Translations under genes and position numbers: made by a program
DNA from: an uncultured Acetatifactor sp.
GTDB lineage: Bacteria > Bacillota > Clostridia > Lachnospirales > Lachnospiraceae
Direction of reading: 5' to 3'
NCBI GenBank assembly: GCA_947625475.1
Contig: CANQOL010000006.1
Coordinates: 1 to 64,000, forward strand
Length of the DNA stretch: 64,000 nt
The notes under the pieces: generated by a model
The model's database searches: none
What the model was told of the DNA's origin: nothing
The model's input: the letters and a program-made list of their open reading frames with translations, nothing else
In this document: one piece after another, positions 1-64,000 of the stretch
How positions within the stretch are numbered: the stretch's first letter is position 1
Layout: the number at the start of each line of letters is the position of its first letter

Positions 1-242
1 GGCGTCGTCTTTTCCATAACAAGCTGCTGAAGCCTGGTGCTTGTCGTAACAATGCCTTCAATCTTATTGGAAGCCTCGGTACTTTGTATTTTTGCTATCT
101 CGGCCAGTTTTTCCAATGCGGCCGGTTTCTGCTTAAGATATAATTCCTGTTTCCCTTTAAACTCATGGATCTGTGCTACCAATCCAAGAATTTCCGAATC
201 CCATCTGTGATTTTTTAAACTGGCATAATTAAAAGTCCGCAT
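1..242 (-). CDS. Fic family protein, N-terminal part (cut by window edge)
   Basis: Reading the minus strand from an ATG at 242 gives 80 residues that run off the window start, beginning MRTFNYASLKN. This matches the N-terminal Fic/DOC-type region (Fic_N) of large Fic proteins, which transfer AMP or related groups to target proteins. Residues 58-63 (SNKIEG) fit the inhibitory helix motif [S/T]xxxE[G/N] that blocks the Fic active site in self-inhibited members. The catalytic HPFxxGNG motif would lie outside the window. It is transcribed away from the operon that ends at 457, from its own promoter at 269-297. The start is supported by AGGCG just upstream, although no classical Shine-Dalgarno site is obvious. 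Confidence 0.8.
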   Translation of the reverse strand, partial: MRTFNYASLKNHRWDSEILGLVAQIHEFKGKQELYLKQKPAALEKLAEIAKIQSTEASNKIEGIVTTSTRLQQLVMEKTT

Positions 243-320
243 TCGCCTAGGCCCTCTCTTTTCGCCTAATTATATCCTCTCTTTAGGCAATAATCAATAT
301 TTTGCCCTGAATTTGCCTAA
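242..320 (-). promoter_or_regulatory. fic promoter with repeated TTAGGCRAA operator-like motifs
   Basis: On the minus strand, -35 TTGATT (292-297) and -10 TATAAT (269-274) are separated by 17 bp. Four copies of a TTYGCCTAR-type motif surround it: 242-250, 261-269, 283-291 (inverted) and 312-320. One copy overlaps the spacer and one touches the -10. This is the arrangement expected of an operator. Fic proteins of this class often carry a C-terminal winged helix, so autoregulation is possible but unproven. Confidence 0.6.
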
Positions 321-375
321 TTTCTTCTTAAATTATGCGAAAGCTGAATCCTTCTCCCCACAGGACGCCTTTTTT

Positions 376-411
376 GAAAAACAAAACCGGTTTCACGCGG
401 AAACCGGTTCC
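376..411 (-). terminator. Rho-independent terminator after the coaD operon
   Basis: On the minus strand an 11-bp stem (GAACCGGTTTC pairing with GAAACCGGTTT) with a short CGCG-type loop is followed by TTTTGTTTTT. It lies about 45 bp after the last gene of the operon (stop at 457). Confidence 0.85.
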
Positions 412-456
412 CGTCAACTCTCTCTGATGATGGCTTCCCAGGTGCGGCGGCCGGCC

Positions 457-1035
457 TCAGCCTGCCTGGGCGCCTCCACCCTCCCCCTCCAGCTCATCCA
501 CCGGATGCAGCTCGCTGCGGTTAGCCTGGATAATCTCCTGGTAGTGATTCAAAGAACCCACCAGGCTCTCATAATTGCTTACGGCGGACTGGGTAGCGCC
601 CGCAATGATTTCCTCCAGATGAGAGAGCATATCCTCCATGTACTGCATGGCGGCCACCCGCACATTGTTTGCCTCCGTGGTGGCGTTGTCCAGGATCTTC
701 TGGGCCTGCTCCCCGGCCATGGTGACCACCTCGTTTGCCTGGGCGTAGGCTCTCTGCATGATCTCATGCTCGTTGATCAGCTCGTTGGTCTGGGCAGTGG
801 CCTCGTTCACCAGGGCCTCCGCCTTGGCCTTGGCCTCATTTAAAATCTCTTCCCGCTGGCTGATGATCTTCTGATAGTGCTTGATCTCCTCCGGGGTCTT
901 CACGCGCAGCTCCCGCAGCAGGCCGTCAATCTGTTCCTTGTCCACAATGATCTTGGTGCTGGATAAAAGCTGCGGCCTGCAGTTATCAATATAGTCCTCG
1001 ATCTCATCGATCAGCTGTTCAATCTTGCTAGCCAT
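457..1035 (-). CDS. Coiled-coil, ATPase-subunit-like protein linked to coaD
   Basis: A 192-residue, highly charged protein that is almost entirely predicted helix/coiled coil (repeated E/A/Q heptads through residues 45-165), with a glycine-rich acidic tail. It has no signal peptide or membrane segment. It resembles the proteins often annotated in Lachnospiraceae as ATPase or V-type ATPase subunit H-like, which typically sit beside coaD, and it is superficially DivIVA-like. Its role is unknown; a structural or cell-division scaffold is only a guess. It is the last gene of the topoisomerase-rsmD-coaD operon, 37 bp downstream of coaD, with a terminator after it. Confidence 0.75.
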   Translation of the reverse strand: MASKIEQLIDEIEDYIDNCRPQLLSSTKIIVDKEQIDGLLRELRVKTPEEIKHYQKIISQREEILNEAKAKAEALVNEATAQTNELINEHEIMQRAYAQANEVVTMAGEQAQKILDNATTEANNVRVAAMQYMEDMLSHLEEIIAGATQSAVSNYESLVGSLNHYQEIIQANRSELHPVDELEGEGGGAQAG

Positions 1036-1072
1036 GTTTTCTTCTCCTCATCCCGGCCCCGTCCCCCAGACG

Positions 1073-1561
1073 TTACATTTTATGACCGTATTTTTGATAG
1101 ATTAGCTCTGCTACAAAAGGCGGTACGCACTGCGAAATATCTCCCTGAAAGCTGGCGATTTCCTTGACGCTGGAGGAACTTAAGTAGGCGTACTCCAGGC
1201 TGGTGGTCAGAAACACCGTGTCCAGGCTGCCGCCGGATAGCTTCCGGTTGGTCTGGGCAATTTGGAGCTCATACTCAAAATCCGTGATAGCCCGCAGCCC
1301 CCGGACCGACACATGAAGATCGTGCTCCCTCGCATAGTCGATCAAAAGGCCGCTGAAGCTGTCCACTTTCACGTTTGGGATATCCTTGGTAGCTTCTTCT
1401 AATATCTTAACACGTTCTTCCACAGAAAACAACGGTTTCTTTTGCGTATTATTCAGAACACTGACCGTCAGCTCGTCAAAGATCCGGGCCGCCCGGGTGA
1501 TCACATCCAGATGCCCGTAGGTCACCGGATCAAAGCTGCCGGGGTACACGGCTTTTTTCAT
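1073..1561 (-). CDS. coaD: Phosphopantetheine adenylyltransferase
   Basis: Catalyses the fourth step of coenzyme A synthesis: 4'-phosphopantetheine + ATP gives dephospho-CoA + PPi, in the cytosol. The 162-residue length is normal. The nucleotidyltransferase motif [10 protein letters not shown] is at residues 8-17 (T-x-G-H at 14-17), RGLR is at 87-90, and LSSSSVKE at 127-134 corresponds to the ISSTxVRE motif. It lies 12 bp after rsmD, the usual rsmD-coaD pairing in Firmicutes. Other CoA genes (coaX, coaBC, a pantothenate importer) lie in a separate operon near 30-33 kb. Confidence 0.97.
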
Positions 1562-1573
1562 AAAAATCCCTCC

Positions 1574-2119
1574 TCATTTTGTGATAAACACATGCTTGTT
1601 TGTCTTGTAGAGCTTCTCCCGGACCACCTTGAGGGAGCAATCATCCACAAAATCAAAGCTCTCATCCAGCCTGGCCTCCGCCACCAGCAGCGTATTCTCC
1701 GTCACGTAGGGCATGCGGGAGAGCAGCTCCAGCACCTCCCTCTCAAGCCCCTGTCCGTAGGGGGGATCCAGGAACACAAGATCAACCTCCCGCTCCCGGA
1801 TGGCCGGCAGGGCTGCCAGGGCATCCTGCTTCAGCAAAACGGCCCGATCCGCCAGCCTGGTAAAAACCAAATTTTCCTGGATGCAGGCCGCCGCCCGGGG
1901 CGCGTTTTCGATCAGATAGGCCCTGGAGGCGCCCCGGCTCAGCGCCTCGATCCCGATGCCGCCGCTGCCGCTGAACACATCCACAAAAACGCAGCCCGGG
2001 ATCCGGGTCTGGAGAATATTAAACAGCGTCTCCTTGATCCGGTCCGTGGTAGGTCTTGTGTCCAGCCCCGGAGGGGTTTTCAGGGGCATGCTGCGCGCTG
2101 TCCCGGCGATCACTCTCAT
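1574..2119 (-). CDS. rsmD: 16S rRNA (guanine966-N2)-methyltransferase
   Basis: SAM-dependent methyltransferase modifying G966 of 16S rRNA in the 30S subunit. It is 181 residues, as usual. The SAM-binding motif I (DVFSGSGGIGIEALSRGA) is at residues 47-64 and the catalytic DPPY motif at 118-121. The N-terminal MRVIAGxxR is also typical. The start has AAGGAAGGG upstream. It sits between the topoisomerase A subunit gene (45 bp upstream) and coaD (12 bp downstream) and is probably co-transcribed with them. Confidence 0.96.
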   Translation of the reverse strand: MRVIAGTARSMPLKTPPGLDTRPTTDRIKETLFNILQTRIPGCVFVDVFSGSGGIGIEALSRGASRAYLIENAPRAAACIQENLVFTRLADRAVLLKQDALAALPAIREREVDLVFLDPPYGQGLEREVLELLSRMPYVTENTLLVAEARLDESFDFVDDCSLKVVREKLYKTNKHVFITK

Positions 2120-2163
2120 AGGTTTTCCCTTCCTTTGTTTGCTTTTTCGTCCGCCAGAGGGGG

Positions 2164-4428
2164 CTATACCCGCACCTTCACGCCCTTGGAATCCCGCCTG
2201 CCTGGCTTTAAGCTGTTGAGCACCAGCTTCTTTCCCCTGTACTCCACCGCGGTCTCCACGGCGTTCTTGGTGTAATAGACGGCTTCGATCCGGTCCTTCT
2301 CCCCCAGCTTCATACCCCGCACACCCAGGGCGGCCTTCTTCTTCTCCGGGATCTCATCCACAGAGAAGCGGAGAAAATACCCCTCTCTGGACTGGAGCAC
2401 CATGTTTTTCTGATCGTGGAGACAGGCCACGCTCACCACCGTATCTCCTTCGGACAGCTTGGTAGCCGCCACGGTCTTCTTGCTCACGTCGAACTCTCCC
2501 CCGTCCACGATCTTTACCATGGCCTGGGCGGTGGCAAAGACCACCCGGCACAGGTTCAGCTCCGTCTGGCTGGTGACAAAGACAATGCTCTCCTTCTCGG
2601 AGCTGTAGTTGCTGATATTGTCCAGGGGCACACCCTTGTCCCGGAACCTGCCTGAGGGGATGTCCATGACCTTGATGGTGTGGAGCTGCCCCGTGTCCGT
2701 AAAGAGGCAGATCTTTCCCGTGTTCTTGCAGGGAAACACATACTTATTCTCCCCGTCCGCCGCCTCCCTGTTGCGCTCGTAGGTAGTTTTGTCTACGGTC
2801 TTTACATAGCCGAAGCGGTCCATGAGACAGACAAGCTCCGTCTCCTCGATCTCCTTCTCCTTATAGATGGCTTCCTCCACATTTTCCACCACAGTCCGGC
2901 GGGGCCTGGCGTACTCCCGCTTGATTTCCTCCAGCTCGTTGATAATCACCTGGGCCATGGAATCCCGCCTGGCCAGGATATCCTCATAGCGGTAAATATT
3001 GGCCAGGGTTTCCTCATGCTCGTTGATGAGGGCCTCCAGCTCCAGGCCGATGAGCTTGTACAGACGCATCTCCAAAATGGCGTTGGCCTGACGCTCCGTA
3101 AAGCAAAGCTGGGCAGCCATGATCCTGGACTCCCGGGACTTGAACCGGATCCCGTCGGTGACGCCGTTTACCAGACACTCCTTTGCCATATTCCGGTCCT
3201 TGGAGCCCCGCAGGATCTCGATGATCAGATCGATCACATTGCAGGCCCGGATCAGCCCCTCCTGGATCTCCCGCCGCTCCGTCTCCTTGTTCAGCAGGTT
3301 GGTGTACTTGCGGGTGGCCACCTCAAACTGGAAATCCACGCTGGCCTTCAGAATCTGCTTCAGGCTCATGGTCTCCGGCCGGCCCTGACAGATGGCCAGC
3401 ATATTCACCCCGAAGGTGTCCTCCAGCCGGGTCTTTTTCAGCAGGAGATTTTTGAAATTCTCCGCATCCGCATCCCGGCGCAGCTCAATGACAATGCGCA
3501 TGCCCTCCTTGGAGGACTGGTTGGAGATATCCACAATATCCTGGGTCTTTTTGCTCTCAGCCAGGGCAGCCACATCCGTGAGGAATTTGGAGATATTGGC
3601 CCCGATCATGGGATAGGGGATCTGGGTGATCACCAGATTGGTCCGGCCTCCCTTGGCCTTCTCGATCTCCACCTTGCCCCGGATTTTGATCTTGCCCACT
3701 CCGGTCTCATAGATCTCCAAAAGCTCGTCCTTGTTGGTGACCAGGCCCCCCGTGGGGAAGTCCGGGCCCTTGATATAGCGCATCAGCTCCCGGGTGGTAA
3801 TGTTCTCATCCAGCATATATGCCTTCATGGCGTCGATTACCTCCCCCAGATTGTGGGGAGGGATGCTGGTGACCATGCCCACGGCGATGCCCTCCGAACC
3901 GTTCACCAGCAGGTTGGGGATCTTCACCGGCAGCACCGAGGGCTCCTTCTCCGTCTCGTCGAAGTTGGGCACAAAATCCACCACGTCCTTGTCCAGGTCC
4001 GCCAGGAATGCCTCCTGGGTCACCTTGGCCAGGCGGGCCTCCGTGTAACGCATGGCGGCCTCGCTGTCCCCCTCGATATTGCCGAAGTTGCCGTGGCCGT
4101 CCACCAGGGGCAGGGCCTTCTTAAAGTCCTGGGTCATCACCACCAGGGCGTCGTAGATGGAGGAATCCCCGTGGGGGTGATATTTACCCATGGTGTCCCC
4201 CACGATACGGGCGCTCTTCCGGTAGGGCCTGTCATAGCGGAGCCCCAGTTCCTGCATGTCGTAGAGGACCCTTCTCTGCACCGGCTTTAACCCGTCCCTG
4301 GCGTCCGGGATGGCCCTGGCGATGATCACGCTCATGGCGTAGTCGATAAAGGATTTCTGCATCACCTCGGAGTATTCTGTTTTGATAATCCGCTCACTCC
4401 CTGCTCTGCTCTCTCTGGCCATATCCAT
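2164..4428 (-). CDS. Type IIA DNA topoisomerase subunit A (GyrA/ParC family)
   Basis: The cleavage/religation subunit, 754 residues. The catalytic tyrosine is Y128 in MRYTEARL. The quinolone-determining stretch [13 protein letters not shown] (residues 81-93) keeps S89 and D93, equivalent to E. coli GyrA S83 and D87, so no classic resistance change is seen. The C-terminal half forms beta-pinwheel-type repeats, but I find no clear GyrA-box (QRRGGKG-like). That, with the shorter length, favours a topoisomerase IV-like role over a second gyrase; annotations of this clostridial pair vary. It follows the B subunit gene by 10 bp and shares its promoter. Confidence 0.9.
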
Positions 4429-4438
4429 TCACCCCCTG

Positions 4439-6358
4439 TCAGATATCCAGCTCCGCGTCCGTAGCGTGCTCATAGATGAATGCCTTTCTGGGAGGGACCT
4501 CCGTCCCCATGAGAAGCCCCGTCACATCCGAGGCCATCCTGGCGTCCTCGATCTCCACCTGCTTTAAGATCCTCGTCTCGGGATCCAACGTGGTCTCCCA
4601 GAGCTGCTGGGCGTCCATCTCCCCCAGGCCCTTGTAGCGCTGGAGGGTGAAGGGCCCCTTGTGGGTCTTCCGATATCTTTCCAGGGCCTTGTCGTCGTAG
4701 AGGTATTCCTCCTTCCCCTTGCCGGGCATGGCTTTATACAGGGGCGGCATGGCGATATACACATGTCCCTCGAAGATCAGCTCCGGCATAAAGCGGTAAA
4801 ACAAGGTCAGCAGCAGATTGGAGATGTGGGCCCCGTCCACATCTGCATCCGCCATGATAATGATTTTGTCATAGCGCAGCTTGGTGATGTCAAAATCGTT
4901 GCCGTACCCTTCCGAGAAGCCGCAGCCGAAGGCGTTGATCATGGTCTTGATCTCCGCGTTGGCCAGCACCTTGTCGATGGATGCCTTCTCCACGTTCAGG
5001 ATCTTGCCCCGGATGGGGAGAATGGCCTGGAAATTCCGGTCCCTGGCGGTCTTGGCGCTTCCTCCGGCGGAATCTCCCTCCACAATAAAGATCTCGCACT
5101 TGGAGGGATCCTTGGACTCGCAGTTGGCCAGCTTCCCGTTGGAGTCGAAGGAGTATTTCTGCTTGGTCAGCATGTTGGTCTTGGCCTTTTCCTCGGACTT
5201 GCGGATTTTGGCCGCCTTCTCCGCGCAGCCGATGATGCTCTTTAAGGTATCCAGGTTCCGGTCAAAAATCCGGACGATCTCTTCCCCGGTGACCTTGCTC
5301 ACCACCTTGGCCGCGTCCTGGTTGTCCAGCTTGGTCTTGGTCTGCCCCTCAAACCTGGGATCCGGGTGCTTGATGGAGATCACCGCCGTCATGCCGTTGC
5401 GCACATCCGCCCCGGTAAAGTTGGCGTCCTTTTCCTTGAGGATATTCAGCTCCCGGGCGTAATTGTTGATCACCGTGGTGAACATGGTTTTAAACCCGGT
5501 CAGGTGGGTCCCCCCCTCCGAGTTGTAGATATTGTTGCAAAAGCCCAGCACATTTTCGTGGAACTCATTGACATACTGGAAGGCGGCCTCCACAAAGATG
5601 CCATCGCTCTCGCCCTTAAAGTAAATGCAGTCGTGGATGGGCTCCATGGATTTGTTCATATCCTGAATGAAGCCCTTGATCCCCTCCGGCTCCCGAAACT
5701 CCACATGCTCGGGCTCTTCCTTCCTCTTATCCTCAAAAATAATGGTGAGCTGGGGGTTTAAGTAGGCGGTCTCATGGAGGCGGCTCTTCACCTCATCCTC
5801 CTTAAAGCGGGTCCGCTCAAAGATGGTGTCGTCCGGAAGGAAATTGACGGTGGTGCCGGTTTCCTTTGTCCTGCCGATCACAGGCAGGAGGCCGTCCTTT
5901 AACTCCATGGTGGGGATTCCTCTGGCATAGCTGTCCTGATAAATCTGCCCGCCCACCTTGACCGTCACGGTCAACCGCTCGGACAGAGCGTTCACCACCG
6001 AGGATCCCACCCCGTGGAGGCCTCCGCTGGTCTTGTAGGCAGAATTGTCAAATTTGCCCCCCGCATGGAGGGTGGTGAACACCAGCCGCTCCGCGCTGAC
6101 CCCCTTCTCATGCATTCCCACCGGGATGCCCCGGCCGTTGTCCGCCACCGTGGCGGACCCGTCGGCCTCCAGGGTCACCCGGATTTCGCTGCAGTATCCC
6201 GCCAGATGCTCGTCCACGGCGTTGTCCACGATCTCGTAGATCAGGTGGTTCAGGCCCTTGGTGGATACACTTCCGATATACATGCCCGGGCGCTTTCGCA
6301 CCGCCTCCAGTCCCTCCAGAACGGTGATGCTGGAGGCGTCATACTTTGCCTGTGCCAT
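4439..6358 (-). CDS. Type IIA DNA topoisomerase subunit B (GyrB/ParE family)
   Basis: The ATPase subunit, 639 residues. GHKL motifs are E42-xxx-N46 (YEIVDNAVDE), DNGRGIP at 73-79 and GGLHGVG at 112-118. The TOPRIM metal-binding motifs are EGDSAGG (427-433) and DADVDG (504-509). The start is supported by AGGAGAG seven bases upstream. It is the first gene of the five-gene operon, driven by the promoter at 6424-6453. Being paired with a subunit A that lacks an obvious GyrA-box, it is probably a ParE-type (topoisomerase IV) subunit, but subunit B sequence alone does not settle gyrase versus topoisomerase IV. Confidence 0.92.
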   Translation of the reverse strand: MAQAKYDASSITVLEGLEAVRKRPGMYIGSVSTKGLNHLIYEIVDNAVDEHLAGYCSEIRVTLEADGSATVADNGRGIPVGMHEKGVSAERLVFTTLHAGGKFDNSAYKTSGGLHGVGSSVVNALSERLTVTVKVGGQIYQDSYARGIPTMELKDGLLPVIGRTKETGTTVNFLPDDTIFERTRFKEDEVKSRLHETAYLNPQLTIIFEDKRKEEPEHVEFREPEGIKGFIQDMNKSMEPIHDCIYFKGESDGIFVEAAFQYVNEFHENVLGFCNNIYNSEGGTHLTGFKTMFTTVINNYARELNILKEKDANFTGADVRNGMTAVISIKHPDPRFEGQTKTKLDNQDAAKVVSKVTGEEIVRIFDRNLDTLKSIIGCAEKAAKIRKSEEKAKTNMLTKQKYSFDSNGKLANCESKDPSKCEIFIVEGDSAGGSAKTARDRNFQAILPIRGKILNVEKASIDKVLANAEIKTMINAFGCGFSEGYGNDFDITKLRYDKIIIMADADVDGAHISNLLLTLFYRFMPELIFEGHVYIAMPPLYKAMPGKGKEEYLYDDKALERYRKTHKGPFTLQRYKGLGEMDAQQLWETTLDPETRILKQVEIEDARMASDVTGLLMGTEVPPRKAFIYEHATDAELDI

Positions 6359-6423
6359 TTCTCAACTCTCCTGCCTGTGGTGTGTGTCGCAACCGCCAAA
6401 GCGGATTGCTCACGATTATAACC

Positions 6424-6453
6424 ATTATACACCATATCTAGGGGATAAGTCAA
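6424..6453 (-). promoter_or_regulatory. Sigma-A promoter of the topoisomerase operon
   Basis: Minus-strand TTGACT (6448-6453), an 18-bp spacer and a perfect TATAAT (6424-6429), preceded by TGGTG. It reads towards the GyrB/ParE-type gene, about 65 bp upstream of its start. Confidence 0.85.
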
Positions 6454-6494
6454 AGAAAATTCGATATTTTGTGGAATTACCCTTTTTGGTCTTT

Positions 6495-8222
6495 TTACTG
6501 TCTTACAATCTCAAATCCCGCAAACTCCCCTGGCATGAGGGTGATCTCCCCCACCCACTCCGCGGCCCTGCGGCCCTCCCGGCGGAGGGTGAGAGGGATC
6601 TGGCGCCTGCCGTCCAGGGAGCGGATGCAGGCGGCCTCCCGGTCCAGATGAACGGTTACGGTCTCAGGCAGGCTCTCCTTCCCCGCGTAGCAGTACAGCA
6701 CAAACCTGCCGTCCTCATACAAAAACAGAGAAGTCCTTTTTGCGCTGATATAGATCCCCTGCACTGCCAGAGCCCGGCGGATTACGTCCATGGCAGGCAC
6801 CGGCAGGGCCTCAAACTCTGAAAACAGATCCGGCACGGCCAGAGTGTACAGCTTCCCTTTCCCGTAGGTATCCAGAAGAAGCAGGGAGCTGTGATAGTCC
6901 CCGGAGCCGGCGTTTAAATAGGACCAGGACGCATTGTTGCCGAACTGAAGCTCCGGGAACAAAACCTCCCGGCTCCCGTCATAAAAGCCGGAGACGGTAT
7001 CCGTCACCTGATACCGGTTCGCCGCAAGGGTTCTGCCGCTTAGGCGCACGGTGGAGAATTTCTCCCATTCATCGGGATCCACATCCTCCACAAAACCGGT
7101 GGTGACCACCGCCGTGCCGCCGGAGAGCAGATACTTTTCCAGCTTGTCCATAATATCCGGATCCTGAGCGGAGGTCTTGGTCAGAAGGAGCTTTTCCGCC
7201 TCCGGGTCAAAGTCCGGCGAAGGCTCCAGGGCCGCTCCCTGCATGCCCAGATGATCCTCCAGATGGTTTTCCCCGCAGGCGGCAAAGGGCAGATACACGG
7301 ACACGCCCGCCGGCTCTCCCACCTTCTCCAGAATCCGGTCGATCTTGGCAAGCTGGATGCCAAGGGGCGTCACCAGCTTGTTTTCGAACAGATCCCCCCA
7401 CTGAAACAGGGTGATCTCCCGGGGGCGGGAGAAGGCGGTGAGGTAGCCCTGCTCCAGGTAGCAGTCCATAGGCCAGCACTCGTAGGTGTCAAACCAGCCT
7501 CCCTTGTTGCGCCCGGGGGCGGCATTCTCCATGTAGCGCATGATGGAATAGCTCAGATACCTGGGCAGATGCTGGTCCGTGCGGGCCGTGTTGCGGGTCT
7601 CTGTGCCAGTGTAAATATAGTCAAAAAGATCCCTCTGCTTCTCCGGGTAATAGCCTGTTTCGTGGTAGGACTCCCGCCAGTTGGGATACTTGATAATCAC
7701 CTTCACCTTGGGATTGACCTGTCTGGCCGGCCCCAGGATCAGATTCCGGGACACCTCTTCCATCTTGGCCGCCCGAAAATCCACCCAGGTGCGGTCCCCC
7801 TTCTCCCGGATGCAGTCCTCGCACCGGCAGGAGGTAAAGAAAAAGTCGTCCAGAATAATCTCGTCAAAGAGACTGGCCGTGTATTCCATCACCCGGCGGA
7901 TCCGGTCCCGCATGGCCGGATTGGAGTAACAAAAAGTTCCCAAAAGGCGCTGGCGTTTGGCATCCTCATCGGACAGATTCGGGGTCACCGTGGTGACACC
8001 GCCGGAAATCTCCACTCCCCGGGCCTGAAAGAAATCCAGGAACAGCTTCATGTGTTCCCGATCCACCCAGGTTTCTCCCCGGTAGGTCTCCAGATACACC
8101 TTGTCGACCCCCACATACTTCTCCAGGTACTCCCATTCCTGCGAAAGACGCTCTGGGCTTAAGCGGGAAAGAGTCTGAGCGGTACAGTAAATACTGACCT
8201 TGAAATGATTGAAATGTCCCAT
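6495..8222 (-). CDS. Putative barrel-type glycoside hydrolase-like protein
   Basis: Starts at the ATG with AAGGAGG six bases upstream (MGHFNHFKVSIYC), giving 575 residues; a longer in-frame upstream start is not supported. There is no signal peptide. The N-terminal 350 residues read like a TIM-barrel carbohydrate-active fold: alternating strands and helices, an acidic cluster DEIILDDFFF with a following CRCEDC, and later tryptophan-rich loops (WGDLF). The C-terminal third looks like beta-rich accessory domains typical of glycosidases. I do not recognise a named GH family and cannot assign catalytic residues. It is monocistronic from the promoter at 8348-8376. An AraC-GGDEF regulator lies nearby but in a separate unit. 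Confidence 0.6.
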   Translation of the reverse strand: MGHFNHFKVSIYCTAQTLSRLSPERLSQEWEYLEKYVGVDKVYLETYRGETWVDREHMKLFLDFFQARGVEISGGVTTVTPNLSDEDAKRQRLLGTFCYSNPAMRDRIRRVMEYTASLFDEIILDDFFFTSCRCEDCIREKGDRTWVDFRAAKMEEVSRNLILGPARQVNPKVKVIIKYPNWRESYHETGYYPEKQRDLFDYIYTGTETRNTARTDQHLPRYLSYSIMRYMENAAPGRNKGGWFDTYECWPMDCYLEQGYLTAFSRPREITLFQWGDLFENKLVTPLGIQLAKIDRILEKVGEPAGVSVYLPFAACGENHLEDHLGMQGAALEPSPDFDPEAEKLLLTKTSAQDPDIMDKLEKYLLSGGTAVVTTGFVEDVDPDEWEKFSTVRLSGRTLAANRYQVTDTVSGFYDGSREVLFPELQFGNNASWSYLNAGSGDYHSSLLLLDTYGKGKLYTLAVPDLFSEFEALPVPAMDVIRRALAVQGIYISAKRTSLFLYEDGRFVLYCYAGKESLPETVTVHLDREAACIRSLDGRRQIPLTLRREGRRAAEWVGEITLMPGEFAGFEIVRQ

Positions 8223-8347
8223 AGATTCCTCCTTATCTTGGGGTGGCCCATTGTCCCCGGGGGAAAAGTATCCCTCCCGGTGTTTCGGCAGATGCCGGGG
8301 CCATGGATTATCCTGCACAAGCAGCGGTTCCCGGCTCCCGTATTTAC

Positions 8348-8376
8348 AGTATATGGGACATTCCTCAAAATGACAA
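8348..8376 (-). promoter_or_regulatory. Promoter of the barrel-type hydrolase gene
   Basis: Minus-strand TTGTCA (8371-8376), 17 bp, TATACT (8348-8353), about 125 bp upstream of the ATG at 8222. The leader between them has GC-rich inverted stretches but no recognisable riboswitch. Confidence 0.7.
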
Positions 8377-8396
8377 TGTAATTTATTGCCCTGGGG

Positions 8397-9086
8397 TCAA
8401 AATCTCCGCCGGGTCTGTTTCAGGTACAGCAGATTGCTCACGGGATAACAGCTCCCCTCCCGCACATAGGCTTCAAACTCTCCCCGGTTCACCCAGTACT
8501 CCCGGCCCCAGGATGAGACGCGGATCCAGTCCGCCTCCAGCCCGGTGGCCGTCATAAAATGGGCGTAGGCGCTGGCTGTCCCACGAAAATTACCGTCTGC
8601 GTCCCTTGCGTAGAGCGTGAGTTTCCTTTTCCTCCAAAATCCGGGGAAGGCCGGCCCCGCCGAAAAGATTACCGGGATATCCCGGCCAAGCTGCTCAGCC
8701 ATCCTCCCCCAGAATTTCCTTTTGCCCATACACCACCTGGCGCGCAGGGGGATCCTCTCCCGGCGAAAACACCGGTTTACGCCCAGGGAAAGCATCAGGC
8801 CGTTTAAGCCCAGGCGGGGAATCACCGGCAGATACCTTCTGCTCAGGCGTTCCATCCACTCCAGGTATTCCTCCAGGGAGGGGGGCGCCTTCCTGGGGAC
8901 AAAGCTCCCCCGGCAGCCCTCCCCATGATACCTTTCCAGGTACAGCAGGGTGTCCAGGGCGCTGACCACTCCGCAGGCGCTCCCTCTCATGTATTTTTTC
9001 CCTGACCAGGACTGATTTCCCCCGTAGGAGAGCCCTCCCTGAGTGCGCACGGAGGGAAAAGGATGTTGAAGCCCTGCGCTTATCAC
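8397..9086 (-). CDS. Papain-like (C39-like) domain protein, unknown function
   Basis: 229 residues, no signal peptide or membrane segment. The layout resembles a C39-like cysteine peptidase fold: a glutamine-containing stretch (QGGLSYGGNQ), then RGSACG with candidate nucleophile C38, later AYAHFMTATG with candidate H176, and SSWGREYWVN (191-200) with a possible Asn/Asp partner. Spacing is consistent but the family assignment is inference. The stop region overlaps nothing downstream, while its start overlaps the end of the AraC-GGDEF gene by 4 bp (ATGA), so the two are probably translationally coupled. It may act on, or be controlled with, that regulator's pathway. Confidence 0.6.
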   Translation of the reverse strand: MISAGLQHPFPSVRTQGGLSYGGNQSWSGKKYMRGSACGVVSALDTLLYLERYHGEGCRGSFVPRKAPPSLEEYLEWMERLSRRYLPVIPRLGLNGLMLSLGVNRCFRRERIPLRARWCMGKRKFWGRMAEQLGRDIPVIFSAGPAFPGFWRKRKLTLYARDADGNFRGTASAYAHFMTATGLEADWIRVSSWGREYWVNRGEFEAYVREGSCYPVSNLLYLKQTRRRF

Positions 9087-9889
9087 TTCCTTGCGTCCAG
9101 CAGAGCGCTCTGCAGCCCGGAAAACAGCTCGCTGCAGCGCACCGACCTTTCGCCTCCCGACCGGAATACGGTGCCGTAGAGATGAAGCGGGATCCTCTCT
9201 CCTTCATATTCTATGGGTTCTCCGTTGTGCTCCAGGATGTCCAGGAGGATTTTCCGCGCGTACTCTTCCTCCTGACTGGCGGTGAGCATGGCGAACTCAT
9301 CGCCGCCGATGCGGAACACAATGTCATCCTCTCCTGCAGCGGCTTCCATTCGGTGCAGAGACTCCAGGATCGCCAGATCACCCGCCTTGTAGGAAATCTC
9401 ATTGATGGGTATCAGGTTTTGAATGTCGCAGCACACAAAGTAACAGTTTTTCCTGCTCTGAAACAGATCGTACAATTCACTGATATCAAAATTTTTCCGG
9501 TTATTCATATACACATCTCCCAGCTCCGAGGGCGTATAAAGCCTCGGGAAGAGCTCCGAGCCCCGGCTTCTCATCCGGTACTCGGAAGGTGAACAGTTCC
9601 AGATCTGCCGGAAGGCCCGGGTGAACGCCTCATGGCTGGAATAGCCGAACTTCAGCGCCACATCCAGGATACTGGATTCCGGACACTCCGTCAGAAGCCT
9701 TGCCGCCTTGGTCATTCTCCTGCGGATCAGATAGTCCCGCACGGAAATATGATTCACAAAGCGGAAAAGCTTTTCGAGAGTGGACTTGGAGCAATAGCAG
9801 ATTCTGGCAATATCCTCCGTGCGGATATCTTCCTCCAGGTGCTGTTCCATGTATTCCAGCGCTTTTGTCAAAATCTCCAGATTGTTCAT
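9083..9889 (-). CDS. AraC-type HTH regulator fused to a GGDEF-like domain
   Basis: Start chosen at MNNLEILTKALEY (AGGACGG upstream), giving 268 residues. Residues 5-108 form an AraC/XylS double helix-turn-helix placed unusually at the N-terminus, ending FGYSSHEAFTRAFRQ and PSEYR. Residues 147-265 form a compact GGDEF domain with FRIGGDEF (GGDEF at 195-199) and D155 as a likely metal ligand. The domain is shorter than typical diguanylate cyclases. It could make or merely sense a cyclic dinucleotide; which is not visible. Fusions in this order exist in Clostridia but are uncommon. It overlaps the downstream C39-like gene by 4 bp. Confidence 0.75.
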   Translation of the reverse strand: MNNLEILTKALEYMEQHLEEDIRTEDIARICYCSKSTLEKLFRFVNHISVRDYLIRRRMTKAARLLTECPESSILDVALKFGYSSHEAFTRAFRQIWNCSPSEYRMRSRGSELFPRLYTPSELGDVYMNNRKNFDISELYDLFQSRKNCYFVCCDIQNLIPINEISYKAGDLAILESLHRMEAAAGEDDIVFRIGGDEFAMLTASQEEEYARKILLDILEHNGEPIEYEGERIPLHLYGTVFRSGGERSVRCSELFSGLQSALLDARK

Positions 9890-10032
9890 CCGTCCTGCTC
9901 CCTTAATTTTGTAAAACCGATCGACCGTAGCTTCAGTATAGCAGAACGGGCCGGAAACGTCTTGATATTTTGGGTAAAACATTTTTGCAGCGGACAGGAA
10001 GATTTGATTTATATAAAAATGAATCGTCATTT

Positions 10033-10094
10033 GTTTGCTCCATTTTCCTTTTTAAATTCTCATCCATTCTAAAATTAACCATAATCTGTGCCAT
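10033..10094 (-). pseudogene. relB antitoxin 5'-end remnant
   Basis: The minus strand from ATG 10094 reads MAQIMVNFRMDENLKRKMEQT and then diverges. This is almost identical to the first 21 residues of the intact RelB-type antitoxin at 18518 (MAQVMVNFRMDEDLKRKMEQT). The match continues upstream through the TATACT promoter element but not through the ribosome-binding site, which is lost here. The rest of the antitoxin and its toxin are missing, so this is a broken copy. Confidence 0.8.
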
Positions 10095-10135
10095 AATGCT
10101 CCATTTTTACGTGATAGTATACTCCAAAATCAAAT
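10033..10135. repeat. Left copy of a ~103-bp direct repeat (relB 5' region)
   Basis: Aligns in the same orientation to 18457-18561, near-identical over the first 65 bp and again over the TATACT region. The copies lie about 8.4 kb apart and bracket the restriction-modification and toxin genes. The following stretch to 10305 is AT-rich, and I see no gene in it. Confidence 0.8.
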
Positions 10136-10305
10136 CATTTTTATATCGTTTTTCTTTATACATTGCAAATATTGTTAATTATCATTACGGCTTTTGGTAT
10201 GAGTCTCCTAAATTCTACACAAAAATGCCTTCCATTTTGAGGGGTGAACGTAGGGATTTACGAAAACAAGTAAATTCAGGTTAACAACTTCAAGCGAGGC
10301 AACAG

Positions 10306-10351
10306 AAAAGCGATCATGTAGGAACAGTATGGTTCTTACATGGTCGCTTTT
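10306..10351 (-). terminator. Terminator after the restriction-modification operon
   Basis: A long near-perfect stem (AAAAGCGACCATGTAAGAAC pairing with its complement, one G-T type mismatch) around a 6-base loop, just past the stop of the DUF3800 gene. T-rich sequence (CTTTTCTGTT) follows on the minus strand. It is nearly symmetric and could act in both directions. Confidence 0.75.
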
Positions 10352-10363
10352 GCATTATGTAGG

Positions 10364-11173
10364 TCAATCAAAAATTCTGGCCAATCTGTTTCTGACATCT
10401 GGTCTGCTGGGAACATCCATTATTCCATAACCAAGTTTGGTCCCGTTTGCATGGTGACGAATATGTGGAGAAATATAATCTGAATAGAGATCCGTCGCAA
10501 ATTCATATCGTCCTCGATTTAATAACTGCCCCCGGACAAAACCATTAAAAACACCGACTGCATAATCCGCCAATTGTACGCCAGGACTGTAAATGCTGTT
10601 TTCTATTAGAATCCCGTGATAAAGATTATCATAGGTAAGAAAGTCCCCTTTAACTGTCATTTCGTGGCAGGCGCCCTTGATTTGACCCACCGTCTCTCTG
10701 TTAAGTTCATCCATTATGAAAACAGCGAAATCATCTTTTGCTAACTCCATAGATACACGCTGAAAAGCATTTTGCAGGTGGAATTTATATACGCTGTCTG
10801 GTCTTATCAAGCAGGAACGATCATATAGGCAGGTTATTGTAAAGACAAATTGTAAAGAGGTGCATTGCGTTGCCCTGTCAAATACCCTGCGATAATAGCC
10901 TTTTAGTCTGTCTTCACTCATTCGAGCGATGGCCGCCGTCCTTGGTTTTCCTTTAACTAACGACCACAAATCATCCCATTTGATTTCTTCGTCGATTGGA
11001 ATTTCATACATTGCGTTCAGAGTCTGCATATCCTTTTGATAAGCATGATACTCCTCAAAAGCGATTAAAGCATTCGCGCGAATGTAAAAAGGGTGCGACT
11101 GCCTGAATTTCGCCGTGGCATCGTTTCCCTTGTATACTCCTGCTTCGTCCGTAAAAACAAAATAGCTTCTCAC
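10364..11173 (-). CDS. DUF3800 domain protein
   Basis: 269 residues with the DUF3800 hallmarks: N-terminal FTDEAG (D9, E10), a central FIMDEL (D155, E156) and GVQLADYAVG (QLAD at 200-203). The family is predicted to have an RNase H-like fold with conserved acidic residues, and is frequent in defence and mobile regions; its activity is not established. No signal peptide or membrane segment. It is the last gene of the XRE-HsdR-HsdM-HsdS-DUF2971-DUF3800 run, 50 bp after DUF2971 and followed by a terminator, so it is probably part of the same cassette. Confidence 0.85.
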   Translation of the reverse strand: MRSYFVFTDEAGVYKGNDATAKFRQSHPFYIRANALIAFEEYHAYQKDMQTLNAMYEIPIDEEIKWDDLWSLVKGKPRTAAIARMSEDRLKGYYRRVFDRATQCTSLQFVFTITCLYDRSCLIRPDSVYKFHLQNAFQRVSMELAKDDFAVFIMDELNRETVGQIKGACHEMTVKGDFLTYDNLYHGILIENSIYSPGVQLADYAVGVFNGFVRGQLLNRGRYEFATDLYSDYISPHIRHHANGTKLGYGIMDVPSRPDVRNRLARIFD

Positions 11174-11223
11174 AAAAAAACACCTTTCATGGTTGCTCCA
11201 GTTGGTAATCTATAAAATCGAGG

Positions 11224-12252
11224 TCATTGCTGTAAGAATGTCATTATGCGTTCAAAAGGAATGGCGTTTAATTGATTGCTTGAATCAATGAAAGATTTAT
11301 AAATACCCTTGATTCCAGCTTCATGAGCCATACTGATGACACGGTTTTCTGCTTCTGGATCCATTCTTAAGCCGAGAATAATACCACTGGGAATCCATTC
11401 CATCATAACAGGCGCTTCCATTCGGCAGGGGAGGATCATTCTCCATTCTTCGTCGTAATGATGGCATTCCATTTTGATTAAAGCAATTCTTTCCCGTTCC
11501 CAGAAACCTGGCCCCAACATTTCATACAATTGAGGCGGAAGCGGAGTTTTCGCTTGTTCTTCCATTTTGTGCAGCATGACATATTTTGCATAGTTTGTTG
11601 CATCATAGGGAGTATTAGAATAGTAGATCGGATAAAGCGGAGTCCCATATTGCCTTATCCCACAAGCGGAGCATTTCTCTTGCTTTCCGCATAAAAAGTT
11701 TTCATCATTATCCAGATCATAAATTTGAATGAAGCCCTTATACTGATCCGCATATTTCAGCCATAAAACTTCATTAAAGCCATTTTCAGAAAAGCAAACA
11801 GACCATATGTCTTTTTTCACGTCATTTCGCAGAGCCAGCGCGAAATTCAAAAAACTATCAAGAAACCCCTGTGAAAGCGCTTTTGTCACGTTCTCTACAG
11901 TTATTTGATTTTTCTGCTCCTCGGTAAAAATACCGTCAAACAAAAGTTTGAAAGCATCTACAACAGCGCTCATCCTTTCTGGAGTTTGAAAGACATTTGA
12001 AAAGGCACTGCGAATCTCGTCAATATCAATATGAAGAAAAGTGTCGAAAGGGTCATCATAGTAATTTGCGGTAGAAAAATAGAGCTTATTGGTTCTAAGT
12101 GCTTCCAAACTCTTAGAACTGACCGAACGGTATCGGTATAAAAACCTTGGATATTTTATGGTTTGTCTAAGTTTTTCGCTTTCAGCTTGAGGATCAGTTC
12201 CCGGTAAAGAACACAGTGTTCTCCAAAATTCCTCACGTTCATTGTCTTTCAT
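11224..12252 (-). CDS. DUF2971 domain protein
   Basis: 342 residues. The DUF2971 signature elements are visible: FLYRYRS near residue 37, ANYYDDPFD around 63-71, WSVCFSE and then WLKYADQYKGF near the middle. The biochemical role of DUF2971 is unknown; members occur often in defence islands. It starts 9 bp after hsdS ends, so it is very likely translated from the same messenger. It contains a cysteine pair (CSACG) that could bind metal, but this is not a family requirement I can confirm. Confidence 0.85.
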   Translation of the reverse strand: MKDNEREEFWRTLCSLPGTDPQAESEKLRQTIKYPRFLYRYRSVSSKSLEALRTNKLYFSTANYYDDPFDTFLHIDIDEIRSAFSNVFQTPERMSAVVDAFKLLFDGIFTEEQKNQITVENVTKALSQGFLDSFLNFALALRNDVKKDIWSVCFSENGFNEVLWLKYADQYKGFIQIYDLDNDENFLCGKQEKCSACGIRQYGTPLYPIYYSNTPYDATNYAKYVMLHKMEEQAKTPLPPQLYEMLGPGFWERERIALIKMECHHYDEEWRMILPCRMEAPVMMEWIPSGIILGLRMDPEAENRVISMAHEAGIKGIYKSFIDSSNQLNAIPFERIMTFLQQ

Positions 12253-12261
12253 TGAACCACC

Positions 12262-13734
12262 TCATTTCAACTTCTTGCACACCGCCAACAACTCCTCCAG
12301 CCGGGCCACAATGCGCTTTTGCTCGGCGAGGGGAGGGAGAGGAAACGGATGTGATCTCAACAACTTTAAGGATACAAACATTTGCGCGCCACCCTTTGCG
12401 ATGGCTTTCATACGGTCTACCTGTGCTTTTAGAAAGTAAAACAAGTACCAAGGTTGAATTTCGTTATAAACATATTGCTTAAATAAGGCAACATTCTTTA
12501 TTGCCATTTCAAAGAAATTATCTGGTGTAACCATAACCATGCTACCAATATTGCCGCCTATCATAGAAAATAGAATGTCATACGGTTCTACTTTTGATCT
12601 TTGCGAAATACATTGATAGTCGTTGCTCGAAATATACTGCGTTTTACTTAAGTCAAAAAAGCCATTATAGAAATCCTTTCCCGTAATTAGCGGATATCCG
12701 GAGGGCAGATACTTTGGTGTATCGTGAGTGCCATCTCTAACATCAATTACTTCTGATAGTCTTACCCACTTCCAACTCTCCGGAATCTCAAACGGCTTTT
12801 CATCCTCTGCTATCTCCGGCAAAGGTTTTTCTGCTTTGATCTTCCCAGCCTTGATAAGCCGCTGCTTCTCCACCTGGATTTCGCGGTACAGTTCGTCCCC
12901 TGTGCCTTCCTCGGGTCGCTGCTCCACCAGCTTGCCTTGGATGGCCAGCTGCAAAATGGACTTCCGCATATCGTCCGGGAACCGCTGGTTGAACGTCTCC
13001 AGGCGGATCCACGCCTGCTCGTAGCGGTCGATGTAGGGCAGGAGTTCCTCGATTTTGGCGACGATGCGTTTCTGTTCAGCGAGGGGAGGGAGGGCAATAA
13101 GCATATTGCTTATGCTTGTCCGATTAAGTGTTTTACCTTTAATTGCATTTTTGCTGTCTCCGAATTGAGAAATAAAGGGAAGGACCTTAAAAAGGTATTG
13201 TTGCATGATCTTTTCATTATCACACAGTGGATAAATAGAAATAATTGCTTCGTTGTGAACAGCATCTATATCCAAGATGGACACTCGCCCCACTGTCAGC
13301 TTGAAACTCATCAACAATGTGCCAGCTTTTGTAAAGTTTCCACCGAATATCTCTGAAACAGCAGCGTCAGTGACAGCTTCTTTTGTCTGCTGAACATGAC
13401 CATTTTCCGGCATATCAGCAATAGAAACCCATGGAATGCCTTGTCCCCACCATTGTGACTCTGCTCGTGGAGGGGTTTTCCCCATAGTGTAGTGTATAAT
13501 ATTTCCCAGCTTTACCCAAATCCAACTCTCCGGAATCTCAAAGGGCTTCTCGTCCTCTGTAATCTCCGGCAGGGGCTTTTCTCTTTTGATTTTTCCGGCC
13601 ATGATGAGCCGCTGTTTCTCTGCCTGGATCTCCCGGTACAGTTCCTCCGCCGTGCCTTCCTCAGAACGCTGCTCCACCAGCTTGCCCTGGATGGCCAACT
13701 GCAAAATACTGTTTTTCAACTCCTGTGGGGTCAT
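12262..13734 (-). CDS. hsdS: Type I restriction-modification specificity subunit HsdS
   Basis: 490 residues with two target-recognition domains that set the bipartite DNA target of the type I enzyme. Each half begins with the same conserved block (SILQLAIQGKLVEQR ... EIPESW): residues 8-76 and 258-326, offset by exactly 250. Each ends with LPPLAEQKRIVAKIEELL or a close variant, the conserved spacer helix. The start overlaps the hsdM stop by 4 bp (ATGA type). The strong internal repeats, also visible at the DNA level (13507-13713 and 12757-12963), are typical sites for domain exchange. Confidence 0.95.
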   Translation of the reverse strand: MTPQELKNSILQLAIQGKLVEQRSEEGTAEELYREIQAEKQRLIMAGKIKREKPLPEITEDEKPFEIPESWIWVKLGNIIHYTMGKTPPRAESQWWGQGIPWVSIADMPENGHVQQTKEAVTDAAVSEIFGGNFTKAGTLLMSFKLTVGRVSILDIDAVHNEAIISIYPLCDNEKIMQQYLFKVLPFISQFGDSKNAIKGKTLNRTSISNMLIALPPLAEQKRIVAKIEELLPYIDRYEQAWIRLETFNQRFPDDMRKSILQLAIQGKLVEQRPEEGTGDELYREIQVEKQRLIKAGKIKAEKPLPEIAEDEKPFEIPESWKWVRLSEVIDVRDGTHDTPKYLPSGYPLITGKDFYNGFFDLSKTQYISSNDYQCISQRSKVEPYDILFSMIGGNIGSMVMVTPDNFFEMAIKNVALFKQYVYNEIQPWYLFYFLKAQVDRMKAIAKGGAQMFVSLKLLRSHPFPLPPLAEQKRIVARLEELLAVCKKLK

Positions 13735-15194
13735 TGCGCCGTCCCTCCCAACAGGGCGGTTATCTCCGCCAGCACTTGGTCGATCTCCGCATTCAGAGAC
13801 GAGCGCTCAGCCTCATACCGCTGGATCAGATCCAACGGATCAAGGATCTCTTCCTCCTCATGCGGAAACGGGCAGCACTTGTCAAAATTATAATTGAGCG
13901 CCTGCAATTCTGCAGCCGTATAAAAACGAGCCTTGTCGAAACCGTCTATGACGATTGGCTGCTTGTCCTTCCACCAGGCACGAACGGGGTCAAAATGCTT
14001 GTCGAGCATTGGCTTGGTCTTGGTGAAACTCTTGACGCCATTCGGATAATCCAGCCGATAGAACCATACGCCGCGGCTGACAACCCCCTTCTGGAAAAAC
14101 AGCAGATTGGTATTTACATTGGCATACGGCTTGAACACTTGCGGCAGGCGAATAATCGTGTGGAGACCGTATTCCTTCAGCAGTTTTTCCTTTATCGTCT
14201 TTTTGACTTTGCTGTCCGGCTCTGTCCCAAACATAAATCCGTCCGGCAAAACAACGCCGCAGCGTCCATGGTCTTTCAAAAGATTCATAATGAGCGCCAA
14301 AAACAAATCCGCGGTTTCGCTGGTCTGGAACTCTGCCGGGAAATTCTGCTTGACTGCCGCATCCTCTGCTCCACCAAAGGGCGGATTGGTGACGATCACA
14401 TCCACGCGGTCCTTTGCCGAGTAGTCGGACAGGGGGCGGTTCAAAGAGTTTTGGTGGCGCACCTGCGGCACCTCAATGTCGTGCAGGATCAAATTGGTCA
14501 TTGCCAACAGGTACGGCAAAGGCTTTTTCTCCCAACCGGAGATGGTCGTTTGCAGTGTGTTTAAATCCTCTGTTGTAGTTACACTGCCAATGTGTGCGAT
14601 CGTGCTGGTGAGGAATCCCCCCGTACCGCACGCGGGATCCAGCACAGATTCTCCGAGTTTTGGGTCGACCATTTCTACGATAAAATTCGTAACAGGGCGG
14701 GGCGTATAGAATTCACCCGCTCTTCCGGCACTCTGCAGGTCCTTGAGCATTCCTTCATAAAGGTCATTAAAGGTATGCTTTTGTTTCGCGTCGATAAAAT
14801 CGACCCGCTCGTTGATCCGGTTAATAAGCTGGCGAAGGTAAACGCCGGACTTCATATAGTTGTTAATATCCTCAAATACGTTGCGGACAACAAACTTGCG
14901 GCGGTCCCCATCAGAGGTATCCAGCCTTTTCAGCTTTGCAAACAGCTTATCCACAAAAGCAATCAGCGCATCGCCCGTGATACCCTCTTTATTATCTGCC
15001 CAGTCGCGCCAGCGAAAACCCTCCGGGATCACGCCTTGGTAGTTGGGACGAAATTCCCACTCCATTTCCTTTGCGTCAAAGGCTTTCAGAAATAAGAGCC
15101 AGGTGATCTGCTCAATGTACTGTGCATCGCCGTTCAGACCCGCATCCTTGCGCATAATGTCTTCCAGCGATTTTATCAATGCTGACATTGCCAT
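13731..15194 (-). CDS. hsdM: Type I restriction-modification DNA methyltransferase HsdM
   Basis: 487 residues. Methylates adenine (N6) in the host target and forms the M2S core with HsdS. SAM motif I is DPACGTGGF (186-194) and the catalytic motif IV is NPPFGG (270-275), the N6-adenine type. The N-terminal helical domain (HsdM_N) is present. It lies 14 bp after hsdR and overlaps hsdS by 4 bp, so R-M-S are co-transcribed. Confidence 0.96.
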   Translation of the reverse strand: MAMSALIKSLEDIMRKDAGLNGDAQYIEQITWLLFLKAFDAKEMEWEFRPNYQGVIPEGFRWRDWADNKEGITGDALIAFVDKLFAKLKRLDTSDGDRRKFVVRNVFEDINNYMKSGVYLRQLINRINERVDFIDAKQKHTFNDLYEGMLKDLQSAGRAGEFYTPRPVTNFIVEMVDPKLGESVLDPACGTGGFLTSTIAHIGSVTTTEDLNTLQTTISGWEKKPLPYLLAMTNLILHDIEVPQVRHQNSLNRPLSDYSAKDRVDVIVTNPPFGGAEDAAVKQNFPAEFQTSETADLFLALIMNLLKDHGRCGVVLPDGFMFGTEPDSKVKKTIKEKLLKEYGLHTIIRLPQVFKPYANVNTNLLFFQKGVVSRGVWFYRLDYPNGVKSFTKTKPMLDKHFDPVRAWWKDKQPIVIDGFDKARFYTAAELQALNYNFDKCCPFPHEEEEILDPLDLIQRYEAERSSLNAEIDQVLAEITALLGGTAQ

Positions 15195-15208
15195 ATTTGG
15201 TTAACTCC

Positions 15209-17530
15209 TTATGCGGCATAGATAGCCGCTTCTAATTCTCTGATCGCTTCTCTGTATTTCGCAATACCGCCGAAGATCGTATTGACGATATATATCTGTG
15301 TGCCATACTGTTTGAGCGGATCCACCTTTAACACATCTACATTTTCGAGATCGGAAAGACCGCTGTCGGCGTATTTTGTCAAAAGCGCATCCAGAATTTC
15401 AGCCGCCTTTTCACCGTACTTTGCAAAATAGTTGCGTTTCCGAACGTGTTCCGCACGCTCTTTCCTGGTCAATGGAGGCTGGTCAAAGGCGATGTGAAGG
15501 ATCATATCAAACGGGTCGAGTTCTTTACCGACTTCTTCGCACAAATCATCAAAGAACACGCCGCGTTTTTCAAGTTCCTCTACGATGACCTGTTTTCTTT
15601 CCGCATCGTTCCAAGCGGACAAAAACGCATCAAGCGAAGCATATTGATTGCGCACATTTCGCTTTGTGTAGTCGACCAGACTTTCCGTAATAAGTTTCCC
15701 GTTCTTGTCAAGATACTGAACGTGCCTTTGAGAAACCGTAACAGGCGTTTCTCCTAAAAAATATTTCTGCTTTTTCCCAGTACCGGGAGGCGCTACTTTC
15801 GGCGGCTCACCTGGCCCTGGGCCGGGTTTAGCAGGCTCAAAATCTTCCTGTTGCTCAATTGGCCCATCGAAATCCGGGTCATGAAACAAGCGTGTGACAT
15901 CGCGAAAATCAAAAATTGTAAAATAGAGTTTCCCCAAATCCTCCCTCACACGGGTACCACGGCCGATGATTTGTTTGAACTCGGTCATGGAGCGGATGTT
16001 GGAGTCTAAGACGATATATTTAACGGTCTGAACGTCCACGCCAGTGGACAGAAGTTTTGAAGTGGTGACAAGCACCGGATACAGGCTTTCTACGTTGCGG
16101 AAGTTATCGAGTTGCTTCACGCCCGCCTCATCATTCGCCGTGATACGCATAACATAGCGGTCATCCACTGCACACATATCGGCGTTTTCGTTCACAAGCG
16201 CCTGCCGCATCCTGTCGGCGTGCTCTTGATCTACGCAGAAGAAGATAGCTTTATCCATGCGGCAGTCGTGTTTTTTCAGATAGTCGGAAACAGTCTTTGC
16301 CACAAGTTTTGTCCGCTTTTCAAGGACGAGGTTTTTGTCAAAATCCGTCGTGTTGTATACCCTGTTATCGATCACTTCTCCGTTATCATCAAGCTGCCCT
16401 TCATAGGGAACGAAACCTTCGATGTCCCGGTCGAAAAACACGCGTATCACACGGTATGGAGCAAGAAAGCCGTCATCAATACCCTGTTTCAGTGAATAGG
16501 TGTAGACCGGTTCTCCAAAATAATCGATATTGGAAACCGCGTTTGTCTCTTTTGGAGTAGCGGTCAGCCCAATCTGTGTTGCCGAGGCAAAATATTCAAG
16601 TACTTCGCGCCACTGGCTATCCGCTTTTGCGCTGCCGCGGTGACACTCATCGACTACAATTAAGTCAAAGAAACCGGGGCTGAACTGCTGGAACAAGCTG
16701 TTTGCGCTTTCGTCCTCTCCGGTCAATCCTTGATAGAGCGCAAGGTATATCTCATGTGCAGTGTCAAAATTTTGCTTCGTGACCCATGTCATTTTATCTT
16801 TGAACGGAGCAAAATCGTTTGTAAATGTCTGCGAGATCAATGCGGTGCGGTCTGCAAGGAATAGTATGCGTTTTTTGATGCCAGCCTTCCACAACCGCCA
16901 GATAATTTGAAAAGCTGTGTACGTCTTACCCGTACCGGTTGCCATAACGAGCAGGATGCGTTTTTCACCGTTCGCAATGGCCTCAACCGTTTTGTTGATA
17001 GCATTTATCTGATAATAACGCGGCTGCTTGTCGGGGTTATCAGAATAGTACGGTTCATCAATCACTCTGTCCTGTGACGGATTTATATGATTTTGATTAT
17101 GATACATTTCCCATAAGGTATCCGGCGACGGGAAAGCATCCAGAGGCAAGGTTACCTCAACGTCACCTTGCGTTATGTATTTGTTGTGAAATACGAAGCC
17201 ATCACCGTTTGAGGAGAAAACAAAGGGAACATCCATCATTTTGGCGTAGTTTAAAGCCTGCTGCATACCGTCGCCGATGGAATGATTGTTATCTTTAGCT
17301 TCAATAATGGCAATTGGCTTATTTGGCTTATAAAAAAGCACATAATCAGCCTTTAACGGCTTCTCACGTTTGCAAGTCTTACCACGGGCAATAATGCGGC
17401 CTTTTGTAATGGAATATTCTTCGCGGATTTGAGTGAATTGGTTCCATCCTGCTTTGACAATGGAGGGCGTAATATACTTCGTGCGAATGTCAGCTTCCGA
17501 AAGAGCCTTTTTATCCAACGGATCAGTCAT
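15209..17530 (-). CDS. hsdR: Type I restriction endonuclease/translocase subunit HsdR
   Basis: 773 residues, shorter than EcoKI-type HsdR but normal for the EcoEI-like subgroup. An N-terminal PD-(D/E)XK nuclease is visible as D62 followed by AIIEAK (E77, K79). Superfamily 2 helicase motifs follow: Walker A MATGTGKT (196-203), DECH box (294-297), TATP and a QIIGRGTRVRED motif VI. It uses ATP to translocate unmethylated DNA and cleaves at a distance. The start overlaps the XRE gene by 8 bp, suggesting translational coupling to its likely regulator. Confidence 0.95.
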   Translation of the reverse strand: MTDPLDKKALSEADIRTKYITPSIVKAGWNQFTQIREEYSITKGRIIARGKTCKREKPLKADYVLFYKPNKPIAIIEAKDNNHSIGDGMQQALNYAKMMDVPFVFSSNGDGFVFHNKYITQGDVEVTLPLDAFPSPDTLWEMYHNQNHINPSQDRVIDEPYYSDNPDKQPRYYQINAINKTVEAIANGEKRILLVMATGTGKTYTAFQIIWRLWKAGIKKRILFLADRTALISQTFTNDFAPFKDKMTWVTKQNFDTAHEIYLALYQGLTGEDESANSLFQQFSPGFFDLIVVDECHRGSAKADSQWREVLEYFASATQIGLTATPKETNAVSNIDYFGEPVYTYSLKQGIDDGFLAPYRVIRVFFDRDIEGFVPYEGQLDDNGEVIDNRVYNTTDFDKNLVLEKRTKLVAKTVSDYLKKHDCRMDKAIFFCVDQEHADRMRQALVNENADMCAVDDRYVMRITANDEAGVKQLDNFRNVESLYPVLVTTSKLLSTGVDVQTVKYIVLDSNIRSMTEFKQIIGRGTRVREDLGKLYFTIFDFRDVTRLFHDPDFDGPIEQQEDFEPAKPGPGPGEPPKVAPPGTGKKQKYFLGETPVTVSQRHVQYLDKNGKLITESLVDYTKRNVRNQYASLDAFLSAWNDAERKQVIVEELEKRGVFFDDLCEEVGKELDPFDMILHIAFDQPPLTRKERAEHVRKRNYFAKYGEKAAEILDALLTKYADSGLSDLENVDVLKVDPLKQYGTQIYIVNTIFGGIAKYREAIRELEAAIYAA

Positions 17531-17753
17531 TATGTTCTCCCCTTTCTACCTCATTCGGCACAAATTCCAGAATATCATCCACGCCACAGCCGAGTGCGCG
17601 GCAGATGCTCTCGATCGTATCCAAAGAGATATAGTCATTCTGTTTCATTCGGGGAACGATATTTGAGGAAAATCCTGCCTTGTGCTGAAGCTGGGAAGTG
17701 GTCATGTCCCGTTCAATCAGCAGATGAAACAGTCTCTTGTAACTGACAGCCAT
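17523..17753 (-). CDS. XRE-family HTH regulator leading the R-M operon
   Basis: Start chosen at MAVSYKRLFHLL, six bases after GGGAGGTG; 76 residues. It is a single Cro/C1-type helix-turn-helix: helix 2-3 around TSQLQHKAGFSSNIVPRMK and a typical DTIESICRALGCGVDDIL scaffold. It overlaps hsdR by 8 bp. Small XRE proteins in this position resemble controller (C) proteins of restriction-modification systems, which delay restriction relative to methylation. Here it would control the whole XRE-hsdR-M-S transcript. A perfect 6-3-6 palindrome in its own promoter is a likely binding site. Confidence 0.85.
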   Translation of the reverse strand: MAVSYKRLFHLLIERDMTTSQLQHKAGFSSNIVPRMKQNDYISLDTIESICRALGCGVDDILEFVPNEVERGEHND

Positions 17754-17790
17754 AATTACACCTCCCGTACATGTGTTCATTCACATAAAT

Positions 17791-17819
17791 ACTATATCAT
17801 ATTAGCGTAATATATTCAA
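17791..17819 (-). promoter_or_regulatory. Promoter and palindromic operator of the R-M operon
   Basis: Minus-strand TTGAAT (17814-17819), 17-bp spacer, TATAGT (17791-17796). The spacer contains the perfect palindrome ATATTA-GCG-TAATAT (17799-17813), filling almost all the space between -35 and -10. A second inverted repeat, ATGTG-N6-CACAT (17771-17786), lies between the -10 and the ribosome-binding site. Confidence 0.75.
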
Positions 17820-17843
17820 TGGCTGGGCAACGGTTGTTGATAA

Positions 17844-18008
17844 ATAGGGACAACTATTGTTTGTGTCAGGTTTGCTATTGGTGGGCAGGAAATGGTCCTG
17901 AAATAACATATATACCAGGAAATCTTCATCTGGCACTCTCCGCAAGCGCCACCCAGGCTCTTAGCTGTAGCAGGCAGGAAGATTTCCTGCCATTTTATTT
18001 GTCCCTAT
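17844..18008. repeat. ~165-bp element with nested inverted repeats (MITE-like?)
   Basis: The outer repeat is ATAGGGACAA (17844-17853) against TTGTCCCTAT (17999-18008). Inner repeats are GGCAGGAAAT (17884-17893) and CCAGGAAATCTTC (17915-17927), both matching GAAGATTTCCTGCC (17978-17991). The right end covers the last codons of yoeB. No open reading frame of note lies inside. It may be a small mobile element or simply a structured intergenic region acting as terminator. Confidence 0.4.
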
Positions 18009-18258
18009 AATGGGAACCGCATTGCAATATTTCTAAATAATCTCCAGATATCCGGAACACAATACGATTTTTTTCATCAATCCTAACGCTCCAGCAGCCT
18101 GACAAATTTCCGGTCAGCGCCTCCGGCTTTCCAATACTTTGATATCCGTTTCTTTCAATATCTGTAATCAGTTTATTTATCCTTTTTAATGTCTTCTTGT
18201 CCTGCCCCTGCCAATAAATATAGTCATTCCACGCTTCATCATGCCATATTTTCTTCAT
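17995..18258 (-). CDS. yoeB: Txe/YoeB-family toxin (mRNA interferase)
   Basis: 87 residues of the RelE-superfamily YoeB type, a ribosome-dependent mRNA endonuclease that halts translation. Residues matching the E. coli YoeB catalytic set are present at the same numbers: E46, R65, H83 and Y84. After HY there is an extra RDK, whose codons fall in a repeat element (TATAGGGACAAATAA). It overlaps the upstream antitoxin gene by 4 bp, the standard antitoxin-first arrangement. Confidence 0.93.
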   Translation of the reverse strand: MKKIWHDEAWNDYIYWQGQDKKTLKRINKLITDIERNGYQSIGKPEALTGNLSGCWSVRIDEKNRIVFRISGDYLEILQCGSHYRDK

Positions 18259-18518
18259 TCGTCAACCTCTGCCAGTTCATGTTCCGTCATGTTTACTCCG
18301 GCATTGGCATCCGCAACAGCCCTTTCTAACCGTTCAATATTTGATTTATTGAAAAATGGATCAACATTTATTTCAAAGGGGATCCGCTGCTCTCTGGTAA
18401 CTTTTGCCGCAAACATAGTAAATGCGGCTGATATGGAAAGCCCCATTTCCTTACATGTTTGCTCCATTTTTCTTTTTAAATCCTCATCCATTCTAAAATT
18501 AACCATAACCTGTGCCAT
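18255..18518 (-). CDS. RelB/DinJ-family antitoxin
   Basis: 87 residues. The N-terminus MAQVMVNFRMDEDLKRKME is a ribbon-helix-helix DNA-binding region (RelB/DinJ type). The acidic C-terminal half would wrap around and neutralise YoeB. Good AAGGAGG upstream of the ATG. It probably represses its own promoter (18542-18570) with the toxin. A broken duplicate of its 5' end and promoter occurs at 10033-10135. Confidence 0.92.
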   Translation of the reverse strand: MAQVMVNFRMDEDLKRKMEQTCKEMGLSISAAFTMFAAKVTREQRIPFEINVDPFFNKSNIERLERAVADANAGVNMTEHELAEVDE

Positions 18519-18561
18519 AATAAACTTCCTCCTTCCTTGATAGTATACTCCGCAATCAAAT
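18457..18561. repeat. Right copy of the relB 5'-region direct repeat
   Basis: Intact copy (antitoxin start, ribosome-binding site and promoter) matching the remnant at 10033-10135 in the same orientation. Confidence 0.8.
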
Positions 18562-18570
18562 TTTTTTCAA
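18542..18570 (-). promoter_or_regulatory. relB-yoeB promoter
   Basis: Minus-strand TTGAAA (18565-18570), 17 bp, TATACT (18542-18547). The region upstream (18571-18605) is a low-complexity run of TCATCATTT-type repeats. Confidence 0.75.
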
Positions 18571-18610
18571 TCATTTATCATCATTTTTCATCATTCATTA
18601 TAAATATATA

Positions 18611-18637
18611 GTAAAAACGCCCTCCCAAGGGAGGGCG
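18611..18637 (-). terminator. Terminator after the Gfo/Idh gene
   Basis: Minus-strand stem CGCCCTCCC-TT-GGGAGGGCG followed by TTTTTAC, about 100 bp past the stop of the dehydrogenase gene. Confidence 0.85.
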
Positions 18638-18734
18638 CAGTCAATATCTCATTATCCGTCGCTTTCCAGCGGATGTCTCTGCCGGTACAGGCCAAGGAGC
18701 TTTGCGCCGTCCCGCTCCAAAATTACCACCCGAC

Positions 18735-19907
18735 CTACCACCTGACCTGCCATCTCTCCTTGAGCTTCTCCGGCGCCTCCCCGCCGCTCTCCGCAGCCCG
18801 CTTCTCCTGCTCACCGGCGCAGCGCTCCTTCAGGAACTCTTCAAAGCTCTTCTCATCCCCCGGCAGCTCTACCCAGTCATCCTTCCAGGAGGACAGATAG
18901 GCAGCGTTTGAGATCGCCAGGGAATTCAGGCCCTCAAAGCCGGGAGCGATCAGCTCCTGCCCTTCCAAAATGGCCTTGGCAAAGTTTTCAATCAAAATGG
19001 GATGCCCGTCAGGCTCCGCTTCCCGGTATTCCTCATAGGCTGTCTCCGGGCAGGCAAAGCCCTCCCTGGACGTAAAGCAGAACTCCCTTTCCGGCTGGGC
19101 CAGCTTCCACCAGCGCAGCTTTCCCTCCTCCAGCACCAGCTTGCCCAGATCCCCGGAGATCTCCAGCCGGTTGGTGCCGGGGGCCTCCCCGGTGGTGGTG
19201 ATGAACACTGCCGTGGCACCGTTTTCGTATTCCCCGTAGATGGTCACATCGTCCTCCACGTCGATGCGGTGGTATTTGCCCTGGCTGCAGAAGGCCCTAA
19301 CCCGCTTCGGCATGCCGAAGATCCACTGCCACAGATCCAGATTGTGGGGGGCCTGGTTGAGCAGCACGCCGCCCCCCTCCCCGTTCCAGGTGGCCCGCCA
19401 GCTCCCGGAATCATAGTAGGCCTGGGTCCTGTACCAGTTGGTGATGATCCACACTAGGCGCTTTAACTCCCCCAGCTGTCCGCTCCGCACAATCTCTCTG
19501 GCCTTCTGGAAAAGAGGATTGGTGCGCTGGTTGAACATCATGGAAAACACTGTCCCTGCCTTCTGGGCAGCCTCGTTCATCTCCCGCACCTGTCTGGTAT
19601 AGACCCCTGCCGGTTTTTCACACAGCACATGGAGCCCTCTGCGAAAGCACTGGACCGCCAGGGTGGGATGCTCATAGTGGGGCACCGCGATCAGCACGGC
19701 CTGCACCAGGGAGCTGTCCAGCAGCTTTTCCGGGTCCGTAAAGCACCGGATCTCCGGAGCCTTCTCCCTCACCCATTCCAGCTTTTTTTCGTCGATATCG
19801 CACACCGCCGTGACGGTCACGGAGGGGCACTGTCCCTCCAGCACATACCTAAGGTGCCCGCTTCCCATATTTCCCATTCCGATGATTCCCAGTTTGATCT
19901 GATTCAT
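18735..19907 (-). CDS. Gfo/Idh/MocA-family NAD(P)-dependent oxidoreductase
   Basis: Start at MNQIKLGIIGMGNMG (GGGAGG upstream); 390 residues. The N-terminal Rossmann fold has GIIGMGNMGSGH (8-18) and the family motif CEKPAG at 96-101, with the lysine that contacts substrate and cofactor. The C-terminal Gfo/Idh substrate domain follows. Such enzymes oxidise or epimerise sugars, inositols or their derivatives; the exact substrate cannot be read from sequence. It is the second gene after a sugar-isomerase-type gene (55 bp apart) and the divergent AraC regulator, so a small sugar or polyol catabolic unit is likely. Confidence 0.9.
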   Translation of the reverse strand: MNQIKLGIIGMGNMGSGHLRYVLEGQCPSVTVTAVCDIDEKKLEWVREKAPEIRCFTDPEKLLDSSLVQAVLIAVPHYEHPTLAVQCFRRGLHVLCEKPAGVYTRQVREMNEAAQKAGTVFSMMFNQRTNPLFQKAREIVRSGQLGELKRLVWIITNWYRTQAYYDSGSWRATWNGEGGGVLLNQAPHNLDLWQWIFGMPKRVRAFCSQGKYHRIDVEDDVTIYGEYENGATAVFITTTGEAPGTNRLEISGDLGKLVLEEGKLRWWKLAQPEREFCFTSREGFACPETAYEEYREAEPDGHPILIENFAKAILEGQELIAPGFEGLNSLAISNAAYLSSWKDDWVELPGDEKSFEEFLKERCAGEQEKRAAESGGEAPEKLKERWQVRW

Positions 19908-19962
19908 GTTTTCCTCCCTTTCCCTTTCACATGATTTTCCTGGTTCCCTGTTCTGCACCGAA

Positions 19963-20787
19963 CTACTCCAAAAGCTCTCTCAGGGCCTGCGCTGCCGCGT
20001 CAAAGGCAGCCCGGCCGGTGGGATAGCAATAGGGGCCCATCTGGGAGCGCTTCTCCCTCTCCAGACCCGAGAGGCCCGGGAAAACAGACAGATGGGGCTC
20101 TAAGGTCAGCGTCATCCCCTGGCAGTCCTTCAGCAGGGCTCCAAGTCCTCCGATCCCCTTTCCCGCGGGCACCACGCTCCCGTCCTCCAGGGCGTCCTTC
20201 ACATGGAGATATTCCACATAGGGGTGGAGAAGCTCCCATGCTTCCTCCACATTCTGGCCGCACTGAATGAAGTTGGCGGGATCAAACACGGCCCGGATCT
20301 GGGGCAGGGCCCTGTGGATCCCTGCGCAGCGCAGGGCCTTGTCCCCAAAGATCCCCTTTTCGTTTTCATGGCACAATGTCACGCCGCTGCCCCTGGCCGC
20401 CTCCAGGAAGCGCCCCATGCGCTCCAGCACCTGTTCCTCATATGCCTGCTCCCTTCCCGCCGGCACATAAAAGCTGAAGATCCGCATATGGGAGGCCCCC
20501 AGGATCCGGGCGTCCTCCAGGCTTTTCTGAAACCGGTTCAGATGGGGTCCAAAATCCTCTTCGATTCCGATTTTCCCGTAGGGAGATCCCAGGGACCACA
20601 CCCGGATCCCGGCGTCCTCCAGTCTCCTGGCCGTCTCCTTCACCTTCTCCCGGGACAGCTCGGAGATATTCTGGCCGTCCACCCCCCGTATCTCCAGATA
20701 CCGGATCCCGTTCTCCTTCATGGCAGCAATCTGTCCCTCCAGACTGCCATCCGCCTCGTCCGCAAATGCGGCAAGTTCATATTTCAT
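19963..20787 (-). CDS. Sugar phosphate isomerase/epimerase family (AP endonuclease 2 fold)
   Basis: Start at MKYELAAFADEADG with GGGAG upstream; 274 residues forming a TIM barrel of the xylose isomerase-like superfamily. Likely metal ligands are E141 (CHENEKG), D169 (VFDPANF), H195 (EYLHVKD) and E230 (TLEPHL). Family members isomerise or epimerise ketoses or dehydrate inosose. With the adjacent Gfo/Idh enzyme it probably converts a sugar or cyclitol. It is the first gene of the operon, transcribed from the operator-containing region at 20886-20919. Confidence 0.88.
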   Translation of the reverse strand: MKYELAAFADEADGSLEGQIAAMKENGIRYLEIRGVDGQNISELSREKVKETARRLEDAGIRVWSLGSPYGKIGIEEDFGPHLNRFQKSLEDARILGASHMRIFSFYVPAGREQAYEEQVLERMGRFLEAARGSGVTLCHENEKGIFGDKALRCAGIHRALPQIRAVFDPANFIQCGQNVEEAWELLHPYVEYLHVKDALEDGSVVPAGKGIGGLGALLKDCQGMTLTLEPHLSVFPGLSGLEREKRSQMGPYCYPTGRAAFDAAAQALRELLE

Positions 20788-20885
20788 CCTGATCTCCCTT
20801 CCGGAGTGCTTGCGCGATTGAAAAATTGGCAGCGCTCCCACACAAATTCTCCTGTGAAAACAAAGCACATCCTTGTGTTGTCTCT

Positions 20886-20919
20886 ATTATAATGTTTTTC
20901 TATTTGCAATGCGATTGCA
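20886..20919 (-). promoter_or_regulatory. Promoter with palindromic operator between isomerase and AraC genes
   Basis: Minus-strand -10 TATAAT (20886-20891). Where the -35 would lie there is no consensus hexamer but a perfect palindrome TGCAAT-GCG-ATTGCA (20905-20919). A weak -35 overlapped by an operator is typical of activator-dependent promoters. The divergent AraC gene is the obvious candidate activator. Confidence 0.6.
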
Positions 20920-21050
20920 GATTAAGCATATTTACATTGCATATTCACGCATATGGGAGTAATATAGGATAAAGGAAAATCAAAGCAAAAAAAGAAAGTC
21001 AAACCGGGAAAAAAGGAAACCAAAGCAAAAGAAAAGAAAAGGGGAAAACC

Positions 21051-21887
21051 GTGGAAGAACTTCACTACTATTATCAGGACCCGGAGCTTTTGGTCCGCCA
21101 TGTGACGGATCAGAGGCCGGACAACAAAGACTTTACGCTGCATGTTCACGATCAGTGCGAGCTCTATTTTTTCCTCTCCGGAAAGACCAGCTATCTGGTG
21201 GAGGGCACCGAGTACCCTCTTTCGCCGGAGTGTCTGCTGCTCATGCGTCCCATGGAGTCCCACAAGGCCCAGATTTTGGAGAGCGTACCATATGAGCGCT
21301 ACACCCTCAATTTTTCCGCCGGCCTGACCGACCGGCTGGATCCGGAGCACCGGCTGCTGGAGCCCTTTACCCAGCGGCAGAACGGCCGGGGCAATCTGTA
21401 TCTTCCCCGGGAGTTTCAGCCTGGGGAGGTGAGAGCGTTCTTTGAAGCCATCTGCCGTCCCCGGGAGGATCCCTACGGCAGACGTCTCCAGATCCTCTCC
21501 TGCCTGTTCCCTCTTCTGAGCCGGATCCGCCAGGCATATCTCGGCCGGCGGGGGCAGGAGGAGCTTCCGCCCAGCCCGGCGGAACAGATGGTGGCCTATG
21601 TGAACGCCCATCTTTTTGACGAGCTGTCTGTTCCCGCTCTGGCAGAGCGCTTTTACATGAGCGTCTCCCAGTTTGAGAGATCCTTCCGAAAGGCGGCCGG
21701 TTCCTCCGTCTGGGAGTATATCACGGTGAAACGTCTGACTGAGGCCAGGAACCGCATCCGAAGCGGCTCAGGCGCCCAGAAGGCCAGCCAGGAATGCGGG
21801 TTCGGGGAATACTCTACCTTCTACCGGGCCTATGTCAAGCGATTCGGATGTGCGCCCACCGGAGACGGGCCTTTCTCCGGCCTGTGA
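21051..21887 (+). CDS. AraC-family transcriptional regulator with cupin sensor domain
   Basis: Starts at a GTG preceded by AAAGGGG; 278 residues. The N-terminal half is an AraC-type cupin (HVHDQCELYFFLSG near residue 31) that would bind a sugar ligand. The C-terminal 100 residues form the double helix-turn-helix (LSVPALAERFYMSVSQFERSF and YSTFYRAYVKRFG). It is divergent from the isomerase-Gfo/Idh operon and most likely controls it through the palindrome in the 263-bp shared intergenic region. Confidence 0.9.
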   Translation: MEELHYYYQDPELLVRHVTDQRPDNKDFTLHVHDQCELYFFLSGKTSYLVEGTEYPLSPECLLLMRPMESHKAQILESVPYERYTLNFSAGLTDRLDPEHRLLEPFTQRQNGRGNLYLPREFQPGEVRAFFEAICRPREDPYGRRLQILSCLFPLLSRIRQAYLGRRGQEELPPSPAEQMVAYVNAHLFDELSVPALAERFYMSVSQFERSFRKAAGSSVWEYITVKRLTEARNRIRSGSGAQKASQECGFGEYSTFYRAYVKRFGCAPTGDGPFSGL

Positions 21888-21899
21888 CAGGGGAATATG

Positions 21900-22775
21900 T
21901 CACACCCTGTCGTAATCCATTTTTTTACAGCAGGCGATGGCCAGGGAACCGGGGCCGATATGACAGCTCACGCTCAAGGAGAGCGGATCAATGTGGATAT
22001 CGTAGAGAGGGAACTGGCTGTGCAGCTCTTCCTTCAGGGCCAGGGCCGCTTCCTCATTCTGGGTGTGGGCAATCTCGATCCACATGCTGTCCCCTGCATC
22101 CAGGCCGCCGAAGCGGTTGACGATATCGCTTCGGATGGCGTTGATCATAATCGTCTTGCCCTGGCCGGTGGTTCTGGCCTTGGCAAAGGCGTCCAGCTTC
22201 TCCCCCTGGATCTGGAGCACAGGCTTCAGCCGCAGGAGCGTCCCAAGGGCCGCTGCCGCGGGGGTGATCCGGCCGCCCTTTTTCAGGTAATACAGGGTGT
22301 CCAGCATGATATAGATGCTGCTGTTGAATTTGTCCGCCTCCAAAATATCCTTGATCTGTGCGGCGCTTTTCCCTCTCCTGGCCAGCTCCAGGGCGTCCAG
22401 GACGGACTGCCTCTGGGTCACGGAAATGCGCTGATTGTTCACCACTTCAACCCGTCCCTCGTAATCCTGGGCCAGCACAATGGCGCTCTGGCAGGAGCCG
22501 GAAAGCCCGCTGCTCATGGGGATATGCACCACCTGGTCATACTCCTTCAGCATTTTATCCCACAGCTGCGTAACGGACTCCGGGGAGGGCTGGCTGGTGT
22601 GAATATCCGCGCCGTCCTTTAAAAATTGATAAAACTGCGGCACCGTCAGATTGATGTCCTCAAAATAGGTTTTCTCCCCAACGATAAAGGGCATGGGCAG
22701 CACTCCGATCCCCAGCGCCGCTCCCTGGCTCTGGGAGATGCCGCTGTTGCTGTCTGTTACGATCGCTGTTCTCAT
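21900..22775 (-). CDS. DegV-family fatty-acid-binding protein (FakB type)
   Basis: Start at MRTAIVTDSNSGI (AAAGGAGA ten bases upstream); 291 residues. The DegV fold binds a fatty acid and presents it to the kinase FakA, making acyl phosphate for phospholipid synthesis. Visible signature parts are TDSNSGIS at the start, HIPMSSGLSGS (fatty-acid carboxylate site) and a YYLKKGGRI motif. The partner fakA lies 2.3 kb upstream in the same direction, separated by recG. Confidence 0.9.
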   Translation of the reverse strand: MRTAIVTDSNSGISQSQGAALGIGVLPMPFIVGEKTYFEDINLTVPQFYQFLKDGADIHTSQPSPESVTQLWDKMLKEYDQVVHIPMSSGLSGSCQSAIVLAQDYEGRVEVVNNQRISVTQRQSVLDALELARRGKSAAQIKDILEADKFNSSIYIMLDTLYYLKKGGRITPAAAALGTLLRLKPVLQIQGEKLDAFAKARTTGQGKTIMINAIRSDIVNRFGGLDAGDSMWIEIAHTQNEEAALALKEELHSQFPLYDIHIDPLSLSVSCHIGPGSLAIACCKKMDYDRV

Positions 22776-22853
22776 GGCTATGATTCTCCTTTGACTTCTC
22801 AGATCTGTCATTCGGGCCGGCTAAAATTCAGCGGCCCTCGTTTGATTGTACCT

Positions 22854-24905
22854 TTATATGCTCCGAAAGTCAACCTGATTTCCCTTCTCCCTCAAAAGAT
22901 ACTCATCCAGATATTTCCCGGCCTCCGTGTCAGCCTCCCGGCACCGCACCTGCTCCAGAGCGATCTGGGCCTCCTGCAGGATTCCCACGTCCGTATACAC
23001 GTCTCCTATCCGGAAGGCGAACTCTCCGCTCTGACGGATGCCGAACAGATCCCCCGGGCCCCGCAGCTTTAAATCCTCCGAGGCAATATAGAAGCCGTCG
23101 TTTGAGTGATTTAAAATCTCCAGGCGCTCCATGGTCTCCCGGCTCTCCTGGGAGCTGACAAAAATACAGTAGCTCTGGGCCTCTCCCCGGCCCACCCGGC
23201 CCCGGAGCTGATGAAGTTGGGCCAGCCCGAAGCGCTCCGCGTTTTCCACCATCATCACCGTGGCGTTTGGCACATTGATCCCCACCTCAATGACAGTGGT
23301 GGAGACCAGCACATCAATATTTCCTGCGGAAAAGTCCTCCATGATCCGGTTCTTGTCCCCCGGGCGCATCCTGCCGTGGAGGAAACTGACCCGTACCTCC
23401 CCCGGCAGAGCCGCCCGCAGCCTGTCCGCATAGTCCACCACATTCTCCAAATCCGCCATTTCCCCCTCTTCAACCGCGGGGCAGATCACATAAGCCTGAC
23501 GGCCCTCCCGCACCTGTCTGGCGATAAACTCGTATGCCTTGGGGCGGTAGGCGGTGCCCACCACACAGTTTTTGATGGGCCTGCGGCTGGCGGGAAGCTC
23601 GTCGATCACCGACAGCTGGAGGTCTCCGTACAGGATGATGGCCAGGGTCCTGGGGATGGGAGTGGCGCTCATCACCAAAACATGAGGATTTTTGCCCTTG
23701 GCCGCCAGAGTCTCCCTCTGACGCACTCCGAAGCGGTGCTGTTCGTCGGTCACCACAAGGGCCAGCTTCTGAAAAACCACCTTCTCCTGGATCACCGCGT
23801 GGGTGCCGATGACCAGATTGGCCTCCCCGGAGCGGATCCTCCCGTAGACGGCCCGCTTTTCCCCCGCCGTCATGCTGCCCACCAGCAATACCGGCGTAAA
23901 GGGCAGGCCATAGCGTTTCGTGAAGGCGCATACTCCCTCATAGTGCTGCATGGCCAGCACCTCCGTGGGAGCCATGAGGGCTCCCTGACAGCCGTTTGCC
24001 GCACACATGAGAAGGGCCAGGACAGCGATAATGGTCTTGCCGGATCCCACATCCCCCTGTACCAGCCGGTTCATGCACACCGGGGATGCCATGTCCTCCC
24101 GAATCTGGCGCCAGACCCTCTCCTGGGCCCCCGTCAGGGAGTAGGGCAGACGCTCCAGGAAACGCACTGTGTCCGCCGTCTCGATCATGGGGTACTCGTT
24201 GACCAGCCGGGATGTCTGTTCCCTGCTCTTCCCCAGATAGTACAGGAAGGTGAAAAACTCGTCAAAGACGATCCTTCTTCTGGCCGCCACCAGTTCCTCA
24301 AAGCTCTCCGGAAAATGTATGCTGTGCAGGGCGTCGGACCGATTCATCAGTCCATGCTCCCGCACCAGCCAGTCCGGATAAAACTCATCCTCCCGCAGGC
24401 AGCCGCTTATGGCCTGACGGACCGCCTTGCTCACGGCGGCGTTGGTGAGGCCCTTTGTGAGGGAGTACCTGGGCTGGATCCGCTCCACCAGGGGGAGATA
24501 TTCCTCCTCCCTGTAGAACTTTGGCTGCTCCATCACATGGGAGGCTCCCTTCGCCTGGAGCCGCCCTCGGAAAATATAGCAGGCGGAGGGTTTAAAGACA
24601 TTCCGCAGATAGGGCATGTTGAAAAAGGTCACCTGCATGGCGGCGCTTTCGTCCCGGACCGTCAGGGTCATAATGGAGAGGCTGCGCACCCGCTTTAAGG
24701 CAGGCGCTCCCGCCACCGTTCCCCTCACGGCGCAGATCTCCCCCGTGACGGCCCGGGCGATGGGGATTGGCCTGTGAAAGGTATCGTAATCCCTGGGATA
24801 ATATTCCAGCAGATCGCCCACCGTACAGATATTTACTTTCTGAAAGAGTTTTTGGCTTTTCTCCCCGATGCCCTTCAGTTCGATGACCGGCGTCTGTCTG
24901 TCCAA
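22854..24905 (-). CDS. recG: ATP-dependent DNA helicase RecG
   Basis: 683 residues. Remodels stalled replication forks and branched recombination intermediates. An N-terminal wedge/OB domain carries the early motif ELKGIGEKSQKLFQK. Helicase motifs follow: Walker A GDVGSGKT, DEQHRFGV (DEQH box), SATPIPRT, and QLRGRVGRG (motif VI). The C-terminal TRG motif region is present. It lies between fakA and the DegV gene, as is common in Firmicutes. The 181-bp gap upstream contains two tandem repeat arrays. Confidence 0.97.
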   Translation of the reverse strand: MDRQTPVIELKGIGEKSQKLFQKVNICTVGDLLEYYPRDYDTFHRPIPIARAVTGEICAVRGTVAGAPALKRVRSLSIMTLTVRDESAAMQVTFFNMPYLRNVFKPSACYIFRGRLQAKGASHVMEQPKFYREEEYLPLVERIQPRYSLTKGLTNAAVSKAVRQAISGCLREDEFYPDWLVREHGLMNRSDALHSIHFPESFEELVAARRRIVFDEFFTFLYYLGKSREQTSRLVNEYPMIETADTVRFLERLPYSLTGAQERVWRQIREDMASPVCMNRLVQGDVGSGKTIIAVLALLMCAANGCQGALMAPTEVLAMQHYEGVCAFTKRYGLPFTPVLLVGSMTAGEKRAVYGRIRSGEANLVIGTHAVIQEKVVFQKLALVVTDEQHRFGVRQRETLAAKGKNPHVLVMSATPIPRTLAIILYGDLQLSVIDELPASRRPIKNCVVGTAYRPKAYEFIARQVREGRQAYVICPAVEEGEMADLENVVDYADRLRAALPGEVRVSFLHGRMRPGDKNRIMEDFSAGNIDVLVSTTVIEVGINVPNATVMMVENAERFGLAQLHQLRGRVGRGEAQSYCIFVSSQESRETMERLEILNHSNDGFYIASEDLKLRGPGDLFGIRQSGEFAFRIGDVYTDVGILQEAQIALEQVRCREADTEAGKYLDEYLLREKGNQVDFRSI

Positions 24906-24929
24906 GTTCCGCTCCTTTCAATCTTCCCC

Positions 24930-24993
24930 GTAAGCGGGCTTACCTGTAAGCAGGTTTACTTGTAAGCAAGCTTACGTGTAAGCAAGCGCATAG
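24930..24993. repeat. Four 16-bp tandem repeats, each a near-palindrome
   Basis: Units start at 24930, 24946, 24962 and 24978 with consensus GTAAGCRRGCTTACNT. Each full unit is a palindrome (GTAAGC / GCTTAC); the fourth is degenerate in its second half. The array lies just upstream of recG, between its start and the fakA stop. Confidence 0.85.
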
Positions 24994-25024
24994 GGAAGAC
25001 CCGGCAGGTCTCCCCTATGATTTT

Positions 25025-25068
25025 GACGATAGTCTGACAATAGTCTGACAATAGTCTGGCAATAGTCT
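25025..25068. repeat. Four 11-bp tandem repeats
   Basis: Units GAC(G/A)ATAGTCT at 25025, 25036, 25047 and a GGC variant at 25058, with a decayed fifth. The 11-bp period is close to one helical turn. Between this and the 16-bp array lies an inverted repeat (24989-25019) without a T-run on the minus strand. Confidence 0.85.
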
Positions 25069-25086
25069 GGAAACAGCTTCCCGCTT

Positions 25087-26802
25087 TTATTCCACCGAGA
25101 TGCAGTAGTAGTAGATAGGCTGTCCGCCGTACTGCAGTTCCACATCGCAGTCAGGATACGCCTCTGCGAGCTTTGCCTGCAGCTGTTCGGCATCCTCCCC
25201 GGCCACGTCGCTGCCGTAGTAGATGCTGATCAGCTCAGACATATCGTCCGCCATGGCATCCACCATCTCCAGGGTCACCTGGCCCAGATCCTTGCCCACG
25301 GAAAGGATGCCCGAATCCCCGATCCCCATAAAGTCGCCCTCCCGGATCTCCATGTCGTCTATCATGGTATCCCGGACCGCGTAGGTCACCTGTCCGGACT
25401 TCACGTTGCCGATCTCCCGGAGCATGGCCACCTCATTTTCCTCCAGAGACAGCTCCGGCACATAGTTGATCACAGCGGTGATTCCCTGGGGAATGGTCTT
25501 CGTAGGGATCACCAGCAGCTGCTTCTCCGTGGAGAGCTCAGCCGCCTGGTTGGCCGCCAGAATAATATTCTTGTTGTTGGGCAGCACAAAAATTGTCTCC
25601 GCGTTTACCCGATCCACTGCGTCCAGAATATCCGCGGTGCTGGGGTTCATGGTCTGTCCGCCCTGAATGATGTGGTCCACTCCCAGGCTCCTGAAAATAT
25701 CGTCGAGCCCGTCCCCCACGGAGACCGCGATAAAACCAATCGGTTTGAAGGGCTCCCGGACCGGATTCTCCTGACCCGGCGTCTCCGCAGGCTGGGAAAC
25801 CGCCGTCTCGGCCTCCGCCTGAGTCTGTTTCTCCTTCTCAGACATCTTGAAGAGCTTTTCCTGATGCTCCAGACGCATATTGTCAATCTTTATATTGGAA
25901 AGGTCACCGTACTTTAACGCCCGCTGAATGGCAAGGCCCGGGTCGTTGGTATGTACGTGCACCTTAACCACATCCCCGTCCGCCACGCACACGATGGAAT
26001 CTCCGATGGATTCCAGATAGGACTTGAAATCCATCTCGCATTTCACGTTGAAGGGCTTATTCAACAGTATGATAAACTCCGTACAGTAGCCGAAACGGAT
26101 CTCCGCCTGGGCCTGGGCGCTGTAGCTCTCCGAACCACCCTTTTCTGTCTCACCGGCCTGAATCTGATAGTCGATCTCCTTGCCCAAAAAGGCATCCATG
26201 GCGCCGTCGAACACTGCCACAAGCCCCTGTCCGCCGGAATCCACCACCCCCGCCTGCTTCAGCACCGGCAGAAGCTCCGGCGTCTGGCTGAGCACATACT
26301 TGGAATGCTCGATCACCTGGCTTAAGAATTTTTCCAGATCCCGCTCGCCGGCGTCCGCCAGCTCCCTGGCCTTCTCCGCGCCGCCCTTTGCGACGGTGAG
26401 GATGGTGCCCTCCTTGGGCTTCATAACGGCCTTGTAGGCGGTCTCAACAGCCCTCTCAAAGGCCTCCGCCAGCACAGGCACGTCCAGCTGTGTCTGTGTC
26501 TTGACAGACTTGGTAAACCCCCGGAAAAGCTGGGACAGGATCACACCCGAGTTGCCTCTGGCCCCCCGCAGGGAACCGCTGGAAATGGCCTTGCACAGCG
26601 CCTCCATGGCGGGCTCATCCCCCAGGGCGGCGATCTCCTTCGCCGCGGACATGATGGTCATGGTCATATTGGTGCCCGTGTCTCCGTCAGGGACGGGGAA
26701 AACGTTCAGCTCGTTGATCCACTCCTTCTTGCTCTCCAGGTTTTTTGCTCCGGCTAAGAACATCTTTGCCAGCATCTTAGCGTCGATTGTATTGAAAGCC
26801 AC
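25087..26802 (-). CDS. fakA: Fatty acid kinase catalytic subunit FakA (DAK2 domain)
   Basis: 571 residues. Phosphorylates fatty acids held by DegV/FakB proteins. The N-terminal DhaL/DAK2 domain has the ATP-Mg motif VFPVPDGDTGTNM (about residues 34-46), SLRGARGNSGVILSQ and GVVDSGGQG. The C-terminal DegV-like half follows, separated by a charged, Q/E-rich linker near residues 320-345. It starts 12 bp after the Asp23-family gene, the usual asp23-fakA pair. Confidence 0.94.
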   Translation of the reverse strand: MAFNTIDAKMLAKMFLAGAKNLESKKEWINELNVFPVPDGDTGTNMTMTIMSAAKEIAALGDEPAMEALCKAISSGSLRGARGNSGVILSQLFRGFTKSVKTQTQLDVPVLAEAFERAVETAYKAVMKPKEGTILTVAKGGAEKARELADAGERDLEKFLSQVIEHSKYVLSQTPELLPVLKQAGVVDSGGQGLVAVFDGAMDAFLGKEIDYQIQAGETEKGGSESYSAQAQAEIRFGYCTEFIILLNKPFNVKCEMDFKSYLESIGDSIVCVADGDVVKVHVHTNDPGLAIQRALKYGDLSNIKIDNMRLEHQEKLFKMSEKEKQTQAEAETAVSQPAETPGQENPVREPFKPIGFIAVSVGDGLDDIFRSLGVDHIIQGGQTMNPSTADILDAVDRVNAETIFVLPNNKNIILAANQAAELSTEKQLLVIPTKTIPQGITAVINYVPELSLEENEVAMLREIGNVKSGQVTYAVRDTMIDDMEIREGDFMGIGDSGILSVGKDLGQVTLEMVDAMADDMSELISIYYGSDVAGEDAEQLQAKLAEAYPDCDVELQYGGQPIYYYCISVE

Positions 26803-26814
26803 GATAAATCCTCC

Positions 26815-27174
26815 TTAATCAATCACTCTAACACCTTCTACAAAGATGTTGATCTTATCAATGGGAATCCCGGTGAACTCTTCCACCTTGTACTTGACCG
26901 TGCTGATCAGGTTGTCCGACACGGCAAGGATACTCACGCCGTAAGCAACGATCACATGAAAGTCTATCGTCAGCTTGTGGTTTTTCAGAGTGACGGTGAT
27001 GCCTCTGCTAAGGCTGTCCTTTTTCAAAAGCCGCACCAAACCGTCCTTCACATTGATGCCTGCCATCCCGACCACACCGAAGCACTCCATGGCAACGCTT
27101 CCCGCATACTGAGCGATCACTTCGTTGTCGATCACAATATTCCCCATATGCGTATTCATAGAAGAACCTTTCAT
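26815..27174 (-). CDS. Asp23/Gls24 family envelope stress protein (YloU-like)
   Basis: Start at MKGSSMNTHMG with AGGAGG upstream; 119 residues, the usual YloU length. It has the conserved Asp23 core (GNIVIDNEVIAQYAG; VVGMAGINVKDG; a C-terminal VEEFTGIPIDKINIFVEGV). It is a small soluble protein linked to envelope homeostasis, with no membrane segment itself. It heads the asp23-fakA-recG-degV cluster. A plausible -10 TATAAT lies at 27206-27211, divergent from rpmB. Confidence 0.92.
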   Translation of the reverse strand: MKGSSMNTHMGNIVIDNEVIAQYAGSVAMECFGVVGMAGINVKDGLVRLLKKDSLSRGITVTLKNHKLTIDFHVIVAYGVSILAVSDNLISTVKYKVEEFTGIPIDKINIFVEGVRVID

Positions 27175-27270
27175 ACAGAACCTCCTAATCTCATCTAATA
27201 TGCTAATTATACATACTTCCATACAAAAAAGAAACTAAAAAAACAAAAAAATTTTTTCTATAAATAATGC

Positions 27271-27299
27271 TTGCTTTTATTCCCGTTTTCTGATATTAT
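27271..27299 (+). promoter_or_regulatory. rpmB promoter
   Basis: TTGCTT (27271-27276), 17 bp, TATTAT (27294-27299), about 55 bp upstream of the rpmB start. Confidence 0.65.
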
Positions 27300-27352
27300 A
27301 TCAATGTTGCTTTTAAGCGTGAAAACTACACTATCACTGAGGAGGTGTCAAA

Positions 27353-27538
27353 ATGGCTAAGTGCGATATTTGCGGTAAAGGCGTTCATTTCGGGAACAAT
27401 GTAAGCCATTCTCATAGAAGAAGTAACGCGATCTGGAATTCCAACGTAAAGAGAGTGAAGTGCAAGGTAAACGGTTCTCCCGTCAGACTGCATGTCTGCA
27501 CCGGATGCTTAAAGTCCGGCAGAGTGGAGAGAGCGTAA
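27353..27538 (+). CDS. rpmB: 50S ribosomal protein L28
   Basis: 61 residues, the standard bacterial L28. MAKCDICGKGVHFGNNVSHSHRR at the start and LHVCTGCLKSG near the end; two CxxC pairs (C4/C7 and C48/C51) make this the zinc-ribbon (C+) form. GAGGAGGTG precedes the ATG. It is monocistronic between its promoter and a strong terminator, and divergent from asp23. Confidence 0.98.
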   Translation: MAKCDICGKGVHFGNNVSHSHRRSNAIWNSNVKRVKCKVNGSPVRLHVCTGCLKSGRVERA

Positions 27539-27552
27539 AACAATCCGCGCGG

Positions 27553-27582
27553 AAAGCCTGTTTGAAAAAACAGGCTTTTTTG
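27553..27582 (+). terminator. rpmB terminator
   Basis: Stem AAGCCTGTTT-GAAA-AAACAGGCTT followed directly by TTTTTG. Confidence 0.92.
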
Positions 27583-27723
27583 TTAGTCACAGTTTAAACA
27601 ACTGTATCCGGCAAACAACAGCACCGCTATGATAATCAGTCCCAGCAAACGGCTGGACAAAAAAAGCATCAGCAGCATTCCGACCGCAATGAACAGGGCG
27701 GCCAGCCCGATCAGTTGTTTCAT
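27583..27723 (-). CDS. Small two-segment membrane protein
   Basis: A 46-residue protein starting MKQLIGLAALFIAVG (GAAGAAGAG upstream). It is almost entirely hydrophobic, with two membrane segments (about 4-24 and 27-43) and a final CLNCD. Similar tiny proteins sit next to gerW/ytfJ in many Lachnospiraceae. Function unknown. Its 3' end abuts the rpmB terminator. Confidence 0.65.
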   Translation of the reverse strand: MKQLIGLAALFIAVGMLLMLFLSSRLLGLIIIAVLLFAGYSCLNCD

Positions 27724-27824
27724 TTCTCTTCTTCCTCCGCCCGCAGCCACACATTCTCTGCCCAGGAAAACGTCAGGTTTCTCACAGATAATATATGCGG
27801 GGAGCACCGAAAGGTTGAGACTCT

Positions 27825-28232
27825 TTACGCCTGATCCTTGTCCGGGAACGCGATATCCACCGCCTCATCGTCGGGGATCATATCCTCCTTCTTTTTGGTA
27901 AACTTGTCCACCAGCTCCGGCAGCATGTCCAGGAATTTTGTCATGGTGTCCTGATTGCGGACATTGACCAGCTTGGTGTTGCCGTTCTTGATCACCAGCA
28001 CGGCGCTGGGAGTCATCTTCCCGCCCACGCCGCCGCACCCGCTGGCGGAATTTCTCTGGTTGTTCACGCCGGTCCCGGCTCCCAGGCCAAAGCTCACGTC
28101 CACCAGGGGCACAATAATGGTGTCTCCGATCTGGACAGGCTCACCTACCACCGTCTTGGTGGACAGGACCGTGTCCATCCCCTTCAGCAGGGAATCCACC
28201 ACTCCCTGAACCTGCTTTTCCTTTTCTGCCAT
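27825..28232 (-). CDS. GerW/YtfJ family sporulation protein
   Basis: Start at the ATG at 28232 (GGAGG eight bases upstream), sharing one base with the preceding TGA stop; 135 residues. The YtfJ core GDTIIVPLVDVSFGLGAGTG and a glycine-rich GCGGVGGKMTPSAVLVI are clear. In Bacillus the protein is made in the forespore and is needed for efficient germination. Its coupling to the DUF2953 (YtfI-like) gene upstream is the conserved order and supports a spore-forming host. Confidence 0.92.
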   Translation of the reverse strand: MAEKEKQVQGVVDSLLKGMDTVLSTKTVVGEPVQIGDTIIVPLVDVSFGLGAGTGVNNQRNSASGCGGVGGKMTPSAVLVIKNGNTKLVNVRNQDTMTKFLDMLPELVDKFTKKKEDMIPDDEAVDIAFPDKDQA

Positions 28233-29200
28233 CACTTTTTCCTCCCGTGTTTGAGTTTGTGTATCAGCGGCCGCAGCCGTTTATCCAGCAAAACCGCAAG
28301 TATATGGTAAACCAGCACCCAGCCGGTCACATGTCCCCCAAAGCTCAGCTCTCCCTCCAGGCACTTTTCTTCAAAACAGGGTGTCACCCTGGTATTTTTT
28401 CCAAGCGCCGGCAAAAGCATACAGTAAAGCCCGTAAAGATATCCCGTGGTGTCGGGGGCCCCTGTGCCGAACTGAAGCGTCAGAGAAAGTTTTCCCGGCA
28501 AAATGCCCTTCAGGATCCTGAGCAGGCGCCCCAGCCCATTTCCCAGAAGGATTCGCGTATCATTATCCTGCAGAAGATCCAGGTAGTAGCGGACGTTTTC
28601 CAGGGTATCCTCCAGAGCTTCGGCGGTTTTTTCAATTTTCCGGAGAGGCCCCGAAGCCGGTCCCTTCTCTTCCGATTCAGCCCCGGAATCGCTTTCATTG
28701 GAAGGTTTCTCTGAGGGTTGCGGCCCTCCGGAGGGTTCTTCCCCGGAAGATTTCTCCGATGGCTGCGGCCCTCCGGCCGGCCCATCCGAGGTCTTCTGCT
28801 CCCCGGCCGCCCCATCTGAGGACTGCGGTTCCCCGGAAGATTTTGTCGAGGACTGCGGTTCTCCGGACAGTTCTTCTCCGGAAGATTTCTCCGATGGTTG
28901 CGGCCCTTCGGACGGCCCATCCGACGTCCCGGCGGCTTTCCTGCCCCCGATTTCCACCAGCGTTTTAAGGAAAAGCTTCACCCGCAGGGCGTTTGTCTCC
29001 GGGTAGGAGAACTCCGCCCTCACCAGCCCAAACAACCATCTGGCGCGGAATCGGAAGCTCTTCTCCCGGGGCCTGATATAACCCTCCCCCCGGTAGACAA
29101 CCGGCATGAACAGCACAATCAAAAGCGCCAGCAGAAGCAGGCCCAGCAGGATCAGCAGCAAAATGCCCAGGACGCGCAGGATCTGCAAAAGCACCGTCAT
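28232..29200 (-). CDS. DUF2953 family protein (YtfI-like)
   Basis: Start at MTVLLQILRVLGI; 322 residues. One N-terminal membrane segment (residues 3-35), then a conserved beta-rich DUF2953 part split by a long low-complexity insert (about residues 85-175) built from imperfect SSGEPQPSEK-type units, and a conserved C-terminal part ending in a basic tail. YtfI of Bacillus pairs with YtfJ in sporulation. It overlaps the upstream gene by 4 bp and gerW by one base. The repeats could change length by slippage in frame. Confidence 0.82.
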   Translation of the reverse strand: MTVLLQILRVLGILLLILLGLLLLALLIVLFMPVVYRGEGYIRPREKSFRFRARWLFGLVRAEFSYPETNALRVKLFLKTLVEIGGRKAAGTSDGPSEGPQPSEKSSGEELSGEPQSSTKSSGEPQSSDGAAGEQKTSDGPAGGPQPSEKSSGEEPSGGPQPSEKPSNESDSGAESEEKGPASGPLRKIEKTAEALEDTLENVRYYLDLLQDNDTRILLGNGLGRLLRILKGILPGKLSLTLQFGTGAPDTTGYLYGLYCMLLPALGKNTRVTPCFEEKCLEGELSFGGHVTGWVLVYHILAVLLDKRLRPLIHKLKHGRKK

Positions 29201-29556
29201 GTCTCCCCGCCTCTCTCCGCCCCGGGCACGGAGGCAAAGGTGGAGAAAAACTCCCGCAGACGGCAGTCCCCGCGGACCCTCATGCACTCCTCCAGCATCT
29301 TTACCGCCAGTCCCACAGCCTCCTCATGGTCCCCGGCGATCCCCACAATCAGGGGAAGCCGGTCGTCATAAAAGCGCTGCCCCAGGTAACGGGAGGGGTA
29401 AATATCCAGCAGATCGCGCCCGTTCCTGGCCAGGGTGATCAGACACACATTGGTGCGCAGGGGGCAGCGGTTCAGATTCCGCTTCAGCCTGCCCAGCTTA
29501 TTTACTTGGATGCTCTCACCCAGGCGAAGCCCAGGGTGATATCTCAACTCACGCAT
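29197..29556 (-). CDS. Conserved hypothetical protein upstream of DUF2953
   Basis: 119 residues, no membrane segment or signal. It begins MRELRYHPGLRLGES and has an LIVGIAGDHEEAVGLAVKML stretch. I do not recognise a family. Its position directly ahead of, and overlapping (4 bp), the DUF2953-gerW pair suggests a sporulation-related role, but that is only context. Confidence 0.6.
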   Translation of the reverse strand: MRELRYHPGLRLGESIQVNKLGRLKRNLNRCPLRTNVCLITLARNGRDLLDIYPSRYLGQRFYDDRLPLIVGIAGDHEEAVGLAVKMLEECMRVRGDCRLREFFSTFASVPGAERGGET

Positions 29557-29572
29557 GCCCTCTGCCCCTTGT

Positions 29573-29597
29573 AAAAAACTCCGGAAAAACCGGAGTC
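29573..29597 (-). terminator. Terminator after the Nudix gene
   Basis: Minus-strand stem ACTCCGG-TTTTT-CCGGAGT followed by TTTTTAC, immediately past the Nudix stop codon. Confidence 0.9.
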
Positions 29598-30050
29598 CTA
29601 ATAATATTTTTTATTTCCCCAGAGATTATTTTTTTTCAGCTCCAAATACTCGCCGTAAGCTCTTTCCAAAATCTGCTTTTCATTTGAAAATTTTAACAAA
29701 TGCCAAGCCTCATGGTATTTGTAAAACCCCGAGTCCATAAAAAACTCTTCCCTCTGTGGTTTGCTGTAATAACTGTCGGCCATCATCAGATACCAGTGCA
29801 CCTCCTTGGTGACGGTATCCTCCGGGACGGTAAAGCTGTACTCGCTCTTCCCAATATATTTTATGATGGACGTTTTCGCACCGGATTCTTCCAGGACCTC
29901 CCGGAGGGCCGTTTCCTTGTACTCCTCCCCCTCTTCCACCGTACCTTTGGGGAGCACCCAGCCCTCGTATTTATTTCTGTAATTTTTGTACAGAAGTAAG
30001 ATCTTGCCACGAAAAATTACCACACCACCACAGCTTGTTGCCTCAATCAT
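29598..30050 (-). CDS. Nudix hydrolase
   Basis: Start at MIEATSCGGVVI (AGGAGG upstream); 150 residues. A perfect Nudix box, Gx5Ex7REUxEExGU, spans residues 36-58 (G36, E42, R50-E51, E54-E55, G57). It hydrolyses nucleoside-diphosphate-linked compounds; lysine and tyrosine residues around WVLPKG resemble the Ap4A/MutT-like group, but the substrate cannot be fixed. It has its own promoter and terminator, so it is monocistronic. Confidence 0.92.
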   Translation of the reverse strand: MIEATSCGGVVIFRGKILLLYKNYRNKYEGWVLPKGTVEEGEEYKETALREVLEESGAKTSIIKYIGKSEYSFTVPEDTVTKEVHWYLMMADSYYSKPQREEFFMDSGFYKYHEAWHLLKFSNEKQILERAYGEYLELKKNNLWGNKKYY

Positions 30051-30092
30051 TGCAATTCCTCCTGATTTGGTGTGTCGCATCGACTACCCATT

Positions 30093-30121
30093 AGTATAGT
30101 CCAAAAAATCCGATATGGCAA
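30093..30121 (-). promoter_or_regulatory. Nudix gene promoter
   Basis: Minus-strand TTGCCA (30116-30121), 17 bp, TATACT (30093-30098), about 43 bp before the ATG. Confidence 0.8.
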
Positions 30122-30133
30122 CAAATTTTTAAA

Positions 30134-30901
30134 CTACTTGTTTTTCTCGTAGATCACCAGGAGACCTTTCAGGAGCAGATCCTCGTCCAGAATAATGTCC
30201 CGGCGCCTGCAGTAGGGCACAATCCGCTTCGCCAGGCCGCCGGTTGCCAGGACAGTGGCTTTTCCGCCCAGTTCATCCTCCACCCGGTCGATCACGCCGT
30301 CCAGGGCGCCGGCGCTGCTGTAAAGGACGCCGCTCTTCATACATTCTACGGTATTCTTGCCGATCACTCTCCTAGGAGCGTCAATGCTGATTCCCCCAAG
30401 CTGGGCCGCGTGGGAGGTGAGGGCGTCCAGAGAAATCTGCACCCCCGGAAAGATCATGCCTCCCACATAGCAGCGTTTCCCGTCCACCACAGACACCGTG
30501 GTGGCGGTTCCCATGTCGATGATAATGAGGGGAACCGGATAGATGGAAATGCCTGCCACCGCATCCGCCACCAGATCCGCCCCAAGCTGCTCCGGATGGT
30601 CCATCATGATGTTCAGACCCGTGCGGATGCCGGGCCCAAGCACCATAACCTCCTTCTCCAGGATCTTTTCCGCCGCCAGCCTGGCGATATTTGTGATCTG
30701 CGGCACCACGGAGGAAATGATACAGCCCTCCAGCTTCCGGGGATCCACCCGATACAGGTCCAGGACCATCTTGATATCCGCAGCGTACTCCAGCTCGGTC
30801 TTGGTCTTCACCGTGGAGAGCCGTTCAATAAAATGGGTTTTCTCCCGGTCGATCCCTCCCACCACAATATTCGTATTTCCGATGTCTATGGCTAAAATCA
30901 T
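30134..30901 (-). CDS. coaX: Type III pantothenate kinase
   Basis: 255 residues. Phosphorylates pantothenate, the first committed step of CoA synthesis; the type III enzyme needs a monovalent cation and is not feedback-inhibited by CoA. ASKHA-fold motifs are DIGNTN (5-10), a GADLVADAVAG stretch and IIDMGTATT. It lies 25 bp after the ECF importer gene, and coaBC is further upstream in the same direction, so import, kinase and phosphopantothenoylcysteine steps are grouped. Confidence 0.96.
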   Translation of the reverse strand: MILAIDIGNTNIVVGGIDREKTHFIERLSTVKTKTELEYAADIKMVLDLYRVDPRKLEGCIISSVVPQITNIARLAAEKILEKEVMVLGPGIRTGLNIMMDHPEQLGADLVADAVAGISIYPVPLIIIDMGTATTVSVVDGKRCYVGGMIFPGVQISLDALTSHAAQLGGISIDAPRRVIGKNTVECMKSGVLYSSAGALDGVIDRVEDELGGKATVLATGGLAKRIVPYCRRRDIILDEDLLLKGLLVIYEKNK

Positions 30902-30926
30902 AGTAATCTCCCTTAAATCTTCCTGG

Positions 30927-31556
30927 TCATCTCTGAACCTGCGGGATGACCTTTGCCTTGTACAGGGCGGTGCCGATGGCTCCCGTCAGGATCGTGGAGG
31001 ATACCATCTCGCAAACCGCATTGATCCCCACAAAGGAGCAGATGAACAGAATGATATTTCTCCCGCCGATCAAATTCTGCATGTACTCCGTGTTCCCAAA
31101 CAGCCCCACCAGGGCCAGCATAAACAACAGCGTATTTAAAAAAGCAGAGCAAAAGCCGGTTACGGCGCAGGCGACGTAAATATTCTGGTGCCTGTGCATA
31201 AACCGGAAGATGTATCCCAGCAAAAAACCGTCCAGTGCCCGGGGCACAAATCTCTGGACAAAGGCCAGAAAGGGATTGATGTTGAACAGTATGGCGCCCA
31301 TAGCGCTGGTGCCGCCGACGCCGATGCACTGCAGGAAGCTGGTAAGGCCGAATACGGCGCCCGCCGCCAGGCCGCCCACAGGTCCCAGGGCAATGGCGCT
31401 GACCGCCACCGGGATCACATTAAAGGTGATGGCCAGAGGGCCGATGTTCAGATAGCCCAGGGGCGTGTAGGCCATCAGAAGCAGGATGGCCGACATCAGG
31501 CCGAGAATAACGAGCTGCGTGGTTGTAAAAAAGGGTTTTTTGGAATTGGTTTTCAT
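30927..31556 (-). CDS. ECF transporter S component, pantothenate-type (PanT-like)
   Basis: Start at MKTNSKKPFFTTTQL (AAGGAGG upstream); 209 residues with about six membrane segments, the size of ECF substrate-binding subunits. It resembles PanT-type components (GPLAITFNVIPVAVSAIALGP; FGLTSFLQ). Its location between coaBC and coaX strongly supports pantothenate as the vitamin carried. It would share the EcfA-EcfA'-EcfT module encoded elsewhere. Confidence 0.85.
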   Translation of the reverse strand: MKTNSKKPFFTTTQLVILGLMSAILLLMAYTPLGYLNIGPLAITFNVIPVAVSAIALGPVGGLAAGAVFGLTSFLQCIGVGGTSAMGAILFNINPFLAFVQRFVPRALDGFLLGYIFRFMHRHQNIYVACAVTGFCSAFLNTLLFMLALVGLFGNTEYMQNLIGGRNIILFICSFVGINAVCEMVSSTILTGAIGTALYKAKVIPQVQR

Positions 31557-31641
31557 GTTTTCCTCCTTGTTACCATTCCCCCGCGGGGGATACAATACTG
31601 GCGGAACTGCGGGATATGCCCGCATCCTTAAGGTTGACGGG

Positions 31642-32841
31642 TTACGCCTTTCCCATAAGAGAAAGGATTTTATCCAGGATTCGGTTTGCTGCATCCTCCT
31701 TGCTCATGCGCTGGAGTGATACGTCCTCCTCCCGTGTAATCAGGGTCAGCACATTGGTGTCCACCTGGAACCCGGCGCCCGCCACCTTCAGATTGTTGGC
31801 TGCCACCATATCCAGATTTTTCTTGTAGAGCTTTGCCCTGGAATTACCTATCATATTTTCTGTCTCCATAGAGAAACCGCACAAAAACTGGCCGGGACGC
31901 TTCTGCTCCCCCAGATACTGCAGGATGTCGTCGGTTTTCTCCAGAGGGATCGACATGGACTGGTCAAACTTTTTAATTTTCTCCTGGCTGACGGAGACGG
32001 GGCGGTAATCCGCCACCGCGGCCGCCTTGATGATGATATCCTGCTGTTCGCTGATCTCCGCCACCTGCTCAAACATTTCCGCGGCACTGACCACGGGCAC
32101 CACCTTCACGAACATGGGCGGCTCTATGGCGGCAGGTCCGCTGACCAGCGTGACCTCCGCACCTCTGAGCATAGCCATTTTGGCCAGAGCGTATCCCATC
32201 TTTCCGGAGGAATGGTTGGTGATATAGCGCACGGGATCTAAGGCCTCCTGGGTGGGGCCGGCAGTCACCAGCACCTTCATTCCCATCAGATCCTTGGGGA
32301 AGGCGATCTCCTTCAGAATATACTGCAGCAGCACCTCCGGCTCCGGCATCTTGCCCGCCCCGGTATCCCCGCAGGCCAGGCGGCCCGTGTCGGGCTCCAC
32401 CACCTCATAGCCGTAATGCCTCAGGATATCCAGATTATCCTGCACCACCTGGTTTTCGTACATGTTGGTGTTCATGGCCGGAGAAAGGATCTTTTTGCAT
32501 TTGCAGGCCATTATGGTGGTGGTCAGCATGTCGTCCGCAATGCCGTGGGCCAGCTTGCCGATCACATTGGCGCTGGCAGGAGCGATCAGCGCCACGTCCG
32601 CCTGCTTGGCCAGGGACACATGCTCCACCTGAAACTCAAAATTCCGATCAAAGGTGTCCACCGGACACCGGTTGCCCGTCAGAGTCTCAAAGGTGACAGG
32701 GGTGATAAACTGTGTGGCATTTCTGGTCATCAGCACATGTACATTGGCGTGCAGCTTCTTCAGCGCACTGGCCAGATAAGCGATCTTGTAGGCGGCGATG
32801 CTGCCCGTGACGCCCAGAAGAACGGTTTTTCCTGTAAGCAT
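31642..32841 (-). CDS. coaBC: Bifunctional phosphopantothenoylcysteine decarboxylase/synthetase
   Basis: 399 residues. The N-terminal flavoprotein CoaC half has GVTGSIAAYK (10-19), PASANVIGK and SPAMNTNMYENQ; the C-terminal CoaB half begins near residue 190 with VLVTAGPTQEALDPVRYITNHSSGKMG. It joins cysteine to phosphopantothenate and decarboxylates the product. It is the first gene of the coaBC-panT-coaX operon, transcribed from the promoter at 33041-33069 after an unusually structured leader. Confidence 0.96.
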   Translation of the reverse strand: MLTGKTVLLGVTGSIAAYKIAYLASALKKLHANVHVLMTRNATQFITPVTFETLTGNRCPVDTFDRNFEFQVEHVSLAKQADVALIAPASANVIGKLAHGIADDMLTTTIMACKCKKILSPAMNTNMYENQVVQDNLDILRHYGYEVVEPDTGRLACGDTGAGKMPEPEVLLQYILKEIAFPKDLMGMKVLVTAGPTQEALDPVRYITNHSSGKMGYALAKMAMLRGAEVTLVSGPAAIEPPMFVKVVPVVSAAEMFEQVAEISEQQDIIIKAAAVADYRPVSVSQEKIKKFDQSMSIPLEKTDDILQYLGEQKRPGQFLCGFSMETENMIGNSRAKLYKKNLDMVAANNLKVAGAGFQVDTNVLTLITREEDVSLQRMSKEDAANRILDKILSLMGKA

Positions 32842-32923
32842 GATGGAGGGCTCCTCTCGATTTGGCGGCCTTGGGATTTTTGGGGGCTGGCTTCCTTTGG
32901 GTTCTTGGGTGGTGGCGGGCAGA

Positions 32924-33025
32924 GACTGAGAAATCCTTCGGATTTCTCAGTCCGCTTCGCTCGCCGGATGTCCGGGACGGCAGCTGTCCGTGCAAGCACG
33001 GCATCTGCCGTCCCGGACATCCGGC
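32924..33025 (-). repeat. Two strong hairpins in the coaBC leader
   Basis: The distal hairpin (32963-33025) has perfectly complementary 21-bp arms (32963-32983 and 33005-33025) and an inner CCGTGC-AA-GCACGG stem in its loop. The second hairpin (32924-32952) has a perfect 13-bp stem, GACTGAGAAATCC with its complement, closed by a 3-base loop. Neither is followed by a U-run, so they are not simple terminators. Both fall between the predicted start of transcription and the coaBC ATG. The rest of the leader is G/C-skewed, with four G-runs on the plus strand (32869-32913). Confidence 0.75.
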
Positions 33026-33040
33026 TCTGCCCTTGGGGAC

Positions 33041-33069
33041 ATTATATCCCAGCCGGGGAGTAATTGCAA
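33041..33069 (-). promoter_or_regulatory. coaBC operon promoter
   Basis: Minus-strand TTGCAA (33064-33069), 17 bp, perfect TATAAT (33041-33046). It gives an untranslated leader of nearly 200 bases. Confidence 0.82.
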
Positions 33070-33172
33070 CTATCTTTCTGATCGGATTGGCAGTTTGTTC
33101 CTGTGCGGATTGCCAGCTTATTGGCAGTTTACCAGTAACGCCGCCCTGTTTTCTGCGGATCTGGACACGGCA

Positions 33173-33211
33173 GCCGGCGCCGCGCTTCCTTCCGGGGGGC
33201 GCGGCGCCGGC
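33173..33211 (-). terminator. GC-rich hairpin after the DUF11 gene
   Basis: A perfect 13-bp stem GCCGGCGCCGCGC (33173-33185) with its complement (33199-33211) and a 13-base loop. A smaller palindrome, GAGCGGAC/GTCCGCTC, lies closer to the gene. There is no clear T-run, so termination is likely but not certain. Confidence 0.45.
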
Positions 33212-33265
33212 AAAGGTCTTCCGTCAATGGGCAGAGCGGACTGTCCGCTCACTCACAGGGTTCGT

Positions 33266-34129
33266 TCACACCGTGCCGGATACCACCAGAGTGCTGGTGC
33301 CGGGGTTGGTGATCCAGGCGCCGGTGGCGGGATCCTGGGTGTAGGTGGCCGCAGGCACGATGATCTGGCCGGCCTGAGTGGTAAACAGACCGTTCACTTC
33401 GCTGTAGGTATAATTAGTTCCCTCCGCCCATGCCGCGCCGTTAAAGGTCACGGTCAGGCCGGACAGGATCGGGCTGAAGGTGTCGGTGATCACCGCATTG
33501 TCCCCTGCATCCGCCGCCGTATTGCCGGAGTTCTGGATCACAAAGGTATAGGTGAGGGTGCCGTTCTCGGTGACAGGCACGGGGCTCACGGACTTGGTGA
33601 TCGACAGCACCGGCCCGCTCTTGGCGGCCACACTCTCCGTCACGGTCACAGGAGTGATGTTCCCACCGCTGATGGTGGCGGTATTGGTGATGGTGCCCTC
33701 CACACCGGGAGGCGCAAAGCGGTTTGTCTGGGCCTCATAGATGATCGTGGCGTTTCCGTCCGCCGGGATGGTCAGATTGGAAATGACCAGGGGAGGGCCT
33801 GCCGTCACGGCGGGTGCCGCCTGGAGCGCACCGTTTACATAGTACCGCACCGTATCTGCCGTGTAGGTCAACGGGACCACCGTGGCCGCTGCCGCAGTGG
33901 AATTGAAAGTGTAAGCGCCCAGATTATCGGTGAGAGTAATGCCGGTGAAGGCGGTATTCCCGGTATTGACGACGCTGATGATATAAGTCACCGCATCATT
34001 TGCGCCGTAGTCCTCCTGCACCGCCGTCTTGGCGGCCGAAAGGACCTCCAGGATCTCCCCCACCGCCACATTGGAATTGGTGATGGAGTCATTGTAGGTC
34101 AGCTGGGCCTGATTGGTAAAGGTTGCCAT
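33266..34129 (-). CDS. DUF11-repeat protein, possible surface or spore protein
   Basis: 287 residues, rich in Thr, Ala, Val and Asn and without cysteine. It has two DUF11-type beta-sandwich repeats: AVTYIISVVNTGNTAFTGIT near residue 46 and LTYTFVIQNSGNTAADAGDN near 190. No signal peptide, membrane anchor or LPxTG sorting motif is visible, which is odd for a family usually found on cell surfaces. In Clostridia such short signal-less versions may belong to the spore surface, but this is inference. It is monocistronic, with a palindrome (CAGGGAAATTCCCTG) in the leader. Confidence 0.8.
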   Translation of the reverse strand: MATFTNQAQLTYNDSITNSNVAVGEILEVLSAAKTAVQEDYGANDAVTYIISVVNTGNTAFTGITLTDNLGAYTFNSTAAAATVVPLTYTADTVRYYVNGALQAAPAVTAGPPLVISNLTIPADGNATIIYEAQTNRFAPPGVEGTITNTATISGGNITPVTVTESVAAKSGPVLSITKSVSPVPVTENGTLTYTFVIQNSGNTAADAGDNAVITDTFSPILSGLTVTFNGAAWAEGTNYTYSEVNGLFTTQAGQIIVPAATYTQDPATGAWITNPGTSTLVVSGTV

Positions 34130-34231
34130 AGTCAGCTTCCTTTCCAGGGAATTTCCCTGAGCTTTATTTTAGTATATCTTATGCATAAATCGACAAGATG
34201 ACACATAAACTGAAAGCCCGGTTTTCCCGTT

Positions 34232-36727
34232 TTACAGATACCGTCCCGTCACGCTGCCTTTGTCGGCCCTTATATCCTCCGGGGTGCCCGCCGCCGCGAT
34301 CCGGCCTCCCTCGTCCCCGCCGCCGGGGCCCATGTCCACCACATAGTCCGCGTTCCGGATGACATCCAGATCGTGCTCGATGACAATGACCGTGGCCCCC
34401 TGATCGATCAGGGCCTGAAAGACCCTCATCAGAGTCCTCACATCCAGAGGATGCAGGCCGATGGTAGGCTCGTCAAAGACAAAGAGAGCGTCGCTCTGCC
34501 CTCTGCCCATCTCACTGGCGAGCTTCAGGCGCTGGGCCTCGCCGCCGGAAAGCCCCGGGGTCTGCTCCCCCAGGGTCAGATACCCCAGCCCCACATCCCG
34601 CAGGACGCCCAGACGGCTGTGGACGGTCTTCAGATCCTCGCAGGCCCTCATGGCCTCATCCACACTCATGGCCATGAGCTCCGGGAGGGATCTTCTTTCT
34701 CCGTCCCTTCCCTCCCGAAGGATTTCAAATGCCTCCCGGCTGTAGCGGGAGCCGCCGCAGTGGGGACAGGGGATCTCCACATCCGGCAGGAACTGCACGT
34801 CCAGGCTGATACTGCCCGTCCCGTCGCAGACGGGACACCGCAGAGAGCCCGTGTTGTAGGAGAAATCTCCCGCCCTGTACCCCTTCTCCCGGGCACTCTT
34901 TGTCCCGGCGTAGATTCTGCGCAGCTCATCGTGGACATCCGCGTAGGTTGCCACTGTGGAGCGTATATTGATGCCGATGGGGGTGGCGTCAATGAGCTTT
35001 ACCTGTCGGATGCCGGGGGCATCCACCTCTTTGACATGCCCCGGCAGAGACTCCCCCGCCGCCCAGGCCGCAATAGCAGGCACCAGGCTCTCCAGAATCA
35101 CGGTGGTCTTGCCTGAACCGGACACGCCCGTCACCACGGAGAGTCTTCCTTTGGGAAAGGATACGGAGAGCGGCTTCACCGTGTGGATCTGTCCGATGGA
35201 GAGACGGATCCTGCCCAGGGCAAAGAGCTCATCTGGCCGGACGCGCTCCCGGAGCCTTTCCCGGAACTTCGGATCCAGGAAGGGCCCGATCTGAGAGGCG
35301 GGATCCGCCCGCAGGGCCTCCACGGGCCCCTGTGCTATCACCCGGCCGCCTCCCGCCCCTGCCTCAGGCCCCAGCTCCACGATCCAGTCGGCGCAGGCAA
35401 GCACCTGCGTGTCGTGATCCACCAGCACCACGGAATTGCCGTCCGCCACCAGATCCCGCATCACGCCGGAAAGCCCCTCCAGATTGGAGGGATGCAGGCC
35501 GATAGAGGGCTCGTCCAGCACATACAGTACCCCGGTTGTCCGGTTGCGCACGGCGCGGGCCAGCTGGGTCCTCTGACGCTCCCCGGTGGAGAGCGTGGAT
35601 GAGGCGCGGTCCAGGGACAGATAGGAAAGCCCCAGATCCACCAGCCTCCGGGCCGTATTCCGGAAGGATTCACAGATACTCTCCGCCATAGGGACCATGG
35701 GCGCCGGGAGGGAGGCCGGCACACCGTCCACCCACCGGATCAGCTCCGCCAGGGTCATCCGGCAGGCATCCGCCAGAGAGATTCCACGCAGCCTGGGTGC
35801 TCTCGCGGCCTCCGAAAGCCGGGTTCCTCCGCAGCCGGGACACACATCCTGGCAAAGGAACTTCTCCACCCGCTTCATCCCCTTCTCATCCTTCACCTTG
35901 GAGAGGGCGTTCTCCACCGTGTAAACCGCGTTAAAGTAGGTGAAGTCCAGCTCCGCCGCGTCATTTGAGTTTTTAGGATGATAAAAGATATGCTTTTTCT
36001 CCGGAGGGCCGTCAAAAACAATGTCCCTCTCCCTCTGGGTAAGCTCCGAGAATGGCACATCTGTGCGCACCCCCATGGCCCGGCAGACATCCGTCATCAG
36101 AGACCACATCAGGGAGTTCCAGGGCGCCACCGCCCCCTGATCGATGGAGAGAGACTCATCCGGCACCAGAGTGGTTCGGTCCACCGTGCGCACCACCCCT
36201 GTGCCTTTGCACTCCGGGCAGGCTCCCTGACTGTTGAAGGCCAGCTCCTCCGCCCCCGGCGCGTGAACCTTCTCCCCGCACACCGGGCAGCGGATCTCCT
36301 GCTCCGCCGCCACGTTCAGGGTCGGCTCCAGGTAATGCCCGTTGGGACAGCGGTGACTGGAGAGACGGGAGAACATGAGGCGGAGACTGTTCAGCAGCTC
36401 CGTGGAGGTCCCGAAGGTACTGCGGATCCCCGGCACCCCCGGCCGCTGATGAAGGGCCAGGGCCGCGGGAATATAGCGCACCTCGTCCACCTGGGCCGCT
36501 GCCGCCTGGGTCATGCGACGTCTAGTGTAGGTGGAAAGAGCCTCCAGGTAGCGCCGGGAGCCCTCCCCATAGAGCACACCCAGGGCAAGGGAGGATTTCC
36601 CGGAGCCGGACACTCCCGCGATCCCCACAATCTTCTGCAGCGGAATGTCCACGTCAATATTTTTCAGATTGTGCACTCTGGCCCCCCGGACCTGGATTTT
36701 GGCCGGTTTCTCCAATGGCTGTTCCAT
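34232..36727 (-). CDS. UvrA-like excinuclease ABC ATPase paralogue
   Basis: Start at MEQPLEKPAKIQVRGARVHNLKN (AGAGGAAAG upstream); 831 residues, about 110 shorter than standard UvrA. Tandem ABC ATPase modules: Walker A GVSGSGKSS and GVSGSGKTT; signatures LSTGERQR and LSGGEAQRLKLA. Zinc-binding CPVCG/CPECKGTG and CPVCDGTG/CPHCGGSR pairs are present. The length and shortened first half suggest a UvrA2-type paralogue rather than the main repair UvrA. UvrA2 proteins are linked to tolerance of DNA-damaging drugs. Confidence 0.85.
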   Translation of the reverse strand: MEQPLEKPAKIQVRGARVHNLKNIDVDIPLQKIVGIAGVSGSGKSSLALGVLYGEGSRRYLEALSTYTRRRMTQAAAAQVDEVRYIPAALALHQRPGVPGIRSTFGTSTELLNSLRLMFSRLSSHRCPNGHYLEPTLNVAAEQEIRCPVCGEKVHAPGAEELAFNSQGACPECKGTGVVRTVDRTTLVPDESLSIDQGAVAPWNSLMWSLMTDVCRAMGVRTDVPFSELTQRERDIVFDGPPEKKHIFYHPKNSNDAAELDFTYFNAVYTVENALSKVKDEKGMKRVEKFLCQDVCPGCGGTRLSEAARAPRLRGISLADACRMTLAELIRWVDGVPASLPAPMVPMAESICESFRNTARRLVDLGLSYLSLDRASSTLSTGERQRTQLARAVRNRTTGVLYVLDEPSIGLHPSNLEGLSGVMRDLVADGNSVVLVDHDTQVLACADWIVELGPEAGAGGGRVIAQGPVEALRADPASQIGPFLDPKFRERLRERVRPDELFALGRIRLSIGQIHTVKPLSVSFPKGRLSVVTGVSGSGKTTVILESLVPAIAAWAAGESLPGHVKEVDAPGIRQVKLIDATPIGINIRSTVATYADVHDELRRIYAGTKSAREKGYRAGDFSYNTGSLRCPVCDGTGSISLDVQFLPDVEIPCPHCGGSRYSREAFEILREGRDGERRSLPELMAMSVDEAMRACEDLKTVHSRLGVLRDVGLGYLTLGEQTPGLSGGEAQRLKLASEMGRGQSDALFVFDEPTIGLHPLDVRTLMRVFQALIDQGATVIVIEHDLDVIRNADYVVDMGPGGGDEGGRIAAAGTPEDIRADKGSVTGRYL

Positions 36728-36782
36728 CGCTTTCCTCTTCTCCTTCCGTTCTCTTCTGCCGCATCCCGACGCCTCTTCGCGC

Positions 36783-39563
36783 TCAGGGCTTCCCTCCGCC
36801 AAGGGCAAAATATGCGTCCCAGATTTCCCGCGCCGTCCTCTCCGCGCTCTCCGCATCCGCCGTCTCCCCCTCCAGAATGACGGTCAGGCAGACCTGGGGA
36901 TCCGGGGCCGGCGCACAGCCGGTAAACCAGGCGTAGGAATCCTCCGGATCCTCCGTGCCCTGCACAAATCCCGCGGCCCCGGCGGCCTGATAGGCGGCAT
37001 CCGCGAACAGCTCCTTGTCCAGAGCCGCCTCCAGCCCGGACCAAAGTGCCAGGGCTTCCTCAGGGGTCAGCAGTGTCTCTTCCTGCGGATAGAAGGTCTT
37101 CAGCAGCCTGCCGTGAGGGGTCTGAATGCGCTCCACTGTCCAGGGCCTGCTGCATCTGCCTCCCCGGGCGGCAGCGCAGGTTAGCATATTCAGCCGGATA
37201 GGCGTGACGCGGGCCGCACTCTGTCCGGAAGCCGGATCCGAAAGCTCTTCCCCGGAGCCGGACGGGCCCTCTGCCGAGGGGCCGGAGAGGCTTCCCGTCA
37301 GGATTTCCGTCATGGATTCTGTCAGGGCTTCCGTCAAGCCATCCCGCGGATTCTCCGTCCGCGCCCCGGCCACGGAGCCCTCCTGGGATGCCTCCCCGCT
37401 CCCGGGGACAGTCCCCAGAAGCTGAGAAATCACCTCCGGCAGATATCTGCCCTGGGTCACCCGGTTGACCAGGGCGGATCTCTCTTGGGACGGCTGCGAT
37501 TCCTCCCCGGATGAGACTTCAGAAGCCGCGTCATTCTCCCCGGATGAGGCTTCAGAAGCCGCGTCATTCTCACCGGATGGGGCTTCAGAAGCCGCATCAT
37601 TCTCAGGATTCCCCTCCCGGTCGGCCGGAGCCTCCCGGATCAGTTCCTCCCACTCCCATGCAATCTTGTTCGGGTCAAAATCCGGCAGAGAAACCATGAC
37701 CAGGACCCTGCCCGTATCCGCCTCGGTCATCACCGCGGCCCCCCGGCAGGCCTCCGGATCCTCCACCTGGGGATCTTCTGCATCTCCAAGGCCCGCCAGC
37801 TCCCTCAATGTCTTTCCAAGCGCCTCCCGGGCCGTCTGCTGAAGATCCGCCCGCAGCGTGGTGACCACCTGATTCCCGGGATTTTTACGCCCGGCGTCCT
37901 GATTGGCCGCCCGCTCCCACAGAGGGATATCAGAGCTGATCAGCCAGGCATTATACTGGGATTCCAACCCCATCCCGCCCAGGATATCGTAGCCCACAAC
38001 GTGGGCGAAACAGGCCCCGTAGGGATATTCCCGCAGGATCTCCCCGTCTTCTGACACCTGGGAATCCGCCAGGATCTCCCCGCCCGCGCCGTAGACGGTG
38101 CCCCGCAGATTTTGGGACAGATAGTGCTTCTGCAGCGTGTTATAGCTGTTGTTGAGCATCTCCCTGCCGTTGGCCGCGGTAAAATACGCCAGATACAGGA
38201 TCATGGCCCCAAAGAGCCCCCCGAAGAACCAGGCGGTGCGTTTTATGATCCGGCCGCTGTTATCCTGCGCCCCGCCGGCCTCCTCCCCCTCCCCCGCTTT
38301 TTGAATCCCCAGAAGCAGAAAGATCAGCAGTATACTGGTCAGCAGAGAAGTGCCTCCGCTGCTCACAAACGGCAGCGTCACCCCGGTGAGGGGGATAAAC
38401 TTGATGCCGCCCCCTACGGTCAGGAAGCTCTGAAACACATACAGGATTCCGAGGCCGAAGGCCGCCAGCCGCCAAAAACGGTCCCCCTGCTTAAGAGCAA
38501 GCCTTGTCATACTTAAGAAACAGCCAAGGATCGTCAGGATCAGGCAGATCCCAAAGAGCACTCCCAGCTCTTCACAGAGGGCGGAGAAAATACAATCCGC
38601 CTCCACAAAGGGAATGGCCTGGGGCTCCCCGTTTCCAAGCCCCATTCCAAACCATCTTCCCCCGTTTATGGCAAAGAGGGATCTGGCGATCTGGAAACCC
38701 TGGTCGTCGATGTAGGACCAGGGATCCCGCCAGGCCAGCACCCGCACCTGCACATGGTCAAAGAGCCTGTAGGCCCCCAGGGACGCCAGCGCCCCGCCCA
38801 GCACTCCGGCCGCCAGATACAGCACCTTGCCTGTGGCCGCCAGTACCATGGCCAGGAACACGCAAAAGAAGATCAGCGCGCTGCCCAGATCCTTCGAGGC
38901 CGCCAGCACCAGCACATGGCCTCCCGCCAGCAGCGCCGTAACAAAGACCCGTTTCAGGGACCGGTCCTCCCAGAGGGCGCCCGCCAGGAAAAACACAAAG
39001 AGCAGCTTCACAAGCTCGGAGGGCTGAAAGCTGACTCCGGCAATCTGAAAAGAGATGCGGGAGCCATAGGTCACCCTGCCCAGGATCAGCACGGCACCGA
39101 GCAGCAAAAGGCCCGCCGCCCCAAACAGCCAGGTATATTTTTTCAGGGACCGGATCCGCCCCATGGCCCATGGCAGAAAGAGCGCGATACAAAAGGCTCC
39201 CAGGGCGATCAGGTACTGCCTGAGGGCCCTCCCCAGGGAGAGCCGGGAGAGAAACATGAACCCGATCCCCGTGAACAGGCAGAGATGGTTTAGCAGCTGT
39301 TTGTCCGCCCGGGGATACAGCTTGACCGGAACGGTCAATTCCGCCGCAAAGAGAAGCTGCACGGCGGCCCAGAGGGCCAGATAACGCCAGTCCCCTTTGA
39401 CCAGGGCGAGAGTGCCAAAGCACACAAGCTGCATGGCAAACAGACAGATCCTCTGGCGGAGCAGGCAGCCCTTCCCGGCCAAACCGAGAAAGCTGTCCGC
39501 CGTATAGAGTACCATGCACAGCAGGATAAAATATTTTGTCAGCTCTGTCACATATACCAGCAT
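36783..39563 (-). CDS. SEDS (FtsW/RodA/SpoVE) protein fused to a degenerate PBP domain
   Basis: 926 residues. Residues 1-420 form a SEDS glycosyltransferase with about ten membrane segments and the conserved loop VEADCIFSALCEELG. After another membrane segment (about 437-457) comes a class B PBP-like region: RGTVYGAGGEILADS, YGACFAHVVGY, GLESQYNAWL, VVTTLRADLQQTA and AAVMTEADTGRVLVMVS. The catalytic core is gone: the Y.PGSTFK SxxK motif is replaced by RYLPEVISQLLG, about 150 residues are missing, and the KTGT site reads GAAGF. So the glycosyltransferase half may work, but the transpeptidase half should be dead. A low-complexity acidic linker replaces the core. Confidence 0.88.
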   Translation of the reverse strand: MLVYVTELTKYFILLCMVLYTADSFLGLAGKGCLLRQRICLFAMQLVCFGTLALVKGDWRYLALWAAVQLLFAAELTVPVKLYPRADKQLLNHLCLFTGIGFMFLSRLSLGRALRQYLIALGAFCIALFLPWAMGRIRSLKKYTWLFGAAGLLLLGAVLILGRVTYGSRISFQIAGVSFQPSELVKLLFVFFLAGALWEDRSLKRVFVTALLAGGHVLVLAASKDLGSALIFFCVFLAMVLAATGKVLYLAAGVLGGALASLGAYRLFDHVQVRVLAWRDPWSYIDDQGFQIARSLFAINGGRWFGMGLGNGEPQAIPFVEADCIFSALCEELGVLFGICLILTILGCFLSMTRLALKQGDRFWRLAAFGLGILYVFQSFLTVGGGIKFIPLTGVTLPFVSSGGTSLLTSILLIFLLLGIQKAGEGEEAGGAQDNSGRIIKRTAWFFGGLFGAMILYLAYFTAANGREMLNNSYNTLQKHYLSQNLRGTVYGAGGEILADSQVSEDGEILREYPYGACFAHVVGYDILGGMGLESQYNAWLISSDIPLWERAANQDAGRKNPGNQVVTTLRADLQQTAREALGKTLRELAGLGDAEDPQVEDPEACRGAAVMTEADTGRVLVMVSLPDFDPNKIAWEWEELIREAPADREGNPENDAASEAPSGENDAASEASSGENDAASEVSSGEESQPSQERSALVNRVTQGRYLPEVISQLLGTVPGSGEASQEGSVAGARTENPRDGLTEALTESMTEILTGSLSGPSAEGPSGSGEELSDPASGQSAARVTPIRLNMLTCAAARGGRCSRPWTVERIQTPHGRLLKTFYPQEETLLTPEEALALWSGLEAALDKELFADAAYQAAGAAGFVQGTEDPEDSYAWFTGCAPAPDPQVCLTVILEGETADAESAERTAREIWDAYFALGGGKP
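37507..37605. repeat. Three 33-bp tandem repeats in the SEDS-PBP linker
   Basis: In-frame units at 37507, 37540 and 37573, each coding an 11-residue ASEAxSGENDA-type peptide in the acidic linker. The copies differ at only a few bases. Confidence 0.9.
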
Positions 39564-39598
39564 AGGCTCTCTCCCTTCCGCGGGCGCTCCCTCCCCGT

Positions 39599-42079
39599 CT
39601 ACTCCGCGCCCCGCTTCTCATGTCCGGTGGTATATTCCCCATAGGGAGGAAGGGGCCTCCTTTTCCCGGGCTCATCCCCTCTGCGGGCAACCTTTTCCCC
39701 TGCACACCCGGCCGATTCGGCGGCGGCTCCGAAAAACCGCAGTACCTGACCAAGCTCATCCCCGCTCTCGGCGGTGAAGGACAGCCGTCCCTCCAGCCCG
39801 GGGATCCCGATCAGCCCCGGCAGGGCATCGTGCAGGGACAGCGGCAGAGAATTGTAGAGAATGTTGGTGCAGCAGGCGCACTGCAGTTCCACCGGGAAGC
39901 CCTTTCCCAAACGGTCCTTAAGAAAAGCCCACTCTCCCCCCGCCGGGTCCGGAGAGCCGTCCCGGGAGGCCCCTCTGTGCCCGGCCTCCCTCCTGCACTG
40001 CCCGGCGGTCCGCGCCACACAGTTAGCCGTAATCATCAGAGGGATCCGGCCGTAGAGCAGCTTGTCCAGCCCCAGAGAAGGGGAACGCTCCTGCGCCAGG
40101 AAACGCCACTCCCCCCGGCTCAATTCCAGCGGGCAGGTGATCCCCTCCACCCGATCCTGCCAGAAGGCCAGCGCCTCCCGGTTCCACACATACAGACTGT
40201 GATCGCATCGGATCCCGCCCTCCCAGGCGCGGCTTTTCAGAAAGGCGTATTCCTCCAGATTCCGCACAAGGAATCCGGCATAGCCATCCTCCCGGGCAAT
40301 CTCCAACAGACACTGCACCGCCCTCTCGTCCTTCTGCCGCATGACCCAGGGCAGCGCCGGGTATATCCCTTGGTAATGACAGCCGTAATTTCCACAACCG
40401 GTCTCCCGGCCGATCCGTCCCTCTTCCGGAGCGGACACCCCCGGGGCCCTCCCCAGGGCGGCCTCCAGGGCCCGCAGCTTTTCCCGAATCCTGCCCTCCC
40501 GCCCCTCCAAAAACAAAGCGCTCTCCACATAAAGCCTCGACACAGGCAATGGCAGGCCTTCCTTGATCTCCCGCTCCAGGGCCTGCACCTGCTCCCAGGT
40601 GGACAGATGCAGAGAAAACGCCATTCGTCCCCCGCTGCACTCCGCCCGCCCTCCTGTCTGCTTCCTCTCTGGGCGGCCGGATACATTTCCGTCTTCTCTC
40701 CCGCTCTCCCCCATATCCCCCCTTGGGATCTGTCCTCCCGCCCAAGAGGCTGCCGGCTTCCTGGGTTCTTCAAACCCGTTGTCCCGCAGCAGGGCATCCT
40801 CCAGCTGCCGGATCCCCTCTCTGCGCAGCTCGTTCAGCTCCCTCACCGGGCAAAAGCTCCTTTGATCCGTCTCCACAGAGAGCCGCTCCAGGGTAAAGCA
40901 GGTGTCCCCCAGCTTTTCCAACTGCCCTTCAATCCTCTCCCGGGTCAGGGGCCGGTTCCTGGCCAAAGAAAGCTCCGCACCCAAAACCGTAACCCTCGTC
41001 CCGCCGCTCATCAGGGTCAGCCTTGCCCGCTCCCCCGCAAAAAAACGCCCCTCCACAGACAAAGGAAGCCCGGCGGGCCCCTGAATGTAATCCCGCCGGA
41101 TCTGGGCCAGCAGCGCTTCGTCGCTGCCGCTGTAGGCAGGATTTTCCAAAGTGACCATATCCCGGCCATTGTACCGAAAGAGGTATCCCGTCTGGCGCTG
41201 GCTGCGGATGTAGAGCCGGGAGATCCTCCCCAGATCCTCCCCGGAAATCTCCAACCTCCCTCCGGGGCCGGCGGCCTTTTGATCCAGATATTTCCGATAT
41301 AGGGCCGTCACCCCAGCGGCGTACTCCGGCCGTTTCATGCGGCCCTCGATCTTCAGGGAGTCCACCCCTGCCTCTGTCAGAGCGTCCAGACTCTCCAGAG
41401 TGCAAAGATCCTTCAGGCTTAAAGGATATCCCTGCCCGGTCTTTTTCCCTCCCAGGCAGATCTCATAGGGCAGGCGGCAGGGCTGGGCGCACCGCCCCCT
41501 GTTGCCGCTGCGGCCCCCCAGGATACTGCTCAGCAGACATTGGCCGGAGTAACAGTAGCACATGGCTCCATGGATGAAGACCTCCACCTCCATCCCCGTC
41601 CTCTCCCGGATCCGCCGGAGTTCCTCCAGGGAAAGCTCCCTGGCAGGCACCACCCGCACCGCTCCCAGCTCTCTCAAAAGGGACGCCCCGTAAGCCCCCG
41701 TCACTGTCATCTGGGTGCTGATATGCAGCTCCAGGTCCGGAAACTGCCTGCGGAGGAAGCACAGTACCCCCATATCCTGCACCAGCACGGCGTCGAGCCC
41801 CGCCAGGTACAGCGGCTCCAGATAAGCCCGGATCTCCCCGAACTCCTTCTCCTTGACCAGCGTGTTAAGAGTCAGATACACCCGGCAGCCGTGCAGATGG
41901 GCGTAGCGGATGCCCCAGAGCAGTTCCTCCGCCGAAAAATTGTCCGCATAGGCCCTGGCCCCGAATTTTTCCCCTCCCAGGTACACCGCATCCGCCCCCG
42001 CGTTCACCGCCCCGATCAGCGCCTCCCGATTTCCCGCCGGCGCCAGAAGCTCCGGTGTCCTTTTCCCTGTTTTGCTCAT
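39599..42079 (-). CDS. U32-family peptidase-like protein (with DUF3656-type C-terminus)
   Basis: 826 residues. The N-terminal U32 barrel begins PELLAPAGNREALIGAVNAGAD. The U32 signature EVFIHGAMCYCYSGQCLLSS has the cysteines that, with CAQPC shortly after, probably bind an iron-sulfur cluster. Homologues (RlhA, TrhP) hydroxylate rRNA or tRNA, so an RNA-modifying role is more likely than proteolysis; the long C-terminus is typical of the DUF3656-containing clostridial form. GAGGGCAGGCG precedes the ATG. It lies after zapA, separated by a terminator. Confidence 0.88.
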   Translation of the reverse strand: MSKTGKRTPELLAPAGNREALIGAVNAGADAVYLGGEKFGARAYADNFSAEELLWGIRYAHLHGCRVYLTLNTLVKEKEFGEIRAYLEPLYLAGLDAVLVQDMGVLCFLRRQFPDLELHISTQMTVTGAYGASLLRELGAVRVVPARELSLEELRRIRERTGMEVEVFIHGAMCYCYSGQCLLSSILGGRSGNRGRCAQPCRLPYEICLGGKKTGQGYPLSLKDLCTLESLDALTEAGVDSLKIEGRMKRPEYAAGVTALYRKYLDQKAAGPGGRLEISGEDLGRISRLYIRSQRQTGYLFRYNGRDMVTLENPAYSGSDEALLAQIRRDYIQGPAGLPLSVEGRFFAGERARLTLMSGGTRVTVLGAELSLARNRPLTRERIEGQLEKLGDTCFTLERLSVETDQRSFCPVRELNELRREGIRQLEDALLRDNGFEEPRKPAASWAGGQIPRGDMGESGREDGNVSGRPERKQTGGRAECSGGRMAFSLHLSTWEQVQALEREIKEGLPLPVSRLYVESALFLEGREGRIREKLRALEAALGRAPGVSAPEEGRIGRETGCGNYGCHYQGIYPALPWVMRQKDERAVQCLLEIAREDGYAGFLVRNLEEYAFLKSRAWEGGIRCDHSLYVWNREALAFWQDRVEGITCPLELSRGEWRFLAQERSPSLGLDKLLYGRIPLMITANCVARTAGQCRREAGHRGASRDGSPDPAGGEWAFLKDRLGKGFPVELQCACCTNILYNSLPLSLHDALPGLIGIPGLEGRLSFTAESGDELGQVLRFFGAAAESAGCAGEKVARRGDEPGKRRPLPPYGEYTTGHEKRGAE

Positions 42080-42098
42080 CGCCTGCCCTCTCTATAGA

Positions 42099-42122
42099 CA
42101 AAAAGCTGCCAAAAGGCAGCTT
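42099..42122 (-). terminator. Terminator after zapA
   Basis: Minus-strand stem AAGCTGCC-TTTT-GGCAGCTT followed by TTTG. It lies 40 bp past the zapA stop, so expression of the U32 gene may depend on read-through or a separate promoter. Confidence 0.82.
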
Positions 42123-42163
42123 CTAAATGTTTGTCGCACACTCTCCCCTGTACCGTCCCCGGC

Positions 42164-42523
42164 TCACACACTGCCGCTCTTCTCCTGCAGCTCCCTGATG
42201 CGCTTCTCCGCATTGTCCAGCTTGATTTGAGCGGAAACCAGATCATGCTTTAAATTGTACAGCTCCTGCTCCTTCTGGCGCAGCTCTTCCTCCAGAGCGG
42301 AGATCTGCTTTTTGGCCTTGAAATAATCGTCCGCAATATTCAGCTGCATCAGAGTATTCTGAGTGTCTATGGGCTGCCTCTTAAAGGAGTCCACCTTGCC
42401 GTATTCATTCTGCTTGTTGTTGATGTAGGAAGCCACCCTCTGGAGATATTCCTCGCTCTCGTAGCCGCTCAGGGTATAAACCTTCCCACCGATAATCACT
42501 TCCGTATCCGTCTTGGCAGTCAT
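42164..42523 (-). CDS. zapA: Cell division protein ZapA
   Basis: 119 residues. The N-terminal ZapA domain (EVIIGGKVYTLSGYESEEYLQRVASYINNK region, residues 8-37) binds FtsZ and promotes filament bundling. A long C-terminal coiled coil (residues 65-115) serves for dimerisation. Its own promoter is at 42614-42642. Confidence 0.92.
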   Translation of the reverse strand: MTAKTDTEVIIGGKVYTLSGYESEEYLQRVASYINNKQNEYGKVDSFKRQPIDTQNTLMQLNIADDYFKAKKQISALEEELRQKEQELYNLKHDLVSAQIKLDNAEKRIRELQEKSGSV

Positions 42524-42613
42524 ATCCGTACCTCATATTTCCCGCGTACTTTCGGCACATGCCCCGTTCCTTTGTTCGGATCCACATTTTGTGCCTTTTC
42601 AACCGTTAGATAC

Positions 42614-42642
42614 ATTATATAGCAGAAAGGCCCGGCAGGCAA
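42614..42642 (-). promoter_or_regulatory. zapA promoter
   Basis: Minus-strand TTGCCT (42637-42642), 17 bp, TATAAT (42614-42619). Leader of about 85 bases. Confidence 0.78.
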
Positions 42643-42659
42643 GCATTTCTTTCAGAGAA

Positions 42660-43673
42660 TTAATTCTCAGACGATTGGCCCAGCATTCCCAGACCCAGGT
42701 GCCGGTATGCCAGCTCTGTGGCGATCCGTCCCCTGGGGGTACGGTTCAGCAGGCCGTTTTTGATCAGATAGGGCTCGTACACATCCTCAATGGCTCCGGC
42801 ATCCTCCCCGATGGCGGCGGCCAGTGTGTCAAGCCCCACAGGGCCCCCGTTAAACTTCTGTATGATGGTGAGCAGCATGTTCCGGTCGATGTGATCCAGG
42901 CCCAGCCTGTCCACATCCATCAGATCCAGAGCCGTTCGGGCCACATCCTCCGTGATCCTGCCGTCATACTTTACCTGGGCGAAATCCCGGACCCGTTTCA
43001 GGATACGGTTGGCCAACCTGGGGGTCCCGCGGCTGCGCCTGGCCAGCTCCACCGCTCCGGCCGTCTCAATCTCCACCCCCAGGATCCGGGCAGAGTGCAG
43101 AATGATCTGCTCCAGTTCCTCCACCGTATAAAATTCCAGATGCTGGAGCATGCCGAACCGGTCCCGCAGGGGCGCGGTCAAAAGCCCCACCCGGGTAGTC
43201 GCGCCTACCAGCGTAAACCGGGGCAGGTCCAGCCGCACGCTCCTGGCGGTGGGCCCCTTGCCGATCATAATGTCAATACAGTAATCCTCCATGGCCGGGT
43301 AGAGGACTTCCTCCACCTGACGGTTGAGCCGGTGGATCTCATCCACAAAAAGCAGATCTCCTTCCTCCAGGCCGTTGAGGATGGCAGCCATCTCACCCGG
43401 CTTCTCGATGGCCGGTCCGCTGGTAATCTTGATGTTGACCCCCATCTCGTTGGCAATAATCCCTGCCAGTGTGGTCTTGCCAAGGCCGGGAGGGCCGTAA
43501 AAGAGCACATGGTCCAGAGCGTCCCCCCTCTGCCGGGCGGCCTCTATATAGATCTTCAGATTTTCCTTTACCTTGGATTGACCGATGTAGTCATCCAGCT
43601 TCTGGGGCCGCAGGGAGCCCTCCACCTTCACATCTTCCTCAGTCAGATTGGTCTCTATCATTCTCCTAGCCAT
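42660..43673 (-). CDS. ruvB: Holliday junction ATP-dependent helicase RuvB
   Basis: 337 residues, standard length. AAA+ motor that drives branch migration with RuvA. Walker A GPPGLGKT (60-67), Walker B DEIH (111-114), sensor [18 protein letters not shown], and a C-terminal winged helix ending [12 protein letters not shown]. It lies 16 bp after ruvA in the same operon. Confidence 0.98.
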
Positions 43674-43689
43674 AGGTTATCCGATTCTC

Positions 43690-44301
43690 CTAAAACATTT
43701 TCTTAAGGGCGGCCTTGAGCAGCGCGCCGGAATCCAGCTGCTCCGCGTTCTCTACCTGACTCACAGCCCTGGAAGCCTCCGACTGTCCGTAGCCAAGAGA
43801 GACCAGCGCCTCCACCGCCTCCTGGATCTGAGGGTTCTCCGAGCGGAATGCGGTCGCGCTCCCGTAAGCGGCGGCCTCCTGCCCCAGCTGGGAGCCCTCA
43901 ATACTCAGCTTGTCCTTCAGATCCAGGATCAGCCTCTCCGCCGTCCGCTTCCCGATGCCCGGCGCCCGGCATATGGCCTTCACATCCTGGGAAATAATGG
44001 CAAACCGCAGTGAATCCGCATCCATGGCGGACAGAAGCGCCAGCGCCCCCTTAGGCCCGATCCCGCTCACCAAAATACACTGCTTGAAAATGTCAAGCTC
44101 GTTTTTTGAGAGAAATCCATAGAGCTGAAAGGCGTCCTCCCGAACACAGGTGTAGGTATACAGAAGAGCCATTTCCCCCACCCCCGGCAGCCGCATGGCC
44201 GTCTGGGCAGAGATCTTCACGTTAAGCCCCACATCGTGCACGTCTATGACACAGTTATCCTCCGCAATATCCGCTACAATACCCCTCACATAGGCAAACA
44301 T
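43690..44301 (-). CDS. ruvA: Holliday junction branch migration protein RuvA
   Basis: 203 residues. N-terminal OB fold (MFAYVRGIVADIAED), two helix-hairpin-helix motifs (LVSGIGPKGALALLS and APGIGKRTAERLILDLKDK) that bind the four-way junction, and the C-terminal domain III (EAVEALVSLGYGQSEASRAV) that contacts RuvB. GGAGG upstream of the ATG. First gene of ruvAB. Confidence 0.98.
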   Translation of the reverse strand: MFAYVRGIVADIAEDNCVIDVHDVGLNVKISAQTAMRLPGVGEMALLYTYTCVREDAFQLYGFLSKNELDIFKQCILVSGIGPKGALALLSAMDADSLRFAIISQDVKAICRAPGIGKRTAERLILDLKDKLSIEGSQLGQEAAAYGSATAFRSENPQIQEAVEALVSLGYGQSEASRAVSQVENAEQLDSGALLKAALKKMF

Positions 44302-44377
44302 AGCATTCCTCCGTCATTTACAGCCAGGCCGTCAGTTCTTTTCCTCTGAAGGTTGATGTCAATCATTTTCATCATCA

Positions 44378-44407
44378 ATTCTAGCATAGGATGCTCCGGT
44401 TTTTCAA
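44378..44407 (-). promoter_or_regulatory. ruvAB promoter
   Basis: Minus-strand TTGAAA (44402-44407), 18 bp ending TGC (extended -10), TAGAAT (44378-44383). It is divergent from the nuclease promoter at 44453. Confidence 0.65.
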
Positions 44408-44452
44408 TATATGCTTCGGAAAGTTTCAGAATATTTCTGTAAAAATTTACGG

Positions 44453-44481
44453 TTTACAAATCCGCAGAACCGTGGTATGAT
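44453..44481 (+). promoter_or_regulatory. Promoter of the first Rpn-family gene
   Basis: TTTACA (44453-44458), 17 bp, TATGAT (44476-44481), giving a leader of about 135 bases. Apart from the two divergent promoters I see nothing else in the 320-bp gap 44302-44621. Confidence 0.72.
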
Positions 44482-44621
44482 TACCACATTCCAAACAAGT
44501 GCACCCAGCCTGTTCCAGCAGGCAGCATTTGTTTCACTCTATTTGGTTCAGGGCGTTTCGCCGCATTGTCCAGATAACTTACTTTTTACCAAACACTTTG
44601 CACGCCAGAAAGGAGAACTTT

Positions 44622-45584
44622 ATGACAAAACAAATCCCCCCAGATCTTTTTGACGGGATCATCCGGCTGGACGATTCCCAGGGCGATCTGCCCTTCCACA
44701 TGTGGAACGACTACCTCTTCCGTGCCCTGCTTCAGGTAAATTCGGAGGTCCTGAAGGCATTTGTCTGCTCCCTGCTCTACCTGGAGCCTCAGGAGGTGAC
44801 CAGCATCGCTATCCTCAACCCCATTGTGCTGGGAGATGCCATCGACGACAAAACCTATATCCTGGATATATTTGTGGAGGTGAACGGCCGCACCCGGCTG
44901 AACCTGGAACTCCAGGTGATCAACGAGAGGAACTGGCCGGAGCGCTCCCTGTGTTATCTTTGCCGCACCTTCGACTCCATGAACCGGGGCGAGAACTACC
45001 GGAACGCGCGCACCGCCATCCAGATCGGGATTGTAAATTTCACATTGTTTGAGGACAATCCGGAGTTTTTCTCCAATTATTATATGATCAATGAGAAAAA
45101 CCGTCAGATTTACACTAGAAAATTCCGCCTGTGTATGTTAGACTTAACACAAATAGAGCTAGCCACGAAGCAGGACCGAAAATTCGGCCTGGACAAATGG
45201 GCCGCCCTGCTCACGGCGGCCACATGGGAGGATTTAAATATGCTCGCCAACGAAGATCAGACTCTGAAAAGTGCCATTGTGACCATCGTCCAGCTGACCG
45301 AGGATGAGAAGATCCGCCTGCAGTGCGAGGCCAGGGAGGACTACTACCGCCGCACGGAAGGGCGGGAAGAGCTGCTGAGGGAAACTGAGGAAGAAAGGGA
45401 TCAGGCTGTGGCAGAGCGGGAGCTGCTTAAAACTCAGCTGGATCAAACCACTGTGGAGCGGGATCAGCTTGAAACCCAGCTAAACCAGACCGCGGCCGAG
45501 CTAAAGCAGGCGCTTGAGGCCCTTGAGCTTCTCAGAAAACGCAATCCTGATGATTCCTCAAAAACAGAGGGAAGCCAGACGTAA
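44622..45584 (+). CDS. Rpn-family PD-(D/E)XK nuclease (recombination-promoting/transposase-like)
   Basis: Start at MTKQIPPDLFDGI (AAAGGAG upstream); 320 residues. The PD-(D/E)XK transposase-like nuclease core is at residues 20-200, with D82 (ILDIFVEV) and E96-L-Q98 as the (D/E)XK-type pair, Q replacing K as usual in this family. The C-terminal 100 residues are a charged coiled coil with repeated LLKTQLDQTTVERDQL-type heptads. Relatives (RpnA) promote RecA-independent recombination; function here is inferred. A second, different family member follows. Confidence 0.82.
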   Translation: MTKQIPPDLFDGIIRLDDSQGDLPFHMWNDYLFRALLQVNSEVLKAFVCSLLYLEPQEVTSIAILNPIVLGDAIDDKTYILDIFVEVNGRTRLNLELQVINERNWPERSLCYLCRTFDSMNRGENYRNARTAIQIGIVNFTLFEDNPEFFSNYYMINEKNRQIYTRKFRLCMLDLTQIELATKQDRKFGLDKWAALLTAATWEDLNMLANEDQTLKSAIVTIVQLTEDEKIRLQCEAREDYYRRTEGREELLRETEEERDQAVAERELLKTQLDQTTVERDQLETQLNQTAAELKQALEALELLRKRNPDDSSKTEGSQT

Positions 45585-45612
45585 AAGATTCAAACATTTT
45601 AATATTATACAT

Positions 45613-45641
45613 TTCGACAAGAATGTCTTGTCTATTACACT
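45613..45641 (+). promoter_or_regulatory. Promoter of the second Rpn-family gene, with palindrome
   Basis: TTCGAC (45613-45618), 17 bp, TACACT (45636-45641). The palindrome GACAAG-AATGT-CTTGTC (45616-45632) covers the -35 and most of the spacer and may be an operator. Confidence 0.5.
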
Positions 45642-45746
45642 GTATTTGTCTTTGGAAAATCGAGAGCATTTCTATGATCCACGCGGTTCCGCGGCATTTT
45701 TCTGAGACTACAACTTTATCCATCAAACAAGAGGAGGATTCTGCTT

Positions 45747-46793
45747 ATGACACAAAACGAAGCAAGAGAAGTATCCAACCGGGAGGTGAAATCCAGCGCT
45801 TTCACCGCTTACTTCAGCGAACCGAAAAATGCAGCCCAGCTGTATTCCGCGCTGGCCGGGGTGGAAACTGCCCCGGAGGACATTGTGATCCGCACCCTGG
45901 AGGGGGTGCTGTTCCTGGCCAGGAAAAATGACCTGGCTTTTACGGTGAAAAATAAAGCCCTGGTGATTGCCGAACACCAATCAACCGTGAGTGAGAACAT
46001 GCCCCTGCGGAGTGTGATCTACTATGGCCGGACCGTGGAGAAACTCCTAGAACCCCGGGCGCTCTACCATCAGAAGAGGATCTCGCTCCCAACCCCGGAG
46101 TTTTACATGTTCTACAACGGGGGAATCGCCCAGCCCCTGGAAAAAGTTTTGAAACTATCGGAAGCATATGTTGAAAAAACGGAGCATCCTATGTTAGAAT
46201 GTGTGGTGAAAATGATCAATATCAACCTTCCGGCGAAACATGAAATCCTGGAGGAATGTCGGCCCTTGTACGAGTACGCCTGGTTCATCCAGCGGGTAAG
46301 GGAGTATCAGGAGGAAGAACTGGGACGCGACGAATCAATCCGGAAAGCGATCCTGGACTGCCAGAGGGAGGGGATCTTTGCGGAGTTTGTGCGGGAGCAC
46401 GGAACGGAGGCGGTGAATATGCTGTATACGCAGTTCAATATGGATGACGCCCTGGATGTGAGATACGAGGAAGGCGTGGAGGATGGATATGAAAGAGGCG
46501 TGACCGCCGGAAGGGCCGAGGGAATCACTGCTGGTAGGGCTGAAGGAATAGCCGCTGGAAGGGCCGAAGGAATAGCCGCTGGAAGGGCCGAGGAAAGAGC
46601 CAATGGAGAGCGGCGGCTGATCCGTCTGATCTGCGCGAAGCTGCAAAGAGGAGACTCACCAGATAAAATCGCGGAGGATCTGCTGGCAGATCCAGAACAG
46701 ATCAACCAGATCTGCTCCGCTGCCGAGATCTGCGGCTTTGACGAGAATGCTGTCTACGAAAAGCTTCAGGCAGAGAATAAGGACCAGGCGTAA
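45747..46793 (+). CDS. Rpn/YhgA-like PD-(D/E)XK family protein with GRAEGI repeats
   Basis: 348 residues; AGAGGAGG upstream of the ATG. It is related to the preceding gene only in fold: D62 (KNDLAFTV) and E76-H-Q78 (VIAEHQST) form the likely active site. Around residues 250-285 there are four tandem TAGRAEGI-type octapeptides, coded by 24-bp repeats (about 46505-46600), a feature common in this family. The C-terminus has a helical tail with DSPDKIAEDLLADPEQIN. Several relatives are annotated as putative transposases; no inverted repeats are seen around it. Confidence 0.8.
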   Translation: MTQNEAREVSNREVKSSAFTAYFSEPKNAAQLYSALAGVETAPEDIVIRTLEGVLFLARKNDLAFTVKNKALVIAEHQSTVSENMPLRSVIYYGRTVEKLLEPRALYHQKRISLPTPEFYMFYNGGIAQPLEKVLKLSEAYVEKTEHPMLECVVKMININLPAKHEILEECRPLYEYAWFIQRVREYQEEELGRDESIRKAILDCQREGIFAEFVREHGTEAVNMLYTQFNMDDALDVRYEEGVEDGYERGVTAGRAEGITAGRAEGIAAGRAEGIAAGRAEERANGERRLIRLICAKLQRGDSPDKIAEDLLADPEQINQICSAAEICGFDENAVYEKLQAENKDQA

Positions 46794-46803
46794 CGCCTGG
46801 TTC
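46783..46803 (+). terminator. Hairpin at the end of the second Rpn gene
   Basis: ACCAGGCG-TAA-CGCCTGGT with the stop codon in the loop, followed by only a weak T-rich stretch. It lies between convergent transcription units and may serve both. Confidence 0.5.
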
Positions 46804-46841
46804 CAAACCTTTTGACCAAAACCTATTGCATTCCCCCTCTA

Positions 46842-47954
46842 TCATAGGAAAAAATCAGGATTCACATGTAAATTGTTTTTTTCCAAAAAATTTGTGTATT
46901 CAATCAACTTTGTATCATAAGATTTATAGAAATCTATCATACCCATACAAGCTCTGTAGTACAATTCTTCTACACTTGGCTCACATTCCACCAACTCCGA
47001 TCGTAAGATGTATGGAATATTATGATGTTGTGCTATCTCCAATACCCTACTCGAATGTGCAATTAATAAAGCAGGGCATCCTGATAAAATTGAGATAATT
47101 GCTTGGTGAATGCGAGACCCTATAGAAAAATCAAAAGTATGCATCATCTGCATAATTTTATCCTGCCTTGCCAAAAATCTGGCTCGATTTTGTTTTATAA
47201 TAAAATGATCTTCAGTTGTAGGAAGCAATTCATGTCTTCTGTTTTCTGGAACAGGAATATGTTTATATATTAAATCTGCTTCTACTTTATCTGTAAATAT
47301 CACATATGATTTAGAAAAATCTTTTAAAATTTTATATAAATAGATCGCTTCATCCAAATCATAATAGTACGCAGTAAAATTAACTGCTATCTTTAATTCT
47401 TTAGAAAATAACGGATATTTTCTTGGAAACTTTTCAAGTTTGTTACCAAAATATCTAACCGAAGGACAGCCTATTACATCAATTCGGTCCGAGGAAATTC
47501 CAACTTGTTCTACTAAAACCTTTTTAGTGAAATTCCCCCTAACACCTATGGATGGTGTACGTTCGAGCAATAAATTATAGCATTTTTTTATTGAAATAAT
47601 AAGATCCTTGTCTAATTGAATTTGAAAGTTTGCATTTGAATCTGAACCAACACATACCAGTATAAATGGAATATGTGAATTTAAGATAGTATTATAATCA
47701 TTTTCAAACCATTTTTTTGTCCCATTTCTAATACTGTTGGCATGAATCAAAATTCCTGCATCAAAGTCATCAATATTAATTCCATTTTTATATCTTACAA
47801 GTAGATTATCTTCTCTTAACAACGATTTGACAATTGCATTAAAGAAAAACATATTTCCAACATTATTGCCAAATAGATTTTTGTCAACAATTTCATTTTC
47901 AGTTGGAAAATTCTCATGTTCAAATGGAATAGTACTAAAAATTAAATATTTCAC
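46842..47954 (-). CDS. Polysaccharide pyruvyl transferase family protein
   Basis: Start taken as GTG 47954 (MKYLIFSTIPFEH), nine bases after AGGAGG; a TTG two codons earlier is less well spaced. 370 residues. The GT-B-like pyruvyl transferase fold is recognisable from an N-terminal NNVGNMFFFNAIVKSL and a C-terminal FSIGSRIHQAIISILSGCPALLIAHSSRVLEIA. It would add pyruvate ketals or act as a glycosyltransferase-like enzyme on a surface glycan. It is strongly AT-rich and is the last gene of the glycan operon. Confidence 0.82.
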   Translation of the reverse strand: MKYLIFSTIPFEHENFPTENEIVDKNLFGNNVGNMFFFNAIVKSLLREDNLLVRYKNGINIDDFDAGILIHANSIRNGTKKWFENDYNTILNSHIPFILVCVGSDSNANFQIQLDKDLIISIKKCYNLLLERTPSIGVRGNFTKKVLVEQVGISSDRIDVIGCPSVRYFGNKLEKFPRKYPLFSKELKIAVNFTAYYYDLDEAIYLYKILKDFSKSYVIFTDKVEADLIYKHIPVPENRRHELLPTTEDHFIIKQNRARFLARQDKIMQMMHTFDFSIGSRIHQAIISILSGCPALLIAHSSRVLEIAQHHNIPYILRSELVECEPSVEELYYRACMGMIDFYKSYDTKLIEYTNFLEKNNLHVNPDFFL

Positions 47955-48087
47955 TTGCAAAAACCTCCTTAAATAAATCTGCTACCACAGTGGTCAAAAA
48001 TACCATCTCTTCTTCTGAATGGTATGTCATCTTATGAACAACTGCCCGTAAAACCTGTGCTTCATGTGCAGAACAATACAATACCAT
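47935..48087 (-). CDS. Small ORF in the glycan operon, unknown
   Basis: 50 residues starting MVLYCSAHEAQVLRAV, with GGAGG about ten bases upstream of the ATG. It fills the gap between the GT8 gene and the pyruvyl transferase and overlaps the latter's start by about 20 bp, so it could couple translation. I see no known domain. It may equally be a remnant of a larger gene lost in recombination. Confidence 0.4.
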   Translation of the reverse strand: MVLYCSAHEAQVLRAVVHKMTYHSEEEMVFLTTVVADLFKEVFASEIFNF

Positions 48088-48102
48088 AATTTAAGCATCC
48101 TC

Positions 48103-49014
48103 CTATCCCAGTATATATCTTCCTAAATCTGCCTCCATTTGTAAAAACATTTGCGTGTAATAAGGCGATTTCCTTGCAATCATCCAATACTTCTCTCCAA
48201 AATGCACACCTGGTGAAAACCATGGTTTATTTGTCCAGGAAAAATGTATCATTTTGGGGTTCTTTTTTGCTTTCAAGTAGTCTGACAAGATATAATGAGG
48301 CGCAAATACAATATGTTTCTTACTCCTCCTGTAACTTTCATCATAGTCATAAACAAAATTCCAGGCGTAATCCACAAACATAATTTTCTTGTGACACAAA
48401 TGATTCAGCGTATCTTGATCATGAAATCTCCAGTTTCTTTCTAAAGCCACCTCAAGCAGGCGATTTGTAGGGCATTCCAGTCGAAACTTATCTAAATTCA
48501 TCAAAATAATCCCTGCCTGCAAATAATCATATGGTTGCTCCAATCCAACAATTTCATTTATATACTTATGATAATCCGAGTTTATATTATAATTTGCAGC
48601 ACTATCCGCATCTCTCGTTCCTGCCAAGAAATATTCCTTCACATCATAATCAAACAGCTCTGCCACATCCGTATTTGCTATCACATCGCAATCTATGTAT
48701 AATACCTTTTCAATATCCGGCAGTAACTCTGGCAATAGCAATCTAAAATATGTTTCAATCTTAATATGATTACTGACAAACAGATCTCCGCAATCCCTCA
48801 TCCTCTCCGTCACGTTAATGAATTCAATCGAAAAATTTGTTCCGGACAACATCTGAATCAATGTCATCTGATTCTCTCTTGTTATATCCTTATGCAGCAC
48901 AGTTATGTTATACTGTCGCTGAATACTGCTGAAATCCATAACCGATCGCAGCATCACCGATAAGTACGGAACATATCGATCATTTGCAGCTGCAACAATC
49001 TGTACTATATTCAC
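48103..49014 (-). CDS. Glycosyltransferase family 8 protein
   Basis: Starts at GTG 49014, almost touching the upstream stop; 303 residues. GT8 hallmarks: the metal-binding DxD in VLYIDCDVIA, then YLQAGIILMNLDKFR, a DQDTLNHL, and a late MIHFSWTNKPW that binds the second metal ligand. It retains configuration and transfers Glc or Gal from a UDP-sugar. It is AT-rich and close in sequence to the GT8 half of the neighbouring DUF4422 fusion. Confidence 0.93.
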   Translation of the reverse strand: MNIVQIVAAANDRYVPYLSVMLRSVMDFSSIQRQYNITVLHKDITRENQMTLIQMLSGTNFSIEFINVTERMRDCGDLFVSNHIKIETYFRLLLPELLPDIEKVLYIDCDVIANTDVAELFDYDVKEYFLAGTRDADSAANYNINSDYHKYINEIVGLEQPYDYLQAGIILMNLDKFRLECPTNRLLEVALERNWRFHDQDTLNHLCHKKIMFVDYAWNFVYDYDESYRRSKKHIVFAPHYILSDYLKAKKNPKMIHFSWTNKPWFSPGVHFGEKYWMIARKSPYYTQMFLQMEADLGRYILG

Positions 49015-49015
49015 G

Positions 49016-51010
49016 TCAATTTTCCTTCTTTCCTCTTATTTTTCTCGGTATGGCTGTCATCCAAAGTCCCAGCTTATAGGAAAACGATTTTCTTATCTCA
49101 TTTAAATGATTTTGCAATTCATCTCTTTGAAAGGTCAGTTCCTGCCTTTCTCTGTTTGACTCATTCAAATGATTTTGTAGTTCCTGCTTTTCTCTGCTTG
49201 ATTCATTCAAGTGATTTTGCAGTTCATCTCTCTGCCGAATCAGTTCCTGTTTTTCTCCATTATTGAACGCTCTCTCTTCACGTTCGGCTTTCAATGCATT
49301 GAACCCTTTAATATTCATTTCATGAATCAAAATTTCAAAAAAAGGAGATGACTGCGCATATTTCCAAAAATAATACCCCATGTCCGTTTGCATATTATCC
49401 CAAGGCTTTGGGGTTCCTGCATAATGTATAATCCAGGGATCCCGTTTTGCCTCCTTATATTCCTTTGCCAAATCGTATTTGACAAATTTTTCTACACGTT
49501 CTGCGCGGTCAAAACATTCAAATAATGTATTCCAGTTTAATTCTAAGTAATACACATCATTTTTAAATAAATAATTTAAAACATCTTGATCTTGGAATTT
49601 CCAGTGTCGTTGTAATGCTGTCTGAAAAATGTCCTCACTGTGATAAATTTTACGTATTTTTTCTAAATTAAGAATCAATACACCTGCCTGGAAATAATCC
49701 TCAGCCCTAAGCAAGCCAAGTACATTTCTGATATCATCTCGCACTTCCAAATCCTGCGTATCTTCCTCCGGGAATAAACTTATAATATCAACATCCCTCG
49801 TAGCAGCAATAGCATGGTTCCCCATATCCTTTTTAAATAATTCTGCAACATCTTTTTCTACAATTACATCACAATCCAAATATAGTATTTTATGCAGATT
49901 AGGGAATAACTCTATCGCCATAAATCTAAAATATGTTTCCAAAGATAGATGCCGGTCCACAAACAGATTATTATATTGCTCCATCTTCCGTTTTACATCT
50001 ACAAATTCTACATACATATTATTGGTTTTCGAAAGTTGATCCCGTAATATCTGCATATTTTCTTTTGTAATGTCTCTATGCAAAATATAAATATGATAAA
50101 CATCTTTTTGGTTTCGGTTTCTCATAATTGATTCAAGCAAAACAGATGTATATTTTACATAATTATTATTGCAGCTTAGGATTATCGGAATAAGATTCTC
50201 TGTATCCTTTATATCAATAACCTGCTCAGGTTCATTATTCTTAAATTGAACTCTTTGGACATAGCATACTTTTGCCCCCTGCTTTTCGAGATATTTTCCA
50301 TATATTGCGCACAACCGTTCAGCCATATGGCCAAGTGTTCTCAGTTTTTCTGTAGTATAATCAGAGAAATCAATCCGTGTTTCACACTCTTTTAAAATAT
50401 CAAACAGCCATTCACTATACTGCATAAAGTATTCTTTTTTCATAATAAACATATTGCAATGAATTGCCTGCTTTGAATTGAATACTTCTCGCGCCAAATC
50501 ATAAAATTCTGGATATTTTTCCACAATAACCTGTACCAGCGTGTCTATGTCTTTTTTTTCTAAATGCTTACACCAATGTTCATAAATTGTATCACCTCCT
50601 ATTGGATTTTCCTGCGGATAAATAATGTCATACTCTGATATCAAATTCCGCATAATATCCTCTTTTAGCATCAACCGTTCTACTGCTTCCTCATTACAGT
50701 AATCCATATATACAATGTTTTCATAATGCTCCATCTGTATCGGATTAAACGATAAATAACGCCGATAATGAAAGAAGCCATAATAATCAAGATCCGGCAT
50801 GTTCTTCCATGCCCAATATTGCGCAGTCAATTCACAGTACATCTTATTTTTTTTAGATATGTTTTCACCTTCATCATCATGGAACATATTCTCATAACGC
50901 TCATCTGTCAAAGCAGTTCCAACTTGTATCGGCGCAAACAAATTGTTCTGTGGAACATAGCAAAATTCGTGCATTGAAATAAAAATTTTAATTTTGTTTC
51001 CCTTTGTCAT
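49016..51010 (-). CDS. DUF4422-GT8 fusion glycosyltransferase
   Basis: Start chosen at MTKGNKIKIFISMHEF because DUF4422 domains begin this way; ATG 51055 is possible but extends the tail. 664 residues: DUF4422 (about 5-230; HYRR motif at FFHYRRYLSF), GT8 (about 275-560) with intact DCDVIV, YFQAGVLILN and DQDVLNYL, then a coiled coil of repeated NHLNESxREKQEL units and a basic C-terminus (YKLGLWMTAIPRKIRG) often seen in membrane-associated glycan enzymes. DUF4422 is a probable glycosyltransferase domain, so this could add two sugars in a row. Confidence 0.85.
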   Translation of the reverse strand: MTKGNKIKIFISMHEFCYVPQNNLFAPIQVGTALTDERYENMFHDDEGENISKKNKMYCELTAQYWAWKNMPDLDYYGFFHYRRYLSFNPIQMEHYENIVYMDYCNEEAVERLMLKEDIMRNLISEYDIIYPQENPIGGDTIYEHWCKHLEKKDIDTLVQVIVEKYPEFYDLAREVFNSKQAIHCNMFIMKKEYFMQYSEWLFDILKECETRIDFSDYTTEKLRTLGHMAERLCAIYGKYLEKQGAKVCYVQRVQFKNNEPEQVIDIKDTENLIPIILSCNNNYVKYTSVLLESIMRNRNQKDVYHIYILHRDITKENMQILRDQLSKTNNMYVEFVDVKRKMEQYNNLFVDRHLSLETYFRFMAIELFPNLHKILYLDCDVIVEKDVAELFKKDMGNHAIAATRDVDIISLFPEEDTQDLEVRDDIRNVLGLLRAEDYFQAGVLILNLEKIRKIYHSEDIFQTALQRHWKFQDQDVLNYLFKNDVYYLELNWNTLFECFDRAERVEKFVKYDLAKEYKEAKRDPWIIHYAGTPKPWDNMQTDMGYYFWKYAQSSPFFEILIHEMNIKGFNALKAEREERAFNNGEKQELIRQRDELQNHLNESSREKQELQNHLNESNRERQELTFQRDELQNHLNEIRKSFSYKLGLWMTAIPRKIRGKKEN

Positions 51011-51062
51011 TTTTATACGCCTGCTTTCTTTAAAATTGTTTTCCTTATGTTTCATCAATTTT

Positions 51063-52988
51063 TTACCGCGCCTTATACCTATCTGACACATTTGTCAAAA
51101 ATCGGTGCCTTTCCTTTATCACATTACAGAGAAGCGTAACAGCCGGTTTTAAAAACTCATTATTGTTCCTTGGCAACAAGCTAATATCTATTGCCTGCGT
51201 AATTTGATACATAGCTAGGATTGCGCGAATCTGACCGCATTTTCCATCTGGTTCTCGTCTTCCGGCAGAATCTCTGATATTGTTCATCAGCAGTTTCCTA
51301 TAATAATCTAAATTCAAAATCCCTATGATTCTACTCTGAATCTCACCGTCTCTTTTATTCTGTGCTGCTTGCATTACTTCTGCCAAAGCTTTCAAAATCT
51401 TCTCCGCATTTTCTTCTGCGATTTGGTCGGATGGTGTAGACCAGCGTTGTATATAGCCCTCCTGTTCCCAATATATGGTTTTTTGATCCAGCAGCCAGCC
51501 TTTCATCAAAAACAAGTCATCCGACAATAATGAGAAGGGGTAGAAGGTAAGATTATTTTCCTGAACAAATTTTCTTCTAATTAAAATCGTATACAGATTT
51601 TTTACTTCTGATAAATGTACCTTTCCTGGAGAATGGTATACTTCCGGTGACCCGCCACAGGATACGCACACATCTGCCTCCTCCCGTGCCGCCCTGCAGT
51701 ACCACTCTTCCAGAGCCGTATCTTTTGTCAGCCATCCCCCGTCCCGGGCAAACCACACATACTCCCCTGCCGCCAGATCACTCCCCGCCTGCAGGGTCTC
51801 CCCATAGGAATCCCTTCTCCGGTTATACAGACGGATCCGTCTGTCCCGGAACAGGCTCCGGTGCAGCACACGGTAGGTCTCATCCGGCGCTCCGCTGTTG
51901 ATCAGGAGAATCTCCGTCTCCCGCAGGCTCTGGCGCTCCAGCCCATCCAGCAGCTCCTGCACATACTCCCCGCTGTCCCAGATGGGGACCACCACCGAAA
52001 GCCTGGGGATTACCGGCTCCTTCCCAATAAAGCTCTCCACATAGGCAAACTGCTCCTGGATCCAGCTCTCCAGGCTGTACCGGAACCGGTAGTATCCGCT
52101 CCCCACCCAGCACTGTCTCACCGCCGGGGCCAGGCATATCTTCTCTTCCATGGTCAGATAGATGTAATCCCCGTACAGGAAGGGAATGCTCCACCGCAGG
52201 AACTCTCTCCTGGCCTCTTCTCCCTCCCCCTCCAGGATCCCGGCCATGTGCAGCACCAGACGGGCGTGGGCCTTCCCCTTCCCGGTGCCGGCGCGGTAGA
52301 CCTCCCTCTCCATGATGGACCCCTCCCGGCGCCAGCAGTAGTGGTACAGCCGGTCCGGGATCAGGCTGATCCTCCTGGCCTTCGTGTAGAGCTTCGCCTG
52401 GAAAGCTTTGTCCTCCCCCAGCAGGATGCTCTCATCCAGCCGCAGCTGCTCCCTCCCGATCAGCTCCCGGCTGGCCAGCACCCGCCACAGAAAGGGAGTG
52501 GTTCCTACATTCCCGAAGAGCAGTTCCGGCTCAAAGCTCTCATAATGCCTGCGCCCGGGGCTTAAGGACTCCCGCAGCCATTCCTCCGGCGCGGGTTCCT
52601 GGGGAAAAACCTGCGCCCCGCATATAACCACCTCCGCCTTGTCCCTGCGGGCCGTCTCCCAGAGCCTCCGGAACATGTCCGGCTCCGCGTAATCGTCTGA
52701 GTCCACAAAGCCGATATATTCCCCCCTGGCCGCCTCTATGGCCGCGTTCCGGGCGGAGGGCAGCCCTCCGTTTTCCTTATGGATTACCCGGATCCTCTCA
52801 TCCCTCTGCCGGTATCTCTCCAGGATCTCCCCGCTGCCGTCCGTGGACCCGTCGTCCACGCAGATGATCTCGATCTCCCGAAGGCTCTGGCACAGCAGGC
52901 TGTCCAGGCACCGGGGCAGCCAGGCTTCCACGTTATAGACCGGCACCGTCACAGATACCAAGGGCCCCTTTTGTTTATGCTCCTTCAC
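51063..52988 (-). CDS. Two-domain GT2 glycosyltransferase (chimeric composition)
   Basis: Starts at GTG 52988 with AGGAGG eight bases upstream, overlapping the preceding gene by 14 bp; 641 residues. The first GT-A domain (10-310) is complete: SVTVPVYNVEAWL, DDGSTDGS, DSDDY. The second (from about 330; LSVVVPIWDSGEYV) has lost both acid motifs (NSGAPD for DDGS; ARDG for DSDD), so it is probably not catalytic. Base composition switches from GC-rich to AT-rich near 51640 (about residue 450), suggesting the 3' third came from a different source. Confidence 0.88.
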   Translation of the reverse strand: MKEHKQKGPLVSVTVPVYNVEAWLPRCLDSLLCQSLREIEIICVDDGSTDGSGEILERYRQRDERIRVIHKENGGLPSARNAAIEAARGEYIGFVDSDDYAEPDMFRRLWETARRDKAEVVICGAQVFPQEPAPEEWLRESLSPGRRHYESFEPELLFGNVGTTPFLWRVLASRELIGREQLRLDESILLGEDKAFQAKLYTKARRISLIPDRLYHYCWRREGSIMEREVYRAGTGKGKAHARLVLHMAGILEGEGEEARREFLRWSIPFLYGDYIYLTMEEKICLAPAVRQCWVGSGYYRFRYSLESWIQEQFAYVESFIGKEPVIPRLSVVVPIWDSGEYVQELLDGLERQSLRETEILLINSGAPDETYRVLHRSLFRDRRIRLYNRRRDSYGETLQAGSDLAAGEYVWFARDGGWLTKDTALEEWYCRAAREEADVCVSCGGSPEVYHSPGKVHLSEVKNLYTILIRRKFVQENNLTFYPFSLLSDDLFLMKGWLLDQKTIYWEQEGYIQRWSTPSDQIAEENAEKILKALAEVMQAAQNKRDGEIQSRIIGILNLDYYRKLLMNNIRDSAGRREPDGKCGQIRAILAMYQITQAIDISLLPRNNNEFLKPAVTLLCNVIKERHRFLTNVSDRYKAR

Positions 52989-54738
52989 AAAACCTTCCTC
53001 CTGTCAGCTTCCGCAGGCCGTAGCGCAGTGTCTGTTTCAGCCCGTTGTGCCGGTAGTAGAACCGGAGCTTCCCCAGCAGGGAGTAGCTCCTCCAGTCCTC
53101 CTGGGGTATCTCCCGCGCCTCCTGCATGGCCCGGTCGATCTCCCTCTGGTCCCGGGCCAGCTTCTCTTCCAGCCTGTGCAGGTCGCAGGGCACAAAGGGA
53201 AAGATGCCCGGCACCCTGGCGGCCAGATCCCACCAGAAGACGCTGTATACCCCCTGGGGATCCTCCCAGGGCAGATCCCTTCCGTAAAACAGGATGGGCT
53301 TCCAGAGGGCTTCCTCCTGGCTGGCCCGGCGGGGCTTGTCTGTTCCAAACAGAATCCCTGTTTCCTCCGCCTCCCCGGCCCCTCTCCCTCTTTCGTCCGC
53401 CAGGGTCATATAGTACCAGGGCACATACCCTGTCTGCCCTTCAAAAAGCCGGTTGAAAAGCGCCTGCCCGCTCTCCCCCTCCCCTGTCCCCGCCTGCACT
53501 CTCACCTGATGCTCTCTCAGGCGGGCACAGTTGAGCACCAGGAAGGCCGGATCCAGCCTTTTGTCCGGCTCCATGGGATCGTACTTTCCCAGGGGCGCTC
53601 CCACCCCCCAGAAGTCATCCACGCTGCAGGTCCGGTAAAACTCTCCCAGGTCCCGCAGGGCCAGCGCGTTCTCTTCCAGATAGATACATTTCTTTGCCTG
53701 CGGCAGCAGCCATGCCGCCGCCAGCGGATAATACTCTCTCCCTAAATCTGTCTCCAGGACCTCCAGGCTGCAGTTCCCGTATTTTTCCGGGAAGTACGCA
53801 AAACGCCTGCGCACCTTCTCATCCGTCCCCTTCCCCGTCAGCAGACTGATCGCATAACGGGTCTGCGGCTTCTTGTTTTCCAGCAGGGAGGTCAGGGTCA
53901 CCGCCAGGGAAAACTGGTTCCCTTCCTCCAGGGGCAGCACCAGGGGCACCTCTGCCGGCTCCGTCACACAGGAGATGGGCAGCACCTTATAGGTAAGATC
54001 CCGGTTCTCCATCAGCCTGGCTATGTAGATTCCCGTCAGCCGCTCGGAGATAAACAGCCGCTTCTCCGACAGGTCCCTGCGCTTTTCAAATTCCTCCAGG
54101 ATCCCAAAGATCCACCGGCAGTAATCGAAGAACAGCTCCCGCCGGAAGATGAACATGTTGCAGAAGCAGCTCACGTCCCCCGCCAGGTATCTCCGGGCAC
54201 TCTCCCGGTACTCCGGATTCCTTTCATCCAGGATTTCCAGGGCCAGGTCCAGATCCTCCTTCCGGTGGTTCTCCGCGTAGTGCCGGTACACGTTCTTTAC
54301 CTTCCCCAGATGGGCCACAAAATCACAGCCCCCCACCAGCCTGCGCAGCGCCTCAGGCGAGTAGCCGGTCTCCTCCAGGTAGTGTTCACCCATATCCTCA
54401 AAGGGGATCTCCCCCGTCTCCCCCTCATGGAGGACAAAGTGGCGGCGGTAGTGCATCAGGCCGATATAATCCGGGTCCCCCAGCGCCTCATAATTCTTCC
54501 AGGCCCAGTACAGGGCGGTCATCTCGTTGTAGGAGGCGTTTTTCTCCGAGATATTCTCCCCCGTGTCGTCCCCGATCATGTTCTCCGTGAGCCACCGGTA
54601 TTCTTCGCTTTGAGGATCCATCCGTTTCTGCGCCAGGGCCCTTCCCACATGGATGGGGGTCAGGATCTCGTCCCGCAGCAGCCGGGCGGGTTTATGGTAG
54701 CAGACCAGCAGTTTGATCCCGGGCTTACTTTCCTTCAT
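52975..54738 (-). CDS. DUF4422 protein with a degenerate GT8 domain
   Basis: 587 residues. DUF4422 at residues 5-265, including NEMTALYWAWKN and GLMHYRRHF. A GT8-like second half follows, but the region that should carry DxD reads CIYLEENALALRDLGEFY, so the metal site is lost. It is a diverged, GC-rich relative of the AT-rich DUF4422-GT8 gene at 49016-51010. Probably only the DUF4422 part is active. It overlaps both neighbours by 14 bp, in tight translational coupling. Confidence 0.82.
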   Translation of the reverse strand: MKESKPGIKLLVCYHKPARLLRDEILTPIHVGRALAQKRMDPQSEEYRWLTENMIGDDTGENISEKNASYNEMTALYWAWKNYEALGDPDYIGLMHYRRHFVLHEGETGEIPFEDMGEHYLEETGYSPEALRRLVGGCDFVAHLGKVKNVYRHYAENHRKEDLDLALEILDERNPEYRESARRYLAGDVSCFCNMFIFRRELFFDYCRWIFGILEEFEKRRDLSEKRLFISERLTGIYIARLMENRDLTYKVLPISCVTEPAEVPLVLPLEEGNQFSLAVTLTSLLENKKPQTRYAISLLTGKGTDEKVRRRFAYFPEKYGNCSLEVLETDLGREYYPLAAAWLLPQAKKCIYLEENALALRDLGEFYRTCSVDDFWGVGAPLGKYDPMEPDKRLDPAFLVLNCARLREHQVRVQAGTGEGESGQALFNRLFEGQTGYVPWYYMTLADERGRGAGEAEETGILFGTDKPRRASQEEALWKPILFYGRDLPWEDPQGVYSVFWWDLAARVPGIFPFVPCDLHRLEEKLARDQREIDRAMQEAREIPQEDWRSYSLLGKLRFYYRHNGLKQTLRYGLRKLTGGRFCEGA

Positions 54739-57040
54739 GTTCTATCTTCCCCACCCTGCTCTCCAGATTTTTCAGCCTTCCCAACAGCAGATCATATGCG
54801 GAGGCGGCCTTCGCCTTCGGCGCCTCCAGCGCATGGATCAGCCATGCCTTGGAACGGACGATCTCCGAATCCAGCCTTCTCCACACCGTGTCGTAATCGA
54901 TATCCTCCAGATAAGCCTTCGTCTCGGACACGCGCATGGGATCCAAAAACAGGTTCCGCTCAAGGCCCGTTATCTTCATCAGGGTTTCAAACCGGGATAA
55001 CCCCCTGCGGATGTTGGCGACGCAGGCAAACTTCTTCCGGAACAGGAGCGAAAAACACAGCCCGTGGTAGGAATCCGTCAGCACCGCCTGGGCATGGGAG
55101 AGATAATAGAGCCAGTCTTCCATTTCGATCTCCTCCCGCAGGGCCTCCGGGTGTCCCATGATCTGCTTGTTTTTCTCCCGGTCTGTCTGGGCGTCCAGCA
55201 CCAGGATCAGCTTCCAGCCGCTTTCCCGGGCCGCCTCCTCCAGCATTTCCCTTTTTTCCCCGCTGGGAGAGAGGATGTAGGCGAAAAGATACGGCTCCCT
55301 CTCCCTGACACGGGATTCCCCGGCCAGCTTTTCGTATTCCCCTCTGTCGCACAGGAAAACCGGATCCAGTGTCCGCACCGCTTCCACGCCGAAGACATTC
55401 CGGCACACATCCACCCCGTCGTCCTCCCGCACAGATATATAATCCAGCCGCCCCATATGGAAGGCCGTCTCCTCCAATACATTCTGCGGCGCCCCGTAAG
55501 TGGGGTGGCCGAAGCTGGTGGCGTAGGCGATCTTCTTTTTGGAATCCTTTACAAAATCCAGAAAAAAGTAGCTTCCGTTCTCCTCTGTGCTCCAGTAGTT
55601 CCACAGCTGGTCGCTCCCCACCAGGAACATATCGCAGTAGCGGTTTAAATCCGGCAGTTCCTCATAGGTCCGTCTGACAGAGATTTCATAATACTTTTTC
55701 GCCAGCCTTCTGGCAAATGTATCCGGCAAAGGGGCAAAGGGCCTGGCTTTCTCCGGCCACTCCAGCATCAGCACGGAATATCCCAGGGACTCCAGGTACC
55801 GGTTCAGGGCGAAATTGGTGATCGCGCTCCCGTAATTCTCCCCGTACCACCATCCGATATACCCGATATCGAACCGTCTCCCGTATGCGTACTCCACCGC
55901 CTTGTCATAATCCTCATACTGGTCCAGCAGCCGGAAAAATCTGCCCCGGTTAGGGTGGGCGGCCGGGCCTGCCGTCAGGTTCCCGTTCTTTTCCTTTGCC
56001 TTCCCCAGGTCTGTCTTCTCCCACACAGCCCCAGAGGCAGCCCGCTTATACAGCTTCTCCCCCTGGGGGCTGTTAATCAGGACCAGGCTGGTCCCTTTCC
56101 CGTCGTCCTTTTCCGGTTCAATCCCCCAGAAATCCCCCAGTGTAAGGTCACCGATCCTGGGGATCTGCTGGAACCGGCACTGCCCGCAGCTTCTCCGGCA
56201 GTTCAGGCCGCTCAAAAATCCTTTATACCAGTCCGTCTCAGAACGCGCCTTGCTGAATACATATCCGTTGTCCAGGCGGAGGTAGAAAGAATGCGACCAT
56301 CCCCATTCGCTTTTTTTGCGGAAGCTCACTTCCTCCACTCCCGCGCCTGCGTTCCCGGTAGTTTCCAGGACCGTGTTGAGGAACCTTCTGTATGCCTTGG
56401 GCGACGGCACCCCGTGGCAGATGAGATCCACGGTATACAGGCCGGGGTATTCCTTTCCCAGAAAACCCTTCAGCCCCGCCACCTGGCAGGGCGTGCCGGT
56501 GAACAAAACCTCTCTCCCCTGCTCCAGGCAGGACTTCACCTGCCGGTATATCTGCCCCGGCGAAGCCTGCAGATATTTGGAGCCCCTGAGCCTGTCCAGC
56601 TCATCCTCCGTCTCCGCCAGAAGGAAGCAGGCGCCCCTGCCATCCTGGGTAAAGCCCACCCCGGCTGCCGCGCCGCCCCCGGACAGGATTTCTCTGGCCA
56701 GCACCGGAAAGATCCCTCCGGATGAAGACTGCATGCGGTCCTCCCCCTTCGCCCTTGCGGCGTACACGGCCCTGCATGTGTTTGGGTTTTCCCTTTCCGT
56801 GATCACGGGGCAGGCCCGGACGCACAGGCCGCAGCCGGTACATTTTTCCGGGTCTGCCGCAGGCACCTCGAATCCCTCCGGGTCCTCCCTCATGGAGATG
56901 GCCTCCTTCGGGCAGATGTTCCGGCAGGCACCGCAGCCTGTGCAGCTGCCCATGTCCGCCCCAAGCTTTTCCTGTTCCGTTATATTTGGCTGCTTCTCCC
57001 TGGACAAACCCAGGGGCCCCTTCCAGTTAATCAGTCCCAC
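54725..57040 (-). CDS. Ferredoxin-FrhB-pyruvyl transferase fusion
   Basis: 771 residues from GTG 57040 (a start nearer the first Fe-S motif is possible). Two [4Fe-4S] sites: C33/C36/C39/C43 and C67/C70/C73/C77. Then an F420 hydrogenase/dehydrogenase beta-subunit (FrhB) N- and C-terminal pair (GSKYLQASPGQIYRQV; GTPCQVAGLKGFL; RIGDLTLGDFWG). From about residue 390 a polysaccharide pyruvyl transferase domain (GYIGWWYGENYGSAITN; VGSDQLWN; TDSYHGLCFS). Such proteins sit in clostridial surface-glycan loci; redox modification of a sugar followed by or coupled to pyruvylation is inference. Confidence 0.85.
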   Translation of the reverse strand: MGLINWKGPLGLSREKQPNITEQEKLGADMGSCTGCGACRNICPKEAISMREDPEGFEVPAADPEKCTGCGLCVRACPVITERENPNTCRAVYAARAKGEDRMQSSSGGIFPVLAREILSGGGAAAGVGFTQDGRGACFLLAETEDELDRLRGSKYLQASPGQIYRQVKSCLEQGREVLFTGTPCQVAGLKGFLGKEYPGLYTVDLICHGVPSPKAYRRFLNTVLETTGNAGAGVEEVSFRKKSEWGWSHSFYLRLDNGYVFSKARSETDWYKGFLSGLNCRRSCGQCRFQQIPRIGDLTLGDFWGIEPEKDDGKGTSLVLINSPQGEKLYKRAASGAVWEKTDLGKAKEKNGNLTAGPAAHPNRGRFFRLLDQYEDYDKAVEYAYGRRFDIGYIGWWYGENYGSAITNFALNRYLESLGYSVLMLEWPEKARPFAPLPDTFARRLAKKYYEISVRRTYEELPDLNRYCDMFLVGSDQLWNYWSTEENGSYFFLDFVKDSKKKIAYATSFGHPTYGAPQNVLEETAFHMGRLDYISVREDDGVDVCRNVFGVEAVRTLDPVFLCDRGEYEKLAGESRVREREPYLFAYILSPSGEKREMLEEAARESGWKLILVLDAQTDREKNKQIMGHPEALREEIEMEDWLYYLSHAQAVLTDSYHGLCFSLLFRKKFACVANIRRGLSRFETLMKITGLERNLFLDPMRVSETKAYLEDIDYDTVWRRLDSEIVRSKAWLIHALEAPKAKAASAYDLLLGRLKNLESRVGKIEHEGK

Positions 57041-57158
57041 AGAGCGTTTCTCACTCCCGTCTCTTTTTATTTCGTCGGCTCGGCAGCGCCATCCGCGCCG
57101 CTCCGGCGGAGCGGTCTGGCTGCAGCGCTGTCAGCCCTTCAAATTTCCCAAGTGTTTC

Positions 57159-58673
57159 TCAGCCGGATTCCGGTTCCTGGCCTGTTGCCGGGCCCCGGCG
57201 TCTGACCCCCAGCTGCGCCAGCCGCCACAAAACCGCATTCCCCAGCCGGGTGGCATATCTCTTCCGGCTAAGGCGCCTGTGATGCCCCTCCGGGTTGATT
57301 CCCTCCAGTTCCTTCCAGCCCTTCAGGTAATCCCGCAGCCCAAGAATCCCCATGCGCTCTCCCAGGTAATCCCCCCTGCGGTGGCATTCTGAAATCTTCC
57401 CCTTCCAAAACCCCAAGATTTCCTCCCGCCCGAAAGGCTGGCTGTACAGCTCATTCACAAACAGGCTGTTGCGCACGTCGTAGTAGGTAATCACCGGATC
57501 CTGACGTTTCTCGTAGGTCTCATGCCACACCTGGATCCCGTTCAGGATCAGCGGCTTCCCTCCCTGCCGCAGGCCGTACTCCACGTCGTCGCAGTGCAGG
57601 AAAAAAGGTAAGGGACGGTTGGCTTTTATGTACTCTATGGGGTAGCAGCACATCCACCAGCCCCCGTACTGGGCTCCCCGGTTGTCGTTCATCCCGGGCA
57701 GGTTCTCCCGCAGACCCATATCCAGGTTCCAGCCGATGTGACGGATCTCTCCACCGTTCCAGATCTCCGCCGCCGTGTACTGCACCTGACGGCGGTCTGT
57801 GCGGAACATTCTCCCTGCCACCGCCTCTTTTCGGTACTCTTCCTTCAGGCAGGACAGCAGGGCGCATAACTTGGCGATGCTCTCCATTTGCAGCTCCGCA
57901 TCGTCGTCCATCAGCAGCACATGGGTGGCTGGGAACTCAGGAAGGTTTCTCACCGTCTCTTCCATCCCCCGGCCAAAGCCTCCCGAACCCCCGGTGTTGG
58001 GGTTGAGATAGAGCCTTACCCGGCCCCCGTACTGCTCCGGCCAGCCCTCTCCCAGTTCACGGCCGTTGTCCACTACCAGGATCCGGGAGGCATAACCTCT
58101 CTCCCTCTCCAGCTTTTCCAGCCCGGGACATAACCTGGCTAAGTTTCTCTCCAGCTGTGCCCTTCTGTGATAGGTGCAGATAACTAGGGACAGGCAGATC
58201 TCCCGTCTCCCTGCCGCCCTGGCCTGCCAGGAGCTCTCCAGGATCCGGCTGTCCTCCCATGCCTCCCACTGCCAGTAGAGCAAGCCTTTTGCCTTATCCT
58301 CTGGGAGAAATACCACCTTTTCTTCCGGCAAGGGCAGGCTCCAGACGGCTTCGGCCAGAAGCTCGTCGGAGGCCGATCTTTCCTCCGCAGCGCCCGCTTC
58401 CCCTGGGTTTCCCATCCGATAGATCCGAAGCCTCCCTCTTCCCTGGAGGCGGATCTGCAGGCAGATCCCGGAAATCTCCCCGTACCTTTCCCAGGCATCC
58501 GCATCCAGCAGGTTCATGTAAGTATCCGTGCTTACCCGGCTCCCCTCCGCAAGCTCTAAAATCCCATCCGGCGTCCGGGCCGTTTCCCCGCTCTCCCGAT
58601 AGTACAGTTCCCTCTCCGGACACACCTCATCCGGCAGGGCCGTCGTCTGCAGAATAATCCCGGGCGCTTCCAT
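57159..58673 (-). CDS. GlfT2-like GT2 glycosyltransferase
   Basis: Start at ATG 58673, sharing a base with the recombinase stop (TGATG); AGGAG eight bases upstream; 504 residues. An N-terminal beta-sandwich (1-150) precedes a GT2 domain with LVICTYHRRAQLERNL, the LLMDDDAEL metal motif, GGWWMCCYP and FLHCDDVEYGLRQ with a later WHE. This arrangement matches galactofuranosyltransferase GlfT2-type enzymes, pointing to furanose or a related sugar in the glycan. A galactose mutase gene is not in the window, so the donor is uncertain. Confidence 0.83.
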   Translation of the reverse strand: MEAPGIILQTTALPDEVCPERELYYRESGETARTPDGILELAEGSRVSTDTYMNLLDADAWERYGEISGICLQIRLQGRGRLRIYRMGNPGEAGAAEERSASDELLAEAVWSLPLPEEKVVFLPEDKAKGLLYWQWEAWEDSRILESSWQARAAGRREICLSLVICTYHRRAQLERNLARLCPGLEKLERERGYASRILVVDNGRELGEGWPEQYGGRVRLYLNPNTGGSGGFGRGMEETVRNLPEFPATHVLLMDDDAELQMESIAKLCALLSCLKEEYRKEAVAGRMFRTDRRQVQYTAAEIWNGGEIRHIGWNLDMGLRENLPGMNDNRGAQYGGWWMCCYPIEYIKANRPLPFFLHCDDVEYGLRQGGKPLILNGIQVWHETYEKRQDPVITYYDVRNSLFVNELYSQPFGREEILGFWKGKISECHRRGDYLGERMGILGLRDYLKGWKELEGINPEGHHRRLSRKRYATRLGNAVLWRLAQLGVRRRGPATGQEPESG

Positions 58674-59602
58674 CACAGCAGCTCCTTTTCCCGCATAGCC
58701 AGGATGATCCCAGTCCGTCCCTGGACGGGCAGGCCCTTACAGTACTCCATGGGCATGGACAGGGTGGAATTTCCAAGGAGCCGGGAGAGAGACATGGCGT
58801 CCATCCCCAGTCTGGCGCAGCTCTCCACAAAGGTATTTCGCAGTGAATTGAAATTGATATCCTCCGGCAGGCCCGCGCTCTTTATAATGGCCTTGAGACG
58901 GTTCTGCATGGTCCTGGGATCCGCCGGCTGCAGAGCTCCGGTCAGGAAAAATCTTTCGGGCGCTCTCTGAAAGCGGCCGATACATTGAGTCACTGTCTCG
59001 GTCACGGGAATCCGCCGGCGGGCGGCGCCCTCTTTGATCTCAGATAACGCAAGCCTGGTTCCGGTTCCCTCTGTGATCCTCTGGAGGGTTTGTTCCACCA
59101 GGATCTCTCCCCCCGTCAGGTCAATATGGGCCCACTGCAGTCCGCAGAGCTCTCCCAGCCGCATTCCAGTCATCATTGTCAGGTAGATCCCGGCCTTGGT
59201 CAGATCCGTATCCTGCAGCAGACAGCTGCAAAGCCTCTTTTGCATGGATTCCGTCAGAGTACCGCTCTTAAGCCGAAAATTCACACTCCGCTTGGGCAGG
59301 ATGATACTGTCCGCCGGGTTGGAAAGGCAGTATGCACGGGAGACATACCGGGTCACCATCCGAAGCACCACCAGGATATCCTCTCTATACTTCCGGCTAT
59401 AGCCCTTCTCCTGCAGACTCTGCGCAAACAGACGGACCTTTTCCGGGGTCACCTCACAGTATTTCAATCCGGCAAAATAGGGGATCACATGACGCTCCAG
59501 CTTGTGGCGGTAATTTGAGACCGACGTGATCTGCAGTTCCTTTGACACATTCCGGATCCATTCCTCCGCAAGCTCCTGAAAGCTGCTCTGTGAAACGTCC
59601 AT
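58673..59602 (-). CDS. Tyrosine recombinase with altered active site, first gene of the glycan operon
   Basis: Start at MDVSQSSFQELAEEW (AGGAAAGGGG upstream); 309 residues. N-terminal SAM-like core-binding domain and C-terminal catalytic domain. R148 (GMRLGELCGLQW), K190 and R255 are kept and Y287 (MEYC) is present, but the HxxR histidine is N252 (FNSLR) and the second histidine is N278 (LGNST). Thus two of six catalytic positions differ. Its stop overlaps the next glycosyltransferase start, so it is co-translated with the glycan genes. It may be a weakened recombinase, a direction-setting partner, or a DNA-binding regulator of the switch. Confidence 0.9.
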   Translation of the reverse strand: MDVSQSSFQELAEEWIRNVSKELQITSVSNYRHKLERHVIPYFAGLKYCEVTPEKVRLFAQSLQEKGYSRKYREDILVVLRMVTRYVSRAYCLSNPADSIILPKRSVNFRLKSGTLTESMQKRLCSCLLQDTDLTKAGIYLTMMTGMRLGELCGLQWAHIDLTGGEILVEQTLQRITEGTGTRLALSEIKEGAARRRIPVTETVTQCIGRFQRAPERFFLTGALQPADPRTMQNRLKAIIKSAGLPEDINFNSLRNTFVESCARLGMDAMSLSRLLGNSTLSMPMEYCKGLPVQGRTGIILAMREKELL

Positions 59603-59624
59603 AAAACGCCCCTTTCCTGTTACT

Positions 59625-59682
59625 GTGCCGGGCAAATGGATATATTATGTATCGTAGGGAGCTGATGTCATTCGGCCGGCAC
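59625..59682. repeat. Inverted repeat in the glycan operon leader
   Basis: GTGCCGGGCAAATG (59625-59638) and CATTCGGCCGGCAC (59669-59682) are inverted 14-mers with two mismatches, 30 bp apart. In the minus-strand transcript they would form a stem-loop just ahead of the recombinase ribosome-binding site. It could also be a protein-binding site. Confidence 0.7.
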
Positions 59683-59685
59683 TTT

Positions 59686-59709
59686 TTCGTTTAATCATGT
59701 TTTTGCGAA
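59686..59709 (+). repeat. Left inversion site of the glycan switch
   Basis: Left arm TTCGTTTAA, centre TCATGT, right arm TTTTGCGAA: two 9-bp inverted arms around 6 bp, the form of a tyrosine-recombinase core site. Extended similarity to the right site continues to 59719. Confidence 0.8.
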
Positions 59710-59730
59710 AGATTCTTCTGCAACGTGCTT

Positions 59731-59759
59731 AGTATAGCATGTTTGTCGAGAAATGACAA
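59731..59759 (-). promoter_or_regulatory. Glycan operon promoter inside the invertible segment
   Basis: Minus-strand TTGTCA (59754-59759), 17 bp ending in TGC (extended -10), TATACT (59731-59736). It reads leftward into the recombinase and glycan genes, with transcription predicted to start near 59724. The imperfect palindrome TTGTC-N7-GACAA (59743-59759) overlaps the -35 and could be an operator. Confidence 0.8.
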
Positions 59760-59827
59760 GGGTGAAATCATTTTTTACTGGTGGGAAGAATTGTAAATTT
59801 CCGAAAAAAATAAAAGGAGGAAAAGAA

Positions 59828-60895
59828 ATGAATATTTACAGACGGCGTGACGGAAGATTTGAGGGCAGACTTGCGGGGGAAAGAGGATCCGGGCAGAGGG
59901 GATATCTTTCCTTCTACGGGAAATCCAAGAACGAGGTACAGCAGAAAATGGCAGCGTATGTAGACGGGCTGCGCCAGGAGATACCGGCCCAGAATCTGAC
60001 GGTAAAAAAACTTTTTGAGGACTGGATGGAAGCGATCTCCGTGAGAGTCAGGGAATCTACGCTGGCCAATTATCGGATGAGGATGGCGACGCACATCCTT
60101 CCGCTGTTCGGAGAGCTTGACACCGATGAGCTGACAGCGCCGCGGCTGCAGAAGTTTGTCTCGGACAAGCTGAAGGAAGGGCTGACGTCAAATTATGTGG
60201 CGGATATTGTGGCAACTCTGAAATCCATGCTGCGGTTTGGAAACAGGCAGTATGGAATCCGCAACTGTCTTTCCAGCCTGATTCTTCCTAAAAAAAGGAA
60301 ACCTCAGGTACGCCTTCTGACAAAACCGGAGACAAGCCGTTTGAAGGAATATTTGGCCCAGAACGATGGGCTGTCCTCCCTCGGAATCGCCCTTCCTCTG
60401 TTTACCGGGCTGAGACTGGGAGAACTCTGCGGGCTGCGCTGGAGCGATATTGATCTGGAGGAAAAGACGCTTTGCGTCAATCGAATTGTGCAGCGGATTG
60501 CCAAACAGGACGGCCGAGGTACTCGGCTGGTGGTTACTGCCCCCAAGAGCGCTTCATCCCAGCGGCTGATCCCTCTTCCGGACTGTCTGATCGAAAGACT
60601 GCGGTGTCATCTCCGGAAAAAGGACTGCTATCTGTTTTCCGGTTCCCAAAAACCTCTGGAACCCCGTACCATGCAATACCGTTTTCAGTCCGTGCTGAAA
60701 AAAGAAAAACTGCCGTCAATTCATTTTCACGCGCTGCGGCATATGTTCGCCACAAACTGCGTGGAGCTGGGGTTTGATATCAAGTCACTCTCAGAGATAC
60801 TGGGGCACGCCAGCGTTGAAATCACGTTAAATCATTATGTGCATTCTTCTTTGGAAAAAAAGAAAGCTTTTATGAACCGGCTTTCTCTGTGTTAG
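59828..60895 (+). CDS. Tyrosine recombinase inside the invertible segment (putative invertase)
   Basis: Start at MNIYRRRDGRFEGRL with AAAGGAGG upstream; 355 residues. It has an AP2-like arm-binding N-terminus (residues 1-48), a SAM-like core-binding domain and a full catalytic set: R196, K240, H301-x-x-R304, H327 and Y337. It is transcribed away from the glycan operon. The whole gene lies between two inverted recombination sites (59686-59709 and 60903-60926), and the stop codon touches the right repeat. This matches invertases that sit within the DNA they flip. Target specificity for these sites is inferred. Confidence 0.9.
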   Translation: MNIYRRRDGRFEGRLAGERGSGQRGYLSFYGKSKNEVQQKMAAYVDGLRQEIPAQNLTVKKLFEDWMEAISVRVRESTLANYRMRMATHILPLFGELDTDELTAPRLQKFVSDKLKEGLTSNYVADIVATLKSMLRFGNRQYGIRNCLSSLILPKKRKPQVRLLTKPETSRLKEYLAQNDGLSSLGIALPLFTGLRLGELCGLRWSDIDLEEKTLCVNRIVQRIAKQDGRGTRLVVTAPKSASSQRLIPLPDCLIERLRCHLRKKDCYLFSGSQKPLEPRTMQYRFQSVLKKEKLPSIHFHALRHMFATNCVELGFDIKSLSEILGHASVEITLNHYVHSSLEKKKAFMNRLSLC

Positions 60896-60902
60896 AAGAT
60901 AT

Positions 60903-60926
60903 TTCGTGAAAACATGATTATGCGAA
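60903..60926 (-). repeat. Right inversion site of the glycan switch
   Basis: On the minus strand: left arm TTCGCATAA, centre TCATGT, right arm TTTCACGAA. The centre is identical to that of the left site and in opposite orientation, as inversion needs. Including flanks (60894-60926 against 59686-59719) 28 of 33 aligned bases agree, with one 1-base gap. A half-site-like TCACGAAAT recurs near 60981. Confidence 0.8.
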
Positions 60927-60991
60927 TCCCCTCTTCTCTCCCGGCCTCTAGCCGCCGGGCAGGCGGGAAGGATTTCAGGGGTCACGAAATT

Positions 60992-61025
60992 AGGGCATCC
61001 CGGATACGGGACACCCTGTTTTTTC
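60992..61025 (+). terminator. Terminator beyond the right inversion site
   Basis: AGGG-CA-TCCCG, GATA loop, CGGGA-CA-CCCT followed by GTTTTTTC on the plus strand. It ends the recombinase transcript now, and would stop rightward transcription from the glycan promoter if the segment were flipped. Confidence 0.75.
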
Positions 61026-61037
61026 ATGCCCTGGAAT

Positions 61038-62951
61038 TTATTTTTTACTGTTTTCTCTCACCTGCTCCAAAAATCGGGAGGGCCCCCCTTTCCCTTTTGC
61101 GCCTCCCTCCAGGTACAAAAGGGTCAGACTCTCCCTGGCTCTCGTCATTCCCACGTAAAAGATCCGTCTCTCCTCCTCCAGGGCCTGTGGGCCAATTTCC
61201 TCTTCTCTCCGGTATTTGGGGATATTGCCTTCGTTCACCCCCAGGATCAGCACATGGTCGTACTCCAGGCCCTTGGCTCCGTGTATGGTCATCAGGGCAG
61301 CTCCCTCCTGCCGGCGGCCCCCGTCCCGGTTTTTTTCACGCTTCTCCCTCTCCAGCTTCTCTTCGTATCTTCTCCGGTGATCCTCCCACTGCTCCAGGCT
61401 CTGAAACCTTCCCGCCTCCCCGGCCAGCCACTCCAGCAGTCCCAGCCACTCATCCAGCAGTTCCCGGCTGCCCTGGGCACATTTCTCCAGATAACCTCCA
61501 TAGCCGAAGGCATTCTTTATAAAGACGACACCCAGATCCAGCGGCATCCCGCCAAGCATCTTCAGCTTTCTCTCAAAGCGCTCCAGATCTGAAACCGCCC
61601 GATCATCCCGGTATCCGGGCCGCCGGTAAAACTCCTTCAGTTCCCCAAAGTCCACCAAAGGCTCCGTCAGGCACTCCCGTCCCACATGGATTCTGGGCCG
61701 GTTAAAAATCCGCAGGAACAGGCCCCTGTCCCGGCAGCCGGCAGCCGCCCGCAGATAATCCATCACATCCTTGACCGCGAAGTGCTGATACAAAGAGGTG
61801 CTTTGATCCTTGACCCAGAAGGGGATCCGGCGCCGCATCAGCTCCCCGGCAAACATCTGAAGCATCCCGTTGGTGCGAAAAAGCACCGCATATCCCGGCA
61901 GGGCTTCCTGTCCGGCCTCCCCCAGCACCCCGGCCGCCCAGGCAAACTCATTCTGCTGATCCGAAAAGCCCTTCACGCACACCCTTCTCTCCCCCTGGGA
62001 TGGGCGTCCGGCGGAGAGTGTCTTTGGCAGCCGCAGCCGGTTTTCCTCCACCACCCTCCGGGAAGCCTCCACAATGCTCTCATGACACCGGTAGTTGACT
62101 CCCAGACTCACCCGCCCGGCCTCCGGATAGTCCGTCAGAAAGCTCTGCAGGATTTGGGCATCGGCCCCCCGGAAACCGTAGATGGACTGATCGTCGTCCC
62201 CCACGGCAAACAGGTTCCAGGGCTCCGTGACCAGCCGGCGGATTATCTCATACTGCAGTGGAGAGGTGTCCTGAAATTCGTCTAACAGCACATAGGAGAA
62301 CCGCCTCTGCCATCGGGTGAGAAGCTCGCTGTCCTCCCACAGAAGCCGGCGGCACACATAGAGCAGGTCATCCAGATCCAGCGCCCTTCTTCCGGCCTTC
62401 TCCTTTTCGTAACGGGCAAAGATATCCGGCAGCCTTTCAGCCAGCTCATCCCCCGCGCGCCGCAGGGGCTCATCCCAGCTTAAGGTGTTTTTGTACAGAC
62501 TGATGCAGGAGAGGACTTTTGCCGCATCCTCCTGCCGGCCCTCCAGCGCCGCCAAAAGGAGCTTTCGCTTTTGGGCGTCCGATATGATTGTGGCATGGGA
62601 ATATTTCTCATGACTTTGAAGGATCTGATAAAAGAATGAATGAAAGGTGGCAAAGACCGGAGCGCCTGCGCCCGGCGGATGATCCTGCCCCAAAAGTGCG
62701 TAAAACCGGCGGCCCATGGACTGGGCCGCATCCCTGGTGAAGGTAATCACCAGGATCCTCCCCGGCGGCACCTGCCGCTCTCGGATCAGGTACAGGACGC
62801 GGCTGGTGAGCACCAGGGTTTTACCGGAGCCGGGGCCCGCCGTCACCAGCATGGGCCCCTCCCCGTGTGTGACGGCCGCCCGCTGCTCCCCGCTGAGCTT
62901 CGCCAGCCAGGGCGCCGGGCGCTCCGTCCTGTTTACGATAGGTTCAGACAT
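61038..62951 (-). CDS. UvrD/PcrA-type superfamily 1 DNA helicase
   Basis: Start at [16 protein letters not shown], overlapping the gltX stop by 8 bp; 637 residues. SF1A helicase motifs: Walker [10 protein letters not shown] (37-45), [21 protein letters not shown] (Walker B), [31 protein letters not shown] and YVGMTRA. It is about 100 residues shorter than PcrA, so it is probably an accessory UvrD paralogue. It unwinds DNA 3' to 5' in repair or clears protein blocks. Confidence 0.92.
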
Positions 62952-64000
62952 TTTGTAAAAGTTCAATCCCCTTTCGGATCCGGGCGAGGGACTCATCCTT
63001 GCCCAAAATCTCCATAATCTCTGTGGCGCCCGCGGGCGTGGTCTGTTTTCCGGACAGAGCCGTGCGAAGAGGCCACATCACATAGCCGTTCTTAAAGCCC
63101 TTTTCGGCCGCATAGCCCTGCAGAGCCGCAAAAAGCGCATCGTTTCCAAAATCCTCCTGGGCCTCCAAAAGAGGCAGCACCTCCTGCAGTACCTCCAGGG
63201 AGGAAGCCTCGCTGGTCTTCATCTTCTTGTGCGCGTACATGGCCGTGTCATACTCCGGCAGCTTTGCAAAAAAGGCCACCTGCTGGGCAATATCCGGGAA
63301 GACCTCGATCCGGGTCTGCACCATCCCCGCAATCCGGCGCAGGTTGAGATTCTCAGGCAGGACCGCTTTCAGATAGGGCTCCGCCATCTCATAAAAGGCA
63401 TCCGGATCCATGGCCTTCAAATATTCCCCGTTCATCCAGCGGAGCTTTACAATGTCAAATACCGCAGGGGACTTGCTGATCCGCCGGTAATCAAACTGTT
63501 CGATCAGCTCCTTTAGGGAAAAGATTTCCCGATTGTCCTCCGGGCTCCAGCCCAGCAGCGCGATATAGTTTACCACCGCCTCCGGCAGGAAGCCCTGCTC
63601 CGTCAGATCCTCAAAGGAGGCGTGGCCGCTTCTCTTGGCCAGCTTTTTGTGATTTTCATCCGTGATCAGGGGCAGGTGCACATACACGGGAATATCCCAG
63701 CCGAAGGCCTCATAGAGGCGCACATATTTAGGGGATGAGGAAAGGTACTCGTTCCCCCTCACCACATGGGTGATATGCATGGTATGGTCATCCACCACGT
63801 TGGCAAAATTGTAGGTGGGGAAGCCGTCGGACTTGATCAGGATCATGTCATCGAGCTCCGCATTGTCCACGGTGATATCCCCGTACAGCTCATCGTGAAA
63901 GGTGGTTGCGCCCTCCTTGGGATTATTCTGGCGGATCACAAAGGGCTTTCCCGCCGCCAGATTGGCCTCCACCTCTTCCTTGGACAGGGAAAGGCAGTGC
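62944..64000 (-). CDS. gltX: Glutamyl-tRNA synthetase, C-terminal part (cut by window edge)
   Basis: The reading frame stays open to the window end, so the N-terminus with the HIGH motif is missing; about 352 C-terminal residues are visible. Class I synthetase features: [41 protein letters not shown], and KKLAKRSG, the KMSKS-type loop (here KLAKR). The C-terminal helical anticodon-binding domain follows. It charges tRNA-Glu. The stop overlaps the UvrD-type gene start by 8 bp. Confidence 0.95.

Follow-up and report, generated by a model that had tools for sequence, protein, structure and literature searches.

The Hin switch of Salmonella (hin-fljBA) relies on a serine recombinase, hix sites and a Fis enhancer. 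In Bacteroides fragilis, the capsular polysaccharide promoters are inverted by one global serine invertase, Mpi, which acts in trans on all sites, and the system also includes UpxY and UpxZ. Invertible promoters of surface-glycan operons are a familiar feature of Bacteroides but have been poorly documented in the kind of Clostridia considered here. A putative 844-bp fimbrial inverton that encloses a recombinase ORF has been described in Providencia stuartii (PMC5903667), and a tyrosine-type recombinase family linked to invertons of gut Clostridia (inverton group 139 / invertase group 35) was reported in 2025 (PMC11892184).

We analysed a 64,000-nucleotide stretch of DNA from an uncultured Acetatifactor species (hereafter the window). 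With a probability of roughly 0.87, we interpret one of its loci as a self-contained invertible promoter cassette that controls a glycan operon; under this reading, inversion at the window locus, ON/OFF transcription and the function of a second, catalytically dead recombinase (B) are inferences. The features of the locus are listed in Table 1.

Table 1. Features of the putative switch, the adjoining glycan operon and the right flank.
Feature	Position	Strand	Details
Remaining glycan operon: DUF4422, GT2, DUF4422-GT8 fusion, GT8, pyruvyl-transferase-like	46842..54738	-	Mostly overlapping genes
Ferredoxin / FrhB-like / polysaccharide pyruvyl transferase fusion	54725..57040	-	
Glycosyltransferase (GlfT2-like / GT2)	57159..58676	-	4-bp overlap with the end of B
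Recombinase B, 309 aa	58673..59602	-	First gene of operon; catalytically dead
Left recombination site, operon side (putative)	59686..59709	+	TTCGTTTAA-TCATGT-TTTTGCGAA; centre 59695-59700
Outward promoter (predicted)	59731..59759	-	TTGTCA-17-TATACT, extended -10 (TG before the -10); inside segment
Recombinase A, 355 aa	59828..60895	+	PF14659 + PF00589; full catalytic set R, K, HxxR, H, Y
Right recombination site (putative)	60903..60926	-	TTCGCATAA-TCATGT-TTTCACGAA; centre 60912-60917
Terminator-like hairpin, then T run	61006..61019	+	Just beyond right site

The segment (59686-60926, 1241 bp) is bounded by two inverted 24-bp sites with an identical TCATGT centre. Taken with adjoining positions, 59686-59713 and 60899-60926 form a 28-nt inverted repeat, 1185 nt apart and 82% complementary. 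Within the 400-bp flanks of A, inverted 24-mers matched at up to 20/24 positions, a value that was reached in none of 1000 first-order Markov simulations (maximum 19). Searching the 3.09-Mb genome for the pattern TTCGNNTAATCATGTTTTNNCGAA with up to three mismatches returned exactly two places, 59686 and 60926, while the reversed control pattern had zero matches genome-wide at the same threshold. The site pair, which a first-pass annotation had proposed from the letters of the window alone, therefore exceeds chance expectation and has no further copy in the genome. The 9-bp inverted arms that it described are present but, within each site, one arm is only an imperfect inverted copy of the other. 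Between the two sites, two outer-arm and two inner-arm positions differ, and the site-pair comparison across loci described below indicates that the outer-arm difference is a systematic feature.

Recombinase A lies wholly inside the segment and is a tyrosine recombinase that comes closest to Tn1549 Int and Xer, with its catalytic set complete as the first-pass annotation had claimed. Only tyrosine recombinase families matched A, with no match to serine (resolvase-type) recombinases, and hence the label "Hin-like" given to the locus holds for its layout and fails for its enzyme. A is intact, and the dN/dS ratio of its family is 0.04-0.16 (the more distant pairs are near saturation), in line with purifying selection. 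The strong promoter that had been placed at the left end of the segment was also recovered. Recognised by consensus and conservation only, it is currently aimed left, at the glycan operon, an orientation that we infer to be ON. An outward promoter scoring at least 11 is present in 56 of 68 loci of relatives, compared to an inward one in only three of the 68. We did not identify a promoter for A at the window locus. Outside the segment there is a weak second promoter-like match (59671-59644, minus strand), which is near chance level and could allow orientation-independent expression.

In the mechanism that we propose, A would bind both inverted sites and exchange strands within the 6-bp centres that they have in common, thereby inverting the 1.24 kb of DNA in which both A and the strong outward promoter lie. 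As sequenced, the promoter would read across the left site and drive B and the glycan operon (ON). After a flip it would point away from the operon and towards the terminator, with A upstream of B and codirectional with it (OFF). The hairpin beyond the right site would end promoter transcripts when the segment is flipped, and transcripts of A in the present state, although such hairpins are within chance expectation for the region (four found versus a mean of 2.4 in shuffles).

The operon itself encodes a protein (54725-57040) that combines 4Fe-4S, FrhB-like and polysaccharide pyruvyl transferase domains. The other B-linked operons that were checked contain GT2, GHMP kinase with nucleotidyl transferase, IspD-like cytidylyltransferase, or NeuB genes, and B-linked operons are predicted from such gene content to encode different surface polysaccharides.

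The genome contains nine A paralogs besides the window copy, eight of which are flanked by their own inverted site pair; no flanking inverted pair was found for the ninth, C9. The genome holds about ten such switches, most of them paired with a catalytically dead B. A base-by-base comparison of the sites of the seven A+B-type loci of this genome showed that the centre (columns 10-15) is identical within the pair in 7/7 loci and only 14-71% identical between loci, while the outer CGAA/TTCG positions are largely common to all seven. For strand exchange, a tyrosine recombinase requires an identical centre within a pair, and locus-specific centres would insulate the switches from one another. With a different centre at each locus, about ten switches would be able to flip independently in one genome. 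Each switch would then be a portable cassette (promoter, recombinase and private site pair), which would explain how they coexist without cross-talk. Private centres are not universal, as the same site centre occurs in several loci of rabbit metagenome-assembled genomes (MAGs; L022, L023 and L024 in one MAG, and L025 and L027 in another), and recombination between loci is conceivable.

A strong outward promoter was found upstream of A in nearly all of the paralogs in this genome. It points towards B and the operon in C6 (the window locus) and C1, and away from the operon in at least five loci (C48, C4a, C15, C35 and C21). C50 is likewise codirectional, but its A and its site belong to a more distant type. 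C6, C1 and C48 all have TTCGTTTAA as the outer arm on the operon side, even though A of C48 points the opposite way. This indicates that the arm belongs to the flank and that it is the segment that has turned.

A tenth switch is missing between two contigs. C53, which carries B and an operon, ends in AATCCGCCATTTACGAAA (position 19234; L210), and C55 ends in AGTCCGCCATTTACGAAA (position 18813; L209), in each case at the inner edge of the same site. The assembly lacks the intervening segment, and its last-numbered contig, C78, is 2835 bp long. An assembly graph would fork at this site if both orientations were present, so a break would be expected there. The break is suggestive, but not proof, of both orientations having been present in the sequenced DNA. 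We also considered C53 and C9 as one broken locus and rejected this; C55 proved to be the partner of C53.

Other observations concern exchange among these loci. At C50 (L016), the A and the site type that flank a B-linked operon of the sialic-acid type differ from the usual ones, and a vestige of the usual site, AATTTGCGAAAG, is retained inside the locus upstream of A, which suggests that one switch was replaced by another. Near-identical stretches are common to the B genes of C4a, C35 and C15, and also to the glycosyltransferase gene after B in C35 and window positions 57159-58676. Such stretches suggest recombination or gene conversion among glycan operons.

To look beyond this genome, we scanned 84,980 genomes and recovered 80 loci, mainly from Ruminococcus and related Oscillospiraceae MAGs. 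Flanking site pairs (at least 19 of 22 positions matching; null maximum 16-19 of 22 per locus) were found for 74 of the 82 testable A genes from other genomes. Within these pairs the two centres are identical except in two A-only loci, and at one of those the difference is due to an N. Comparison of flanks among these relatives identified pairs of loci with swapped flanks. The cleanest pair is L076 and L083, which match over 17 kb in all: they are collinear over 7.9 kb on each side (98.4-98.7% identity), while the 1240-bp segment between, 99.4% identical, is inverted, such that a glycosyltransferase gene has the promoter pointing at it in one of the two and away from it in the other. The segment is likewise inverted between two contigs of the same MAG, L051 and L059 (94-96% identity). 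These exact inversions show that the A family inverts in nature, without showing it for the window locus. Among the Ruminococcus relatives, A-only switches (L076/L083, L078/L084/L086/L095 and L056/L057) also adjoin other types of genes, with neighbours that include a glycosyltransferase and, by eye, LytTR-like response regulators. This suggests that capsule operons are not the only setting of the cassette.

The pairs with swapped flanks bear on whether the locus is instead a recombinase-bearing mobile cassette that inserts and excises without acting as an inversion switch. The many paralogs in one genome would fit such an element, as would the resemblance of A to integrases of integrative elements such as Tn1549 Int. 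Its sites, however, are inverted and not direct, their centres are locus-specific, and the outward promoter towards the adjoining operon is conserved. The swapped-flank pairs amount to precise inversion in place, on which ground we rejected the mobile-element reading; we regard it as highly improbable.

The first-pass annotation had inferred an inversion switch and proposed looking for the flipped form in related genomes. For the family, both parts are borne out by orthologous loci in both orientations, as in the homologous loci L076 and L083; for the window locus, inversion remains an inference. The collections contain no close relative with the exact locus; no flipped copy of it was found in congeners, whose UvrD (encoded by a neighbouring gene) is only 38-50% identical. 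Only one orientation was seen at the window, for which we have a single assembly and no reads. This, together with the four arm positions that differ between the window sites, leaves room for a copy that is locked or decayed and fixed ON while the rest of the family inverts. We consider this very unlikely, given the intact A and the purifying selection inferred for its family, the identical centres of the two sites, and the equal or greater arm differences at other functional-looking loci. An inversion switch at the window locus thus remains our preferred reading.

The most novel component of this switch is B. That the operon begins with an altered recombinase, as had been noted, is correct. 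In the window copy, the His of HxxR and the second His are both replaced by Asn and the catalytic Tyr by Cys, and the N-terminal extension of A (about 50 aa) is missing. Including this copy there are nine B genes in the genome. In all aligned copies the second His is Asn, while the His of HxxR is Asn, Ser or another residue and the catalytic Tyr is Cys (12/13) or Phe (1/13). The predicted structure of B has a recombinase fold (pLDDT 83, pTM 0.62) with an uncertain domain arrangement, and Tn1549 Int is its nearest solved structure.

B was absent from the 137 other members of the genus at E ≤ 1e-90 (138 genomes searched, including that of the window) and from the remaining 391 genomes sampled from the order. 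B-like matches in the order with E-values from 1e-60 to 1e-91 were excluded as being of A type, with an intact active site where the motifs were readable. B does occur in 5 of 71 genomes of another genus, including four rabbit-gut MAGs, and is located beside A where this is visible. Most relatives of A occur without B. All B sequences form one clade with full support, and their topology repeats that of the A tree, with (C48,(C6,C1)), (C4a,C21,C35,C15), L026/L028 and L025/L027 recovered in both. The dN/dS ratio of B is 0.08-0.36 (the more distant pairs are again near saturation). From these comparisons, B is a retained, non-catalytic protein that co-diverges with A under purifying selection. 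Co-divergence and selection show that B does something, but not what it does.

The sites provide a hint. In 14/14 B-bearing site pairs there are 16 bp between TTCG and CGAA, and the outer arms are asymmetric (mean 3.7 mismatches), whereas 59 of 61 A-only loci have 17-bp spacing and near-identical outer arms (mean 0.7 mismatches). This difference fits a B that reads one arm, with the caveat that the B loci are one lineage and effectively one event. It is plausible, though we would put it somewhat short of even odds, that B, while the switch is ON, acts on it by binding the same sites, such that orientation feeds back on inversion. The more specific version, in which A and B form a mixed complex on the asymmetric sites and B, made mainly when ON, biases its own and possibly other switches, is in our view doubtful.

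It is also distinctly possible, at clearly less than an even chance, that the switch is real and B has no role in it, being a DNA-binding protein for another target or a leader gene kept by operon structure. B is catalytically dead, lacks the N-terminal part of A, and is dispensed with by most relatives of A, all of which this would accommodate; less easily accommodated are its co-divergence with A, its position next to A wherever this can be seen, and the spacing and arm asymmetry that set B loci apart from A-only loci. A further proposal, for which UpxZ of Bacteroides provides an analogy, is that B works in trans on glycan switches other than its own, for instance by poisoning their A tetramers, such that few operons are ON together. 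Nine B copies in one genome and the finding of only two ON loci among those with readable orientation point this way. One assembly is no sample of states, however, and direct evidence of cross-binding is lacking, so that we rate this proposal as rather improbable. Were the mixed-complex version to hold, some ten surface-glycan operons would be coordinated by a pseudo-enzyme feedback layer acting on site-specific DNA inversion. The conservation of a dead B in the controlled operon raises a testable question, namely whether a pseudo-recombinase can make DNA inversion depend on the current state of the switch.

We found no description of a dead recombinase partner of invertons in the open-licence literature. 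The placement of a recombinase within the segment is already known from Hin and has been reported for a Providencia inverton. The P. stuartii inverton is a precedent for the layout, with a recombinase ORF in a reported invertible segment beside surface genes, and differs in being a single fimbrial locus for which no dead partner is described (PMC5903667). Inverton group 139 / invertase group 35 may be of the same broad family as A, and the available passages of that report mention no dead partner (PMC11892184). The Akkermansia cps1 inverton likewise controls a capsule operon, and differs in its site motif (CGGATT..AATCCG) and in that the text of the paper names no recombinase in the segment (PMC13343947). 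The arrangement is not that of XerC/XerD, where both partners are catalytic, as every aligned copy of B is without the Tyr and both His. With B. fragilis the window genome shares many glycan operons, each behind an invertible promoter, and regulators as first genes. It does not share the use of one invertase on many common sites, as each locus of the window family has a tyrosine recombinase and a site centre of its own, unlike the Mpi system. The layout is closest to that of Hin, with a recombinase gene and an outward promoter inside the segment and an operon outside that also encodes a regulator, but the window family differs from Hin in its tyrosine recombinase, its many loci with locus-specific centres, and the dead recombinase that stands first in the operon.
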